From assembly GCF_964019845.1 (NCBI RefSeq), contig NZ_OZ026465.1:62001-126000 (forward strand): a stretch of 64,000 nucleotides of DNA, written 5' to 3'. This DNA is from Spiroplasma endosymbiont of Labia minor. Lineage in GTDB: Bacteria > Bacillota_I > Bacilli_A > Mycoplasmatales > Mycoplasmataceae. The notes below the pieces were generated by a model that saw only the letters and a list, made by a program, of their open reading frames with translations, was not told where the DNA came from and did not search any database. The translations under genes were made by a program, and so were the position numbers. Shown one piece after another: positions 1-64,000 of the stretch (positions are counted from its first letter, which is position 1; every line of letters begins with the position of its first letter).

Positions 1-125
1 GCATTTTTTTCCTCCGCTGCTAAAATTATTCCTTTGGCCATTTCTAAATTATCAAAATTGAACGCTGGAATAGCGTAGCCTCCATTTTGTGCTTTTTTTA
101 GTTCTAATTTTAATGATGCTTTCAT
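1..125 (-). CDS. fba: class II fructose-bisphosphate aldolase, N-terminal part
   Basis: Only the first 41 codons are inside the window; the gene continues beyond position 1. The start ATG is preceded by a GGAGG-type ribosome binding site (about 130-136). The visible residues include the block GGYAIPAFNFDNLE, which matches the N-terminus of class II ketose-bisphosphate aldolases (fructose- or tagatose-bisphosphate). The enzyme would split fructose-1,6-bisphosphate into two triose phosphates in cytosolic glycolysis. The metal-binding histidines lie outside the window, so the fructose versus tagatose assignment is inferred. It is divergent from the tRNA-Ser gene. Confidence 0.8.
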   Translation of the reverse strand, partial: MKASLKLELKKAQNGGYAIPAFNFDNLEMAKGIILAAEEKN

Positions 126-308
126 ATATCCTCCATTATTAAGATTATATAAATATATATTTATTTTGGAAACTAATTTAAAAAAAATAAATAAATGATA
201 TTAATTTTTCATTTCATACATTTTAAATTATCAATAATGGCGATTTTATTTAATAAAATATAGTTAAAGTTTAAAAAATTAATTTATAATTATAAATGGT
301 TAATAAAT

Positions 309-397
309 GGGTGAGTACTCAAGTTGGTGAAGAGGGCACCCTGCTAAGGTGTTAGATCGTTCGCGATGCAAGAGTTCGAGTCTCTTCTCACCCGCCA
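309..397 (+). tRNA. tRNA-Ser (anticodon GCU)
   Basis: Acceptor strands GGGTGAG (309-315) and CTCACCC (387-393) pair perfectly, followed by discriminator G and an encoded CCA (395-397). The anticodon loop is CTGCTAA, giving anticodon GCU. A long variable arm typical of serine tRNAs lies between the anticodon and T arms, and the T loop holds the usual GTTCGAG-type sequence. A terminator hairpin follows directly. Confidence 0.95.
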
Positions 398-410
398 TTT
401 TTAAACACTA

Positions 411-448
411 AATTGTCATGCAAAGTATTTTTTTGTATGACAATTTTT
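411..448 (+). terminator. terminator after tRNA-Ser
   Basis: Stem AATTGTCAT (411-419) pairs with ATGACAATT (437-445) and runs into a short T tract. It separates the tRNA transcript from the gene starting at 486. Confidence 0.7.
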
Positions 449-485
449 AATTAATGTATAATAAAGAAGTTGGGAGATATTTATA

Positions 486-1070
486 ATGGCTAAAAATATT
501 AATTCAGATGAAGAATTAAAATACGGTGAACCTAAAAAAAATTTCTTTAATAAATTATTTAATAAATTCGCAAATCAAAAAAAGATCATGCTGAATGTAA
601 AACAAAAAAATATTAAAAACTTCTTGTTTTATACCGATGTTAATAACATTATTCATATTTTAGAATATGGAATTAAAAATATAAATTCACAAAAATTACA
701 AAAAGATGAAATTTATACAGTTTGAACTTATTTAGAACATGATAATTCTATTGGAGTTGAATTAGATACTTCAACAAGAGCACATTTTTGAAAATGAGCA
801 TCAGATAATGATGTTGATGTAAATCAAATAGCTGTAATAGGTATTAATCCATATAAATTAGTTGATGATTCAACCAAAGATTGAGCAAAAGATGAAACAA
901 CCAATATTATTTATATCTATGACAATATACCGATTAATGCAATAGATTGAATAATGATTAAAGACAAACACCATTTAAAGCAAATTAGAACTTTAATAGA
1001 CTCAAATAATATAAATGTTGATGTATACTTTGGTTCAGAAGGTAATTTACTAAAAGGAGATAACAAATAA
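486..1070 (+). CDS. conserved hypothetical protein, possible DarT-like (DUF4433) fold
   Basis: A 194-residue cytosolic protein, continuous only with TGA as Trp, with RBS GGGAGA about 7 bases before the ATG. I do not recognise it firmly. After a lysine-rich N-terminus, residues 44-61 (FLFYTDVNNIIHILEYGI) resemble the opening of DarT/DUF4433 ADP-ribosyltransferases, which read like 'FYHxTDxxNLxxILxxGL'. The C-terminal part (YIYDNIP, then WIMI, then NVDVYF) follows the order of the last strands of that fold. The glutamate expected just before the 'LV..IP' strand in active DarT is not obvious. No DarG-type macrodomain antitoxin is adjacent; the next gene is proS, 5 bases away. It could be an unrelated or inactive relative, so I name the fold only as a possibility. 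Confidence 0.7.
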
Positions 1071-1075
1071 GTTTT

Positions 1076-2503
1076 ATGGCAAAACAATTAGAAAAAATAA
1101 CACCAAGATCTGAAGATTTTTCCAAATGATACACAGATATTGTTAAAAATGCAGATTTAATTGATTATGGTCCAGTAAAAGGTACAGTAATTTTCAAACC
1201 ATATGGATTTGCAATTTGAGAGTTAATTCAACAAAAACTGGATAAAGAATTCAAAAAAATAGGTATTTCAAATGTATATTTTCCTTTATTAATTCCTAAA
1301 TCATTGTTTTTAAAAGAACAAGAACATATAGAGGGATTTGCTCCAGAACTTGCAACAGTAACTAAAGTTGGTGATAAAGAATTAGAAGAACCCTTTTTTA
1401 TTCGACCAACATCAGAAGTTTTGTTTGCAAATTATTTCATGAAAGATGTTAAATCGTATAGAGATTTGCCAAAATTATATAACCAATGAGTTAATGTTAT
1501 CCGTTGAGAAAAAACAACCCGCCCATTTTTAAGAACATCAGAATTTCTGTGGCAAGAAGGTCATACCCTACATGCAACAGCAGATGAAGCCAGGCAATTT
1601 ACACTGACTATTTTGCGAATCTATGAAAAATTTGCAAAGGAAAATTTAGCCATCCCTGTAATAACTGGCAAAAAAAGTGAAATGGAAAAGTTTTCTGGCG
1701 CAAAAGATACATACACTATTGAAGCCATGATGTATGATGGTCAAGCTTTACAAGCTGGAACATCTCATTATTTGGGCAATAATTTTTCAAGTGTGTATAA
1801 TATTCAATTTCAAAATAAAGAAAATAAATTAGAAAACCCATATGGAACTAGTTGGGGTGTGTCAACTAGATTAATAGGTGGAATTATTATGACTCATTCA
1901 GATGATTCTGGATTAGTTTTGCCATCTGATATAGCACCAATTCAAATTGCTATTGTCATAGTTAAGAATACAGATGAAATTATAAGTGTGGCAAATAATT
2001 TGTTGAATCGATTACAAATTAATAATTTTAGAGTTAATATAGAAGATTCAGATAAATCATTAGGTTTTAAAATGGCAGAAGTAGAAATAAAAGGAATTCC
2101 GTTAAGAATGGAAATAGGACCTCGCGATTTAGAAAATGGTGTTGTTACTATTTCAAAGCGTAATAATTCTATTAAAATTCAAATTTCATTGGAAAATATT
2201 GTTGAAGAGGCAAAAAAAATGTTAGTAGAATATGACCAATCTTTATATGAAGATGCTTTAAAAAGAAGAGATGAAAAAATTTGTGAAGTTAATTTTTTAG
2301 AAGAATATATAGAAATTATAAATAAAAATCCAGGATTTGTTATTGCCCCATTTTGTGGGAGAATAGAATGTGAACAAGAAATTAAACAAAAAACAGCTAC
2401 AACATCAAGATGCATGCAATCGAATGATTTAAAAAAAATATATAAATGCTTTAACTGTCAGCAAGAAACATCTACAAAATACTATTTTGCAAAGTCTTAT
2501 TAA
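1076..2503 (+). CDS. proS: prolyl-tRNA synthetase (ProS type 3)
   Basis: This 475-aa cytosolic class II synthetase charges tRNA-Pro. The sequence has class II motif 2 (about residues 140-160, [20 protein letters not shown]) and the substrate block [16 protein letters not shown]. The short length and a C-terminal zinc-type domain with cysteines (APFCGR, TSRCMQ, KCFNCQ) match the archaeal/eukaryal-like form used by mollicutes and some Gram-positives, without the editing insertion of the longer bacterial form. Several in-frame TGA codons encode Trp. It starts 5 bases after the preceding gene and is followed by budA after 15 bases with RBS AAGAAAGGA, so the three are probably co-transcribed. Confidence 0.96.
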
Positions 2504-2518
2504 GAAAGGACAAATAAA

Positions 2519-3175
2519 ATGAATAAATTAATTCAATTTAATACAATAACCTCATTGATTAATGGAAATTATGAAGGTAATTTAGAATATCAAAAATTAT
2601 TTGATCGTGGAAATTTTGGAATTGGAACGTTTGATGGATTAGATGGTGAAATGATAGGTTACAATAACAAGTGATTTCAAATAGGGAGTGATGCCACAGT
2701 GCATCAAGTGTTGCCAACGCAAACAACACCATTTGCTTGCGTAACAGATTTTAATGTTGATTTTGAATTTGATCTTTTAGAAGGCGGAACCTATGAAGAA
2801 TTAAAACAAAAAATTCTTGAAAAAATAAAAGAAAAGGGCGATCAATATTTTTATGCATTCAAAATTGTAGGCGCATTTAATAAAATAGATTTAATGACAA
2901 TAGAAGAAGTTAAAGAACCTTATGAAAATTTTTCTACATTGTCAGAACAAGCGCTAAAAATAGAATTAACCGAAATAGATGGAATTATACTTGGATTTTG
3001 GTGTCCGAAATATTTATCAGCTCTTCAACCAGAAGGTTTTCATACACATTTCATTTCAACAGAAAATAAATATGGCGGTCATGTAAGCGATTTTAAAGCA
3101 ACTCAATTAAATGTGGAATTAATGCAAATTCAAAAATATGAATTAGTTTTCAGCAATTATAAAAACAAGCCCTAA
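2519..3175 (+). CDS. budA: alpha-acetolactate decarboxylase
   Basis: 218 aa, close to the family's usual length. It decarboxylates 2-acetolactate to acetoin in the cytosol. The metal-site block EGFHTHFIS followed by GGHV (about residues 178-196) supplies the three zinc-binding histidines of the family, and the N-terminal TFDGLDGEMI motif is also typical. The start ATG follows AAGAAAGGA. No acetolactate synthase is in this window, so the substrate source is not visible. Transcription stops at a hairpin that overlaps the last codons. Confidence 0.93.
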
Positions 3176-3194
3176 TTATAGGGCTTGTTTTTTG
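3164..3194 (+). terminator. terminator overlapping the end of budA
   Basis: Stem AACAAGCCCT (3164-3173) pairs with AGGGCTTGTT (3180-3189) and is followed by T6. The upstream arm contains the budA stop codon. The convergent gene ends at 3199, so the hairpin may serve both directions. Confidence 0.9.
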
Positions 3195-3198
3195 TTCG

Positions 3199-4284
3199 TT
3201 ATTTTTTTGGAACAAATAATAAAGTACAAATTGTTACTGTTGGTATTAACATAATTGGCATTAGTACTACTAAAAATACTACACCAGCTCTAAATGTTTC
3301 TAAATCTTTTGTATAATTTGGAATTTTAAAATCTGCTGGCTCGACAGTAGTGTAATTATCATCTATTCATGTTAATGTATTTGCATCATTATTATCTAGA
3401 TATTTTTTGCTTTCATCATCATTGTATGAAACTCCATCTCAAACTTGGAAAGCTAATTTGGCAACACTTGTTATTGTATGTTTGAATACTTCTTTTTGAG
3501 CATTAATAAATCAAGCTTTATTATTTGCGATATAAGTACCACCTGGACCTTTATCACTTGTTATTACATAAGTGTCAGGTTCTAAAAATCCACCAGCTTT
3601 AAATTCTGCTGAAATTGTATCTGCATATGATTCTCTTGAATTTTTACCATCTGTTTCTGGAAACAATTGTGATTGTATTTTTGCATCATTGTAAATAAAT
3701 GATTTTTTATAAGATGGTGATAAAATATCTTTTACAATTCCTTTTTCTTTATTTTGTGAAATTCATTGAATTCCAGCGTGTGTGAAACCAAAACGTTGTG
3801 GGTACAATACCCCTGATACGTAAATATCAAAATCCACCATATCTGTTGTTACTCAGTTTATGTCAAAATCCATTCCTTTAACACTTTCGTGTTCTGGATT
3901 TTCTGCATTAAATCATTTATCTCATTTACTTGTAAATCATTCATCTGCTGCAAATGTAATTGCTTCTAGTTTAGTTTTATTTCCATACATTGCATATTGA
4001 TTTGCATCATTAAAGTCTTCATCCGATAATGCTGAAATTGCATCCAATTCATATGTGCTTTCAATTGCTGCAGTAGATCTTGTAACAAAATCTTTGTTTA
4101 GTGTATATCTTCCTTCTGGAATTTTTTCAACTGCAATGTCCGATACAGAATTAATAAATTTCTGTGAATCAAGTCCCATACCCGGTATTGAAATTCCTAC
4201 TCCTAAAATCAAAATTAATGATCATAACCCAATACTAGAACCTAAAATAATTTTTTTAGTTTTATTATTTAAATTAGACAACAT
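3199..4284 (-). CDS. two-anchor membrane protein with large extracytoplasmic domain
   Basis: A 361-aa protein I do not recognise. Residues about 12-35 (SSIGLWSLILILGVGISI region) form an N-terminal membrane segment, and the last 35 residues (AGVVFLVVLMPIMLIPTVTICTLL, broken here by position only) form a second one that ends in a short basic tail. The roughly 290 residues between are acidic, rich in Asp, Asn and Trp (many TGA codons) and probably extracytoplasmic. There is no lipobox cysteine. The gene stands alone between convergent budA and the reductase gene upstream, with RBS AGGAAG before the ATG. A surface role is inferred only from topology. Confidence 0.75.
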
Positions 4285-4484
4285 ATTTTTTCTTCCTTTT
4301 CTTTCTTCTTTATATCTATAATTTTTATTGGTTACTAATATAACTTGATTTCTTCAAAAAATGACCTTTTATTATATTTCTATTCATTACTTTAAATGAA
4401 CAGTTAAAATAGTACCTTGAAGATAATTATAATTTATCATATTTTTTGTGCAATTGATTATGTGCATAAAAACAAATAAATTGA

Positions 4485-4516
4485 TTTAAAATCAACTGTT
4501 TTTAAAATCAACTGTT
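4485..4516. repeat. 16-bp perfect tandem duplication
   Basis: TTTAAAATCAACTGTT occurs twice head-to-tail (4485-4500 and 4501-4516) just downstream of the reductase stop codon. The first copy with its left flank can fold as TTGATTT/AAATCAA, so it may be a duplicated weak terminator arm. Confidence 0.8.
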
Positions 4517-4530
4517 GCAAATAACATTAG

Positions 4531-5499
4531 TTATCAATTCCTATGAATATTCTTGCCAGAGATAATACTTTCAATTGTAGTTATTGCTTTCAATGATTCT
4601 GCAAAACTAAAAATTATATTCCGCATTTTACGATCATAGCTGCAACTGTCACCAATTGCGTATACTTGTTTTATTGTTGTTTCCATATTATTATCTACGA
4701 TAATTTTTTTTAAAAGATCTCTTTTAATATCCAAATTTGGATATTCGCTTTTTTTGATTTGATTACCAAATTGAACAATAACATAATCAATATCTATAAT
4801 TTCTTTGATATCATCATTTTCTGAATTCTTAATAATTATTTTAGAAATCAAATCATTTTCTTCAATAAATGAATTCAAAACAAATGGTATTTTAACTAAA
4901 CCACCGTTTTCTTCAAAATCAATTGTATTTTTTGTTGTACCTCTGAATTCATTTCTTCGATGAATTAAATATGTTTTATCACTTTTTTTAACTAAATTAT
5001 TTGCTCAATCAATCGCAGAATCACCACCACCAAATATCGCAATTTTTTTATTTTCAAATAAATCTGTTTTATTTATAGCATAAAGTAAATTATCATATGA
5101 TTTTGTTGTGATAGTTTTTGGTTCAAATTGCCCATAACCATCAGCTATAACAATAAATTTAAATTCCTCTTCTGTGTTATTTGAAAAAGTGACTTTAAAT
5201 GTTTTACTGTTGTTATCTTTATTTTCTTTTATATTAATTATTTTTGTATTTAATAATAATTTAATTAATGAATTTTCTTTGTTTATTGAATCAAATAATA
5301 TTTTTGCAAATTCTTTTGCACTAATAGAATCAAATCCAGGCATATTTCTTATTTTTTTTTCTGGGTATGTATTTGTTAATTGGCCACCATAATTTTCGCT
5401 ACTTTCAATAATGAAACCATTTAAATTATAAGTTTCTGCAATTTTTCATGTATACAAACCAGATACTCCAGCTCCGATAATTAATAAATCATATGACAT
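4531..5499 (-). CDS. ferredoxin/flavodoxin--NADP+ reductase (YumC-type)
   Basis: A 322-aa cytosolic flavoprotein of the thioredoxin-reductase fold. The FAD-binding motif LIIGAGVSGLY is at residues 5-15, the NAD(P)-binding motif IAIFGGGDSAIDWA in the middle, and the second FAD motif YAIGDSCSYD near the C-terminus. The redox-active CxxC of thioredoxin reductase is absent, and the GGDSAIDWA block fits YumC-type ferredoxin-NADP reductases. The stop was extended by one codon because TGA (4534-4536) is Trp. It is divergent from tsaE. Confidence 0.88.
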
Positions 5500-5585
5500 T
5501 TTATTTATCAACTGCTTTCTATAAATATTTATCATTTTTTTATTATAAATACTCATAATGCTATAATAACCCATGAGGAGATTCT

Positions 5586-6017
5586 ATGCAATATATCATT
5601 AAAAATATTCAGGATTGAAATGAAATTATAAAAAAAATAAAAAAATTCATTAAACCTAATAATTTTCTATTTCTATCTGGAGAATTAGGTACAGGTAAAA
5701 CGGCTTTTACAAAATTATTGTTAAAATCATTTGGAGTAGAAAATAATGTTACATCACCATCATTTGTGATCTTAAACACTTATTTTGCAAATGGTTTGAC
5801 AATTAATCACATGGATGCGTATCGCTTGAATTTTAATGAGGACATGGCATTATATGATGAATTATTTGATAGTAGTTTTAATATTATAGAGTGACCAGAT
5901 AATGTAGTAATTAATAATGCAAATCCAAAAAATACCATTAAAATGAAAATAACTTTATCAGAAGATAATGAAATAAGAATTGTAAATATTGAATCAACAG
6001 ATTTCGAAATATTTTAA
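5586..6017 (+). CDS. tsaE: tRNA threonylcarbamoyladenosine biosynthesis ATPase TsaE
   Basis: A 143-aa P-loop ATPase that works with TsaB and TsaD to make t6A37 in ANN-decoding tRNAs. Walker A is GELGTGKTAF (residues 32-41) and the family motif TSPSF follows at about residue 57. The promoter has TATAAT at about 5569-5574, so the mRNA leader is only about 10 bases and carries GAGGAG right before the ATG. tsaB begins 19 bases downstream, which gives a tsaE-tsaB operon. Confidence 0.94.
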
Positions 6018-6036
6018 GAGGGGAATTAATATTAGT

Positions 6037-6609
6037 ATGTATGAATTATTTTTTGATACCACAAATTATCGTTTAGCTGTTTTGTTAATGAAGGATGATT
6101 TAATAACTGATTTTATAAATGAAGATAAACAATTAAAAATTGCAGATGAATTTTTACCTGTCATAGATAAAATTTTGGTGAATAATAATTTAAGTTTAAA
6201 AGATATAAATGTCATTTATACATTGATAGGACCAGGCAGTTATATGGGGATCAGAGTGGGTATTACTTTTGCAAAAACTCTTTTACTTTTAAATGAAAAT
6301 CTGAAAGTTTTTGCGATTGATTCACTTGCTTTTCAGGGAAATAGTCAAGACAAAACAATTTCCTTATTGGATGCAAGAGGAAACAAAACTTATCTTGCAA
6401 TTTATAATGATGGAACTGAAATAATACCAAAACAAGTAATTCCAAACGATTTATTAAACGATTTTTTTGATAAATTTAAAGATTATCATATTTTAAAAGA
6501 TAATATTGATTTAGATTATCCAGAAGTATTTCTAAAATTGAAATCCCAATTTATTTATGTAAATAATATAGATGAATTAAAACCACTTTATATAAAATCA
6601 TTTATTTAA
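6037..6609 (+). CDS. tsaB: t6A biosynthesis protein TsaB
   Basis: A 190-aa protein of the TsaB/YeaZ family, the non-catalytic partner of TsaD in t6A synthesis. The N-terminus (ELFFDTTNYRLAVLL) and the IGPGSYMGIRVGITFAKTL block (residues 64-84) are the family signatures. I chose the ATG at 6037 because AGAGGGG lies 13-19 bases upstream; a longer reading from 5989 would overlap tsaE and has no RBS. At 190 residues it is a little shorter than the bacterial norm. Confidence 0.93.
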   Translation: MYELFFDTTNYRLAVLLMKDDLITDFINEDKQLKIADEFLPVIDKILVNNNLSLKDINVIYTLIGPGSYMGIRVGITFAKTLLLLNENLKVFAIDSLAFQGNSQDKTISLLDARGNKTYLAIYNDGTEIIPKQVIPNDLLNDFFDKFKDYHILKDNIDLDYPEVFLKLKSQFIYVNNIDELKPLYIKSFI

Positions 6610-6636
6610 TGTTTTTATAGCCTTGCACTTTGAGTA

Positions 6637-6665
6637 TTGAGAATTTAACTGATTTATGGCATAAT
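6637..6665 (+). promoter_or_regulatory. promoter of the small zinc-ribbon gene
   Basis: TTGAGA (6637-6642), a 17-base spacer, then CATAAT (6660-6665). The predicted transcript start is near 6672. This excludes the in-frame ATG at 6670 as a start and supports the ATG at 6694. Confidence 0.6.
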
Positions 6666-6693
6666 TATAATGAAGTTGAATAGGTATGAGAAA

Positions 6694-6906
6694 ATGTTTT
6701 TGTGCAAAGTTTGTAATTTAGAATTTAACGAAGCTGATTTATGTCATATAAAAGAGCATGAACATTCAGAAAAAAAATTAATTTGATGTACTTCTTGTTG
6801 TGACAAAGTTACAAAATTTAGAGAATCTTTAAAAAATTCTCACTATCCAGAAGGTTTGCCAGAAGCTATGTACTTATTTTTTGAAGATGAATCAAATAAA
6901 AAATAA
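6694..6906 (+). CDS. small zinc-ribbon-like protein
   Basis: A 70-aa protein (78 aa if the ATG at 6670 were used). It opens with MFLCKVCNLEF and continues with H, then WCTSCC, so cysteine pairs CxxC and CxxC about 28 residues apart could bind one zinc ion; a DLCHIKEHEH segment adds histidines. No membrane segment is visible. I do not recognise a named family. It lies alone between tsaB and the convergent ktrA, with its own promoter. Confidence 0.65.
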
Positions 6907-6936
6907 AACCCCTTGTTTAAAGAGTTTTATTTTTTT
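6901..6936. terminator. bidirectional terminator between the zinc-ribbon gene and ktrA
   Basis: Stem AAATAAAAC (6901-6909) pairs with GTTTTATTT (6924-6932), with T-rich tails on both strands. It includes the stop codons of both convergent genes. Confidence 0.8.
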
Positions 6937-7634
6937 ATTTCTTCAATTTCTGTATTTCCTTGAATTTTTAAAATTAATTCATTAACAAGGGATGTTCTTA
7001 CAAATAAAAACAATTTATCTCCTTCTTGCAATATAGAATCATTTTCAGCCAAAATGACTTTATGTTTTCTGACAATAGAAATAATACTTCAATCTTTATT
7101 TGCAGTTAAATCTGCCTCGTTAATAGTTTTACCAAATAATTCAGGTTCTCTTACAACAAGTTTTGTTGAAACAAAATCTTCACCTGCTGATTGAATATCA
7201 ACATCAATATCATATAAAACTCTAGTTGAAATTATTTTTCCAGAAATAGTATCTGGAATAATTACTTGGCCATCATCTAGACCTACTGCTTTTAAAATTC
7301 TTTTATGTCTTACATCTCTTGCTTTTGCAATGATGTTTAAATTTGGGTCTAAATCTATTAAATTTAAAACTGTGGTTATCGAAACTTCAAGTGAAGTACC
7401 AAAAGAAACTACAATTCCATCAAATTGAGTGATTCCTGCTTTTTCAAGGGCTCCCTTACTAGTTGAATCCAAGACAATTCCATCTACTTCTTCAAATTCT
7501 CCAAGCTGCGTATTTAGTTTAACTTCTGATTGATCAAATAAAACAACATTCTGTTTTTTTTCAATTAATGAGCGAACTACTGCCATTCCAAAATTATTTG
7601 CTCCAATAACAGCAAATGATTTTTTTCGTGCCAT
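6927..7634 (-). CDS. ktrA: Ktr potassium uptake regulatory subunit KtrA (RCK domains)
   Basis: 235 aa, the usual KtrA length. Residues 8-20 (AVIGANNFGMAVV) form the nucleotide-binding loop of an RCK_N domain; an RCK_C (TrkA_C) domain follows from about residue 140 and ends with GDKLFLFVR. KtrA forms a cytosolic octameric ring that gates the membrane subunit KtrB in response to ATP/ADP. The RBS AGGAGG lies 9 bases before the ATG. ktrB is only 640 bases away but on the opposite strand, so the two subunits are transcribed separately with a small RG-rich gene between. Confidence 0.93.
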
Positions 7635-7892
7635 AAATTAAATCCTCCTTTTGTGGTTTTAATATTGCCGCATATTATTATATATTTTTTATTTTTCAAT
7701 AACAATATAAATGCAATGAAGATGTTTTTGCAAACAAGCAATTGAAATGTAATTGTTTTATATTTTTTAAATTATGTATCCAATATATTACATTTTTCAC
7801 ATGCAATGTTGTATACTTATTTAGTATTTTAGATGTGTAGAACTACAAATTGTGTGTATACCTTCAAGAAGCAAAGGGAAGGAGGTAATTGC

Positions 7893-8114
7893 ATGGCATT
7901 TGATAAAGAAAGAAACGAAAATCGCGGCGAAAATCGTGATCGTGGAGACCGTGATAGAAGAGGTAATAGCAGCGGAAGACCTAACTTTAGGGGAAGTAGA
8001 TCTGGTGGAGGATCTGGAGCTGGAAATTCAGGAAGAATTGAAAATTTTGAAAAACCATTAATGGATTTACTAAAATCAATTAACGAAAAACTAGATATTT
8101 TGATTAAAAAATAA
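7893..8114 (+). CDS. small RG-rich low-complexity protein
   Basis: 73 aa. The ATG at 7893 is preceded by a perfect AGGAGG (7880-7885); an in-frame ATG at 7833 is rejected because it has no RBS. Residues 8-48 are made almost entirely of Arg, Gly, Asp, Asn and Ser with repeated RG, RD and GGGSG units, then a 25-residue tail (FEKPLMDLLKSINEKLDIL) looks like an amphipathic helix for oligomerisation. The composition resembles RGG-box RNA-binding tails of RNA helicases and cold-shock proteins, but no folded RNA-binding domain is present. The function is unknown. Confidence 0.75.
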   Translation: MAFDKERNENRGENRDRGDRDRRGNSSGRPNFRGSRSGGGSGAGNSGRIENFEKPLMDLLKSINEKLDILIKK

Positions 8115-8118
8115 CATT

Positions 8119-8150
8119 AAAGTAAACATTCTTATTATGTTTACTTTTTT
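8119..8150 (+). terminator. terminator of the RG-rich gene
   Basis: AAAGTAAACAT (8119-8129) pairs with ATGTTTACTTT (8137-8147) and ends in a T7 run. Confidence 0.9.
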
Positions 8151-8278
8151 TATTTAAATATTAAAACATTATTAAAAATATCATTTTATCTCTATGCACT
8201 TAGTATAATATTTGTTGCCTTATAACCTTGAGAATGATAAAATTATAAGTGGAATAATTTAAAGGGGACTTAATATTT

Positions 8279-10141
8279 ATGTCTGATACAAATAAGGAAA
8301 ATGTTAGTTCTAGTAAAGATGATACTAAAGGTAATTCCATAGATTCGTCGAAAACTCAAACAATAAATATAACAGATACCTACACTAAATTTACTGAAGA
8401 TTTAACAGATACTGAAGAGCATAGAAAAAAAATTAAAAAAATTGTTAAAGAAAATAAAGAAAAATTTGTTGAGAGAAAACGTTTAAGACTTCAAAAAAAA
8501 CAAGATGCTCACGAAAAAATGAGAGTTGAAAATAACCGTGTTAGTTTTTTCACCAAACTAAAAAATTGGTGGCCTCTTTCTAAAACTGCTGGTAAAATTT
8601 TTTTAATTTATGTTGCAATTGTTTTAATTGGTGGTTCTTTATTATCAATCCCCGGGGTTGTAAATTCATCTGCAAATTCAAATTGAAATTTAATTACAGG
8701 AATTTTTACAGCTTCATCGGCATTTTCAGATACCGGTATTTCTATTTTAATAATTAGATCGGATTATAGTATTTGAGGTCAAATTATAATTTTAATTCTA
8801 ATTCAAATTGGTGGAGTTGGGATATTGACACTTAAAGTTTTATTGTTAATGCTATTTAGAGCAAGAGTAACATATGAAACATCTTCTTCGGCTTATACAG
8901 AAAGAGGAAATGGCTCTTTAAATCGCTCAAAAGACATGATTTTTTTTGGTATTATATTTCTGTTTGTAACAGAATTTATAGGTGCTTTTCTCTTATTTTT
9001 TGCTTTCTTTTTCATTCATGCTCAAGATCCAAATACAGATGGAATTACCGGAATAGAATTTACAGATTTTTATAAAAAGCCATTAGCAATTTGAGCTGCT
9101 CTTTTTCATTCAATTTCTGCTACAAATAATGCTGGATTCGATATTATATCCAATTCATCATTACTTCCGTATAACCAAAATCATTGAGCGTATTTTATTC
9201 AAATAATTTTTATGTTTCAATGAATAGTTGGTGGATTGGGGTTTCCGACTTTTTATGATATAAAAAGAAAAATAGCTGCAAGAAAAGCAGGGCAAAGAGT
9301 TAGATTTTCTTTATTTACAAAATTAAATTTTGTGGTTTATTTGGTTCTATTTGTAATTGGACCATTATTAGTTTATTTATCAGAATTGTCTTCTGGTATT
9401 GATTCTCAGATATTATATGTATGAAGATATACTAAAGGTTATTTAGAAAATAATATGACAAGACCACCATTATATTCAGAACTCTTGGGTTCTAGAGATT
9501 CTATAAGTGCATTCATGAATATATTATTTAATACAACATCGTGTAGAAATGCTGGTTTTTCTACAGTTGATATAAATAATTTCAATGGAGGATCAAAAAT
9601 AATTTTATCTGTGTTAATGTTTATAGGATCTGCACCATCATCAACTGCTGGGGGGATTAGAACAACAACGTTTGCAATATTAATTTTAGAAATATGAGCA
9701 ATCATGCGTTCTCAAAAAGAAATTTACGTTTTTAAAAAACGTATTCCGCAGGAAACCGTTAAACGTTCACTAGCTGTATTTTTTATTTCTTTTATATTAG
9801 TTTTTATAACTGTTTTTGTAGTTTATACAGATTCATATGATGTTATTAATGTTCCTATTAGTGATGAAATACAAAATAATGGAGCAGCAATTGATGGAGG
9901 AGATAAATCCATTCCGTCTTTAATTACGATTATAACTTCAGCTTTTGGTACTGTTGGTTTGAATCCATTTACATCTGGTGTTAATTCACAAATGTGACAT
10001 TTAGGTGTATTATCGAAAATAATGCTAATTTTATTAATGTTTATTGGACAACTTGGTATTTCAAATACTTTACTTGTTTTTGTTAAACCTGGTGTAAAAA
10101 AACAAATTGCATATTTAGATGAAGATGTAATGATAGGATAG
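8279..10141 (+). CDS. ktrB: Ktr/Trk potassium uptake membrane subunit KtrB
   Basis: A 620-aa membrane transporter of the TrkH/KtrB family. All four selectivity-filter loops are visible: SSAFSDTGIS, SATNNAGFDI, NTTSCRNAGFST and TSAFGTVGLN, each with the filter glycine. The membrane part starts near residue 98 (AGKIFLIYVAIVLIGG); the preceding 95 residues are very hydrophilic and Lys/Asp/Ser-rich, a cytosolic extension not found in the usual 440-residue KtrB. The upstream region has TATAAT (8204-8209) and RBS AAAGGGG. It pairs functionally with ktrA. folD follows after 15 bases with RBS AAAGGGG. Confidence 0.93.
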
Positions 10142-10156
10142 TAAAGGGGTTTTAGA

Positions 10157-11005
10157 ATGATTATTTTAGATGGCAAAAAATTAGCTCAAGAAAAAGAACA
10201 GCAATTTAAAATAATTATTAATAATTTTGCTAATTTTAGAAAGCCAAAATTAATTGTTATTTTGATTGGCGATAATTTTGCTTCAGAAATATATATAAAA
10301 CATAAACAAAGAGTTTGTGAAACAGTTGGAATATTATTTGAACTAAAACACTTTGAAGCAACTATATCTCAAGAAGAACTATTAAAACAAATTGATATTT
10401 TAAATAATGATTCAACTGTTGATGGAATAATTTTACAGCTGCCTTTACCTAATAGTTTTGATGAAGAAAAATATTTGCAGTCAATTTTGCCATCAAAAGA
10501 TGTTGATGGTTTTCATTATCAAAATCAAGGCAAATTACTACAAAATTATGGAACGTTGATTCCAGCTACACCATTGGGTGTTTTACAATTATTGGAACAT
10601 TATAAAATAGATGTTTTGTCAAAACATTGTGTTGTTATTGGAATTTCAAATATAGTCGGAAAACCACTCGCCAATTTATTAATAAATAAAGGTGCCACAG
10701 TAACTGTTTGTCAAAAAACAACAACAGATTTGAAAAAATATACATTACAAGCGGATATTTTATTTACAGCAACCGGAAGAGAAATGCTAATAACAGAAGA
10801 TATGGTAAAAAAAGATTCAACTGTTGTAGATATAGGCATAACTAGAGATTCAAAAAATGGAAAACTTGTTGGTGATGTTGATTTTGATAATGTAAAAAAT
10901 AAAGTAAAATACATAACTCCGGTTCCGGGTGGTGTTGGACCGATGACAATTTCAGCTTTAATAGAAAATATAATTTATCTTTATAAACAACATATTATGA
11001 ACTAG
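10157..11005 (+). CDS. folD: bifunctional methylenetetrahydrofolate dehydrogenase / methenyltetrahydrofolate cyclohydrolase
   Basis: 282 aa, the family length. It interconverts 5,10-methylene- and 10-formyl-THF with NADP+. The catalytic block YIKHKQRVCE supplies the Tyr-x3-Lys pair, DGIILQLPLP is family signature 1, PSKDVDGFH follows, and ITPVPGGVGPMT near the C-terminus is signature 2. It is downstream of ktrB, probably on the same mRNA, and works in the same one-carbon pool as glyA at 28141. Confidence 0.96.
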   Translation: MIILDGKKLAQEKEQQFKIIINNFANFRKPKLIVILIGDNFASEIYIKHKQRVCETVGILFELKHFEATISQEELLKQIDILNNDSTVDGIILQLPLPNSFDEEKYLQSILPSKDVDGFHYQNQGKLLQNYGTLIPATPLGVLQLLEHYKIDVLSKHCVVIGISNIVGKPLANLLINKGATVTVCQKTTTDLKKYTLQADILFTATGREMLITEDMVKKDSTVVDIGITRDSKNGKLVGDVDFDNVKNKVKYITPVPGGVGPMTISALIENIIYLYKQHIMN

Positions 11006-11018
11006 AATTAGTTTGTAT

Positions 11019-11094
11019 GCTGATGTAGCTCAGTTGGTAGAGCAGTTCACTCGTAATGATCAGGTCGGCAGTTCAAATCTGCTCTTCAGCACCA
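11019..11094 (+). tRNA. tRNA-Thr (anticodon CGU)
   Basis: The 76-base cloverleaf runs from GCTGATG (11019-11025) to CTTCAGC (11084-11090), with discriminator A and encoded CCA. The D arm GCTC/GAGC and T arm GGCAG/CTGCT are intact. The anticodon loop CTCGTAA gives CGU (Thr, codon ACG). There are T-T mismatches at acceptor pair 6-67 and anticodon-stem pair 28-42. Confidence 0.9.
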
Positions 11095-11159
11095 TTATAT
11101 AATTTAAAAATATCTATTATAGTTAATTTCATTTAAAAAATAAAAAACGTAATTAAATA

Positions 11160-11196
11160 GTGTGAACCCCATAAGTGGGACACATAAAAAAGTCAA
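11160..11196. mobile_element. solitary IS3-type terminal remnant
   Basis: The stretch GTGTGAACCCCATAAGTGGG and its continuation through AAAAAAGTCA aligns closely with the left end of the IS3-family element at about 56401 (GGTGAACCCTGAAAATGG through AAAAAGTCA). No transposase reading frame is attached; an unrelated phosphatase gene follows. It is probably a leftover end of a lost insertion. Confidence 0.55.
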
Positions 11197-11226
11197 AAAA
11201 CATATCTAGGAATAGATATGTTTTTT
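11195..11226. terminator. terminator of the NTDP phosphatase gene
   Basis: AAAAAACATATCTA pairs with TAGATATGTTTTTT around a GGAA loop; T6 runs occur on both strands. It contains the stop codon of the minus-strand gene and may also stop readthrough from tRNA-Thr. Confidence 0.85.
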
Positions 11227-11745
11227 GTTGTTAAATTCAAATCATATATTTTCGAGATTGATATGATCAAAAAAATCTTTTCTCTTTTTAATTAATTTTT
11301 TCAATGTGTCAACTTCATTTCATATAATGTCTATCATTGTATGTGGATAACTTCATTCAATTCTGTTTCTGTTAAAATCTTTCAAATCTAAAATTTTATA
11401 TGACCCGTCATTAAAAACTTTTACATCCAAATCATAATCTATATATTTTAATGTTTCATCTTCAATAATATATGGTGAAGCAATATTACAATAATAGTTG
11501 ATTCCGTAGTCCTTAAACATACATATAACATTAAATCAATTTTTTTTGTAAAAAATTCAAACAGCTGGTTCGTTTGCTTTTCATTTTCTACCATTAACTT
11601 CAGTTACAGTTACGTTGTCATTGATTACGACTAAATAATCATCTGTTTCTTTAAAAACAATAGCAGAATTTCAAATTCTATATAATTGGCCATTATGTTT
11701 GTATGCATGAATTAAAATTTTTTTATAAGGCGCAAGATTTGACAT
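11206..11745 (-). CDS. nucleoside tri-/diphosphate phosphatase (DUF402, Ntdp family)
   Basis: A 179-aa cytosolic protein of the DUF402 family (Bacillus YgaC / staphylococcal Ntdp type), which hydrolyses NTPs and NDPs with divalent metal. The family pattern is visible: HAYKHNGQLYRIWNSA near the start, EPAVWIFYKKNWFNVICMF in the middle, then YCNIASPYIIEDETLKYIDYDLDVKV with the acidic metal-binding positions, and DLKDFNRNRIEW. Many Trp residues are encoded by TGA. An AGGGGGG run lies 5 bases before the start ATG. It is convergent with the tRNA-Thr transcript. Confidence 0.87.
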
Positions 11746-11947
11746 TAGACAACCCCCCCTATTATTAAATATAAAATATGTTTATTATTATTTATACTTG
11801 TTTGTACAAGCTATACGCATAATTAATTTTAATGATTATTAGTTAAAATGACGTGTTATATTTTTTATTAATAACAGTTACATTTCAATTGGCGCACGTG
11901 AATATTATATCATTAAAAAATATTGCAATATTTTAAATTATAAATTA

Positions 11948-12283
11948 AAACCCTTCATATCAAATGAAGGGTCAAAATTAAAAGAAATACAATTATTATA
12001 TTTAATTGTATTAAAATACTAATTTAGAAGGTTTCAGGTTAATTCATAACGAATTAATACATCTTCTAAATTTATACAAGTATAACATTTAACACAAAGT
12101 TAATTGGGGGACAAATACCTGCATACGAATAAGGAAATTAACATGAAATAATAATTAATTTCTATGAACGGATTGAAAAATTAAATTGAAATATTTATTG
12201 TCTATTTCAAGACAGTGACATAACGATTTGATAACAAATGTGTAGTTCAAGCTTAGGGACAAAGTTCTCTTGCTATCCCTACG
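11948..12283 (-). ncRNA. candidate structured small RNA, about 335 nt
   Basis: A non-coding stretch of about 700 bases between two divergent genes holds, on the minus strand, a promoter, a chain of six hairpins and a terminator. In transcript order the stems are TAGGGAT/GTCCCTA with an inner AAG-AGAA-CTT, TTGAAATA/TATTTCAA, GTTAATT/AATTAAC, TTTAGAAG/CTTCTAAA enclosing TTAATTC/GAATTAA, ATACAATTA/TAATTGTAT, and finally ACCCTTCAT/ATGAAGGGT (11950-11972) followed by a T-rich tail. I looked for hallmarks of tmRNA, RNase P RNA and SRP RNA and found none. It could also act in the other direction as a leader for guaC, but the terminator polarity favours minus. Confidence 0.5.
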
Positions 12284-12289
12284 GAAATT

Positions 12290-12317
12290 ATTATAATACT
12301 TATTTATGAAAAAACAA
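12290..12317 (-). promoter_or_regulatory. promoter of the candidate 335-nt RNA
   Basis: On the minus strand TTGTTT (12317-12312), a 16-base spacer, then TATAAT (12295-12290). The -10 lies in ATTATAAT, which is self-complementary, so it could also act on the plus strand. Confidence 0.5.
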
Positions 12318-12459
12318 TATTTTTTTGTTTCTTTAAATTAAAAAAACATAAAAATACGTAATTCAACCAATCAAACTCATATTTTTCAAAATATAATAAG
12401 TATAAATTTAACTTTTATTATACAATATAAGCGTTGTTAATTTTAGATTGGAAGATAAA

Positions 12460-13422
12460 ATGAGAGTTTTTGATTATGATGATGTTCAGTTAATTCCAAA
12501 TATGTGTAGTGTTAATTCAAGAACAGAATGTGACACTAGAGTAATTTTAGGTAAATATGAATTTAAAATGCCAGTAGTGCCAGCTAATATGGCTTCAATT
12601 ATAAATGAAGAATTATGTGAAGCATTAGCTGAGCAAAATTATTTTTATATAATGCACAGATTTAATGTTGATATTGTAAATTTTGTTAAAAAAATGAAAG
12701 AAAAAAAATTAATTAGTTCCATTTCTGTTGGAGTTAAAAACGCAGATTATGAATTAATAGATAAGTTAACAGAGCGAAATTTAATTCCGGATTATATAAC
12801 TATAGATATTGCGCATGGACATGCAATTTCTGTCAAAAAAATGATTACCTATATTAGAGAAAAAATGCAAGATAAGACATTTATAATTGCTGGTAATGTT
12901 GGAACACCAGAAGCGGTCAGAGATTTAGAATATTGAGGTGCAGATGCTACCAAAGTTGGCATAGGACCCGGAAAAGTATGTATCACAAAAATAAAAACTG
13001 GTTTTGGTACGGGCGGATGACAGTTATCTGCTGTTAAATGATGTTCTAAAACTGCTAAAAAACCAATTATAGCAGATGGCGGATTAAGAGTTAATGGTGA
13101 CATTCCAAAATCAATCAGGATGGGGGCGACAATGTGTATGATTGGGTCATTGTTTGCAGCTCACGTTGAATCACCAGGAAAAATATTAGAAATCAATAAT
13201 GAAATTTTTAAAGAATATTTCGGTTCTGCCTCAGAATATAATAAAGGTGAAAAGCGTTTTGTTGAAGGTAAAAAAGATTTAATCAAAGTAAGAGGATCTA
13301 TTTTTGATACATATAACGAAATGCATGAAGATTTACAGTCTGCAATTTCTTATTCGGGTGGCAAAAAATTAGAAGATATTAAGCATGCAAATTATGTTGT
13401 ACTAAAAACAGGTGAATATTAA
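12460..13422 (+). CDS. guaC: GMP reductase
   Basis: A 320-aa member of the IMPDH/GMPR TIM-barrel family without the CBS domains of IMP dehydrogenase, which matches the short Gram-positive GMP reductase. It deaminates GMP reductively to IMP with NADPH. The catalytic cysteine is in [11 protein letters not shown] (about residue 178), preceded by the GNVGTPEAV block and followed by the IIADGGLR phosphate-binding loop. I chose the ATG at 12460, spaced 6 bases from GGAAG; an in-frame TTG at 12448 is less likely. A minimal IMP dehydrogenase is the alternative, but the N-terminus [14 protein letters not shown] is GMPR-like. Confidence 0.88.
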
Positions 13423-13467
13423 TATAATAATAAATAGCAAAATAAAATATTTTTTGATATTTAATTT

Positions 13468-13496
13468 ACAGTCCTTATTTTTGAGTACTGTTTTTT
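13468..13496 (+). terminator. terminator of guaC
   Basis: ACAGT (13468-13472) pairs with ACTGT (13487-13491), extended with mismatches, and is followed by T6. Confidence 0.6.
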
Positions 13497-13580
13497 CATA
13501 AAAAAAACGCCCCAAAGGGCGTTCAGATCTCTAGATGATCTATTGAAAAGACTATACGGAAATACTTTTAGCATTTCCGC
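13495..13580 (-). ncRNA. candidate small RNA, about 85 nt
   Basis: On the minus strand a perfect TATAAT (13592-13587) is followed about 8 bases later by a compact three-hairpin unit: CGGAAAT/ATTTCCG, AGATC/GATCT, and a GC-rich terminator AACGCCC/GGGCGTT (13506-13523) that runs into a T7-T8 tract only on the minus strand. The GC content of the stems is far above background. There is no reading frame. I cannot assign it to a known RNA family by eye; the size is in the range of the mollicute SRP RNA, but the conserved SRP apical loop is missing. Confidence 0.6.
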
Positions 13581-13586
13581 ATTAAT

Positions 13587-13592
13587 ATTATA
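13587..13592 (-). promoter_or_regulatory. -10 box of the candidate 85-nt RNA
   Basis: TATAAT on the minus strand, 8 bases before the first hairpin. The -35 region is weak; TACAAT, 17 bases upstream, is the best candidate. Confidence 0.5.
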
Positions 13593-13659
13593 TCGCTTTT
13601 TCACCAAAAATTGTATTTTTTTAATTGAAATTATTATTTTTTAGTATAAAATAAAAATG

Positions 13660-13825
13660 CTATTCGTACCAAAGACAGTAACCGCATATTATATGCTTAA
13701 TTTGTTACCGAGGATGAAAACAATTTTTATTTCTATTTATAAAAGATTATTTGTTACAAGAATCTATGAATTAATTGTTTTGCCTTGATAAGATTTCAGT
13801 TTTGTCAAGGCATTTTCTTTGGTTT
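13660..13825 (+). promoter_or_regulatory. ribosomal protein L10 leader with attenuator
   Basis: This matches the L10-leader autoregulatory element found before rplJ-rplL. The conserved pieces are ACCAAAGACAGTAACCG (about 13668-13684), a GCATAT/ATATGC stem, and GTTACCGAGGA (13704-13714), which make the kink-turn that binds the L10(L12)4 complex. A strong stem GCCTTGA/TCAAGGC (13782-13811) with a T-rich tail follows and can act as the terminator when L10 is bound. rplJ starts 35 bases after the element. This is recognition from the family consensus, not a search. Confidence 0.85.
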
Positions 13826-13859
13826 ATTAATAGATATTTTAGAAAGGAATCGATAATTT

Positions 13860-14363
13860 GTGGAAAAAATAGTTCGTCAAGCTCATATTAAAAAAGCTGA
13901 AATAGTGAATAACATTGCAGAGCGCATTAAAAATTCAAAAGCAATGGTAATTGCAGAATATAAAAATTTGACAGTTGCAAATATTACTGAATTAAGACAA
14001 GAAGCATTGAAACAAAATATTTTTATAAAAGTTTATAAAGATACATTAATGCTTCGTGCAATGGAACAGGCAAACATCAAAAATACAGATGCTTACTTAA
14101 CACAACAAAATATTTATATTTTTTCAGATGATGACTCAATGAAACCTGCAAAATTAGTATTTAATTTTGCAAAGAAAAATAAAAATTTAGTTTTAAAAGC
14201 TGGAATTTACGAAGGTAATTTCATGGATACAGCAGCAATTAATGAAATTGCCTCTCTTCCATCAAAAGAAGATTTATACAGTATGTTTGCTTCTTCTTTG
14301 ATTTACCCATTACGTCAATTTATGTTGTTAACTAAAGAAATAGCAAAAACCAAATCAGAATAA
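13860..14363 (+). CDS. rplJ: 50S ribosomal protein L10
   Basis: A 167-aa ribosomal stalk-base protein that anchors L7/L12 dimers. It starts with GTG, set by AGAAAGGA about 8 bases upstream, and has the family N-terminus (residues 1-40, with KAMVIAEYKNLTVANITELR) and the C-terminal L12-binding helix (LIYPLRQFMLLTKEIAKTK). It is regulated through the leader just upstream, and rplL follows in the same transcript after 75 bases. Confidence 0.96.
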   Translation: MEKIVRQAHIKKAEIVNNIAERIKNSKAMVIAEYKNLTVANITELRQEALKQNIFIKVYKDTLMLRAMEQANIKNTDAYLTQQNIYIFSDDDSMKPAKLVFNFAKKNKNLVLKAGIYEGNFMDTAAINEIASLPSKEDLYSMFASSLIYPLRQFMLLTKEIAKTKSE

Positions 14364-14438
14364 TTGAATTAAATTGTATTTTTATAATTAGAAATGTACG
14401 CTTAGCGCAAAATTAATTAATTAAAAGGAGAAACCACA

Positions 14439-14807
14439 ATGGCTATTACAAAAGACGATATTATCAAAGCATTAGAAGAAATGAAATTGGTAGAATTAAA
14501 TGATTTAGTTAAATCAATAGAAGATCACTTTGGTGTTATTGCAGCTGCACCAGTAGCGGCACCAGCAGCAGGAACTGCAGCAGATGCTGCGCCAACAGAA
14601 GTTAATGTTTTATTAACAAGTATTGGTGGAAACAAAGTTCAAGTTATCAAAGTTGTTAAAGATTTAACAGGTTTAGGGTTAATGGAAGCTAAAAAATTAG
14701 TAGATGGAACATTACCAGTTACTTTAAAAGAAAACGTAAAAGTTGAAGAAGCTGAAAAAATGAAAACTCAATTAATTGAAGCTGGAGCATCAATAGATTT
14801 AAAATAA
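14439..14807 (+). CDS. rplL: 50S ribosomal protein L7/L12
   Basis: 122 aa, the family length. The N-terminal dimerisation domain (MKLVELNDLVKSIEDHFGV) is followed by an Ala-rich hinge (AAAPVAAPAAGTAADAAPTE) and a C-terminal factor-binding domain with the KIQVIKVVKD-like block NKVQVIKVVKDLTGLGL and EAKKLVDGTLPVTLKE. It recruits elongation and initiation factors to the ribosome. RBS AAAGGAG. Its own terminator follows, so rpoB has a separate upstream region. Confidence 0.97.
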   Translation: MAITKDDIIKALEEMKLVELNDLVKSIEDHFGVIAAAPVAAPAAGTAADAAPTEVNVLLTSIGGNKVQVIKVVKDLTGLGLMEAKKLVDGTLPVTLKENVKVEEAEKMKTQLIEAGASIDLK

Positions 14808-14810
14808 TAA

Positions 14811-14841
14811 AATGTCTAACAATTATGTTAGACATTTTTTG
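14811..14841 (+). terminator. terminator of rplJ-rplL
   Basis: AATGTCTAAC (14811-14820) pairs with GTTAGACATT (14827-14836), then T tract. Confidence 0.92.
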
Positions 14842-14896
14842 TTAATATAAAGTTAATTATTGATTGTGGTAATTATTTTATAAAGAAGGTATTTAA

Positions 14897-15596
14897 ATGA
14901 AAATAGATGGAACATACTTTGCACATTCAAATTTACTATTCAATTTAGAAAGAATCAGAAAATTTTATAATTCGTTAATAGATGTCAAAACAATAACTAT
15001 AATGGATCTAGAAGCGTTTTACTGAGAAGACAATACAATTGTTCAGAAAAATTTCAAAATGCGCTTACCTTTTTATATTGGCGCAATAACATTAATTTGA
15101 GAAGGTAATAATTTTAAAATTAATAATTATCGAAAGTTTTATTTTTATAACGATATCAATCAAGATAATCTGTTATCAAAACAAACAGATACAGCCAATA
15201 TATTTATTAAATATGTCAACAATATGGGAACGAATGCATTACTTTTTTTTGGGAGATTCACTTGAATTAAACTTTGTTAATAATTTTTTCCCAAAGGATG
15301 TAAAATTCAAATATTTTGATTTATATAAAGAATTAGATGAAGCCAAATTTTTAAATCCATCAGTTATTAGAAATAGAGATATTATTTCAGCTAAAAAGAA
15401 TTCCAGTTTAAATGGCGAAAATGTTAGAAAATATGCAACAGAAGATATAGTAATAAATAAGGAAAATAAATATTTAGAAGAAATAATTGCCTATAATAAA
15501 GAAGAATTAATTAATGCAGCTTTATTTATTAATAAACTTTATAGAATAATAAATGATGACTCTTTAATCAAATATAAAATTGAGCAATTAAAATAA
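14897..15596 (+). pseudogene. hypothetical protein, frameshifted at a T8 run
   Basis: Two overlapping readings make one protein. The first runs from ATG 14897 (RBS AGAAGG) and stops at about 15270; the second is open from well before 15213 to the stop at 15596. Removing one T from the T8 tract at 15243-15250 joins them smoothly (NMGTNALLF joins LGDSLELNF) into about 232 residues. The protein is cytosolic, aromatic-rich at the N-terminus and helical and charged at the C-terminus, with no family I recognise. It sits between rplL and rpoB. The break could be a true mutation, phase variation at the homopolymer, or a sequencing error. Confidence 0.7.
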
Positions 15597-15728
15597 TTTA
15601 CTTTCTTGTTTTGAATTATATTAATCTACTAAAATTAATATTTATGGTATTTATTCTTGACTTTCCATATATGGAAATGTAGAATATTGTTGCGTGTTTT
15701 TAAACAATATGGGGGAAAATTGCTAAAT

Positions 15729-18700
15729 ATGAGTTATAAAGTTAAAAAAATTAATAAACAAGTGGAAAGGCGCGATTATGCAAAAGTGTCTGGTAATTTG
15801 CAATTACCAAATTTAATAGAATTGCAAATAGATACTTTTAATTGATTTATTAAAGATGGAATTAATGAAGTATTTAATGAAGTATTTCCAATTTTATCGG
15901 CGGATGGTGATATTGCTTTAAATTTATCAAATTGACAATTTAAAGAATCTAGAATGAAACCAGAGCGTGCAAAATCAGAATCAAAAATTTATGATGCACC
16001 TATTTATGCGGATTTAAATTTAACAATTAAAATTCAAAATTATGACATACCATTATTAGAAGAATCAAAAATCGAAATGACTGTATTTTTGAAAGATTTT
16101 TTGTTATCAAAAGTTGAGAATGCTTCAGTAACTTTAAATGCTGCTAAAGGCAATTTGTATTTTTATGATGTAAAAACTAAAAATTCAAATAATGAAATAG
16201 ACAAAATTCAAATTGAAGTTGTTGAAGAAAAAGCAAGTTTAATTAAAGTCAATATAGATATCTTCAAAGTGGGAGAAGTATTTTTTGGTGAATTCCCATT
16301 GATGACAGATAGAGGAACTTTTATCATTAATGGTTCTGAAAAAGTTGTTGTTTCTCAATTAGTTAGATCTCCAGGATCTTATTTTAAACGTGAATTAAAT
16401 CGTAAAAATGGTGAAATGAACTATTTTGCAGATATTATTCCATCACGCGGGACATGACTAGAATTTGAAACAGACATCAAAAGACAGTTGGATAGTAAAA
16501 CATCTAGTGCGTTATATGTAAAAATTGACAAATCAAGAAAAGCAACAGCTACTTCATTGTTGCAATCATTTGGTATGACAAAAGAAAATGTTTTAAATAT
16601 TTTTGATAGTACACCAGTTATTAAAACAACTTATGATCATGATGTTTTGACAGATAATGACCACATTAATTTTGAAAATCAAGTTCAAGAAATTTATAAA
16701 AAAATTAGACAAGGTGAAACAGCTACAACAGATGGTGCATCAAAATATATTTATGGATTACTATTTGATCAACGTAAATATGATCTAACTAAAGCTGGTA
16801 GATTTAAATTACAACAAAAATTAGCAGTAAAAAATAGATTATTAGATACAGTATTAGCTGAAGATTTAAAATCTGTATCTGGTAAAATTTTATTTACTAA
16901 AGGAACAGAAATTACAAAGAAAAACCTACATGAAATAGGTAGAGCACTAGAAGAAGGCGCAATGGTTGAAGAAATTACTTTCTCTCAATACATAAAATCA
17001 GGTAATAAAATTCAAAAAGTTCGAGTATATAAAAATAATGATTCAAAAGAAGAAAGCATTCCAATTATTGGTGTTTATGGTGAGTCAAAAGATGAGTTTT
17101 TGAATGTTCCAGATATTATCGCAACTATCTCATACTGTCTAAATTATATGGACGGAATAGGTGAAGAAGATGACATTGATCACTTAGGAAATCGTCGTGT
17201 AAGAACAGTTGGAGAATTATTGCAAAATCAATTTAGAATTGGTATGATGCGTATTGAAAAAAATGTTAAAGAAAAAATTTCTTCATCTAATCCATACAAA
17301 ATAAAACCATGATCGATTGTTAATAATAAACCACTTACAGCTATTATTGGAGAATTTTTTAATCTTTCACAATTATCACAATTTATGGACCAAACAAATC
17401 CATTGGCGGAATTAACCAATAAACGTAGATTGACAGCTTTAGGACCTGGTGGGTTATCACGTGAACGCGCTGGCTTAGAAGTTCGTGACGTCCATCCATC
17501 TCACTATGGAAGAATTTGTCCAATTGAAACACCAGAAGGACCAAATATTGGTTTGATTTCAAATTTATCAACATTCGCAAGAATAAACGAATTTGGATTT
17601 ATTGAATCACCTTATAGAAAAGTTATTGATGGTGTTGTTAAAGATAATGTTATTGATTATTTAACAGCAGATCAAGAAAGAGATTATACTATTGCGCAAG
17701 CATCTGTAAGTTTAGATGCTAAAGGTAAAATAAAAGACGACATGGTGATTGCTCGTTATAGAGGTGACGACTTAATGACATCTCCACTAGATGTTGACTA
17801 TATAGACGTTTCGCCAAAACAAATTGTTTCAATAGCTGCATCATGTATTCCATTTTTAGAAAATGATGATGCTAACCGTGCGTTAATGGGTGCAAACATG
17901 CAACGTCAAGCTGTGCCATTAATTAATCCAGAATCACCATTGGTTGGAACTGGTGTTGAATTTGAAGCAGCTAGAGATTCAGGTGCAGCAGTTGTTGCAT
18001 TACAATCTGGAATTGTTAAATATGTTGACTCAAAACAAATTAAAGTTGAAGGATCAGACGGAACACGTTCATATTTTTTAGCTGATTTTAAACGTTCAAA
18101 TTCAGGAACATCAATTACTCATTCTCCTTGTGTAAAATTGGGAGATCAAGTTGATAAAGGGCAAATTATTGCAGATGGTCCTTCTATGGAACAAGGAGAA
18201 TTGGCTTTAGGGCAAAATATTGTTGTTGCATTTACAACATACAATGGATATAACTATGAAGATGCTGTTATTGTTTCAGAAAGAGTTGTTATGGAAGATA
18301 GATTTACATCAATACACATTGATGAATATACTATTGAACGTAGACAAACAAAACAAGGACAAGAAGAAATTACTCGTGAAATTCCAAATGTGGCTGAAGC
18401 TGCCAAAAAAAATCTAGATATGGATGGAATTGTTCGCATTGGTGCAGAAGTTAAAGTTGGAGATATTCTTGTAGGTAAAATTACACCAAAAGGACAAACT
18501 CAATTATCGCCAGAAGATAGATTATTACATGCTATTTTTGGTGAAAAATCAAGAAATGTTAAAGATAATTCATTACGTGTCCCAAATGGTGGTGATGGAA
18601 TAGTTCAATCAATCAAACGTTTTACAACAAATGATTTTGAATTACCAGCAGATATTAAAGAAATTATTAAAATTTGCATTGTTCAAAAACGTAAAATTCA

Positions 18701-19544
18701 AGAAGGTGACAAAATGTCTGGTCGCCATGGTAATAAAGGTGTTATTTCAAAAATTTTACCGGTTGCAGATATGCCACATTTAGAAGATGGAACTCCAGTA
18801 GATATTTTATTAAATCCACAAGGTGTGCCTTCACGTATGAATATTGGTCAGGTTTTAGAAATACATTTAGGAATGGCTGCTAAAAGATTGGGTATAAAAG
18901 TTTCAACACCAGTTTTTGAAGGATTAAGCGAAGAAGAATTAAATGAAATAATGACTGAAGCTGGAATGACAGATTTTGGTAAAGTTACCTTGATCGATGG
19001 TCGAACTGGTGAAAAATTTGATAAACCGATTGCTGTTGGTGTTATGTATATGTTGAAATTATCACATATGGTTGATGATAAATTACATGCACGTAACGTT
19101 GGACCTTACTCATTAATTACACAACAACCATTGGGTGGTAAAGCTCAAAATGGTGGTCAAAGATTTGGTGAAATGGAAGTTTGAGCTTTAGAAGCTTATG
19201 GTGCAGCACATACATTAAGAGAAATTTTAACTATTAAATCAGATGATATTAAAGGGCGTATCAAAACATATGAGGCAATTGTCAGAAATAAACAATTACC
19301 ACAACCAGGTATTCCAGAATCATTTAATGTGCTTACAAAAGAAATTATGGGCTTAGGATTTGATATGTATATGATTAATGAACAAGGTGAAAAAGTTCAA
19401 ATTAATGCGTATGACGAAGAAACTTTTGACTATGATAATTTTTCACAATCAAAAAACGATAATTTTGAATCAGAAAATGATGCAAAAAATATGATGAACG
19501 TTGAAGATTTTGTAACAGAACAACAATTAGAAGATGAAGAATAA
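15729..19544 (+). CDS. rpoB: DNA-directed RNA polymerase subunit beta
   Basis: A 1271-aa core polymerase subunit with no internal stop once TGA is read as Trp. Recognisable blocks include [21 protein letters not shown], the rifampicin region [23 protein letters not shown] (around 17385, given here only by position), [29 protein letters not shown], and near the end [11 protein letters not shown] and the [24 protein letters not shown] core. The start was set at ATG 15729 (MSYKVKK); TTG at 15720, closer to the GGGGGA at 15711-15716, is a possible alternative. The C-terminal 50 residues are acidic and Asn-rich. rpoC follows after 36 bases. Confidence 0.98.
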
Positions 19545-19580
19545 TATTTACGAATACAATTAGAAAAGGAAAATTAAATT

Positions 19581-23333
<3,753 letters not shown>

Positions 23334-23356
23334 ATAGTTTTTAATATATTAATAAA

Positions 23357-23420
23357 AACACTAATGATAAATTATTACATAAAATATATCTATGTAATAA
23401 TATATTTTCGGTGTTTTTTT
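23357..23420 (+). terminator. terminator of rpoBC
   Basis: AACAC (23357-23361) pairs with GTGTT before a T7 run, and an inner stem ATTATTACATA/TATGTAATAAT extends it to a long hairpin. Confidence 0.85.
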
Positions 23421-23456
23421 GTTGAAAAGTAAATATATGGAGCATTTAATTCAAAA

Positions 23457-23495
23457 TAAAAAAACATTCAATTAATTCAAATTGAATGTTTTTTT
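23457..23495. terminator. bidirectional terminator next to the tail-tip-like gene
   Basis: AACATTCAAT (23463-23472) pairs with ATTGAATGTT (23481-23490); T/A runs lie on both sides, so it works for the minus-strand gene ending at 23494. Confidence 0.85.
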
Positions 23496-23874
23496 ATTTT
23501 CTAATTCCAAATTTATCGTATTCATTATTTGGATCGTATTGTCATAATTCTGCTAAAATTCCTGTAGGTAAATTTTCATTTTGTCCATAATTTTCTGTTC
23601 TGTTTAAATTTTTAAATTGAGAACCTGCCATAAAATATGGAAATCTTTCGTCTGTTGCATGACCTTGATTCCCAGTATTTGCCCAATTTGCATCATTAAT
23701 GCTTGGAACATAACCACTAAACAAATGATTATGATTTTTAACTTCGCCTGTAGTACCACCACTATCGTTACCCGCAACGATAGTATGACCATGTTCAATA
23801 ACAATTTTTTTTCAACCTGCTGACATCTCGCTCAATATTGGCATTCATTTTAATTCGCCAATAATTCAATTCAT
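23494..23874 (-). CDS. orphan phage-tail-collar/tail-fibre-tip-like protein
   Basis: A 126-aa protein rich in Gly, Asn, Trp and His. Its core, WKKIVIEHGHTIVAGN, then SGGTTGEVKNHNHLFSGY, then PYFMAGSQF, follows the 'W-x-x-I ... FLVGAG ... GGE-x-x-HxH ... P-Y' order of the C-terminal tip domain of Firmicutes phage tail fibres (the tail-collar/microcystin-dependent-protein type fold). There is no signal peptide or membrane segment, and no other phage gene is adjacent: rpoC is downstream and a decayed permease lies divergently upstream. It depends on TGA as Trp, so it is adapted to this host. Its role outside a virion is unknown. Confidence 0.6.
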
Positions 23875-23977
23875 AATATCACCTATAAATTTATTGTACA
23901 TTTCATTTTGCAGATTAGTTTTAGATTTTTGAGTATAATAATTTTGATATATTTAGTTAAACTAAAGTGTGAAATAA

Positions 23978-26900
23978 ATGAAATTTAAATATCTTTTTAA
24001 GCAGGCAATTGGAAATGCAATAAAAAATAAAGGTCTTTACATACTAGTTTTTGTTTTTTCGATAATTTGTTCGCTATTGATTAATGCTATTTTAACTTTT
24101 TCATTAAATTCATCAAATTTTATTAGCAAATTTCATCAACCAAATCATCAGATTGGATTGCGACCTGGAGTTAAAATTATGGCAGAAGACCAAGAAAATC
24201 TACCAAGTAATAATAATTTTGTAAAAATTAGTAGAGACAATTTTGATTTAATGAAACAAGATGTGTCTTCTTTGTTTGATTATAATTTAGTTGACATAGA
24301 TGATAATTTTGTAAATGATTGGTCATCTAATTATTTTTTTGTAAACAAATTAAATTTAAATAAAATTAATAATAAACAAAAATTCATAAATGGTATTGAA
24401 ATTTTAAAAAATGACTACAAAAACTATTTTCTTTTTTATTGATTAGATAAACACTATTCCGCAATGTATCAAAATTTAGTTAATCAATTTACTTTTAATT
24501 ATTTTTATTTAGATAAAAATATACTAATGGAAGATGGCAAAACTTCTTTAAGATTATTTTTAAATCCTGTAACAAAAAGAGATTATCTAACTTTAGACAG
24601 GGATTTAGAACAACCACTAATTTTTGAACATGATAAAACATAATATAATGGAAATTTACCAAAATTATGAATTACGCCATCATTTGTTAGAAATTATAAA
24701 ATTTCAATTGGACAACAAATTAATTTATGAATTCAATGACAAAAACGTAATGTAGAATTTCAAATTGTGGGTAATATGACCACTTTGTATTCTTCAAATG
24801 AAGGAATCGGACGATCAAGTATTATTTTTACAAATATGAATGCATTATTAACATTAGATGATGGTTCAACATATAACATTTTTTCATCACCATTTGATTT
24901 ATGTATGTCAAGTAATAAATTAACAAACTCACAAATTTATGAAATATTAATTGCTCATTTAGTCCAATATTTACAATATATCCAGAAAAATTATTTAATA
25001 ATATGGGTAGTTTTATAGATAAGTATAATAATTTAACGTTAATCTGTTCAACTTATAATTTGATTTGTCAAATGATTTGAATTTTGACAGCTATATTATT
25101 TGTAATAATGATGTGATTCATTGTTTTAGAATTAATTAAAATAAATAGGAAGACATTAATTTTTTTAAGATCAAACGGAATATCAAGAGCACAGTTATCT
25201 TTATTATCTGTAATTACTGTTTTAGTGCCCATTTTATTGGTAATTATTCTATCACTAATTTTGGTTGCACCTGTTGGAAATATATTTATGTATGTATTTC
25301 AACAAGTGATGAGTTATCATTTAAATATGTGAGGTAATATTAATTGATGATCTGGTTTAATTTCCTTGGTAATGTTTGTTATTATTGGATTTATCTTTTT
25401 TATCATTAATTTATTTTCTTTGTCACCAAAAAAATTGCAAATTAATTCAATTGAAAGACCAAATAATTTCGAAATCGGTTTAAATAAAATTACAAAAATA
25501 ATATTTAAAAAAACACAACGAATTTAAGGTGAACCCCACTTTTGGGGTTCACCTTAATTTAAAACTGCGATACTTTATATTAATCATAATTTTTTTAAAT
25601 CAATTTCATTGTTTATAATGTCTGCGATAGCATTGACTGTAGTTTTATTTACCACACAATTTAAAATATCTTCAAATACAATTGCCGATAATCCAACAAA
25701 AATAAACGATTACAATTTTCAGTCAACAATAACTACTAATGTTTTGAATAAATCACAACGCTGATATGTTCAAAATGTAGAATATCAAAATATTAGAGAA
25801 AATTCAGAATTTAGTGATTTATTTGATTCGACATATTTTGTAAACGCAGGAACGTTTCCACAATTACAAACTAAACTTACAAACACACTAAGAGAAAATC
25901 TTACCAATTTGAAAAATAAATATATTAGTGGTAATGATATTGCTAATATGGCTATGTTTTATCAAGATTATTTTTTGCAAAATGAATCATTAAATAATAA
26001 TGATAATTTAACTGGAATTGTTTTAACGTATATGAAAAATATTGCAATTAATTATTTAGAATATTTTGATTTAGAGAAATTAAAGAACATTAATATTACT
26101 TTTTATAAAAATTATATTTTACCTGAAAATTCCAATCAAGATGGAATTTCATTTGCAAGTTATACGTCTTATGTAATGTTTGAAAATGGCAATATCTCTA
26201 GATTTCAATTAAATGGTTATGATGATGTTAATCCAACAAAATTAAAATTACCTGAAACAAAATATGAAAATGCATTTTATCTATATAAAGATAAAAATAA
26301 TGAAATTGAAAAAATATTAAATGTAGATGTTTCGTATTTGTGGTGAAAAATAAATCCCAATTTAAGAGTAGGCGCAATTTTAGATTTAGTGAAGTCAGAT
26401 ATTTTTTCTGATGTACCAAGTAATTTTAATTTGAAATTTAGAGTTAATTCTATAAATAAAGAGAATTTGACAATAATTGAAGCTTACACAAATAAAAAAG
26501 CCATATTTGAATTAATTCATGATAATGGATATTTAGATGAAGATATTTACAAAACAATGATTGATTTGAATTTTTTGAATGTAAATAATACACTTCAATT
26601 TGATAATGAAAATGTTAAATATGTGAATAATTTTGCAATAGGATCAAAATATAATGATGGATTCATATTTGAAAATTGAATAAGTCAAAGTGGACAAAAC
26701 GGTAATTTTTCATTTATAAATTTTGCAATGTAAGGAGAAATTGCAAAATCAATGTTATCAACATTTATTGTATTAACAGAAAGAATAAATGTAGTTTTAC
26801 TTATTATTATGACCATTGTATTTTTAATTGCCATAGAATTAGTGTTGTTACAAAATAAAGCAATTATTCATATGTTAAAAACACTGGGCTACAAAATGCA

Positions 26901-27171
26901 TGAAATAGCTTTTCAATTATTGTCTGGATATATTTTTTCAACAATTATGTCATTAATTTTTGCCGGAATAGCGACTTACTTATTATTAGCTCCGCTAACA
27001 ATTTTTTATATTAAAATGTTTGGCTATGCACTGATATTTGTACAATCATGACAATTCTACTTGATTTTATTTGGAGTAGCTATTGGATTTATTGGTTTAA
27101 TTTTTGTCTCTGCACAAATTATGTACAATGAATTAAAACCAAGAAAAATAACGTACATATTGTCAGAATAA
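23978..27171 (+). pseudogene. decayed two-module FtsX-like ABC transporter permease
   Basis: The reading frame starts at ATG 23978 and would encode a membrane protein of about 1060 residues: N-terminal membrane helix (GLYILVFVFSIICSLLI), a long extracytoplasmic domain, a three-helix FtsX block (about 25060-25430), then a second copy of the same layout (helix at about 25600, ectodomain, FtsX block 26750-27150). It is interrupted by TAA at 24641-24643, a frameshift near 24960-25015, stops on both sides of a 34-base palindrome (25525 and 25556 regions), and TAA at 26731-26733. The last stop is followed by AAGGAG, so the terminal block from ATG 26752 might be translated alone. No ATPase partner is nearby. 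Such permeases export lipoproteins or peptides in other bacteria. Confidence 0.85.
25524..25557. repeat. 34-bp palindrome made of two IS-type ends
   Basis: TTAAGGTGAACCCC and its exact inverse GGGGTTCACCTTAA flank a 6-base centre. The arm AAGGTGAACCC equals the end of the IS3-family element at 56401. It lies inside the FtsX-like pseudogene between its two modules, so it may be a minimal remnant of an excised or deleted insertion. It would also form a strong hairpin in RNA. Confidence 0.7.
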
Positions 27172-27248
27172 TTTATTTTTTTATACAAACTATTTGTATT
27201 TAACAATTATTTTTTTGATATTATTATTATTGAAAGTAGGATTTAAAT

Positions 27249-27659
27249 ATGGAAAGAATAAAGTCATTGTTTAAACAAATATTGGCAATCTCATGTATTG
27301 GTTTTATTTTTGGTCTTGGAGCTTTGTCTGCATGTATTGCAATAGCGATAACGGAAGTCAATTTATCTGAAACGACAATTTTAACTGTAACAGCAGCAAT
27401 TGTAGGTGTTATAGCGTTAGTTCTTATTTTAGGTTCTTTATTGGGATTTATTTTTCTAGGTATTAATAAAAAAATTAATGAACCTTCACAAATTCGCGCT
27501 GCGGCGTTATTGGATTATTCAGTAATTCTATTTCGCCAATCATCAAAAATAGGTCAAGCAATTGATGAAGCTGATGTTGAAATAAAAACAATGCAAAAAA
27601 AAGATAAAAAAAATAATTCAAATAGAATTAAAAAATCCTCAGAAAAAGAAAAAAAATAG
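27249..27659 (+). CDS. two-helix membrane protein with basic tail
   Basis: 136 aa, not recognised. Two membrane segments lie at about residues 12-34 (ISCIGFIFGLGALSACIAIAI, shown in part) and 44-70 (TVTAAIVGVIALVLILGSLL), then a cytosolic tail with a helical stretch and a C-terminal 30 residues that are nearly all Lys, Asn and Ser. The ATG follows GTAGGA at a good distance. It has its own short leader after the permease pseudogene and precedes rpiB by about 50 bases. Confidence 0.75.
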   Translation: MERIKSLFKQILAISCIGFIFGLGALSACIAIAITEVNLSETTILTVTAAIVGVIALVLILGSLLGFIFLGINKKINEPSQIRAAALLDYSVILFRQSSKIGQAIDEADVEIKTMQKKDKKNNSNRIKKSSEKEKK

Positions 27660-27710
27660 ACTATTTTTATCTATTTTTTTATTTTGTAAGAAAAGGAGAT
27701 GGTATTTTTT

Positions 27711-28148
27711 ATGAGAATATATGTTGCAAATGATCACACAGCTGTTGAAATGAAAAACAAAATTATTGAGCATTTAAATATATTAGGACATGAAGTTATT
27801 AATTTAGGAACAGATTCTATAAAATCTATTTCATATGCAGAAAAAGGTATAGAACTTGCAAAACGAGTAGTTAATGATAAAGAATCATTTGGGATAGCGA
27901 TTTGTGGAACAGGAATAGGAATATCAATTGCTGCAAATAAGGTTAATGGAGCGAGAGCGGCTTTATCATATGAAGAAACGACAACTAGACTTGCAAGAGA
28001 ACATAATAATGCAAATATTTTAGCATTAGGAGCTAGAATTATTGCTATTGAAAAAGCGCTAAAATTAATAGACATTTTTCTATCAACACCATTTGAAGGT
28101 GGACGACACATTAAAAGAATAGAAAGTTTGGACAATTATAATGGATAA
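27711..28148 (+). CDS. rpiB: ribose-5-phosphate isomerase B
   Basis: A 145-aa enzyme of the RpiB/LacAB family that interconverts ribose-5-P and ribulose-5-[12 protein letters not shown] near the N-terminus carries the catalytic histidine region, and [25 protein letters not shown] holds the active-site Cys of RpiB (GICGTGIG type) rather than the LacA form. I used ATG 27711; ATG 27699 would touch the AAGGAG at 27693-27698. Its stop overlaps the start of glyA by 8 bases, so translation is probably coupled. Confidence 0.93.
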
Positions 28149-29373
28149 AAGATTATCAGAAATTTTAAATTTAGAATTAAAAAGACAACAAGAAAATATT
28201 GAATTAATAGCTTCGGAAAATTTCGTTTCCAAAGCAGTTATGGATGCAATGGGATCTGTTGCAACAAATAAATATGCAGAAGGATATCCAAATAAAAGAT
28301 ATTATGGTGGATGCGAATATATAGATCAAATGGAACAATTAGCAATAGACACAGTTAAGAAATTATTTAATGTAGAATATGCAAATGTCCAACCTCATTC
28401 AGGTTCACAAGCAAACGCAGCGGTTTATTTCGCCTTAGCAGAACATAACGATAAAGTGGTTGCAATGTCATTGGATGCTGGTGGTCATTTAACACATGGA
28501 TCTGTGGTTAATTTTTCAGGTAAATCTTATCATTTTTATCATTATGGAGTTGATAAAGAAACCGAAATGATAGATTATGACGCAGTTGAAAAATTAGTTA
28601 TGGATGTTAAACCTAAAATTCTTATTGCAGGTGCATCTGCTTATTCAAGAATTATTGATTTTAAAAGATTTAGAGAAATAGCAGATAAAGTAAACGCTTA
28701 TTTATTTGTTGATATGGCGCATATTGCCGGATTGGTTATTTCTGGTGACCATCCAAATCCATGTGAATACGCACACGTTGTAACATCAACAACACATAAA
28801 ACTTTACGTGGTGCACGTGGTGGAATCATTTTAACAAATGATTTTGAATTAAATAAAAAATTTAATTCGGCTATCTTTCCAGGTACTCAAGGTGGTCCAT
28901 TAGAAAATATGATTGCTGGAAAAGCGCAATGTTTTTTAGAGGCATCAACAAAAGAATTTAAAACATATGGAAATAATGTTGTTATAAATGCAAAAACTTT
29001 TGCAAAAACTTTGTCTAATGGTGGATGTCGTATTATAACTGGTGGTACAGATAATCATTTAATTAATATAGATGTCAAAACTAATTTTAATATCACTGGT
29101 AAAGAGGCTGATGCTATTTTGCATAAAATAAACATAACAACAAATAAAAATATGATACCTTTTGATACTGAAAAACCAATTTATACATCTGGATTGAGAG
29201 TTGGTACCCCGGCAATGACAACTAGAGGTTTTGTTCAAGAAGATTTTGAAAAAACAGCTGAAATTATGTGCTCTGCTTTTAAAGATCCATCAGAGCAAAA
29301 TCTTGTAAAATTAAAACAAGAAGTATTAGAATTAGTTAAAAAATATCCAATGTATGAAGATATTAAATATTAG
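28141..29373 (+). CDS. glyA: serine hydroxymethyltransferase
   Basis: A 410-aa PLP enzyme that makes glycine and methylene-THF from serine. Motifs: [11 protein letters not shown] at the N-terminus, [11 protein letters not shown], and the PLP lysine in [15 protein letters not shown] (about residue 223). It supplies FolD (10157) with substrate. It overlaps rpiB by 8 bases and is followed by upp after 18 bases with RBS AAGGAAAG, so rpiB-glyA-upp form an operon. Confidence 0.97.
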
Positions 29374-29391
29374 TGATAAGGAAAGAAAATT

Positions 29392-30015
29392 ATGCCTTTT
29401 TATGAAATAAAACACCCATTAATTTTGGATAAACTTACAAGAATGAGAAGAAAAGAAACTACATCAAAAGATTTTAGAGAAAATTTAAATGAAATAGGTA
29501 TGTTAATGACATATGAAGCTTTAAAAGATTTACCAGTAATAGATGTAGAAATTGAAACTCCAGTAAAAAAAACTATAGGTAAAACAGTAGATTTACCAGT
29601 TGTATTAATACCAATTATTCGTGCTGGATTGGGAATGACTAGAGGAATTCAATCATTAATACCAACAGCAAGAATAGCTCATATTGGATTATATAGAGAT
29701 GAAGAGAGCTTGAAGCCTGTGCAATATTTTGCAAAAAAAACATCAGATATAGATAAATCATATGTAATTGTTGTTGATCCTATGTTAGCTACTGGCGGTT
29801 CTGCAATAAAAGCTATAGACATCGCAAAAAGTTGGGGCGCTAAAAATATTAGATTTATTTGTTTGGTTGCAGTTCCCGAAGGTGTATATGCATTGCAAAA
29901 AGCACATCCCGATGTAGATATTTATGCGGCATCTTTAGATGAAAAATTAGATGAACATGGATATATTGTGCCAGGTTTAGGAGATGCCGGAGATAGAATT
30001 TTCGGAACGAAGTAA
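29392..30015 (+). CDS. upp: uracil phosphoribosyltransferase
   Basis: A 207-aa salvage enzyme that makes UMP from uracil and PRPP. The PRPP-binding loop [13 protein letters not shown] (about residues 124-136) and the C-terminal uracil-binding block [13 protein letters not shown] are intact, and the N-terminal [15 protein letters not shown] motif is typical. It is the last gene of the rpiB-glyA-upp unit. Confidence 0.97.
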
Positions 30016-30093
30016 TTTATTTTAGACATATAAAGTTTTATATTTGTTTTTATTTTGCACTGTTATAATAAATTTTGAAAGTGCGGTGTACTC

Positions 30094-30939
30094 ATGGAAA
30101 ATAAATTAGTCTTAAATTTAGATAAATTAAATTTCAAGGAAAAAGATTTTATTGATTTTTTTAAAAATCAATCACCAGAAAAGCAGATAGGTAAAATAAA
30201 AGATATAGCTTCAACTTTTGGAGTAGGAATAAGTTTTATTTATACACTTTTAAAAAAAATTAACGTAGAATCATTTAAAGAATTTATATATTTAGTCAAT
30301 CAGCAACCGGTTTTATTGAAGGATGGAATTAATAGCATTATTAATTCCAATGAGCAAGATAAAATTGGTTTTTTATTTAAAATTTTTTTTGAAAGTTGTT
30401 TTACAAATTCAAAATTATTAAAAGAACAAGAAGAAAAAATAAAAAAATTAATTGTCGATATGTCAAAATATCCTATTATAAATGGAGTAGGATTTGGTCA
30501 TTCGTATATTGCATTAGAAGATTTCTATGCGTTTTATAAAAATGTAAATAATAAATTCAAAATATTCAATAATTTAAATTTTAGTATTAATGATGGGATT
30601 CGTAAACTTTTTATTATTTATTCATTGCGATCTAAAAATACAAGATTATCAAATGTTATAAAAAAAATCAAAAAAGATTCACAAGCAAAAATTGTTTTAT
30701 TCACTTCCAACAACGATACTTATGTGGCAAATGCAGTAGATGATGTAATAATGGTGAATAATATAATGAGAGAGCAAGATGCAGAATTAAAAAATAATTT
30801 ATTTTCCCCATTAATTGTATGAGGATTTGTAAATAGTATTTTTAAAACTTTTATTTTTAATTATGAAAAAGAAAAATTAATGAAAGTTTCTGCTTTTAAG
30901 ATGGAAAATGAATCTTGAGAGAGAAATTCTTATTTTTAA
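30094..30939 (+). CDS. RpiR/MurR-family transcriptional regulator
   Basis: A 281-aa cytosolic protein. Residues about 25-60 (SPEKQIGKIKDIASTFGVGISFIYTLLKKIN) form an RpiR-type HTH in which 'IKDIASTFGVGISFIYTLLKKI' replaces the usual 'IAxxAxVSxATVxRFxKKL'. A weak SIS sugar-phosphate domain follows (IINGVGFGHSYIALEDF; IVLFTSNNDTYVANAVDDVIMV). It opens the sugar island and is intact, so it probably controls the mannosidase/PTS genes downstream in response to a phosphosugar. The upstream region has TATAAT (about 30063-30068). Confidence 0.8.
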
Positions 30940-30940
30940 A

Positions 30941-30967
30941 AATGCGGAATTATATTCCGCATTTTTA
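30941..30967 (+). terminator. terminator of the RpiR-type gene
   Basis: AATGCGGAA (30941-30949) pairs with TTCCGCATT (30955-30963), then T tract. Confidence 0.9.
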
Positions 30968-31021
30968 TATGTAAATTATTTTTATATTTATTAAATATAA
31001 TTATTGAGTGGAGAATATTTT

Positions 31022-33669
31022 ATGAACTGAAAAATTTTTGCTGTTTTGCATACATATTGAGATAAAGAATGGTATTTTACAAAAGAGGAAAGTGATATAA
31101 ATTTAAAAACAAATATTAATGAAATTATAAAAGTTTTAGCACAATCAAAAGAGTATAAAAGTTTCAATTTTGATGGTCAAACTTCTTTTATAGATGATTA
31201 TTCTGTTTTTTATCCTGAAAATAAAAATGAAATTTATAAATTAATTAAAGAAAAAAAATTAATTGTTGGACCGTGATACATCCAACCTGATTTGTTTAAT
31301 ACAACTTCAGAATCTGTTGTCAGAAATTTATTGATTGGAATAAATAATATTAGGAAAGATAATTTGAATACTCAAAGTGTGACCTATGTTCCAGACAGTT
31401 TTGGCCATAACAATCAGATGCCACAAATTTATAAAAGTTTTAATTTGGATAGTTTCATTTTTTGAAGAGGAATGTCTAAAAAACAAATAGATGAATATGG
31501 TTCTCTCTTTAAATGAAAAGGAATTGATGGAACAGAAATCACTTCTTACAATTTTCTTTTAGGCTATTGACCATTGGGCACATTCTTTCCATACAAAATT
31601 AATGAAGAAAATAATTTAGATACTCTTGCAAAAAAATTTATTGATGAAACAGTGGATATAATTGAGAAATTAAAATCAAATATGAAACAAAAAGGGGTGT
31701 TATTGTTGCCAATAGGTGGCGATCAGGCACCAATAAATAAATTTACCCCTCAATTTATTGATAAATTAAAAGAATATTCCAATGATGAATGAATAATTTC
31801 CAATTATGAAGATTTTTTTAAGTATGTTGATGCAAAAAATTTAATTTTAAATTCAGTGAATGGTGAATTTAAATATCCATATATGTCAAGAATACATAAA
31901 ACAATCGGATCTAATAGATATGATATTAAGAAATTATTAAAAACTGTGGAATACAAATTGTATCAACAATTGGAACCTTTATCTATATTGTGATCTATCA
32001 GTGGTGGAGAATATCCGTTTGAAGTAATTCAAAATATCTTAAAAAAATTATTATTATCGTTATCGCATGATTCAGCTGGAGGATGCAATAGTGATGATAC
32101 AAATGAAAATATTAAAAACAGATTGTTAAGATCATTAAATTTAATTGAATCACAAACAACAGAAATATTGAAACAGTTTTCTTATAATATGAATTTGAAA
32201 GATGAAGAATTTATAATTTTAAATACAAACGTTAATGGAATAAAAAATGAACATCACATAAAAATATTTTCAACTCTGGAAAATTTTATTATAAAAAATA
32301 ATGATACTAATGTTGAATATGATTTGTTGATGCGTAAAATACAAAACGATGGCTTTATTGTAAAACCAACAGATGCAGGTGAATCTTTTTTAGAAGCAGC
32401 TAGATTTTATGAATATGATTTAATAGTTTATGATGGCATTAACCCATTTGAAATTAGAAAATATAGTTTGCAAAAATCGAAAAACGTTAATTCTTTGACA
32501 ATCAATTTTAATAATTGAATAGAAAATAAATATTGCAAGATAAAATTTTATTCAGATATGAATAAAATTGAAATAATTGATAAAATTAACGAAAATAAAA
32601 TTAATGATCTATTTGGTTTGTCTGCAACATGAGATGCAGGTGATTATTATGATTACTCACCACCATCTAATAATATTCAAATTATAAGTACACATTTATA
32701 TTCGAAATTTGAAGTTATAAATTATGGAATTAGAAAAACTCTAAAAATAAAATCAAAATTTAGTATTCCGAAAAAAATAAATTCAAAAATAATAATAGAA
32801 CAAATTATTACAAGAGAAATTAGTTTAGATGAAAACAATTATATTGATTTAAAAATTTCTTTGATAAATAAATCGCAAAATATTAAATGAATCTTAAATA
32901 ATTATTTAAACAATAGTATTGAAAGTGTTATTTCAAATATTGACTATGCAACAATAGAAAGGCCTGCATTTTTAAAAGAGAGCTTAACTTGAAAATCAGA
33001 AAATTGAGTTGAGAAACCTATTGGTATTGAAACAAACGAATCTTTTATTGCTGTAAGAAATGAAAATATAATTCCTGTTACTTTTTTAACTTTTGGAAAT
33101 AATGAATATCAAGCAGATCAAAATAATTTAAAAATTACATTATTTAGATCAGTAGATGCATTGGGAAAGCATAATTTATTATGGAGACCAAATAGAGCCA
33201 GCGGAACTTCAGAACATATTATAAATACTCACGATTCAAAATTATTAAACCAAAATTTAAAATTTAATTTCAGATTTCTTGTTGGTGAAAATATTAATTT
33301 ATGAAAACAAGCAAAGCAATTTACAACACCACATGTTTTTTATCAAATTCAAACTTTAAATAATTTATATAAAAAATGGATAGATTTTTATTACTAGTAA
33401 ATAAAAATATAAAAATAAAAAAATTAAATTTAGAATTAAATTCTGATTTAATTATAGTTGTTTCAACAAAAATAGCCGAAGATAAAACTGGAATAATTAT
33501 TAGAGGTTTTAATAGTGGTTTAGTAAAAATAAAATTGAATTTAAAAGTAAATAATTTTGATAAAACATTTGATAGTTTAAATATGTTAGAGGAAACATTA
33601 ATTTCCAATTTAAATAGTTTGGAATTGAAACCACATGAAATATTTACGATAAAAATTAAAGGAGAATAA
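31022..33669 (+). pseudogene. GH38 alpha-mannosidase, frameshifted and lacking a zinc ligand (copy 1)
   Basis: From ATG 31022 (RBS GTGGAG) the frame runs 791 codons to TAG 33395-33397. The remaining C-terminal 97 residues, with the typical ending ELKPHEIFTIKI, are in another frame (33376-33669); an indel at the A6 run near 33371-33376 splits them. GH38 enzymes hydrolyse alpha-mannosides. The nucleophile block VPDSFGHNNQMPQI and the distal SHDSAGGCNSDD are present, but the first zinc motif reads HTYWDKEW where the family (and copy 2) has HxHWDKEW, so the ligand His next to the Asp is Tyr. It therefore looks inactive twice over. Cytosolic, no signal peptide. Confidence 0.88.
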
Positions 33670-33670
33670 A

Positions 33671-34492
33671 GTGAATTTGGTTTTTGATATAGGCGGAATG
33701 TCACCAAGATAGCTATTTTTGAAAATGAAAAAATTGTTGATAAATGAAATATACAGTATAGATCTATAAATGTTTCCAATTTAATAAAAGTATTAAATAA
33801 AGAAATTGAAAAAATAAAAATGACAAACATTATTGATAATATTTGTATATCGTCTCCTGGAACTGTAAATACAAACACAGGAGAAATAACATCTCTGTCT
33901 GCAATAAAAAATTTAAATAGAATAAATTTGAAATTATATTTTGAAAATAATTTTCAATTTCCACTTTTATAGAAAATGATGCAAATTGCGCAGCTATTGC
34001 TGAGTTGATTTCGGGAAATGCTAAATTTTGTAGCAACGGTTTTTTATTTATTATGGGCACTGGAATTGGCGGTGCTGTTATTATCAATAATAAATTATAT
34101 AAGGGTATTAATTTTGCGCCTGGTGATTTTGGTTATTCAATAAATAACATAGAAAAATATCAGTTGAAAATTTCTCGACAATTGTTGGAATGTATTCGTT
34201 TGAACAAGAATATTTTAATCTAAATAAAATTTATAAAACTGCAAAACAAATTTACAAGGAATATAATTCAAATGATGATGCACAAAAATTAATTAATAAT
34301 CAAATAAATAATTTAGCGAAGTATATATTTAATTTTTCTTTAGTTATTAATCCTGATGTTATTTTAATTGGCGGTGCCATTTCAAAAATAATGAATTTAT
34401 TAAAATGCTAAATAAGAAAATTGAAAGTTTTTCAATGTAAATATTTTAATGACGCAAATTTAATTGGTGCAAATTATTTAGTAAAAAAATAA
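33671..34492 (+). pseudogene. ROK-family sugar kinase, multiply frameshifted
   Basis: Fragments in three frames line up as one ROK kinase of about 275 residues: GTG start with NLVFDIGG (ATP loop) then a 1-base loss and TKIAIFENEKIVDKW; SSPGTVNTNTGEI; a further slip at 33969 before ENDANCAAIAEL; FIMGTGIGGAVIINN; another slip near 34190-34220; VINPDVILIGGAIS; and a last slip before DANLIGANYLVKK at the C-terminus. TAG at 33710-33712 is the first stop. ROK kinases phosphorylate hexoses such as mannose or glucose, which suits hydrolysis products of the GH38 next door. The zinc-cysteine motif of the family is not seen. The gene is clearly dead. Confidence 0.9.
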
Positions 34493-34495
34493 TAC

Positions 34496-34519
34496 AATGG
34501 AATGAAATTCCATTTTTTT
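34496..34519 (+). terminator. terminator after the ROK pseudogene
   Basis: AATGGAAT (34496-34503) pairs with ATTCCATT, then T7. Confidence 0.85.
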
Positions 34520-34560
34520 CTTTTTACATAGTATTGAATTTATAATATATATAATGAAAT

Positions 34561-34574
34561 TGGTAGAGATACCA
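34561..34574. promoter_or_regulatory. candidate operator at the PTS operon promoter
   Basis: TGGTA-GAGA-TACCA is an inverted repeat of 5-base arms just downstream of TTTACA and TATATA/TATAAT boxes (about 34525-34553), where a repressor would block initiation. The RpiR-type regulator at 30094 is the natural candidate; this is inference from position only. Confidence 0.4.
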
Positions 34575-34597
34575 TAGAAAAGAAAGGTGCTGTATTT

Positions 34598-34927
34598 ATG
34601 AGATCATTGAATATTTTATTATCATGTAGTTATGGATTTTCAACGTCAATTTTAGTTTCACAAGTGGAAGATTATTTTAAAGAAAAAAAATATCCATTCA
34701 CAGTAGAAGCGTTGCCTGAAACATCTGCTTTAAGTGGACTAGATAAATTTGATGTAATTCTTATCGGACCGCAAGTTAGATATTTAATGTCAAAATTTCA
34801 AAAAATAGTTGGATCATTAAAGCCAGTATGTGTCATGGATAGTTGTGCATATGGAATGCAAAAAGTAGATTTAATTATTGAGAGTATGCTAAAAAATATG
34901 GAAGCTGATAATTTTTATGAAAGATAA
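34598..34927 (+). CDS. PTS lactose/cellobiose-family EIIB
   Basis: A 109-aa cytosolic phosphocarrier. The phosphorylated cysteine lies in LLSCSYGFSTSIL (residues 7-19), matching the 'CSxGxSTS' loop of cellobiose-type EIIB, and IGPQVRYLMSKF follows as in the family. It takes phosphate from EIIA (38167) and gives it to the sugar in EIIC (35948). Intact. RBS GAAAGG. The next small gene overlaps its end by 11 bases. Confidence 0.9.
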   Translation: MRSLNILLSCSYGFSTSILVSQVEDYFKEKKYPFTVEALPETSALSGLDKFDVILIGPQVRYLMSKFQKIVGSLKPVCVMDSCAYGMQKVDLIIESMLKNMEADNFYER

Positions 34928-35135
34928 TAGTAAGCCTATATATTCGATTATGGAAAGCACATTATTTATGGGTGGTTTTAAAGTAAAAATGAATGGTAAT
35001 ACCTGTGGCCAATTTCCTACAAAGGATGGTGCAGTTAATTATTTAAAAGTATTCTTAAAAAAAGGTAAAGACAATTATAAAGAAATAGAATACACTGACA
35101 AAAATGGTAATAAAGAAATTATTACTTTGTTTTAA
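34917..35135 (+). CDS. small hypothetical protein in the PTS operon
   Basis: 72 aa, start overlapping the EIIB gene. It is soluble, basic, and contains a GGFKVKMNGNTCGQF segment followed by a predicted helix and a strand-rich end (KEIEYTDKNGNKEIITLF). No family recognised. The tight overlap suggests translational coupling and an accessory role in this transport system. Confidence 0.65.
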   Translation: MKDNSKPIYSIMESTLFMGGFKVKMNGNTCGQFPTKDGAVNYLKVFLKKGKDNYKEIEYTDKNGNKEIITLF

Positions 35136-35141
35136 TGATTA

Positions 35142-35729
35142 ATGTTTAGAAAAATTTTATTAAAAGAATTGTATATTGAAGATTTAAATTTTGCAAATAA
35201 TATGGTTGATCCATTTAAAACTTTTTCCAAAAGATATAATTTCCTCCTAAAACCTAAGTATCCTTCATTCGTTGATGAAATAAAACGTCAATTATGATTT
35301 TCCAAAAATATATTAATTAGTGGATTAGGTTTAAATAAGGTTACAGAATTAGTTGCAAACTTAATATATTCAAATTTTAAAAATGGAAATTTAATTACAG
35401 ACAATAATATTTATTTAATCAAATTTTTAGAAGAGAAAAAAACAGATAAAATTTATAAAGTAATTAATTTAACATCTGGGAATTGACATTATTCTACTTT
35501 GGGTGAAAATTCTATTTTGTCTGTAAGATTCAAGATTAGAAGAAAATTCTTTTCGAAAAAAATACTTATTAAATATTTTCAAGGCTATATGTAAGAAACT
35601 GCATTCACGTTTACAACCTATAACGATACTATGCAACGTAATCAAGCAAAACTAAGATTTTATGCTCAAGCAAATTTAATTAAACAGAGAATTCAAACTG
35701 TAGTAAAAAAATATAAAGAAAGTCATTAA
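35142..35729 (+). pseudogene. hypothetical protein of the PTS operon, nonsense-interrupted
   Basis: The frame from ATG 35142 would give 195 residues but carries TAA at 35592-35594. The same frame continues (ETAFTFTTYNDTMQRNQAKLRFY) to TAA 35727-35729, directly abutting the next gene, which argues that this stop is the original one. No signal or membrane segment; not recognised. A single C-to-T change (CAA to TAA) would explain the break. Confidence 0.65.
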
Positions 35730-35730
35730 A

Positions 35731-35934
35731 ATGTGAATTTTAATTTGAAAAATAATTTTGGGAATAATTGTCATGCTACCATGAGTTATTCTATTAATAT
35801 TTATGGCGATCAAATACATTTTTAATAAACCCGTTAATAAAATGTGGAAAAAATTTTTTTGAATTCTTGGCATAGACTATTTAATCTTAATATTTTTAGC
35901 AGTTATTATATTTTTTATAGCACCACAATTTTAA
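35731..35934 (+). CDS. small two-helix membrane protein in the PTS operon
   Basis: 67 aa, starting one base after the preceding frame ends. Two membrane segments (WKIILGIIVMLPWVILLIF at residues 6-24; YLILIFLAVIIFFIAP at residues 49-64) are joined by a short basic loop. Not recognised; its place before EIIC suggests an accessory membrane component. Five Trp codons are TGA. Confidence 0.7.
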
Positions 35935-35947
35935 TAGAAAGGTAAGT

Positions 35948-37573
35948 ATGAAAGTAGAGAAAGAGACAATATCAGAAAAAAAATTTAAACCTAATAGAGT
36001 TAAAACCTATAAAGAACCATCAAAATGAAAACAAAAATTTTTAGATGCGACAATAAGAGTTGGTTCAAGTATTGGAAATAATAGGTTTTTAGTTGCAATA
36101 AGAGATGCATTTATGCTTCCGTTTACTTTAACAACGGGTGCTGCAATACCATTAATATTGTCAAATGTATTTTTTGCACAGAATTCAGTTTTAACTGGAT
36201 TCTTCCCATCAATTAAAGACACAGAAGGTATGAAATGAGTTAACATGCTGTTTGGAGCACCAATGGCTGATGTCTTTTGGGCTGTAATGGCTGGTTTTAG
36301 TATATATATTTCTTTAAGAATGGGATATTTTTTAGCAAAATCTTACGGTAAGGATGGAATTATTTCTGCAGAATTATGTGTTGCTGTATTATTTGCATTC
36401 AAACCATTAGAATCTATAAATGCAACAGTTGTATCAATTACTGGTTCTGATGAACCGGCAGTAGGAACTCAAATTCAAATTGCCACAAATTATTTGGGCA
36501 ATTCAGGCATGCTAGTAGCATTATTATCTAGTATGCTAACCGCATATATATATTGCAAATTAATGGATGTTAAGTGGCTTGTCCCCAAAATGCCAAAATC
36601 TGTACCACCAATGGTAGCTAAAGCTTTTGCGGCTATATTTGTAGCTTCAATAGTTTTAATGTCATTTGCGTTTATTAACCCAGTTTGGTATATAATCGCA
36701 ACTCAAGCTGGTATTACTGGAATACAAACTTCATCTAGTGCGGGTGACGATGGTTCAAATATTGTTGTGACCGAATACAAAAAAACATTATCAACTATTT
36801 TTGTTGCAATAGAATTTATTTTAGCTAAACCATTAATGGGTTTAAGCGGAAATGTTGGAGCAACAATTTTAATATCGTTCTTAGTTGCATTCTTCTGATT
36901 TTTTAGAATTCATGGAACTAATATATTAACACCTATAACTTCTATTATATGAGATGTAAATGTTTTAAGAAATACAGCTTATTACATTGAATGAAAAAAT
37001 TTACATGCTACAAATCCAGATTTATATCATAATTATTGAAGTGATGTTATAAGCATTCAAGGAATAGATCAGCATGGTCTAATGCCCATACCAATGGCTG
37101 GATTAGGTTATGTTGGTGGAACAGGGGCTACATTAGGATTCTTGATTGGTATCTTAATTTCTAGTAGATCAAAAGTGCATAGAGAAATTGCAAAATTATC
37201 TATTGTGCCAGGGGTATTTGGAATTAATGAGCCTGTAAATTTTGGTGTACCAATTGTATTAACTCCTGTATATTTCATACCATATGTATTTGGTTTTTAT
37301 TTAGTTTACACAATGGGCCATGTATGAATACTGATTCATTGAATTAGACCGGGTGTTGTCTGAACACCAACAATGCCGTATGGATTGAATGTCTTATTCG
37401 CAACAGACTTTGATTGATGATTGATATTGGTAAGTATAATTCAACTGGGATTGTCATTTGCAATTTGATTCCCATTTGTATTTATCGGACCCAAATATCA
37501 AGAAAAAATTGAAAATGCGCGAATTGAAAAAGAAAAATTAGAACTTGAAAAAAATAGAGGCCAAAAATGTTAA
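35948..37573 (+). CDS. PTS lactose/cellobiose-family EIIC permease
   Basis: A 541-aa membrane permease of the cellobiose/chitobiose group. Many membrane segments are visible, and the conserved FRIHGTNIL block (near 36902) and PGVFGINEPVNFGVPIVLTP (around residue 420) contain the substrate-binding His and Glu. The frame is intact except perhaps its last 10 residues: after GQK the stop TAA 37571-37573 comes early, and a +1 reading (VKKEKEIVINKED) resumes the Lys/Glu tail, so a harmless C-terminal slip is likely. RBS GAAAGG. EIIC substrate is unknown; GH38 linkage suggests a mannoside. Confidence 0.9.
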
Positions 37574-37655
37574 GAAAGAAAAAGAAATAGTTATTAATAA
37601 AGAAGACTAATATAATTTTAAGTATTATTAAAAAAAGTAAATGTAGGGAAATTTT

Positions 37656-38152
37656 ATGTCTCTAACGTGAATTGTTATTTTAAGTTTATTCGGATTCATT
37701 GTTTTGATATTAATATTTCGTGCCATTTACTTTTTTATTTTTTCAAAGAAAAAGATAGCTAGTAAAAAATTGAATGTTGAAGCGGAAAGCACAGAAATTG
37801 ATTATTTTGAACCTATGATAAGATTATTTAATTTAATTTTATTTTGAATGAAAAAATTAAATTAAATAAAATAACTACACTTAAATATTTTTTAACTGAG
37901 GGATTAATTTCTCTTGAAAAAATGACTGAAACAATTTTTGGCTCATATCTATTAGATGTAAGAAAATTTGTAATAGAAAATATTAATCTATTGAAAAATA
38001 CTCCTCTTGCAGATTGAAATAAAAAATTAAATGAAAACATTATTTTTTTAAATTATAAAATTAGTGAATTGAATAATAATTTAGATTTTAAAAATAGAGT
38101 ATGTAAAGATAAAGAAAATTTGTTATTAAAATTTGAAAAATATTTTAAATAA
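37656..38152 (+). pseudogene. membrane-anchored protein of the PTS operon, frameshifted
   Basis: ATG 37656 (RBS TAGGGA) opens a membrane anchor (ILSLFGFIVLILIFRAIYFFIF) and an acidic segment, then reaches TAA 37863-37865. A second frame from about 37847 (NEKIKLNKITTLKYFL) runs to TAA 38150-38152 just before the EIIA RBS. A 1-base slip within the AT-rich stretch 37825-37850 would join them to about 165 residues. Not recognised. Two separate genes are possible, since ATG 37922 lies in the second frame. Confidence 0.6.
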
Positions 38153-38166
38153 GGAGAAATAATAAT

Positions 38167-38490
38167 ATGGATTTAAATTCAGTTGCTTTTCAAATTATCT
38201 CTTCATCGGGAGATGGATTTAGCGATGCTATGCAAGCATTAGAACTAATTAGAGAACAAGATTTTGAGAATGCACAAAAATTATTAAATAACTCAGAACA
38301 AAAAATCATTGAAGCACATAAAGTGCAAAGTGATTTATTATTTCATTTTGCAAATGGCGAGGACATTATTTCAAATGTATTACTAGGTCATGCTCAAGAT
38401 CATTTAGCAAAATCAGAAGTAATACTAATAATGGCTAACGAGATTATGACAATGAAAAAAGAATTAATCAAAATTATGGAGACAAAATAA
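38167..38490 (+). CDS. PTS lactose/cellobiose-family EIIA
   Basis: A 107-aa trimeric helical phosphocarrier. The phosphorylated histidine is in LLGHAQDHLAKS (residues about 74-85), and the N-terminal QIISSSGDGFSDAMQAL is the family pattern. RBS AAGGAG 7 bases before ATG. The following mannosidase starts at the very next base after its stop codon, so the two were translated together. Confidence 0.93.
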   Translation: MDLNSVAFQIISSSGDGFSDAMQALELIREQDFENAQKLLNNSEQKIIEAHKVQSDLLFHFANGEDIISNVLLGHAQDHLAKSEVILIMANEIMTMKKELIKIMETK

Positions 38491-41217
38491 ATGAAAAAAT
38501 ACAAAATTTATATGGTTCCACATGCACACTGAGATAAAGAGTGATATTTTACAAAGGAACTAAGCGATGTTTATTTAATAGATAATATGAAAAATATTAT
38601 TGAAGCAAATAAACAAAATAAAGATGAATCATCGTTTGTATGAGATGGTCAATATTCAATTGTGGATGATTACTTACATTATTTTCCTGAAGACAAAAAT
38701 GAATTGAAAAAATTAATTTCTAATAAAAAATTAATTATTGGACCTTGATATTCACAAACAGATACTTTCAATGCAACAGGAGAATAAATTATTAGAAATT
38801 TACTTGTAGGAACAAAAATGAGTGAAGAATTAGGTAATTCTATGAAAGTTGCATATTTACCTGATTCATTTGGCTCTAATTCTAATTTGCCACAGATAAT
38901 TTCAAAGACAAATAATATAGGAATAATAAATTGAAGAGGATGAAATGAGGAACTAATTAACAATTCGCTATTTAATTTATGAGAAGCAGAGGATGGAACT
39001 AAATTTCCAGTGTATAATTTATATAAACATGGTTATTTTACAGGAGTTGATGGTTTATTAAAACTTTATCATTCAACATGATCAAAAAAAGAAAATACAA
39101 TTTGAGATGCAAAAACAAATGCCAAGCAATATGCCAAAAATTATATAGAGTGATTAAAAAATGAACTAGAGATTTTAAAACCGTTATCAGAATCAACAGG
39201 AAGAAGAATATTAATTCCAATTGGTTCAGATCAAATGCCAATGATTAGAGGATGAAAATTTATCGTTGAGGAAATGAATAATCAAGATTTAGAAAATGAA
39301 TATTTATTATCTGATTTTGAGAAATTTATGCAAGATGTGGTAAACGATAATCAAGTAATTGAAAATGCAAATATTATTAAGGGGCAATTTAGATATGGGA
39401 AAACAGCTAGAGCACACAAGACAATAACTTCATCTAGATATGACATAAAACAACTATCAAGATTAGTCGAAAATTTATTGTATGGAGAATTAGAACCTAT
39501 TTCTGTTATGTACAAAAAAATGGGTGGAGAATATCCTTCAACTGTAATTCTTGAAGCTACTAAAAGATTATTATCGTGCCATGCACACGATTCATTAGGT
39601 GGATGCAATACAGATGAAACAAACAGATCAATAGTTTCAAGACTTGAAGCTGTAAAATCAATTATTGAAGGACAAATAACTTTAATAAAAAAAAGAATTG
39701 CAAGTGCAGTCAATTTAACAAATGATGAAATCCTTTTGTGAAATTTGAAACCTGTATTAGGTAAAATAGATTTTGAAATTTGTGTAAATTTGCTAACACA
39801 AAACTTTGATATCTATGATGGTGATATAAAAGTAAATTATTCAATTAATAATCAAAAATATTTTGATAATGAAAATTTTCAAGTTGTTGATGCTGCTAAT
39901 ATAAAAAATTTTAATTATGCAAAGAAAAAATATGTGCAAACAGATTTAAATGCAACTAATTTTTTATTTGATGAAAATGATGGAAGATTTGAAACCATCA
40001 TAAATTTTCAATTAGATATGCCATCATTTGGTTATAAGATAATTAGTTTAAAACAATTATTGGGAATAAATGAAATAGTTGTTAATAAAATTTCGATAGC
40101 TGAAACAAAAAATTTTAAACTTGAATTAAAAGATAATAAAATAAATTCTATATTTGTTGAGGATTTTTTTGATTTTGAAGCAACGATAGATGACGGAGAC
40201 ACATATGATTATTCTCCGCTAAAAAATTTAAACAGAAATATTGCAGTTCTAAAAAAAGTTATGGTTCAAAATATAATAAATAATAATATTTCAATATTAA
40301 GTTTAAAATATTTTTATTTATTTAATTCTGGAATTAAATATTATGATTCAAAAGAACAAATATTGAATGTTAAATTTATAATTAAAGATAATTATATAGA
40401 TGTAAAAATTAATTTGCAAAATGAAATGAGAAATATAAGATGAAGGTCAATTGTGAAAACAAACATTTTGAAAACAAAATATTCATTTGCAGATCAATGC
40501 TCCTCAATTCAAAAAAGATTAATTCATGATTCAAAAGTAAAAGAAGCTATTGAAAATGATTGAATAGATGTACCTATTGAAATTGAATCAAATGAATCAT
40601 TGGTTTATCTAGCAAATGAAAAAAATGCTTTTGCCTTATTTACAAAAGGAAATAATGAATATCAGATTATAGGATCGAACGATGAAAAAATAGCATTAAC
40701 TTTATTTCGAAGAGTCTCACTTATTGGAAAAAGAAATTTACTTTATAGAAGAGGAAGAGCGAGTGGGATAGATAATTATCCGCATAAAACTCCAGATAGT
40801 AATTTAAATAAACATTTAGAATTTAATTTTGGAATAGCTAGTTTAAATGATACAAATAAATTAAATTTTATGTCAAAAAAATTTAATTTACGTAGTGTTT
40901 ATTATCAAAAACAAAATATAAATCCATTTCATTTTCAAGGTGACACGTTTGTGCTTTCGCAAAGATTTATCAAAACTCAATTAAAAAATAATTCATTTTT
41001 AGAAATAAATAATGCAGATTTATTAGTTCAAACCGCACTCAAAGAATCATGAGATAAGAACTATTTTATAATTAGATATTATAATCCTACAAATAAGATT
41101 ATTGAAATTAAAAGTAAAAATATTGTACATGAATGTAATTTAACAGAAGAAATAAGTGATAAAAAAAATTTATCTATAAAACCAAACGAGGTTAAAACGT
41201 TTGCAATCAAATTATAA
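38491..41217 (+). pseudogene. GH38 alpha-mannosidase, nonsense-interrupted (copy 2)
   Basis: The frame would give about 908 residues and is open to TAA 41215-41217 except for TAA at 38785-38787 (codon 99). The context is E-stop-IIRNLLVG; copy 1 reads SESVVRNLLIG there, so a Ser codon TCA most likely became TAA. The zinc motif HAHWDKEW, the nucleophile block YLPDSFG and the distal CHAHDSLGGCNTDE are all intact, so this copy died by a single visible mutation. Restart at a later ATG would lose the zinc site. It lies directly after EIIA. Confidence 0.9.
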
Positions 41218-41241
41218 TATATCTTTTTTAAAAAACATTAT

Positions 41242-43171
41242 GTGAAAATAGTTAAAAATATAAAAAGTAAAAATGAATTATTTGAATACATTTCAAAAAT
41301 CATTCAAGAAAACAATCTAATTGATAATGTCGATATAATTTTTCAAGAATTACAAAAAAGAGAATCACAAGGAAGTACTGGTTTTGAAAATGGAATAGCT
41401 ATTCCACATTCAATGATAAACGGATTAAAAGAATCAGTGCTTTTATTTTTTAAAACAAACGACATAAATTGAGAATCATTAGATGGCAATCCTACAAATG
41501 ACGTTTTTGTAATTTTGATTCCACAGATTCAAATCATAATGATATGCATTTAGAAATTTTATCAACACTTTCAGTTTCACTGATGAACAAAAAAATTATC
41601 GATGCATTAAATGAATTATTGACAGAGAATGAGATATTTAATTTTATTAGTACAAAAATTTTATTGAATGCAAATGATTTAAATGAAAATAGTGCTATTG
41701 ATTTAAATTCTAATTTTGTAGTTACTGTGTGTGCTTGTACATATGGCTTATCACATACGTATATGGCTGAAAATAGATTGTTAAATTACGCAAAAGAAAA
41801 TAATTTAAAAATAAAAATACAAACTGTAGGTTCTAAAGGAAATCTAAATAAAATTACAGAAGAAGAATTTGAAAAGGCAAGTCTTGTTATTTTAGCTTTG
41901 GACAAGGAAATTGATTTGCCTAAAGTTAATAACAAAAATATTGTCAAAATTAGAACAATAGATGTAATAAAAAATACTAATAAAATTTTTGAACATAATA
42001 ATAATTTAAAAATTATAAAAAATATAAGTTATTTTTTTAAAGTTAAAATGCCACAATCATGAATGCAGGTTGCATCCAAATCAATAAATTATTTGCAATG
42101 AATTACATTAGCCTTTGCTATCATAATTATTTTTCATAGCTTTAATGTTATAAACCAAGAAATCTATAACAAAATAAATCAGATAGTTCAGTATGGGACA
42201 TTAGCAATTCCATCAATTGCATCTTATATTTTAATAAAGTATTTTACAAAAGATCAATTTTCGGCAAATGCAATTACTTTTATTTTACTTGGATTAAATT
42301 TTTATATAAATTTAAGTGGGGAAATTTCAAATTTTGGTTTAATTTCAGTAGTTTTATCATCAGTTATATCTATTATATTTTACAATTTTATTTTAAAACC
42401 ATTAAAAAATAGAATTACTCTTAGAAAAATTCGTGGCAGTATTGAGTTTTTTTTGAAAATTATCATCATCACTAGTTTATCTGCATTTTTGTATTTTATG
42501 AGCAATTATATTCCCAAAATAAACGTTCAAATTTATATGTGAATATATATGTATTCAAATAATAATTGATGATTTAGGATTTTAGTAGCATTTATTTTTA
42601 TATATCCAATGCTTCATGATATGGGCGGGCCCGAAATAAATTATCTATAATTATTAGTTCATTACTATTTTGTGATTCTGCGGTAATTGGAATAGATAAA
42701 ATATGATTTACACCATTAACCGCAGAAGTACTCGGTATAACAACACCAGGTATTTCTTTATGATTTAGAATGATAGTATTCAAAAAAACGTTAAATAATC
42801 AAGAAATTATTTATTCAAAAAAAGCAGGAATAGGTGCTTATAATGGCATTTCTGAAGAATCGCTTTGAATATATGAATTCTACAAAATTAAGGCATATTG
42901 AGCAAATTTTTTTGTATCCATTATAATAACTTTATTTATAGGTATTTTAAATATTAGATATTATGGAGGATACAACTTTGTTTTAGGTGCTGTTGTTGGA
43001 ATATCTTTTGACAACTTTTTAAGTAATGATTTATTTAATGTTTCTCCAATTTCATTTAATTTAGGATTCCTGATCACAACTTCAATTGGAATAATGCTTT
43101 GTTCATTAACATACCGATTGTTTTTCATCAGAAAGACAAAATTTAATAATTCAAATAATACTGAGTTATAA
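41242..43171 (+). pseudogene. fructose-family PTS EIIABC (MngA-like), twice frameshifted
   Basis: From GTG 41242 an EIIA domain carries the phospho-His in GIAIPHS; a slip near 41515-41545 moves to the next frame with an EIIB domain (VVTVCACTYGLSHTYMAENRL, active Cys) and EIIC membrane helices; a second slip at 42625-42640, inside the conserved MGGP-x-NK motif, leads to the last helices ending at TAA 43169-43171. The combination of fructose-type EIIABC with GH38 enzymes matches mngA-mngB (2-O-alpha-mannosyl-D-glycerate) in enterobacteria. Substrate assignment is inference; the order and the double break are seen directly. Confidence 0.88.
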
Positions 43172-43199
43172 TACATTTGTATGTGAGAGGTTAATTTAG

Positions 43200-43661
43200 A
43201 TGAGTGCACAAAAAATACGTGATAATTTGTGATTGGGTTCAATGAGAAGTGTTCCTGAGGATACTGATTATGTTATGTCTTTAGCTTCTGAAATATATGA
43301 AAACGATATAGATTTTCATAAATATCCAGTTTATTTTGAAGATAATGAACATTTTTGATTTAGGGCTTTTGATTTTCCTGAAAAAAACGATATAAATTTA
43401 TCTGTTGTAAAACTAGTTTTAAAGAGAATTGATGAGCATTTAAAAAAGAATGATAAAGTTTATGTTCATTGCATTTATGGTGTAAACAGATCTGCATCAC
43501 ATGTTTTTATGTATTTAATTGCTACAAATCAAGTTTTGAAAAATCGAGATAATTTGCAGAAAGCAATTTTAGAATTTCAGGCACTATATCCAAGATTTAG
43601 TCCAAATCCCGGTTGACTTGATTTTTTAAGGACATGATTTCCGTTTAATAATTGAGTATAA
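43200..43661 (+). CDS. dual-specificity protein phosphatase family protein
   Basis: A 153-aa cytosolic protein. The P-loop signature HCIYGVNRSAS (about residues 90-100) is the HCxxGxxRS/T motif of cysteine phosphatases, and the general-acid Asp may lie in FRAFDFPEKND. The N-terminal IRDNLWLGSM block is typical of dual-specificity phosphatases. RBS GAGAGG. It lies between the PTS pseudogene and the ATPase operon; the substrate is unknown. Confidence 0.85.
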
Positions 43662-43862
43662 AAAATTTATTATTATCTTTTTCAATATTAAAAATATTAT
43701 TTAATTGTTATAAATTACTGTAATATACAGCCATTTATAACATTTTTTATTGCTATTTTATTGAAAAAGTCAAATTATTATATTTATTTTTGTTTACATA
43801 TTTTATTTATAAGAGTACACTCATAAAGATGGAGATTTACAAACTGTCTGGAGGTTTTGAAT

Positions 43863-44288
43863 GTGAAAAAACACTCAATTAGATTAGGGCCTCAATTTAT
43901 AAATAGTTTGCTTGTACTGTCTGTAATACTTATTTCGTTTGTTGTAGTTATTGGCTTATTTGTCGGTAATTTAATAAATTGAACATGAATTACGGGTTGG
44001 GCTATTGGTGCGATAGTTATTTGTTGCGCGTGATTTGCGCTTGCTAAATCAACAAAAATGTTGTTTATTTTGGAAAACCACTTTTTGTATTACTTTTTTT
44101 TCGTATTAAGAACCGGTTTGTATTTTATACCATTCTTGATTGCATATGAAGCCAATTCTATTTTTAGTATTTTTGGTGTAATAATTGGTTATGCGCCTTT
44201 TGTTGTATTTCCATTTATTAGTTTTGTTATAACCAAAAATATAAAAATAGAAATGAAGACTTCAGATCAATTTCAAGAACTAAATTAA
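43863..44288 (+). CDS. AtpI-like membrane protein of the ATPase operon
   Basis: A 141-aa protein with four membrane segments, at the position of atpI (MG406-type in mycoplasmas). The GTG at 43863 is used; the overlapping ATG at 43861 leads to a stop after a few codons. GGAGG lies about 8 bases upstream. AtpI assists assembly of the c-ring. The identification rests on place, size and topology, since the family diverges strongly. Confidence 0.75.
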
Positions 44289-44370
44289 CTAATCTAGATT
44301 ACTCGTAAAATTAATAAAATTCAAAATAAATTTAAATTTTATTAATTATTTTATACAGGAGAGAGTATAT

Positions 44371-45297
44371 ATGCTTTTAGCAGACACAAATATGTTTAGT
44401 GGATTTTACGATCTTTCCAATCAGTTTTTATCAATTATTTTAACAACTATTGTTATTTGCGTGATTTCAATTATTTATAATAAAAAAATTCGAAATCATA
44501 AAGTTGATGAAAAATTAACTGGTTTTTTAGTACTCATGGAAATGTTTATAATGTGAGTTGAAGATTTAATTACTGGAATTATGGGGAAAAAATATCGTAA
44601 ATTAACCCCTTACGGTATGTATATTATTTTATACATAGTAGTTTCTTCGGTTATTTCATTAATTGGTGTTGAGCCATTGACTTCATCTTATACAGTAACT
44701 TTTTGTATGGGATTTGCTACATTTATTGGGATTTATTATTTTGGTTTGCGTTATCAAAAATTACGTTTTTTTAAAAAATTTTTAAATCCATTGGAATTAA
44801 TTACTCAATTTGTTCCGTTAATTTCTATTTCATTTCGTTTATTTGGTAATATCCTTGGTGGTTCAATTATTTTGGGATTATTGTATTCTTTTTTGATTGG
44901 ATTACAAGGTACTTGAGGTGGAGCACATTCAATGTTTACACCAGGAGATGGTAATGATATGACTTATGGTTGAATTAATAATGATATTTTTAATTCAATT
45001 GATGGTAAATTAGACGAAACATGAACTCAACAATATAAATATTTTTGAACGGGTATTAATCCATTAGCGATTCTTATAATGCCATTTTTACATATGTATT
45101 TTGATTTATTTGATGGAGCAATCCAATCAATAGTTTTTGCAATGTTAACAATGGCATATTGAGAAGAATCAATAGGTGAACACGGAGAAGAGAATGAGCC
45201 ACATAAAATGCATGGCAAAAATAACTTGAAAGAAAATAAAAATTTAAAATTAAAAAATCTTAAAGCAAAAAATAAAGACACTTTATTAACGGCATAA
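44371..45297 (+). CDS. atpB: ATP synthase subunit a
   Basis: A 308-aa Fo subunit that forms the proton half-channels. The conserved segment ELITQFVPLISISFRLFGNILGG carries the essential Arg (in SFRLFGN), and the last membrane helices follow after a mollicute-typical insertion of about 50 residues (GDGNDMTYGW and on). The C-terminal 35 residues are a basic cytosolic tail. RBS GGAGAG. First true Fo gene of the operon. Confidence 0.95.
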
Positions 45298-45403
45298 TTT
45301 TTTAATTTTTTAAGTATCAACTAAATATTTAAATAAAAATATTAAGAAGCATTTTAAAAAACAAACATATATTATTATTTATTTTTTAAGGAGAATATAC
45401 ATT

Positions 45404-45736
45404 ATGTTATTAACAGATTTTGTAAACAATATTGCAGGAAGTTATATGAGTGTAGTGGCAGGCTTATTAACAAATATTTTTGCTACTAACTTGTTAGCAA
45501 CAACAACCGAAACTGGACAAGGTTTAAAATTATTAGGAGCCGGAGTTGCAATTGTTGGAGCTTTAGGAGCTGGTATTGGTCAAGGTGCTGCAGGTCAAGG
45601 TGCTTGTATGGCTATCGGTAGAAATCCAGAAGCAGCATCTAAAATTACATCAACAATGATTATTGCAGCTGGTATTGCAGAATCAGGTGCAATTTATGCA
45701 TTGGTTGTTGCTATTTTATTAATTTTTGTTGCTTAA
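45404..45736 (+). CDS. atpE: ATP synthase subunit c
   Basis: A 110-aa proteolipid of the c-ring. Two helices surround the loop [13 protein letters not shown] (conserved RNP), and the proton-binding Glu is in [11 protein letters not shown]. The extra N-terminal 40 residues form a hydrophobic extension typical for mycoplasmas and longer than in other bacteria. RBS AAGGAG. Confidence 0.96.
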
Positions 45737-45785
45737 TACTTAAAGTAGCAAAATAATTTTAAAAAAGGAAAGGAGAAATAATTAT

Positions 45786-46313
45786 ATGTTTAATATATTT
45801 TCTGCACCAGGGGTGCCTGAAGTTGTTACTCAGTTATTTCCAAACTTACCAAATTTTATAGCTCATGTTCTAGCTACAATAGTTATTGTGCTTGTATTAG
45901 CAAAATTAGTGTATAAACCATTTAGGAAAACTATAGAAACACGTAGAAATAAAATTAATGAATTATTAGACGATGCTGCAGAACGTCAAGCAAAAGCTAA
46001 TAAAAATCAACGTGATGCTGAATTGGTATTAAAAGAAGCTAAAAATGAATCACTTACAATTGTAAAACAAGCTCGTACAGAAGCTGATGTTACAAAAATG
46101 CAAATTATAACAGATGCCAGAACAGAGGCAACTAATTTAAATGCAGACGCAAAAAATGCAATTGTTCGTGAAAGACAAGAAGCTGAAGCTCAAATTAGAC
46201 AAACTATTATTGATACTGCTCTTATGGCAGCATCAAAAGTTTTAGGTAAAGTGATTGATAAAAAAACTAACGAAACGCTAGTTGATGATTTTATCAAATC
46301 TTTAGATAAATAA
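45786..46313 (+). CDS. atpF: ATP synthase subunit b
   Basis: 175 aa: one N-terminal membrane helix (about residues 20-42) followed by a long charged helix (residues 50-150, heptad pattern with repeated Ala) that dimerises as the peripheral stalk. RBS AAAGGAGA. The lipobox of some mycoplasma b subunits is absent here. Followed by atpH after 6 bases. Confidence 0.94.
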   Translation: MFNIFSAPGVPEVVTQLFPNLPNFIAHVLATIVIVLVLAKLVYKPFRKTIETRRNKINELLDDAAERQAKANKNQRDAELVLKEAKNESLTIVKQARTEADVTKMQIITDARTEATNLNADAKNAIVRERQEAEAQIRQTIIDTALMAASKVLGKVIDKKTNETLVDDFIKSLDK

Positions 46314-46319
46314 TTAATC

Positions 46320-46880
46320 ATGATTTTATCAGATAATGTTATTAATAATTGAGCAAATGCACTTATGCGAATAGCAATTAAAGAAAAAAAAGTAGATAAA
46401 TATATCGAACAAGCTAATGTTATTGTTGATGTATTAAAAATAGAACAAAATTTTGTAGATATTTTATCAACACATGACGCAGTGGTTGATAAACACAAAA
46501 GAATAGCTATTATTGATCAAACTTTCGGAAAATTTGAGTTTGAGGTTTATGTTTTAAACGCATTGAAAATTTTGTTAGAACAAGAAGCGTTTAGATATGT
46601 GCGCCAAATTTTTAAAAAAGTACGTAAATATTTAGCTAAACATCGAAATATCTTATATGGTACGGTTTGATCTACAATAGCAATTGATGATAAAAAAATT
46701 AAATTAATGGAACAAAAAATCACAAAACAAATGGGATCGGAAGTTAAATTAATAAATAAATTAGATGAATCTATTATTGGCGGAGTTCAAATTATTGTTG
46801 GAAATAAAGTTTTTGATGGTTCATTAAAAGGAAAACTTGCCGATTTAAAAATTCTGGCAACTCATAATAGAGGGGAGTAG
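46320..46880 (+). CDS. atpH: ATP synthase subunit delta
   Basis: A 186-aa cytosolic subunit that links the stalk to F1. The C-terminal signature DESIIGGVQIIVGNKVFDGSLKGKL is characteristic of the OSCP/delta family. Its ATG lies 6 bases after the atpF stop, and atpA starts 10 bases after its stop. Confidence 0.94.
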
Positions 46881-46890
46881 GTGAGATTAG

Positions 46891-48474
46891 ATGGCATTAA
46901 ATATTAAAGAAATATCTGAAGTTATTGAACGTCAGATAAAACAATATGGTAAAGAAATAGTTAAATCAGAAGAAGGAACTGTTGTTACTGTTGGAGATGG
47001 AGTCACATTATTATACGGACTAGATAATGCTATGATGGGGGAATTATTGGTTTTCCCAAATAATATTTATGGAATGGTTTTAAATTTAGAAGACGGAGCA
47101 GTAGGAGCTGTTTTAATGGGGGATGATTCTCTTGTTAAAGAAGGCGATACAGTTAAACGTACAGGAAGAGTTGTTGAAATCAGAGTCGGAAATGAATTAT
47201 TAGGTCGTGTTGTTAATGCTTTAGGACAACCAATTGATGGCAATGGTGACATAAAAACTAATAAATTTAGACCAGTGGAACGTATTGCATCTGGTGTTAT
47301 GGCTCGTCAATCAGTTGACCAACCAATGGAAACGGGTATTATTTCAGTAGATGCAATTATACCTATTGGTAAAGGACAACGTGAATTAATTATTGGTGAC
47401 AGACAAACTGGTAAAACAGCTATTGCAATTGATGCAATTATTAATCAAAAAAATAAAAATGTTAAATGTGTTTATGTTGCAATTGGTCAAAAAGAATCTA
47501 CAGTAGCACAAGTTGTTGAAAAATTAAAATTAGCAGGTGCTTTAGAATACACAGTTATCGTTTCAGCATCAGCATCAGAATTATCACCGTTGCAATATTT
47601 ATCACCATATACAGGTGTAACTATTGCAGAAGAATGAATGTTCAATGGTGAAGATGTTTTAATTGTTTATGATGATTTATCAAAACATGCTGTTGCATAT
47701 AGAACGATGGCCTTATTGTTAAGAAGACCACCGGGGCGTGAAGCTTATCCTGGGGATGTCTTTTATTTACATAGTAGATTGCTAGAAAGAGCGGCTAGAT
47801 TAAATAAAGAAAATGGTGGTGGTTCAATTACTGCTTTACCAATCATCGAAACTCAAGCTGGAGATATTTCTGCATATATACCAACAAATGTTATTTCAAT
47901 TACAGATGGACAAATTTTCTTGTCAGAATCTATGTTTAATAAAGGTAATAGACCTGCTGTTAATACTGGATTTTCAGTTTCAAGAGTTGGTTCATCTGCA
48001 CAAATTAAAGCAATTAAACAAGTTGCAGGAACATTGAAATTAGAATTGGCACAATATTTTGAATTGGAAGCTTTTTCAAAATTTGGTTCAGATTTGGATG
48101 AGGCAACTAGACAAACTTTAGAACATGGTTCAAGAGTTCTAGAAATTTTAAAACAACGTCAATATAGTCCATTAGAACAAGTTGATCAAGCAATGATTTT
48201 ATTGGCTGTTAAAAATAGATTAATAAAATGATTACCACTAGATTTAATTCTTGATTTGAAAAATGCATTAGTTCATCATTTTCAAAAATCACCAGAAGGA
48301 AAAAAATTGCGTGAAAAATTGATGGAAACAAAAGCATTTGATGATGAATTGAGCAATGCGATAGATAAAGAAAATAAAGTAATTTTGAAACGCTTTATAG
48401 ATAAAATACACGATTACCAATCAACAAAATATGGAACGGAAGCTGAATTTAAAGAATTATTTGCAAAAAAATAA
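46891..48474 (+). CDS. atpA: ATP synthase subunit alpha
   Basis: A 527-aa non-catalytic nucleotide-binding F1 subunit. The P-loop [11 protein letters not shown] is near residue 170, and the arginine-finger region [17 protein letters not shown] is near residue 350. Two TGA codons encode Trp. RBS GGAGTAGGTGA overlaps the end of atpH. Confidence 0.97.
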
Positions 48475-48495
48475 TTACTTTTTAAATTTTAATTT

Positions 48496-49341
48496 ATGCC
48501 AAATTTAGGTGGATATAAAGCAAGAATTTCATCTGCACAAGATATTACAAAAATTACTGGTGCTATGGAATTGGTAGCTACTGCAAAATTAAAACGTGTT
48601 GGTAAACGTGTTGGTGAAACACACATATATTTGACTGAAGTTTATAATGCTTTTAATGAAATTATTAAAAATGTTGATAATTCAATTTTTTTAGCAAAAG
48701 ATGATCAAAAATTTGAGAAAACATTATGAGTTGTGGTTAATTCAAATTTAGGTTTATGTGGTGCATATAATGCAAACATAAACAAATTGGTGATGCAAAA
48801 TATTAAAAAAACTGATTCAATTTATGCAATTGGTAAAAAAGCAGTTTCTTTTTTTTCTGCAAGACATATGAATGTAATTTATTCTGACTTGACTGTTGAT
48901 GTTAATTTTTCACACGAACAAGCTGGAGCAATTGGGAGAAATTTACTAGAATTATTTTCATCAAAACAATATGATGAAATTAAATTAGTTTATACCAAAT
49001 TTATTAATAATGTTACATTTGAACCAACTATCTTACGATTATTTCCAATAGTAAAAGAAAAAAAGGTTGAAAATGATCACACGATTACAGCTCAAGTAGA
49101 GTTTGAACCTGACGCTGAAACAATTTTGTCTTCATCTGTAGGTTTATATTTAAATACAATTTTACTTGGAACAATTGTTGAATCTCAAGTATCTGAACAA
49201 GCTTCAAGAAGAACTGCAATGGAAGCCGCAACTAAAAACGGTAGAGAATTAGTGAGAAATTGAATCATTCAATTCAATCGTGTTCGACAAAGTGTTATTA
49301 CACAAGAAATTACTGAAATTGTTTCTGGTGCAAATGCATAA
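48496..49341 (+). CDS. atpG: ATP synthase subunit gamma
   Basis: 281 aa, the rotor shaft. The N-terminal helix (ARISSAQDITKITGAMELVATAKL) and the C-terminal helix (ASRRTAMEAATKNGRELV, then QFNRVRQSVITQEITEIVSGA) are the conserved coiled-coil parts. No clear RBS is seen in the 21 bases after atpA, so translation may be coupled. Confidence 0.95.
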
Positions 49342-49354
49342 AAAGATTAATTAA

Positions 49355-50779
<1,425 letters not shown>

Positions 50780-50800
50780 CAGTAAGGGTGTGTTAAAAAT

Positions 50801-51109
50801 ATGGCAAATCAAATAATGTTAAAAATTGTTACACCTGAAGGAATTTTTATTGATGATAAACTTGTTGATATAGTTAATTTACAAACAGTTGATGGTGACA
50901 TTGGTGTTTTGTATAATCATGCTCCAATTATTTCAACTTTAAAAATAAGTGTGGTAAGTTATGCAATTAATGGTGCACATACATATATTCATGTTCATAG
51001 AGGTTTGGTTTTAATAAGTCAAAAACAAGTAAAAATTATTACAGAAAGATTGTATTTAGTGGATGAGCAAGGTATTAGACTTGACGATAAACCATTAGAG
51101 GCAAATTAA
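50801..51109 (+). CDS. atpC: ATP synthase subunit epsilon, short form
   Basis: 102 aa against about 135 in most bacteria. The N-terminal beta-sandwich is complete (LKIVTPEGIFIDDKLVDIVNLQTVDGDIGVL block), and the two C-terminal helices that inhibit ATP hydrolysis are missing. The operon ends here at a strong terminator. Confidence 0.92.
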   Translation: MANQIMLKIVTPEGIFIDDKLVDIVNLQTVDGDIGVLYNHAPIISTLKISVVSYAINGAHTYIHVHRGLVLISQKQVKIITERLYLVDEQGIRLDDKPLEAN

Positions 51110-51138
51110 AAAATTCAATTGTTAAGATTGAATTTTTT
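51108..51138 (+). terminator. terminator of the ATPase operon
   Basis: AAAAAATTCAAT (51108-51119) pairs with ATTGAATTTTTT (51127-51138). Confidence 0.9.
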
Positions 51139-51207
51139 AATTTTTTAATGCACAAGTGTTTAATTATTAGACAAGCACTATCACTAGGAAAATCGCAAAT
51201 TTTAGTG

Positions 51208-51250
51208 TATAATAATTAATGTAGGATTGCAAATAAAAAAGCAATCCTAC
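51208..51250 (+). promoter_or_regulatory. promoter and 5' stem-loop of the lipoprotein operon
   Basis: TATAAT (51208-51213) is followed about 7 bases later by a perfect 10-bp hairpin GTAGGATTGC (51221-51230) / GCAATCCTAC (51241-51250) with an A-rich loop. The hairpin would therefore sit at the extreme 5' end of the mRNA, about 64 bases before the start codon; there is no T tract after it, so it is not a terminator. Confidence 0.65.
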
Positions 51251-51313
51251 GAATACAAACTTAGCCCATGTGGCATGTATAAGACGTATGTTCTTAGAAA
51301 GAAGAATTTTTTT

Positions 51314-51805
51314 ATGCAAAAGTTTTTATCTATGCTTGCAGTAGCGAGTTTAGATGCTTTTGATGAAGCACTATTAAATTTGCAAAAATTAACGCCTGAA
51401 TCTAAAAAAATGATTTATGATTTAGACGAAGTTGGCATACCTGTTTTTGAAAAAACAGTTGGCCTTGCTAAAATAGAAATTAGTGTTAATTTTATTGAAC
51501 AATATAAAAATAACAACAATTCAAAAGAGTTAACCGATTTCGCTCTTTCAAAAGAATTACTTGACAGTATTAACAACTATAAAGATGACTTTATAGAAAC
51601 TATTAATAAAGAAAATTTTAATGCTTTGTATGCATTTATGTATCCAAATGAATCTGTTAATTTATTTAAATTAAATTGGGAAAATGCAAATAATGGTTTG
51701 TATGATGGAACTACAAACCAAGATGAGCAAATTGACCCTGTATCAAACACACATAAATTGGAATTCGCTTCTGATTGCCTTTTGAATGGTGCCAAATATA
51801 GTTAA
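51314..51805 (+). CDS. hypothetical protein paired with a lipoprotein
   Basis: 163 aa. The ATG at 51314 follows AGAAAGAAG; a longer frame from 51227 would start inside the 5' hairpin and is rejected. The first 16 residues are mildly hydrophobic (FLSMLAVASL), without a lipobox. The rest is acidic and helical. Its stop overlaps the start of the lipoprotein gene by one base (TAATG), so the two products are probably made in fixed ratio. Not recognised. Confidence 0.75.
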   Translation: MQKFLSMLAVASLDAFDEALLNLQKLTPESKKMIYDLDEVGIPVFEKTVGLAKIEISVNFIEQYKNNNNSKELTDFALSKELLDSINNYKDDFIETINKENFNALYAFMYPNESVNLFKLNWENANNGLYDGTTNQDEQIDPVSNTHKLEFASDCLLNGAKYS

Positions 51806-52890
51806 TGAAAAAATTATTAGCCGTATTAAGCTCCTTATCGTTATCTTTAATTACATCATCAACTTTAGTTTCTTGCATAAGCATCAGCCAAGGTGATGGT
51901 AACTATAAAGAAGATGGTATTAAAATTTCGGATGATGTAATCGATTTAAGTATTGATGATTATTCTCCAGTATCAGATCATGCCTCTTTTGAAATTGTCA
52001 ATGCAGGTTCTATTTTAAAAGAATTTGCACCAACTATTTCTGTTGAGGATGAAAATTTGGTAGCCATTGAAACAAAACAAGAAAGTAATACTAAAATATT
52101 AGTTGATGTTTTTGCTAAAGTTAATGGTTCTACTAAAATAGATATTTCATTTGATGGATATTTAGAAAAAGATGTTTATATAGATGTTTCAGGATATGAT
52201 GAAAATTGTGTAATTTTTACAAATCCACTTGAAAACAACGATTATAATACTTATCCAGAATTTGTTTTGGATAAAAATACAATTTTAGAACCTGTCACAA
52301 TTCCATTGATGACTAAGTTAGGCAATTCAGATTTACTTGATCTAGAAGACGAAATTAATGTTATTGGTGAAAATCAGTATTTTAATTTTAAAATTGGCGA
52401 AGATAAAAAGTCAATTATTGTAACACCACTAGTGGTGAGTGCAAAAAACATTTTAAAACAAACTATTGAAGTTAAAAATAAAAATTCAACAGAAGTTTCA
52501 TTATTGAACTTTTCAAGTCGATTTGCCGGGAGTGATATTTTTGGATTTTCAACTTCAATTTCAACAAATGGAGCAGAATATCAAGAGTTACTTAATTCTA
52601 CAGATGAATTATCTATTTCTCAAAAAACCTCTGTTAATTTTGTTCTTATGCCAATAAATTATGGAATTTTTGATGATGAAAGTGAACGTGTTCCTGGATT
52701 GATAGATACAGAAAGATTGCATGTTAATCTAAATGGTATACCTTGTAAAAATGGAAAAGATTATGTTATTTCGGATAGTACACTATTAATTTCAACAAGA
52801 AATTATTCGGTGAATGATTCTTTAGTAATTAATCTAAAATATACACAAATAGATGAAATGGGTACAATAGTGTTAAAATTCGTTAAGTAA
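51805..52890 (+). CDS. surface lipoprotein
   Basis: A 361-aa protein with a classical lipoprotein signal (MKKLLAVLSSLSLSLITSST then LVSC, Cys at about residue 24). The mature part is acidic and strand-rich with repeated 'D/S-V-x-V' strands, as in Ig-like surface domains of spiroplasma lipoproteins; no enzyme motif is seen. Anchored on the outer face of the membrane. Followed by a terminator. Confidence 0.85.
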   Translation: MKKLLAVLSSLSLSLITSSTLVSCISISQGDGNYKEDGIKISDDVIDLSIDDYSPVSDHASFEIVNAGSILKEFAPTISVEDENLVAIETKQESNTKILVDVFAKVNGSTKIDISFDGYLEKDVYIDVSGYDENCVIFTNPLENNDYNTYPEFVLDKNTILEPVTIPLMTKLGNSDLLDLEDEINVIGENQYFNFKIGEDKKSIIVTPLVVSAKNILKQTIEVKNKNSTEVSLLNFSSRFAGSDIFGFSTSISTNGAEYQELLNSTDELSISQKTSVNFVLMPINYGIFDDESERVPGLIDTERLHVNLNGIPCKNGKDYVISDSTLLISTRNYSVNDSLVINLKYTQIDEMGTIVLKFVK

Positions 52891-52981
52891 TAATTTTTTA
52901 TGTTATTAATTTAAGTTAATAACTACTTAATAGATATACAGTTATGTTTATCTATTCCTTGATTTCAAATCTCTTTACATG

Positions 52982-53008
52982 ACAAACTAGTTTTCTAGTT
53001 TGTTTTTT
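52982..53008 (+). terminator. terminator of the lipoprotein operon
   Basis: ACAAACTAG pairs with CTAGTTTGT around TTTT, then T6. Confidence 0.92.
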
Positions 53009-53061
53009 ATTTGTAATTATTTAACTGTTATAATAGATAAAGAATATTTGAGGTTAATTTA

Positions 53062-53634
53062 ATGGAATTAAAAACTTTTTTAAATAAACATAGTGAAATT
53101 AAAACATTTAATTTGTCAAATAATGAAATTGATCAAAAAATTTATGAAAAAATTGATAAATTAAAAAATATAAAAGCCGTAATAAAATTATATGAAAATA
53201 CAAATATTAAATTGCCATTTATTTTGGGAATAGATGATGAAAATTTAATTTGCTTTATTGTCAAAAAAGATTCAAATGTCTTGGAAATGAAAATTAGCCA
53301 ATTAAAAATTAAAGCAGTACAAATAAATAATATAATGTCATTCAAATTTCAAAGTATATTAATTTTAAATTTTAATGATGAATCAAATATAATGGGTGCT
53401 GCAAAAAAAGCTTATCATTTGAAAAATTTTTGTGCAATTTTGTTTGGTGTTAATGTTAAAGAATTAAAAGCAGTAACTACAATTAATCCATCAATTTTAG
53501 AAAAAAATAAATTAAACGTATTTGGATTGGCAGAGAAAATTAAAGCAAAAAAAATATTGACACTTGGATCAATATTTTTGGCAATATGTTTAATTATTGC
53601 ACTACTAGTCTGAATCTTCGTTATAATTTTCTAG
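53062..53634 (+). CDS. tail-anchored membrane protein
   Basis: 190 aa, with 165 soluble residues followed by one C-terminal membrane helix (ILTLGSIFLAICLIIALLVWIFVIIF region) and almost no residues beyond, so it is probably tail-anchored with its domain in the cytosol. RBS TTGAGG. Alternating strand/helix pattern, no recognised family. The gene ends 30 bases inside the convergent exonuclease gene. Confidence 0.7.
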
Positions 53635-54699
53635 TTTCGTACTGTAGTTATCGTTTGTTTTATTAAAATTTCTATGTATATCTTTTTCTAATTTATCTTT
53701 GTATTGTTTGTAAAATTCAAAACGCTTTGTAGTTCAATCTTCGCCATTTTCAATGGCAGTTTCTTTTGCAATCCTGGCAGCTCTTCTAAACTCTTTTTGT
53801 CTATCTAGAGCTGGCTTAATTGTTTTTAAGAATGAATACATACCGTTTTCATATAAAAATTTGCTTCATCCATAATAATCAACTTTCAATGATCGTAGAT
53901 TAATTCTTCCTAAATCTACATTAGTTTTAATTGTTGCTAATTCTTTATTCATTAAAATTTTATCCTTGTTACGAAGTAATCTTTCAGAAAGATTTTTATC
54001 TTCAATTTCATCAATTTTGTTAAATATATTTTCAACAGTTCTGTATTTTTCTAATAATTGTTGTGCTGTTTTGTAATGTAATCCTGTAACACCTTTTAAA
54101 TTATCTGAACTATCACCCATCAAAGATTTAATATCTGGTATTTGACTTGGTAAACATTGAAATTCTTCTATTACAGTTTTTGTGTCAACAAATACTTCAG
54201 GAGCACTTCTTGAAGCTTTTGAAACTACTGTTACATTTTCGTTTACCAGTTGGTATATATCTTTATCGTTTGATAATATTTCAATTTTATATCCCAACAT
54301 TATTGCAATTCGTGAAATTGTTCCCATGATATCATCGCCTTCAAAAGTTGGTCTTTCATATCATGGTATATTTGCATCTGTTAAGAAATTACGTACAATT
54401 TGCATTTGTGGTAATAATTCTTCTGGTGTGTCTTTTCTTTTTGCTTTGTATTCTGGATATATTTCTTTCCTTCAACATGAATTTCCCACATCAAATGTAA
54501 CAATGATTGTATGATATTTTTGTTTTGATATACATTCATTTATTTTTGATATAAATGTATATACTGCATTAACAAGAATTCCATCCTTGTTAATTGAATT
54601 TTTATTTCTTTTTAAAGAACCATAAAAACCTTTATGTAAAAGATGATAACCATCAATTATCAAAATGGTTTTTTTTGCCAAAACATCGTTTTGTTCCAT
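53605..54699 (-). CDS. 5'-3' exonuclease (PolA N-domain type)
   Basis: 364 aa. The FEN-family acidic motifs are IIDGYHLLHKGFYG (residues 12-25), FEGDDIMGT, LSNDKDIYQLV and MGDSSDNLKGVTG followed by the helix-hairpin-helix region. In mollicutes this stand-alone exonuclease replaces the 5'-nuclease domain of DNA polymerase I for primer removal. The domain normally ends near residue 290; here about 75 extra residues follow (basic, then acidic). I chose the ATG at 54699 with AAGGA 10 bases upstream. Confidence 0.93.
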
Positions 54700-55186
54700 T
54701 TTATCAATCCTTCTTGTGTTTAAACGCACCAATTTAAAAATTAACACTAATAAAAAAGTGCTTTTTATTATAATGCAAGTGACTTGTCCCCAGTCTATTT
54801 CTAAATATATTTGTTTGTGATTAGAAAATGCATTAAATTTAATCTATAAACAAAGTCCCAATATCGTTTATAGAAAATAATTCGTTTAGTAATTTGGCCT
54901 AATTATTAATATAAAAATAATTTATTTACATCCAAATCCTTTCTTTTTATTAATAATTATTTTACATAAAAAATTGAAATATATCTATAAATTTATAAAA
55001 TAAAAACACATTTGAACCTCTTAATAATTGAAAGATTTATTATAATTATGCCATGTTTATTATAGTGATTAATTTACATTAAAGCAACTTAAAATAATAA
55101 TTTAATTTTTTTTATTTCCATGAATAAAAATCGGGATTTAATAAAATTAAATGTAGTGTATACTTTAAAAGAAAGAAGGTAATTAA
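54700..55186. other. 487-bp AT-rich intergenic region
   Basis: I see no reading frame or structured element. It must hold the promoter of the exonuclease gene (minus) and that of the dehydrogenase gene (plus; TATACT at about 55158-55163 and RBS AGAAGG). Confidence 0.6.
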
Positions 55187-56356
55187 ATGATTTATGATTT
55201 TCAATATTATAATCCAACCAAAATTTATTTTGGTAAAAATTCATTGACTAGTTTGAATGACGAATTAAAAAATTATGGAGCAAATATATTATTAGTTTAT
55301 GGATTTTCTTCAATTAAAAAAAGTGGTTTATATGATAAAGTGATTCAAATTTTAAAAAATGCAAATAAAAATATTATTGAATTGTCTGGAGTTATGCCAA
55401 ATCCAACTTTTAAAAAAATGATAGAAGGAGCTGAATTGGTAAAGAGACATAGTATAGATTTAATTTTAGCTGTCGGAGGTGGCTCTGTAATAGATATTTC
55501 CAAAGGTATTTCAGCAGCAGCATATTGCAAGACAGATCCGTGAGAAAAATTTTGAATTAAACACGAAAGCGTTGATACAAAAATTACACCAATAGCTTCA
55601 ATATTAACTATGGTTGGCACAGCGTCAGAAATGAATGGTGGTTCTGTAATTACAAATGAAGAACTGACAATTAAAACTGGAAATGTTTTTTCACAAGAAC
55701 TGTATCCAAAATTCTCAATATTAAATCCAGAATATACATTTACAGTACCTGAATATCAAATGGTTTCAGGCATTGCCGACACAATGTTGCACTTATTAGA
55801 ACAATATTTTTCGGGTGAAGATGATAATACTTCAGATTATTTAATTGAAGGATTACTTCGTTCACTATTTCATTCAACTCCAATAGCAGTCAAAAATCCA
55901 TTGGATTATGAATCAAGAAGTAATATTATGTGAATTGCAACTACAGCATTAAATAATTTGGTAGGTTTATCAAAAGCACAGGATTGAAAAGTTCATCAAA
56001 TAGAACATCAATTGAGTGCTTATACAGATTGTGCACACGGTATGGGATTAGCAACAATAGCTATTCCATATTACCGTTATATTTATAAATATGGTTTGCA
56101 AAAATTTAAACGTTTTGCAATTAATGTATTTAATGTAAATCCGACAACTAAAACGGATGATGCAATAGCTCTTGAAGGTTTAGATTTACTTTCAAAATTT
56201 ATTAAAGATAGCAAAATGGTTACAACTTTAAAAGAGTTGGGAGCTACACCAGAAATGCTTCCTAAAATTGCAAATTCAGTAAGTGACAGAGGCGGAGCGT
56301 ATAAAATATTGAATAATGATGAAATTTTACAAATTTTACAGAATTGTTATGAATAA
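55187..56356 (+). CDS. iron-containing alcohol dehydrogenase (butanol dehydrogenase type)
   Basis: A 389-aa cytosolic NAD(P)H-dependent group III alcohol dehydrogenase. The cofactor loop is AVGGGSVIDISKGI (about residues 95-108), and the metal ligands are the Asp and His of GIADTMLHLLEQYF and the two His of KVHQIEHQLSAYTDCAHGMGLA. The N-terminus (YNPTKIYFGK) is that of the BdhA/YqhD group, so it may reduce aldehydes to alcohols as an electron sink. RBS AGAAGG. It stands alone before the IS element. Confidence 0.93.
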
Positions 56357-56455
56357 TATTTTGATTGTTTAAATATTTTTACAAAAACACATCTTATTGT
56401 AAGGTGAACCCTGAAAATGGTACTGAATAAAAAGTCACATACCTAGTTACAAAAA

Positions 56456-57208
56456 TTATAATCTAATTTCTCAATTTTGCAATGGGAAATTAGATTTTTT
56501 TCTATATTTATTGTAATGATTACATCAATCAACAACATCGAAAATATATTCATGTAACGAATTATACTTGTTGTTATGAATTGTTCCGCATTTTAAACGT
56601 GAATGTCAACTCTCTATGATAATATTGTCATAGCAAGCAAAATTTGAACCCATTGATTGTTTCATGTTGTTCGATTGAATTTCAGTTTTAAATACGTTTG
56701 AATTATATGTTTGCGCGTGATCTGACAGAATTATCGTTTCTGTTAGATCTTTTTTTATTTGTCTAATTTTCTTAATTGTGTCTTTTAAGTTTTCCATTAC
56801 TAAATTCAAATCATTTTTATAACTTATTTTAAAATCAATAATTTCTTTTGTGAAACAGTCCATCATTGTCGATATGTAAGCTTTTTGACCATTTCAAATC
56901 AAATAGCTTACATCAGTTGTAATAACAGACAAAGGTTCTGTAATTTTATTTCACTGTCTTTTGATTAAATCAGGTATTATGCATTCTTTTGTGATTGTAC
57001 TTTTATACATACCTTTATTTTTTTGTTTTTTAACATAATTTGGTGTCATTGAATATTTTTTCATTAGCCGATGTACTTTTTTATGGTTCATCGGAAGTTC
57101 CGTTTCTTTTGTAAATTTAGTCAATAATCGATAACCAAATTCTTTTCGGTGTTTTACTCATAAATTATAAAGTCAATAACCATCTTTTAAATCTTTATCT
57201 TGATCTAT
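56456..57208 (-). CDS. IS3-family transposase OrfB (integrase domain)
   Basis: About 250 codons, entered from orfA by -1 frameshift. The HTH_21-like part (LYNLWVKHRKEFGYRLLTK and the MNHKKVHRLMKKY block) is followed by a DDE integrase core: first Asp in VITTDVSYL, second in ILSDHAQTYNS, Glu in NIIIESWHSRLK. The catalytic triad is intact. Trp codons are TGA throughout, so the element is adapted to this genetic code. Confidence 0.88.
56460..56501. terminator. hairpin near the left end of the IS
   Basis: AATCTAATTTC (56460-56470) pairs with GAAATTAGATT (56486-56496) followed by T5 on the plus strand; it may terminate the alcohol dehydrogenase transcript. Confidence 0.65.
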
Positions 57209-57570
57209 TTTTTTGTTTTGTCTGTAATATGTAGTTTTTGTAACATTAAGTTCTCGTAATAAGTTTTTAATTCTTCATTTTGTTCTATTTTCTCTAATAA
57301 ATTTTGTGCGTTCTTGCGTTCTTGCTTCAAGAACTCTGTGAACTTTTTTTGAATTTCATATCTCTCTTCAAAATCACTTTCAGATGAGATTCGACCTCTC
57401 TTCAAATTTAATTTACCTGCCTTAAAATTACGTATTCATGAATTTATAGTATTTCTATTTATACCATATTTTTTCGATATAAAAACTACACCAAATTTGG
57501 TGCATTCTTTAATAATTTTTAATCTTATTTCTGAGTCGTATTTTTTAAATGTTTGTCCTAAGGTTGCCAT
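57205..57570 (-). CDS. IS3-family OrfA (helix-turn-helix)
   Basis: A 121-aa DNA-binding protein. The HTH is in residues 12-50 (SEIRLKIIKECTKFGVVFIS, then KKYGINRNTINSWIRNF), followed by a leucine-zipper-like helix. RBS AAGGAGG before the ATG. At its end the A7 run (57214-57208) gives the slippery heptamer A-AAA-AAA in the correct phase, just before TAG, for programmed -1 frameshifting into orfB. Confidence 0.9.
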
Positions 57571-57600
57571 ATCTATAATTGCCTCCTTGGATATTATATC

Positions 57601-57626
57601 AAAAAAACGCCTATTTTAGGCGTTTT
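57601..57626 (-). terminator. terminator of the virion-like operon
   Basis: AAAACGCCTA pairs with TAGGCGTTTT around TTT; the minus strand reads into T7. It overlaps the last codons and stop of the lipoprotein gene. Confidence 0.9.
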
Positions 57627-58032
57627 CATTATAGTAAATCGTAAAGTTAACTGTAGCCATTATACCGTAGTCATCTGCATTTACTTTAAAATTTGAATTA
57701 ATGTCTTTTAAATAACGATATTCTGTGATATCTGTTTTTCTAACATTTTCTTTATCTTCTCAATTTGAATAAATATAAAAAGGCTTTTCATTTTCAAAAC
57801 ATCAGCTACCAATTTGATTTATCGATGTGCTAACACAATCACCAGAAATAAAAATATCAAATTTATCTTTTATATAATCTATAAATGCCATATCTCAACT
57901 ACCTTGAATTGAATGAACAGTTACCTCTGATGGCAAATCTCTAAAATTTTCCGGTTTTCCACACGAAACAACAGAACTTGCAAGATTTATTGAAAATAGT
58001 AATGATGTTGTTAAACCTAATAATTTTTTCAT
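57616..58032 (-). CDS. small lipoprotein, last gene of the virion-like operon
   Basis: 138 aa with a lipoprotein signal (MKKLLGLTTSLLFSINLASS then VVSCGK; Cys about residue 24). The mature part is short, acidic and Trp/Tyr-rich with no recognised domain. RBS GGAGA. It lies 19 bases after the 721-aa gene, so it belongs to the same transcript. The signal peptide closely resembles that of the lipoprotein at 51805, which suggests a host-type surface protein recruited to, or adjacent to, the operon. Confidence 0.85.
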
Positions 58033-58051
58033 ATTTTTTTCTCCAATTATA

Positions 58052-60217
58052 TTAAAAGTTTAACATAAACTGACCATTTGTATCGTTGGTTTCATCTCCT
58101 ATTTTTAAATTAAATTCAATATTACTTAATTGCATTTCAAAACTTATCTTTCATTCTCCTACTAAATTTAAACCTGTAAATAACAATTCTGCTAAATTAA
58201 ATAATTTATTTTCTTCAATATCAAAAACAAATCTTCCTTCAAGTGAAATATCATTTATTCTTAAATAATCTATATTTCCATTCCCATATTGGTTCAATAA
58301 ATATTCATTTGAAAATCTAGTTTTAAAAACATTATATTTTGAATATTCTCCATTGGACAATTTTACCTCTCCTGGAATTGTAGATGGAATTGCTGACGTT
58401 TCAATTTGATTATCAATTTCAGGAAACGCCATTATATTTGAAGCTAAAATATATTTTTTTGAAACTGAAATAGAGCTAACATTATCAAATTCAAAATTGG
58501 TCTCACTAAAATTACCATAACTAGAAATCAATTTGACTGTTAATGTTGCATAAGGTATTGTAGGAATTTCATTTGGATCTTTTATATCAGGAGTATTTGT
58601 CAATTCCAAGCCAAATGGGAGAATTAATTTGGAATCATCTGATTTTCCCTGATTATAGGAATAGTTAGAAATGATATGATTTGATAATGCTGAAATTACT
58701 CATTTACCTCGTTTTAAAATATTTCTATTCTCTGCTGTTTTTAATAATTCAGGGTGTGTATTAACTCATAAATCAAAACGATTAGAAATTGCAGTGACAA
58801 CATCACCAGCTTTAACTGCTTCATCACGTAATTTATAAATATCTATATTTTTTATTATTTCCTGATTAGTATTTTTATCTAAATCTATTGCACCTCTGAA
58901 ATTATTTTTAGCGTGATAACTGAAATTTAGCATATCAATAATCAATTGATAAAATTCTGTCTTGTCAAACAAAACTCCTCTCGTGTAAGTAATATTAATA
59001 GGGTTTTTTACAACAAAATTGTCGGCTGTATGTGTGACAATACTGTTTGCGGGTCAACCAGTTGGAATATCTACACCAACAGATTTATTTTCAAATCCAT
59101 TTACTTCACCAGGTTTAACAGAAATATTAAATTTGGAAGATGAATTATTATCAGTTGTTAGTTTAAAATCTGTTAATAATGCATCCTTACTTTCGGGTCT
59201 TGTTGGACTACCATTTGGAAATGTTCTTGATGAATAATCATATTTAACTGCCATTTCATTTATTGTTAGTTCTGTAATACCAGAAATTGTTATTCCATCT
59301 TTTCCTCCCTCAATTACATCTCCCAATTCTAAAAATTTACCTAATGAGAACTCTTCATTATACTTAACGTTTTGGCTGTCTAAATAATCAAATATTTCTT
59401 TAAAACCAACAATTTGATTTGAATTTCAAAAATCTAATAATTCAACGGTTGGCGATGTTTGATACGGAAACATTTGTCTAACAAATAAAAAAGTATTTTT
59501 ATCAGGAAATAATGGAGGTCTTGCTCCGTTTTGCTCTAAAGCTTTAATTGATGTTAAAAAAGTTCCATCAGGCGATTTGACTGTAATAGCTTTAATTTTT
59601 TGTTTTGTCATATCAGGATTTGCATTTAATATTTTTAAAGGATGCACACGTGCTTGTTGTGCTCAGTCATCGATGTTTATAGCTTCAAATGAATATCTTA
59701 AAATAGACAAATGTAGATTTTGAGGTGGTGTCATTGTTAAAATTATAAATTTATCTACGTCATCAAAATTATCGTTAGTTAATTTTTGATTGAATGTATA
59801 AAAATATAAGTTTTCCTCGTCTAAAAAATCAACTACTTTTTCTGGTGCGCCACTAACTACTGTATTGTCAGAGCAATATTGAAATGTATACGATTGCGGT
59901 GCAACACTTTTAAAAATACTATTTTGAGTTTGCTGTGTATCATAAATTTGGGTTAAATTAATTATTCCTAATTCATTATTATTTACTGCATCAATTTCAA
60001 CATAATCATCAATATCTGTAACAACTAGTGTTGTTCTGTTTAACGCCACTTTAATAAGATTATGTTTATTCAAATTTCTGCCACTAAAGCTATTTATTTT
60101 ATATAAGTATAATTTGTAATAAACACTAGCAGTACTATATAAATCAACTAATTCTTGTTGATTATCAGAAACACCATAAACTTCATCAAATAATTCATCA
60201 CTATAATTATTTATCAT
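58052..60217 (-). CDS. 721-aa protein of unknown function, virion-like operon
   Basis: A single frame with internal TGA codons as Trp. It has no signal peptide or membrane segment. The N-terminal 160 residues start MINNYSDELFDEVYGVSDNQ and alternate strands and polar loops (VYYKLYLYKI; VVTDIDDYVEID); the middle has VHPLKILNANPDM and KAITVKSPDGTFLTSIKALE; the C-terminal third is strand-rich (NIEFNLKIGDETNDTNGQ). Such a large beta-rich soluble protein after a portal-like gene could be a virion structural protein, but I recognise no family. Its start overlaps the upstream gene by 11 bases. Confidence 0.7.
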
Positions 60218-61478
60218 TTTTACTATCCTCTTTTTCTATTTTATTTTCAACTGGCTCAAATTCAACTCATATTTCACTTTTAAAATTAGTATTTAAATAT
60301 GAATTTGATAGATTAATATATTTAGTAAATACTTCTGTCAAAAAACGTTCATAAATTAATTTCTTATGTTCATTTTTTGGTGTTGATAAAAACTGTCTTG
60401 CAAAAATTTCAGCTTCTGTTTGTTGTGCAGATTTGATAGAGTCATCGTCTGCCGGAATTCCTAATGATTGATAAATTGAACGCAATAGTTCAATTTTTGT
60501 GGCCTGAATTGTACTCATTAATGATGCTGGCTGTAGATATCTGATTAATTGTTCTAAAGCAAAATCAAATTCAGATCCATTCGATTGAATACTTACAATT
60601 TTATTGCTATAAGTATTTGTAAAATCAATTGTTTTTTGGTTAGGCGTAATGGCATTTACTTTTGTATTAGCTAGCGTACCAGTTTCTCAAAAAGGTAAAG
60701 TATTCATTGATGCATAATAATTTGTAACTTGCTGTAATCTCTCTTCGACGTTTACAAAAATAGATTTGTTTAAGTAATTCTGACGTCGAATAACCACAAT
60801 TGGTATTTCCTCTAATGTGGAATTAAATTCCAATATTTCTTCTATCTTTTCAATTCCTAAATTTTTAAAAGTATCATCATCGCTAAAATATTGTTCATTC
60901 TTTTTATCAATAAAGAAATTTGCAATATAACATAAATTATTTTTTATTCAAACAGATCACGTTAAAGAGAAAACAGTTCCATTAGTATTAACAAATTCTG
61001 AATTATCTTGCAGTGTAACTCTAGTTAATTTTCCATTAACGAATGTTGAGTCAATTATTTGACAGGTAAGTCATTCAATTTTTGAATTCAAGGGAAATAA
61101 AAGTAATGCCATTTGGCCATAAATGCATGAACCTAAATTTAGCAAATAATTTTTTTCATTAAAATGTTGCTCGTTACGAACTTTAAATAGCTCTTCTAAC
61201 GTTTTTTGCTCAGCAATTATGTTAATTGGTGTTGAATCGTATAAACAAGAAAATCATTCAGCAATATCATTTTTTAATTCTAATTCATATTTATAAGCTT
61301 CTTTTGGTTTGTAATTTAAAAAATCAATTTGATTTGATTGAATATTTTGCTTGAATTCTCTTTCTTGTTTTAATTCATTTTGCTTTTTAATCATTTTAAC
61401 TGATTGTTCTTGCATGGAATTAAAAATTTCTTCTTTGCCAATTTGCAAATCACTTTTAAGTTGTGCTTCTCTTGTCAT
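60207..61478 (-). CDS. portal-like protein (tentative), virion-like operon
   Basis: 423 aa, continuous with TGA as Trp. The N-terminal 70 residues are a Lys/Glu/Gln coiled coil. The central part (NYLLNLGSCIYGQMALLLFP, then a strand run to VNGKLTRVTLQDN) has the 'helix-G-strand-strand' order of phage portal proteins, and the C-terminal part (LEQLIRYLQPASL, then SLGIPADDDSIKSAQQTEAEIF and a long helix) resembles the portal stem/crown region with its 'GIP...S.A...' turn. This is fold-level resemblance only. RBS AAAGGAAA. A hairpin with T5 separates it from the upstream gene. Confidence 0.55.
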
Positions 61479-61497
61479 TTTTATTTCCTTTCAATTC

Positions 61498-61521
61498 AAA
61501 AAGCGACATCAAAGTCGCTAA
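61498..61521 (-). terminator. intra-operon hairpin
   Basis: AGCGAC (61502-61507) pairs with GTCGCT (61514-61519); on the minus strand it ends in T5. It lies between the coiled-coil membrane gene and the portal-like gene and may reduce or process the transcript there. Confidence 0.65.
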
Positions 61522-61534
61522 AAATTTACTAATA

Positions 61535-61957
61535 TTAATAAGTTTTTTGCAATTTACGCAATTCTTCAGAAGTCTTATAATCATAATTTAGATCATACTC
61601 ATCTTTATTTAATTGTTTACGTTCATTTTTAATTCTTAGTTTTTCTGCTTTTCTTTCTTGACGTGTGATTTCTTTTGAAACACCCAAGCTTTGTTGCATT
61701 TTTAAATTATTTGTTCGTTCTTTTTTAGATAAATCTGTTTTTGCAGTATGTATGTACAATGCAATTCAAATTAAAAGACCCAAACCTAAACCTACACCTA
61801 AAGCAATAGCGAATTGAATTCCAGTATTGCTGATTAATGAATTAACATTTTTGATATTAAAAAACAGAATTACGAACATTATTGCAAATGAAATTAGAAA
61901 TGAAATAACGGGCATTACTATCAATTTAAATTTATGATTTTTGTGAACAGTTAACAT
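61535..61957 (-). CDS. membrane protein with C-terminal coiled coil, virion-like operon
   Basis: 140 aa. Two membrane segments (LIVMPVISFLISFAIMFVIL; FAIALGVGLGLGLLIWIAL) are followed by an 80-residue Lys/Glu-rich helix that would lie in the cytosol. The RBS GGAGG sits inside the end of the preceding gene, and its ATG shares a base with that gene's TAA. Holin, membrane-bound assembly factor or membrane-virion protein are possible; nothing decides. Confidence 0.75.
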
Positions 61958-62226
61958 TATGTGTCACCTCCCTTCTCATCTTTTTGTTCAAATGAATGTT
62001 TAATTTTTAATTTGCCTTTATAAGTACCTAGTTCAAATTTGCGTTTAATAAACATAATTAATCAGGCAATAAATATAATTAATGCAATGATAGATACAAC
62101 AGTTACAGCTAGCAATCACTTTCAATTTTCCTGTAGTCAATGGAATTTTTCAATGATTTCGCCAATACCACCAAGCATTCCGCCACTTAATGTAGTAAAA
62201 GTAACTGCCTTAATTATTTTCCTCAT
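61957..62226 (-). CDS. small membrane protein, virion-like operon
   Basis: 89 aa with a Gly-rich N-terminus (TLSGGMLGGIGEIIEKF), one strong membrane helix (LLAVTVVSIIALIIFIAWLI) and a basic cytosolic tail. RBS GGAGG. It overlaps the end of the 539-aa gene by 17 bases and shares a base with the next start, so translation is tightly coupled. Not recognised; small size and topology would allow a holin-like or scaffold role. Confidence 0.75.
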
Positions 62227-63829
62227 TATTTTTACCTCCAAATTTTGAGACATTACTTTTTAGATGAGGAAACTCATTATAAAAATAATTTTCAAATTGT
62301 CTTAACTGTTTTAGCTCATTTTGCATATCTTTTATTTCAGAGTTATTTTTTGAGCTATTGATTTTAAATTCTAAATTTAATATTGCCTGTCTAAGATCTT
62401 CTTTTGATTTTAAATCTGAATATAATTTTGATTTTGGTGTATGAGTTATAAAATTATGTAATTTTTCTAATTTTATTTTGCTTTCATTATTTCAAGGCAC
62501 AAAATCTATTTCCCTTAATTTTCAAACAGAATTAGTTACAACAAGGTCTTTAATACCATCTGTTTTAGATTTTAAATTTAACATTGCGATACTTACTTCT
62601 CCCCCTCTTTCATATTGATATTCGAAATAAAATCATGCTGATTCTTTAGCATTTGAGATTGAAAAATAATCTGTCGTTAATGAAATATTTCCGTCTCCAA
62701 TTTGTAATGCTGGTAAAATAGACTTCATATTCTTGTAAATAAAATTATTCATAGCAGGTACAGCAAATATTTCAAATTCAACAATTAAATGACATACTTT
62801 TCCATCACCCGATTGTGAGACGAAAATTGGTATAGCGGTGTTTGCATTCAAATCTCAACTAATTTTATTTGTGCCAACAAAAATATCTTTAATATAATAT
62901 TTTCCCTCAATAAAAACAGGTGTATTTTCATAATAAATTTCATTCGGTATTAGCGTTGAAGAAATTGACATCATATTTTTTTCTTCGTTTAAATTAAAGC
63001 TCTTAAATTTATCATTCAATTTTTTTGTGATGTTATATGATGGAGCTTGTTGTTGATGCGGTTCAGTAACAGTAGTTGCAAAATCGTCTATTACTAAAGC
63101 ATCAGTAACAGCTGATGCAGAAATGTTGTGATCAATATTTACAGAACCATCATCGTTGTTTATCACTGTTGTTGATACTAAATCTCCATGAATATTTAGA
63201 TTTGAAATTATTTTTTTGATAGATTCAGTTTCGGTTGTGATTAATTGAGACGTATCCGCTTTTTTATTATCCAAATTTTCTAACTCTAAATTTATAGACA
63301 TATTTAGCATAGATATTATTTGGTCAACTTCATTTTTTGTATAAAATTTAGCTAAATCTAAAATTGGTATTTCATCGCCACCATCTTGCTTTCATTTGAA
63401 ATAGATAAAATCAATTCCACTCGTTTTTCAAGCATCGATAGCTTTTGCAGATAAGAAATCTAAAGAAGATATTGCAAAAAAATTAGTTGTCGCATCTGTT
63501 CTACCACCTGTAGTAGTTGTCATTGATGAAACTGTTTGTGACTCTACTGTTTGACCATTGTAAAGCAAACCATCTATTGCATAATAGGTAAATCGCTTCA
63601 AATACTCAACAGTATTGTCGCTAAAACCACTAATATCAAAATTTTTATTAATAAAACCTTCCAGTCTCATATTTAAAATATCTTGTAATTGCAAAGCTTG
63701 AGTTTCAAAATAATCTTTCAAATTTGAAAATCTGTTAGTTAATTTTTTTGGCAATACTTTATTACCACTGGCAGAACGTCAATTGTTAAATCAATCATTG
63801 TATGATGTATTCGATCATAATTTTTGCAT
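62210..63829 (-). CDS. 539-aa tail-fibre-like protein, virion-like operon
   Basis: The frame starts at ATG 63829 (weak RBS AAGGA about 20 bases upstream). Residues about 125-150 read KFYTKNEVDQIISMLNMSIN followed by NKKADTSQL, a pattern very common at the start of trimeric phage tail-fibre and baseplate proteins ('YTKxEVDxLI ... KAD'). An acidic, Thr/Ser/Val-rich beta segment follows, then about 100 residues of C-terminal coiled coil (KEDLRQAILNLEFKINSSKN region). No signal peptide. This is the strongest virus-like signature in the operon, but still short. Confidence 0.65.
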
Positions 63830-63835
63830 ATTAAG

Positions 63836-64000
63836 TTATCACGTCCTTACTCTTTTTCTCATTCTACTTTGCGATTTAGATTTTATTAAATTTAGAAAAT
63901 TACCGGTTGTCAAAGTATCGTCCATTAAATTTTGAAAATAACTTGAAGCAACAATTGAACCAAATAAAGTTTTTGATAATAAAATTGAAAACTGATGTTT
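63836..64000 (-). CDS. C-terminal part of an upstream gene, virion-like operon
   Basis: Fifty-four codons in frame to TAA 63836-63838, continuing beyond the window. The visible end is helical and very basic (KSKSQSRMRKRVRTW). It ends 7 bases before the start of the 539-aa gene, so it belongs to the same operon. No family assignment is possible. Confidence 0.7.

Follow-up and report, generated by a model that had tools for sequence, protein, structure and literature searches.

An IS3-type transposase as the likely integration enzyme of a 17-kb tailed prophage in a Spiroplasma endosymbiont

The chromosome of the Spiroplasma endosymbiont of Labia minor (G000), a mollicute with a 984,411-base single-contig genome, very probably harbors a 17,362-bp temperate tailed-phage genome, of a little-described family of phages from spiroplasma-type bacteria, as a transposon-like unit, inserted whole by the phage's own IS3-type OrfAB transposase. 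The stretch of DNA analysed here (the window, 64,000 nucleotides, genome bases 62001-126000) contains one end of this unit, which extends from window position 56400 past the window edge to window-coordinate 73761 (coordinates above 64000 are genome positions minus 62000). The sequence supports a single bounded unit with a target duplication, a cognate transposase and a target site that can be rebuilt. The original prediction, made from the window alone, described an operon of virion-like genes with no integrase in view. This was misleading, as an IS3-type transposase gene (56456-57570) adjoins the operon within the same unit, the true end of which is at 56400. This transposase is likely to be the integration enzyme of the prophage.

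Transposase and ends of the unit

The transposase is encoded on the minus strand in two overlapping frames. OrfA (57205-57570, 121 aa) has a predicted helix-turn-helix (HTH_Tnp_1, 4.8e-4, below the curated cut-off) and is 40% identical to the N-terminus of the transposase of a related prophage (G027, discussed below). The OrfB open frame (56456-57394) matches the Pfam rve domain (5e-10) and has an intact DD(35)E triad, with the spacing counted by eye. An A AAA AAA slip site lies at the OrfA stop within the overlap, and OrfB is evidently reached by a -1 frameshift there.

The left inverted repeat, TAAGGTGAACCCTGAAAATGGTACTGAATAAAAAGTCA (56400-56437, plus strand), is identical at 28 of 38 positions to its partner at the right end (window-coordinate 73724-73761). 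There is no second IS3-type end directly 5' of OrfA; the partner end is 17 kb away, past the first phage gene. The unit is flanked by a duplicated TTG. Its left copy (56397-56399) is in host DNA that makes up one arm of a terminator hairpin together with the loop, while the right copy (window-coordinate 73762-73764) is outside the window. The repeat is imperfect, and the 3-bp duplication is weak evidence on its own, equal flanking triplets having a chance of 0.03. When the flanks are joined with one TTG they read AAAAACACATCT-TATTG-AGATGTGTTTTT, which folds into a perfect hairpin (-13.3 kcal/mol, z -5.4), the host terminator that follows the upstream dehydrogenase gene. The phage is thus inserted into the loop of this terminator. 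An inverted repeat starting at ACACATCT was rejected as the end of the unit because those bases are the two arms of this hairpin, and the palindrome TAAGGTGAACCCCAAAAGTGGGGTTCACCTTA, which recurs at five further places, is a repeat of another kind. Elsewhere in the genome there are solo ends like those of the unit, as well as relics of similar elements at 612-613 kb and 628.9 kb.

In its OrfA/OrfB arrangement with a slip site, its rve domain with DD(35)E, its inverted ends and its 3-bp duplication, the unit resembles IS3-family elements. However, those elements enclose only their transposase, whereas the ends described here enclose a 17-kb phage genome.

Phage genes and their resemblance to MAV1

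Read under genetic code 4, the minus strand carries the late gene train that was originally described, and the recurrence of these genes in unchanged order in other genomes shows that the reading frames are true genes. The coupling of these genes is tight as claimed, but overlaps do not run throughout: there are overlaps of 44 bases (17 if a likelier ATG is used), 1 and 11, and gaps of 35 and 19. A clean terminator at the end of the operon was also borne out. This intrinsic terminator (57601-57630, minus strand) is a stem-loop (-13.3 kcal/mol, z -5.6) that follows the lipoprotein gene and precedes the transposase. The lipoprotein and two membrane proteins anticipated in the operon are likewise present: a 138-aa protein (57616-58032) with a lipobox, SVVSC, read from the sequence, and membrane proteins of 140 aa (61535-61957) and 98 aa (61957-62253, with the likelier ATG at 62226). 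In relatives a lipoprotein gene occupies the same place, after the gene for the 721-aa virion-type protein (58052-60217). The train further encodes a 430-aa probable portal (60207-61499; 423 aa from an internal ATG), a 539-aa protein (62210-63829) and a conserved 532-aa protein (63836-65434, of which 63836-64000 is within the window) with a hydrophobic stretch near its N-terminus, all on the minus strand.

The operon, the back half of the phage genome, was expected to continue past 64000, and the genes directly upstream encode a capsid with the HK97 fold and a terminase as well as RuvC-like and SSB-like proteins. The capsid candidate (65559-66659, 366 aa) precedes the gene for the 532-aa protein. 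In Foldseek searches it is closest to HK97-fold capsids and encapsulins (E 6.7e-7 in PDB and 7.8e-8 in BFVD, from a partial model with a pLDDT of 56), which supports its assignment as the major capsid protein, a Caudoviricetes trait, as far as a partial model allows. Next come a 100-aa protein (66659-66961) and the terminase (67247-68992, 581 aa). Six of 13 members of the terminase family match the large terminase subunit family phrog_2 (best E 1.1e-10), another Caudoviricetes trait. The endosymbiont's protein itself has no such match, but it is assigned to the family by a full-length alignment (27-32% identity) in which the Walker A motif and acidic residues are invariant. Upstream of the terminase are a 183-aa protein, probably SSB-like by comparison with relatives, and after it a 180-aa protein, probably RuvC-like from its IDPSGMGTSGI start, followed by proteins of 309 and 84 aa. 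The early region also encodes a 279-aa D12-type adenine methyltransferase (Pfam, 2.1e-24), and small early genes extend to 73670. Past the prophage, on the opposite strand, are genes for a cation ATPase, secA, uvrB and uvrA, which we read as host genes.

When the window proteins were scanned as single sequences against Pfam and PHROG, no meaningful match emerged, IMG/VR scans with the capsid, terminase and 721-aa queries found no relative, and tblastn on phage records found nothing for the 430-aa protein or the terminase. Profile searches gave no relevant match in PDB but clear matches to MAV1, a temperate mollicute phage of the MAV1/MFV1/MHoV-1 group. Family profiles of the terminase, the 430-aa and the 721-aa proteins scored 57, 39 and 35 bits against MarRP, HtpN and HtpT of MAV1, compared to 10-11 bits for shuffled and reversed decoys, and these three proteins are encoded by consecutive MAV1 genes. 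The capsid, 532-aa and 539-aa profiles did not match MAV1. Since it is the terminase profile that matches MarRP, a protein for which the record gives only that name, MarRP is most likely the MAV1 terminase. Thus, the suggestion of a mollicute prophage of an undescribed lineage holds for the prophage, given its capsid and terminase, but not entirely for the lineage, as three of its gene families match MAV1. The two phages are also similar in size (about 16 kb and 17 kb). However, MAV1 uses an integrase of the tyrosine type and has int ("similar to the phage family of integrases"), exiS and attP, whereas the phages described here have IS-type transposases instead, and no int/exiS module was recognised in the G000 unit.

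Two functional assignments in the original prediction can be kept in part. A portal-like role of the 430-aa protein is plausible given the HtpN match and gene order; it draws no support from the structure model (pLDDT of only 39), and the protein has no PDB, Pfam or PHROG match. The 539-aa protein, described as fibre-like, has a conserved N-terminus and a variable C-terminus that suit a possible fibre or receptor-binding protein; this role is putative.

Relatives and exchange of the integration module

Matches to the terminase were found in 15 of the 60 genomes of the family and, by profile, in 50 of the 320 genomes of the order, although the weakest of the latter are short, lie around the Walker motif and may be due to chance. 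Nine genomes besides the endosymbiont carry closer relatives (G008, G011, G022, G027, G031, G040 and G042, together with G019, Spiroplasma phoeniceum P40, and G021, S. poulsonii MSRO). The rest of the 15 carry a more distant branch. Such a branch, found in further genomes of spiroplasma type, has a UPF0236 gene that points away from the terminase (E 6.9e-13 in one member, and no match in another), and its G315 representative has tandem copies 17,585 bp apart, with their GGGAGCGT ends separated by five bases. In G027, G031, G040, G008 and G011 the common order is RuvC-like, SSB-like, capsid, 532-aa, 539-aa, membrane proteins, portal-like, 721-aa, lipoprotein, terminase and transposase. The endosymbiont departs from this order: its terminase gene comes before the capsid gene, and its transposase follows the lipoprotein gene and the terminator.

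Four relative prophages were mapped, and the repeats at the borders of each are cognate to the last gene that it carries. One is IS3-type with a 3-bp duplication and three are ISLre2/UPF0236-type with 8-9-bp duplications. The IS3-type prophage, in G027, is 14,917 bp long, with an inverted repeat identical at 23 of 24 positions and a duplicated GTA (chance of an equal word 0.03). The last gene in G031 encodes a UPF0236 (ISLre2-type) transposase (E 1.9e-19), to which the products of the last genes in G008 and G011 are 39-40% identical, without a Pfam match of their own. The ends of these three prophages read G[AG]G[TC]AA[GA]TT, and their target duplications are TTGCATTTA in G031, CAACAGAAC in G008 and AACATTTA in G011 (chance of an equal word 6e-5, 4e-5 and about 1.7e-4, respectively). 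An automatic end search in G040, G031, G011 and G008 gave no score above shuffles; the ends in the latter three were located by copy comparison and the shared motif. The G011 site is contiguous and unoccupied in three congeners lacking the element there (G012, G010 and G006), and the G027 site is unoccupied in most of its genus. Junction alignments for G027 are gapped, however, so that the G011 site alone is convincing at single-base resolution. A third type of end, about ACTGAGTTTAAAAAAGTAATCAT as read by eye, is common to G040 and G042, and no clear target duplication was seen there.

The integration module has been exchanged between closely related phages. The terminase of G031, whose transposase is ISLre2-type, is 71-72% identical to those of G042 and G040, whose transposases are IS3-type, of a different superfamily. 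The G040 capsid is 70% identical to that of G031, and the three terminases group together in the terminase tree with a support of 0.99 (the broken G040 gene was entered as two joined pieces).

All four ISLre2-type insertions scored (those in G031, G008 and G011, plus the tail end of another G011 copy that is rearranged) have an exact TATAAT outward from the element, at offsets of 39, 39, 39 and 38, a motif that a random site has on either side with a probability of 0.005. The promoter is on the head side in G011 and on the tail side in the other insertions. In agreement with this, TnGBS and ISLre2 have been reported to insert preferentially upstream of sigma-A promoters (PMC3942029). The offsets were noticed first and tested afterwards, so that insertion upstream of promoters is a strong lead rather than the outcome of a blind test. 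Both IS3-type insertions are at gene 3' ends, one of them inside a terminator (n=2).

Integration by an IS-type transposase

Plectroviruses of spiroplasmas carry an IS30-type transposase and BcepMu carries a Tn552-type transposase. DDE transposases are known to replace integrases in conjugative elements, both TnGBS (PMC3942029) and mycoplasma ICEs (PMC7466169), and surrounding IS elements have been suggested to move the Wolbachia phage WO (PMC9203015). The prophages in G031, G008 and G011 resemble the ISLre2/TnGBS group (p-MULT 3; PMC3942029) in their UPF0236-type transposases, 8-9-bp duplications and insertion upstream of promoters, but they carry phage genes whereas TnGBS carries conjugation genes. 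Mycoplasma ICEs (MICE) are likewise mollicute elements with inverted repeats and a DDE transposase gene at the 3' end; however, they are conjugative, 22-37 kb long and have a p-MULT 5 transposase (PMC7466169). In the open literature searched, which excludes most subscription journals, we found no tailed phage that has an integration module of the IS3 or ISLre2 type, and no tailed prophage enclosed by the cognate ends of such a transposase.

IS elements often flank prophages, and the solo ends elsewhere in the genome could suggest that another enzyme integrated the prophage and that an unrelated IS3 element landed at one end by chance. We consider this very improbable. No second end lies 5' of the transposase gene, the partner end being across the whole prophage from it; the unit has no recognised tyrosine or serine recombinase; and five prophages at different sites and in different hosts have a duplication and ends cognate to their own transposase family. 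A Mu-like phage of known type would also combine a DDE transposase and phage genes in one unit with a short duplication at its borders (PMC8705779), but we give this next to no credence: Mu-like phages have another type of transposase, MuA/MuB, a 5/6-bp duplication and 36-39 kb of DNA (PMC8705779), compared to an IS3-type OrfA/OrfB with DD(35)E, a 3-bp duplication and 17 kb here. No MuA/MuB pair or MuB-like ATPase was recognised in the unit, and its relatives use UPF0236-type transposases instead.

Whole insertion by OrfAB remains the preferred reading, although the imperfect repeat, the partial capsid model, the endosymbiont's departure from the gene order of its relatives and the other type of ends in G040 weigh against it. 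A domesticated particle or secretion device, raised originally, found no support, and this alternative or a gene-transfer agent is extremely improbable. Genes for lysis, a polymerase or a helicase were not recognised, as might be expected of such a device, but wall-less hosts need no endolysin, the distribution is sporadic, and the unit is a complete mobile one with ends and a duplication, the relatives of which show unoccupied sites. That the unit arrived by transposition as proposed but is now a dead relic is a more serious prospect, although still an unlikely one. Its ends are imperfect and similar elements have left the relics at 612-613 kb and 628.9 kb; however, its large genes are all intact frames, and the catalytic triad, terminase motifs and frameshift site are kept.

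We propose, on the strength of the two ends, the target duplication and the site restored by joining the flanks, that OrfAB would recognise both inverted ends, cut the target with a 3-bp stagger and insert the whole phage. If the unit behaves like IS3-family elements, its excision or copy-out may then give a circle with abutted ends, from which genes would be expressed and which would be replicated and packaged by the terminase. Particles would be formed from the HK97-fold capsid with the terminase, both of them supported assignments, and perhaps from the probable portal and other late proteins. Release from a wall-less cell could proceed without an endolysin, and the lipoprotein may have a role in superinfection, by analogy with MAV1 Vir (PMC7466169). 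Very tentatively, these small tailed phages may form a clade that replicates by IS-style copy-out/paste-in, in which the circle is the expressed and packaged genome, the donor copy stays in place, and IS3, ISLre2 and tyrosine integrase modules are interchangeable; we hold this broader proposal to be possible but doubtful.

Transposase-driven tailed phages have mainly been known as Mu-like phages. Here, one phage family appears to use ordinary IS transposases from two unrelated superfamilies for its integration, and the exact ends, the unoccupied sites and the promoter-upstream rule make it a directly testable case. MAV1 is now linked to a wide phage clade of spiroplasma-type bacteria, in which proteins filed as hypothetical gain probable identities as capsid and terminase.

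Relics and repeats in the endosymbiont genome

At genome positions 628881-629000 of the endosymbiont (locus L047), a tandem pair of right ends precedes degenerate versions of the leader and the first gene of the prophage, and this sequence is the relic of a second prophage like the IS3-type one that begins in the window. The right-end repeat (TAGTGTGAACCCC..AAAAAAGTC plus hairpin) also occurs in solo copies, one immediately past tRNA-Thr (window positions 11158-11240) and others at genome positions 246774 and 254487. In these copies the repeat and hairpin are followed by unrelated sequence, and they may be either relics or elements that moved in trans. A terminase C-terminal fragment, followed by a UPF0236-type fragment (genome positions 612288-613101), is the relic of an ISLre2-type relative. 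The perfect palindromic repeat TAAGGTGAACCCCAAAAGTGGGGTTCACCTTA, found at window positions 25527-25556 and at genome positions 61234, 238188, 605151 and 724962, has a motif in common with the IS3-type end and seems to be terminator- or MITE-like.

Relatives in other mollicutes

S. citri plasmids of 55-135 kb carry terminase relatives annotated as hypothetical (e.g., NZ_CP047429.1:58479-59990), and may be phage-plasmids or contain inserted prophages. Genome G315 holds a tandem pair of near-identical prophages of the distant branch (loci L109 and L110), spaced 17,585 bp apart, with AAAGT between their ends, like a circle junction.

Annotation of MAV1

In the Mycoplasma phage MAV1 (L118, positions 2900-8075), MarRP matches the terminase family, HtpN the 430-aa family (probable portal) and HtpT the 721-aa family. 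These matches make it possible to re-annotate all three MAV1 proteins.
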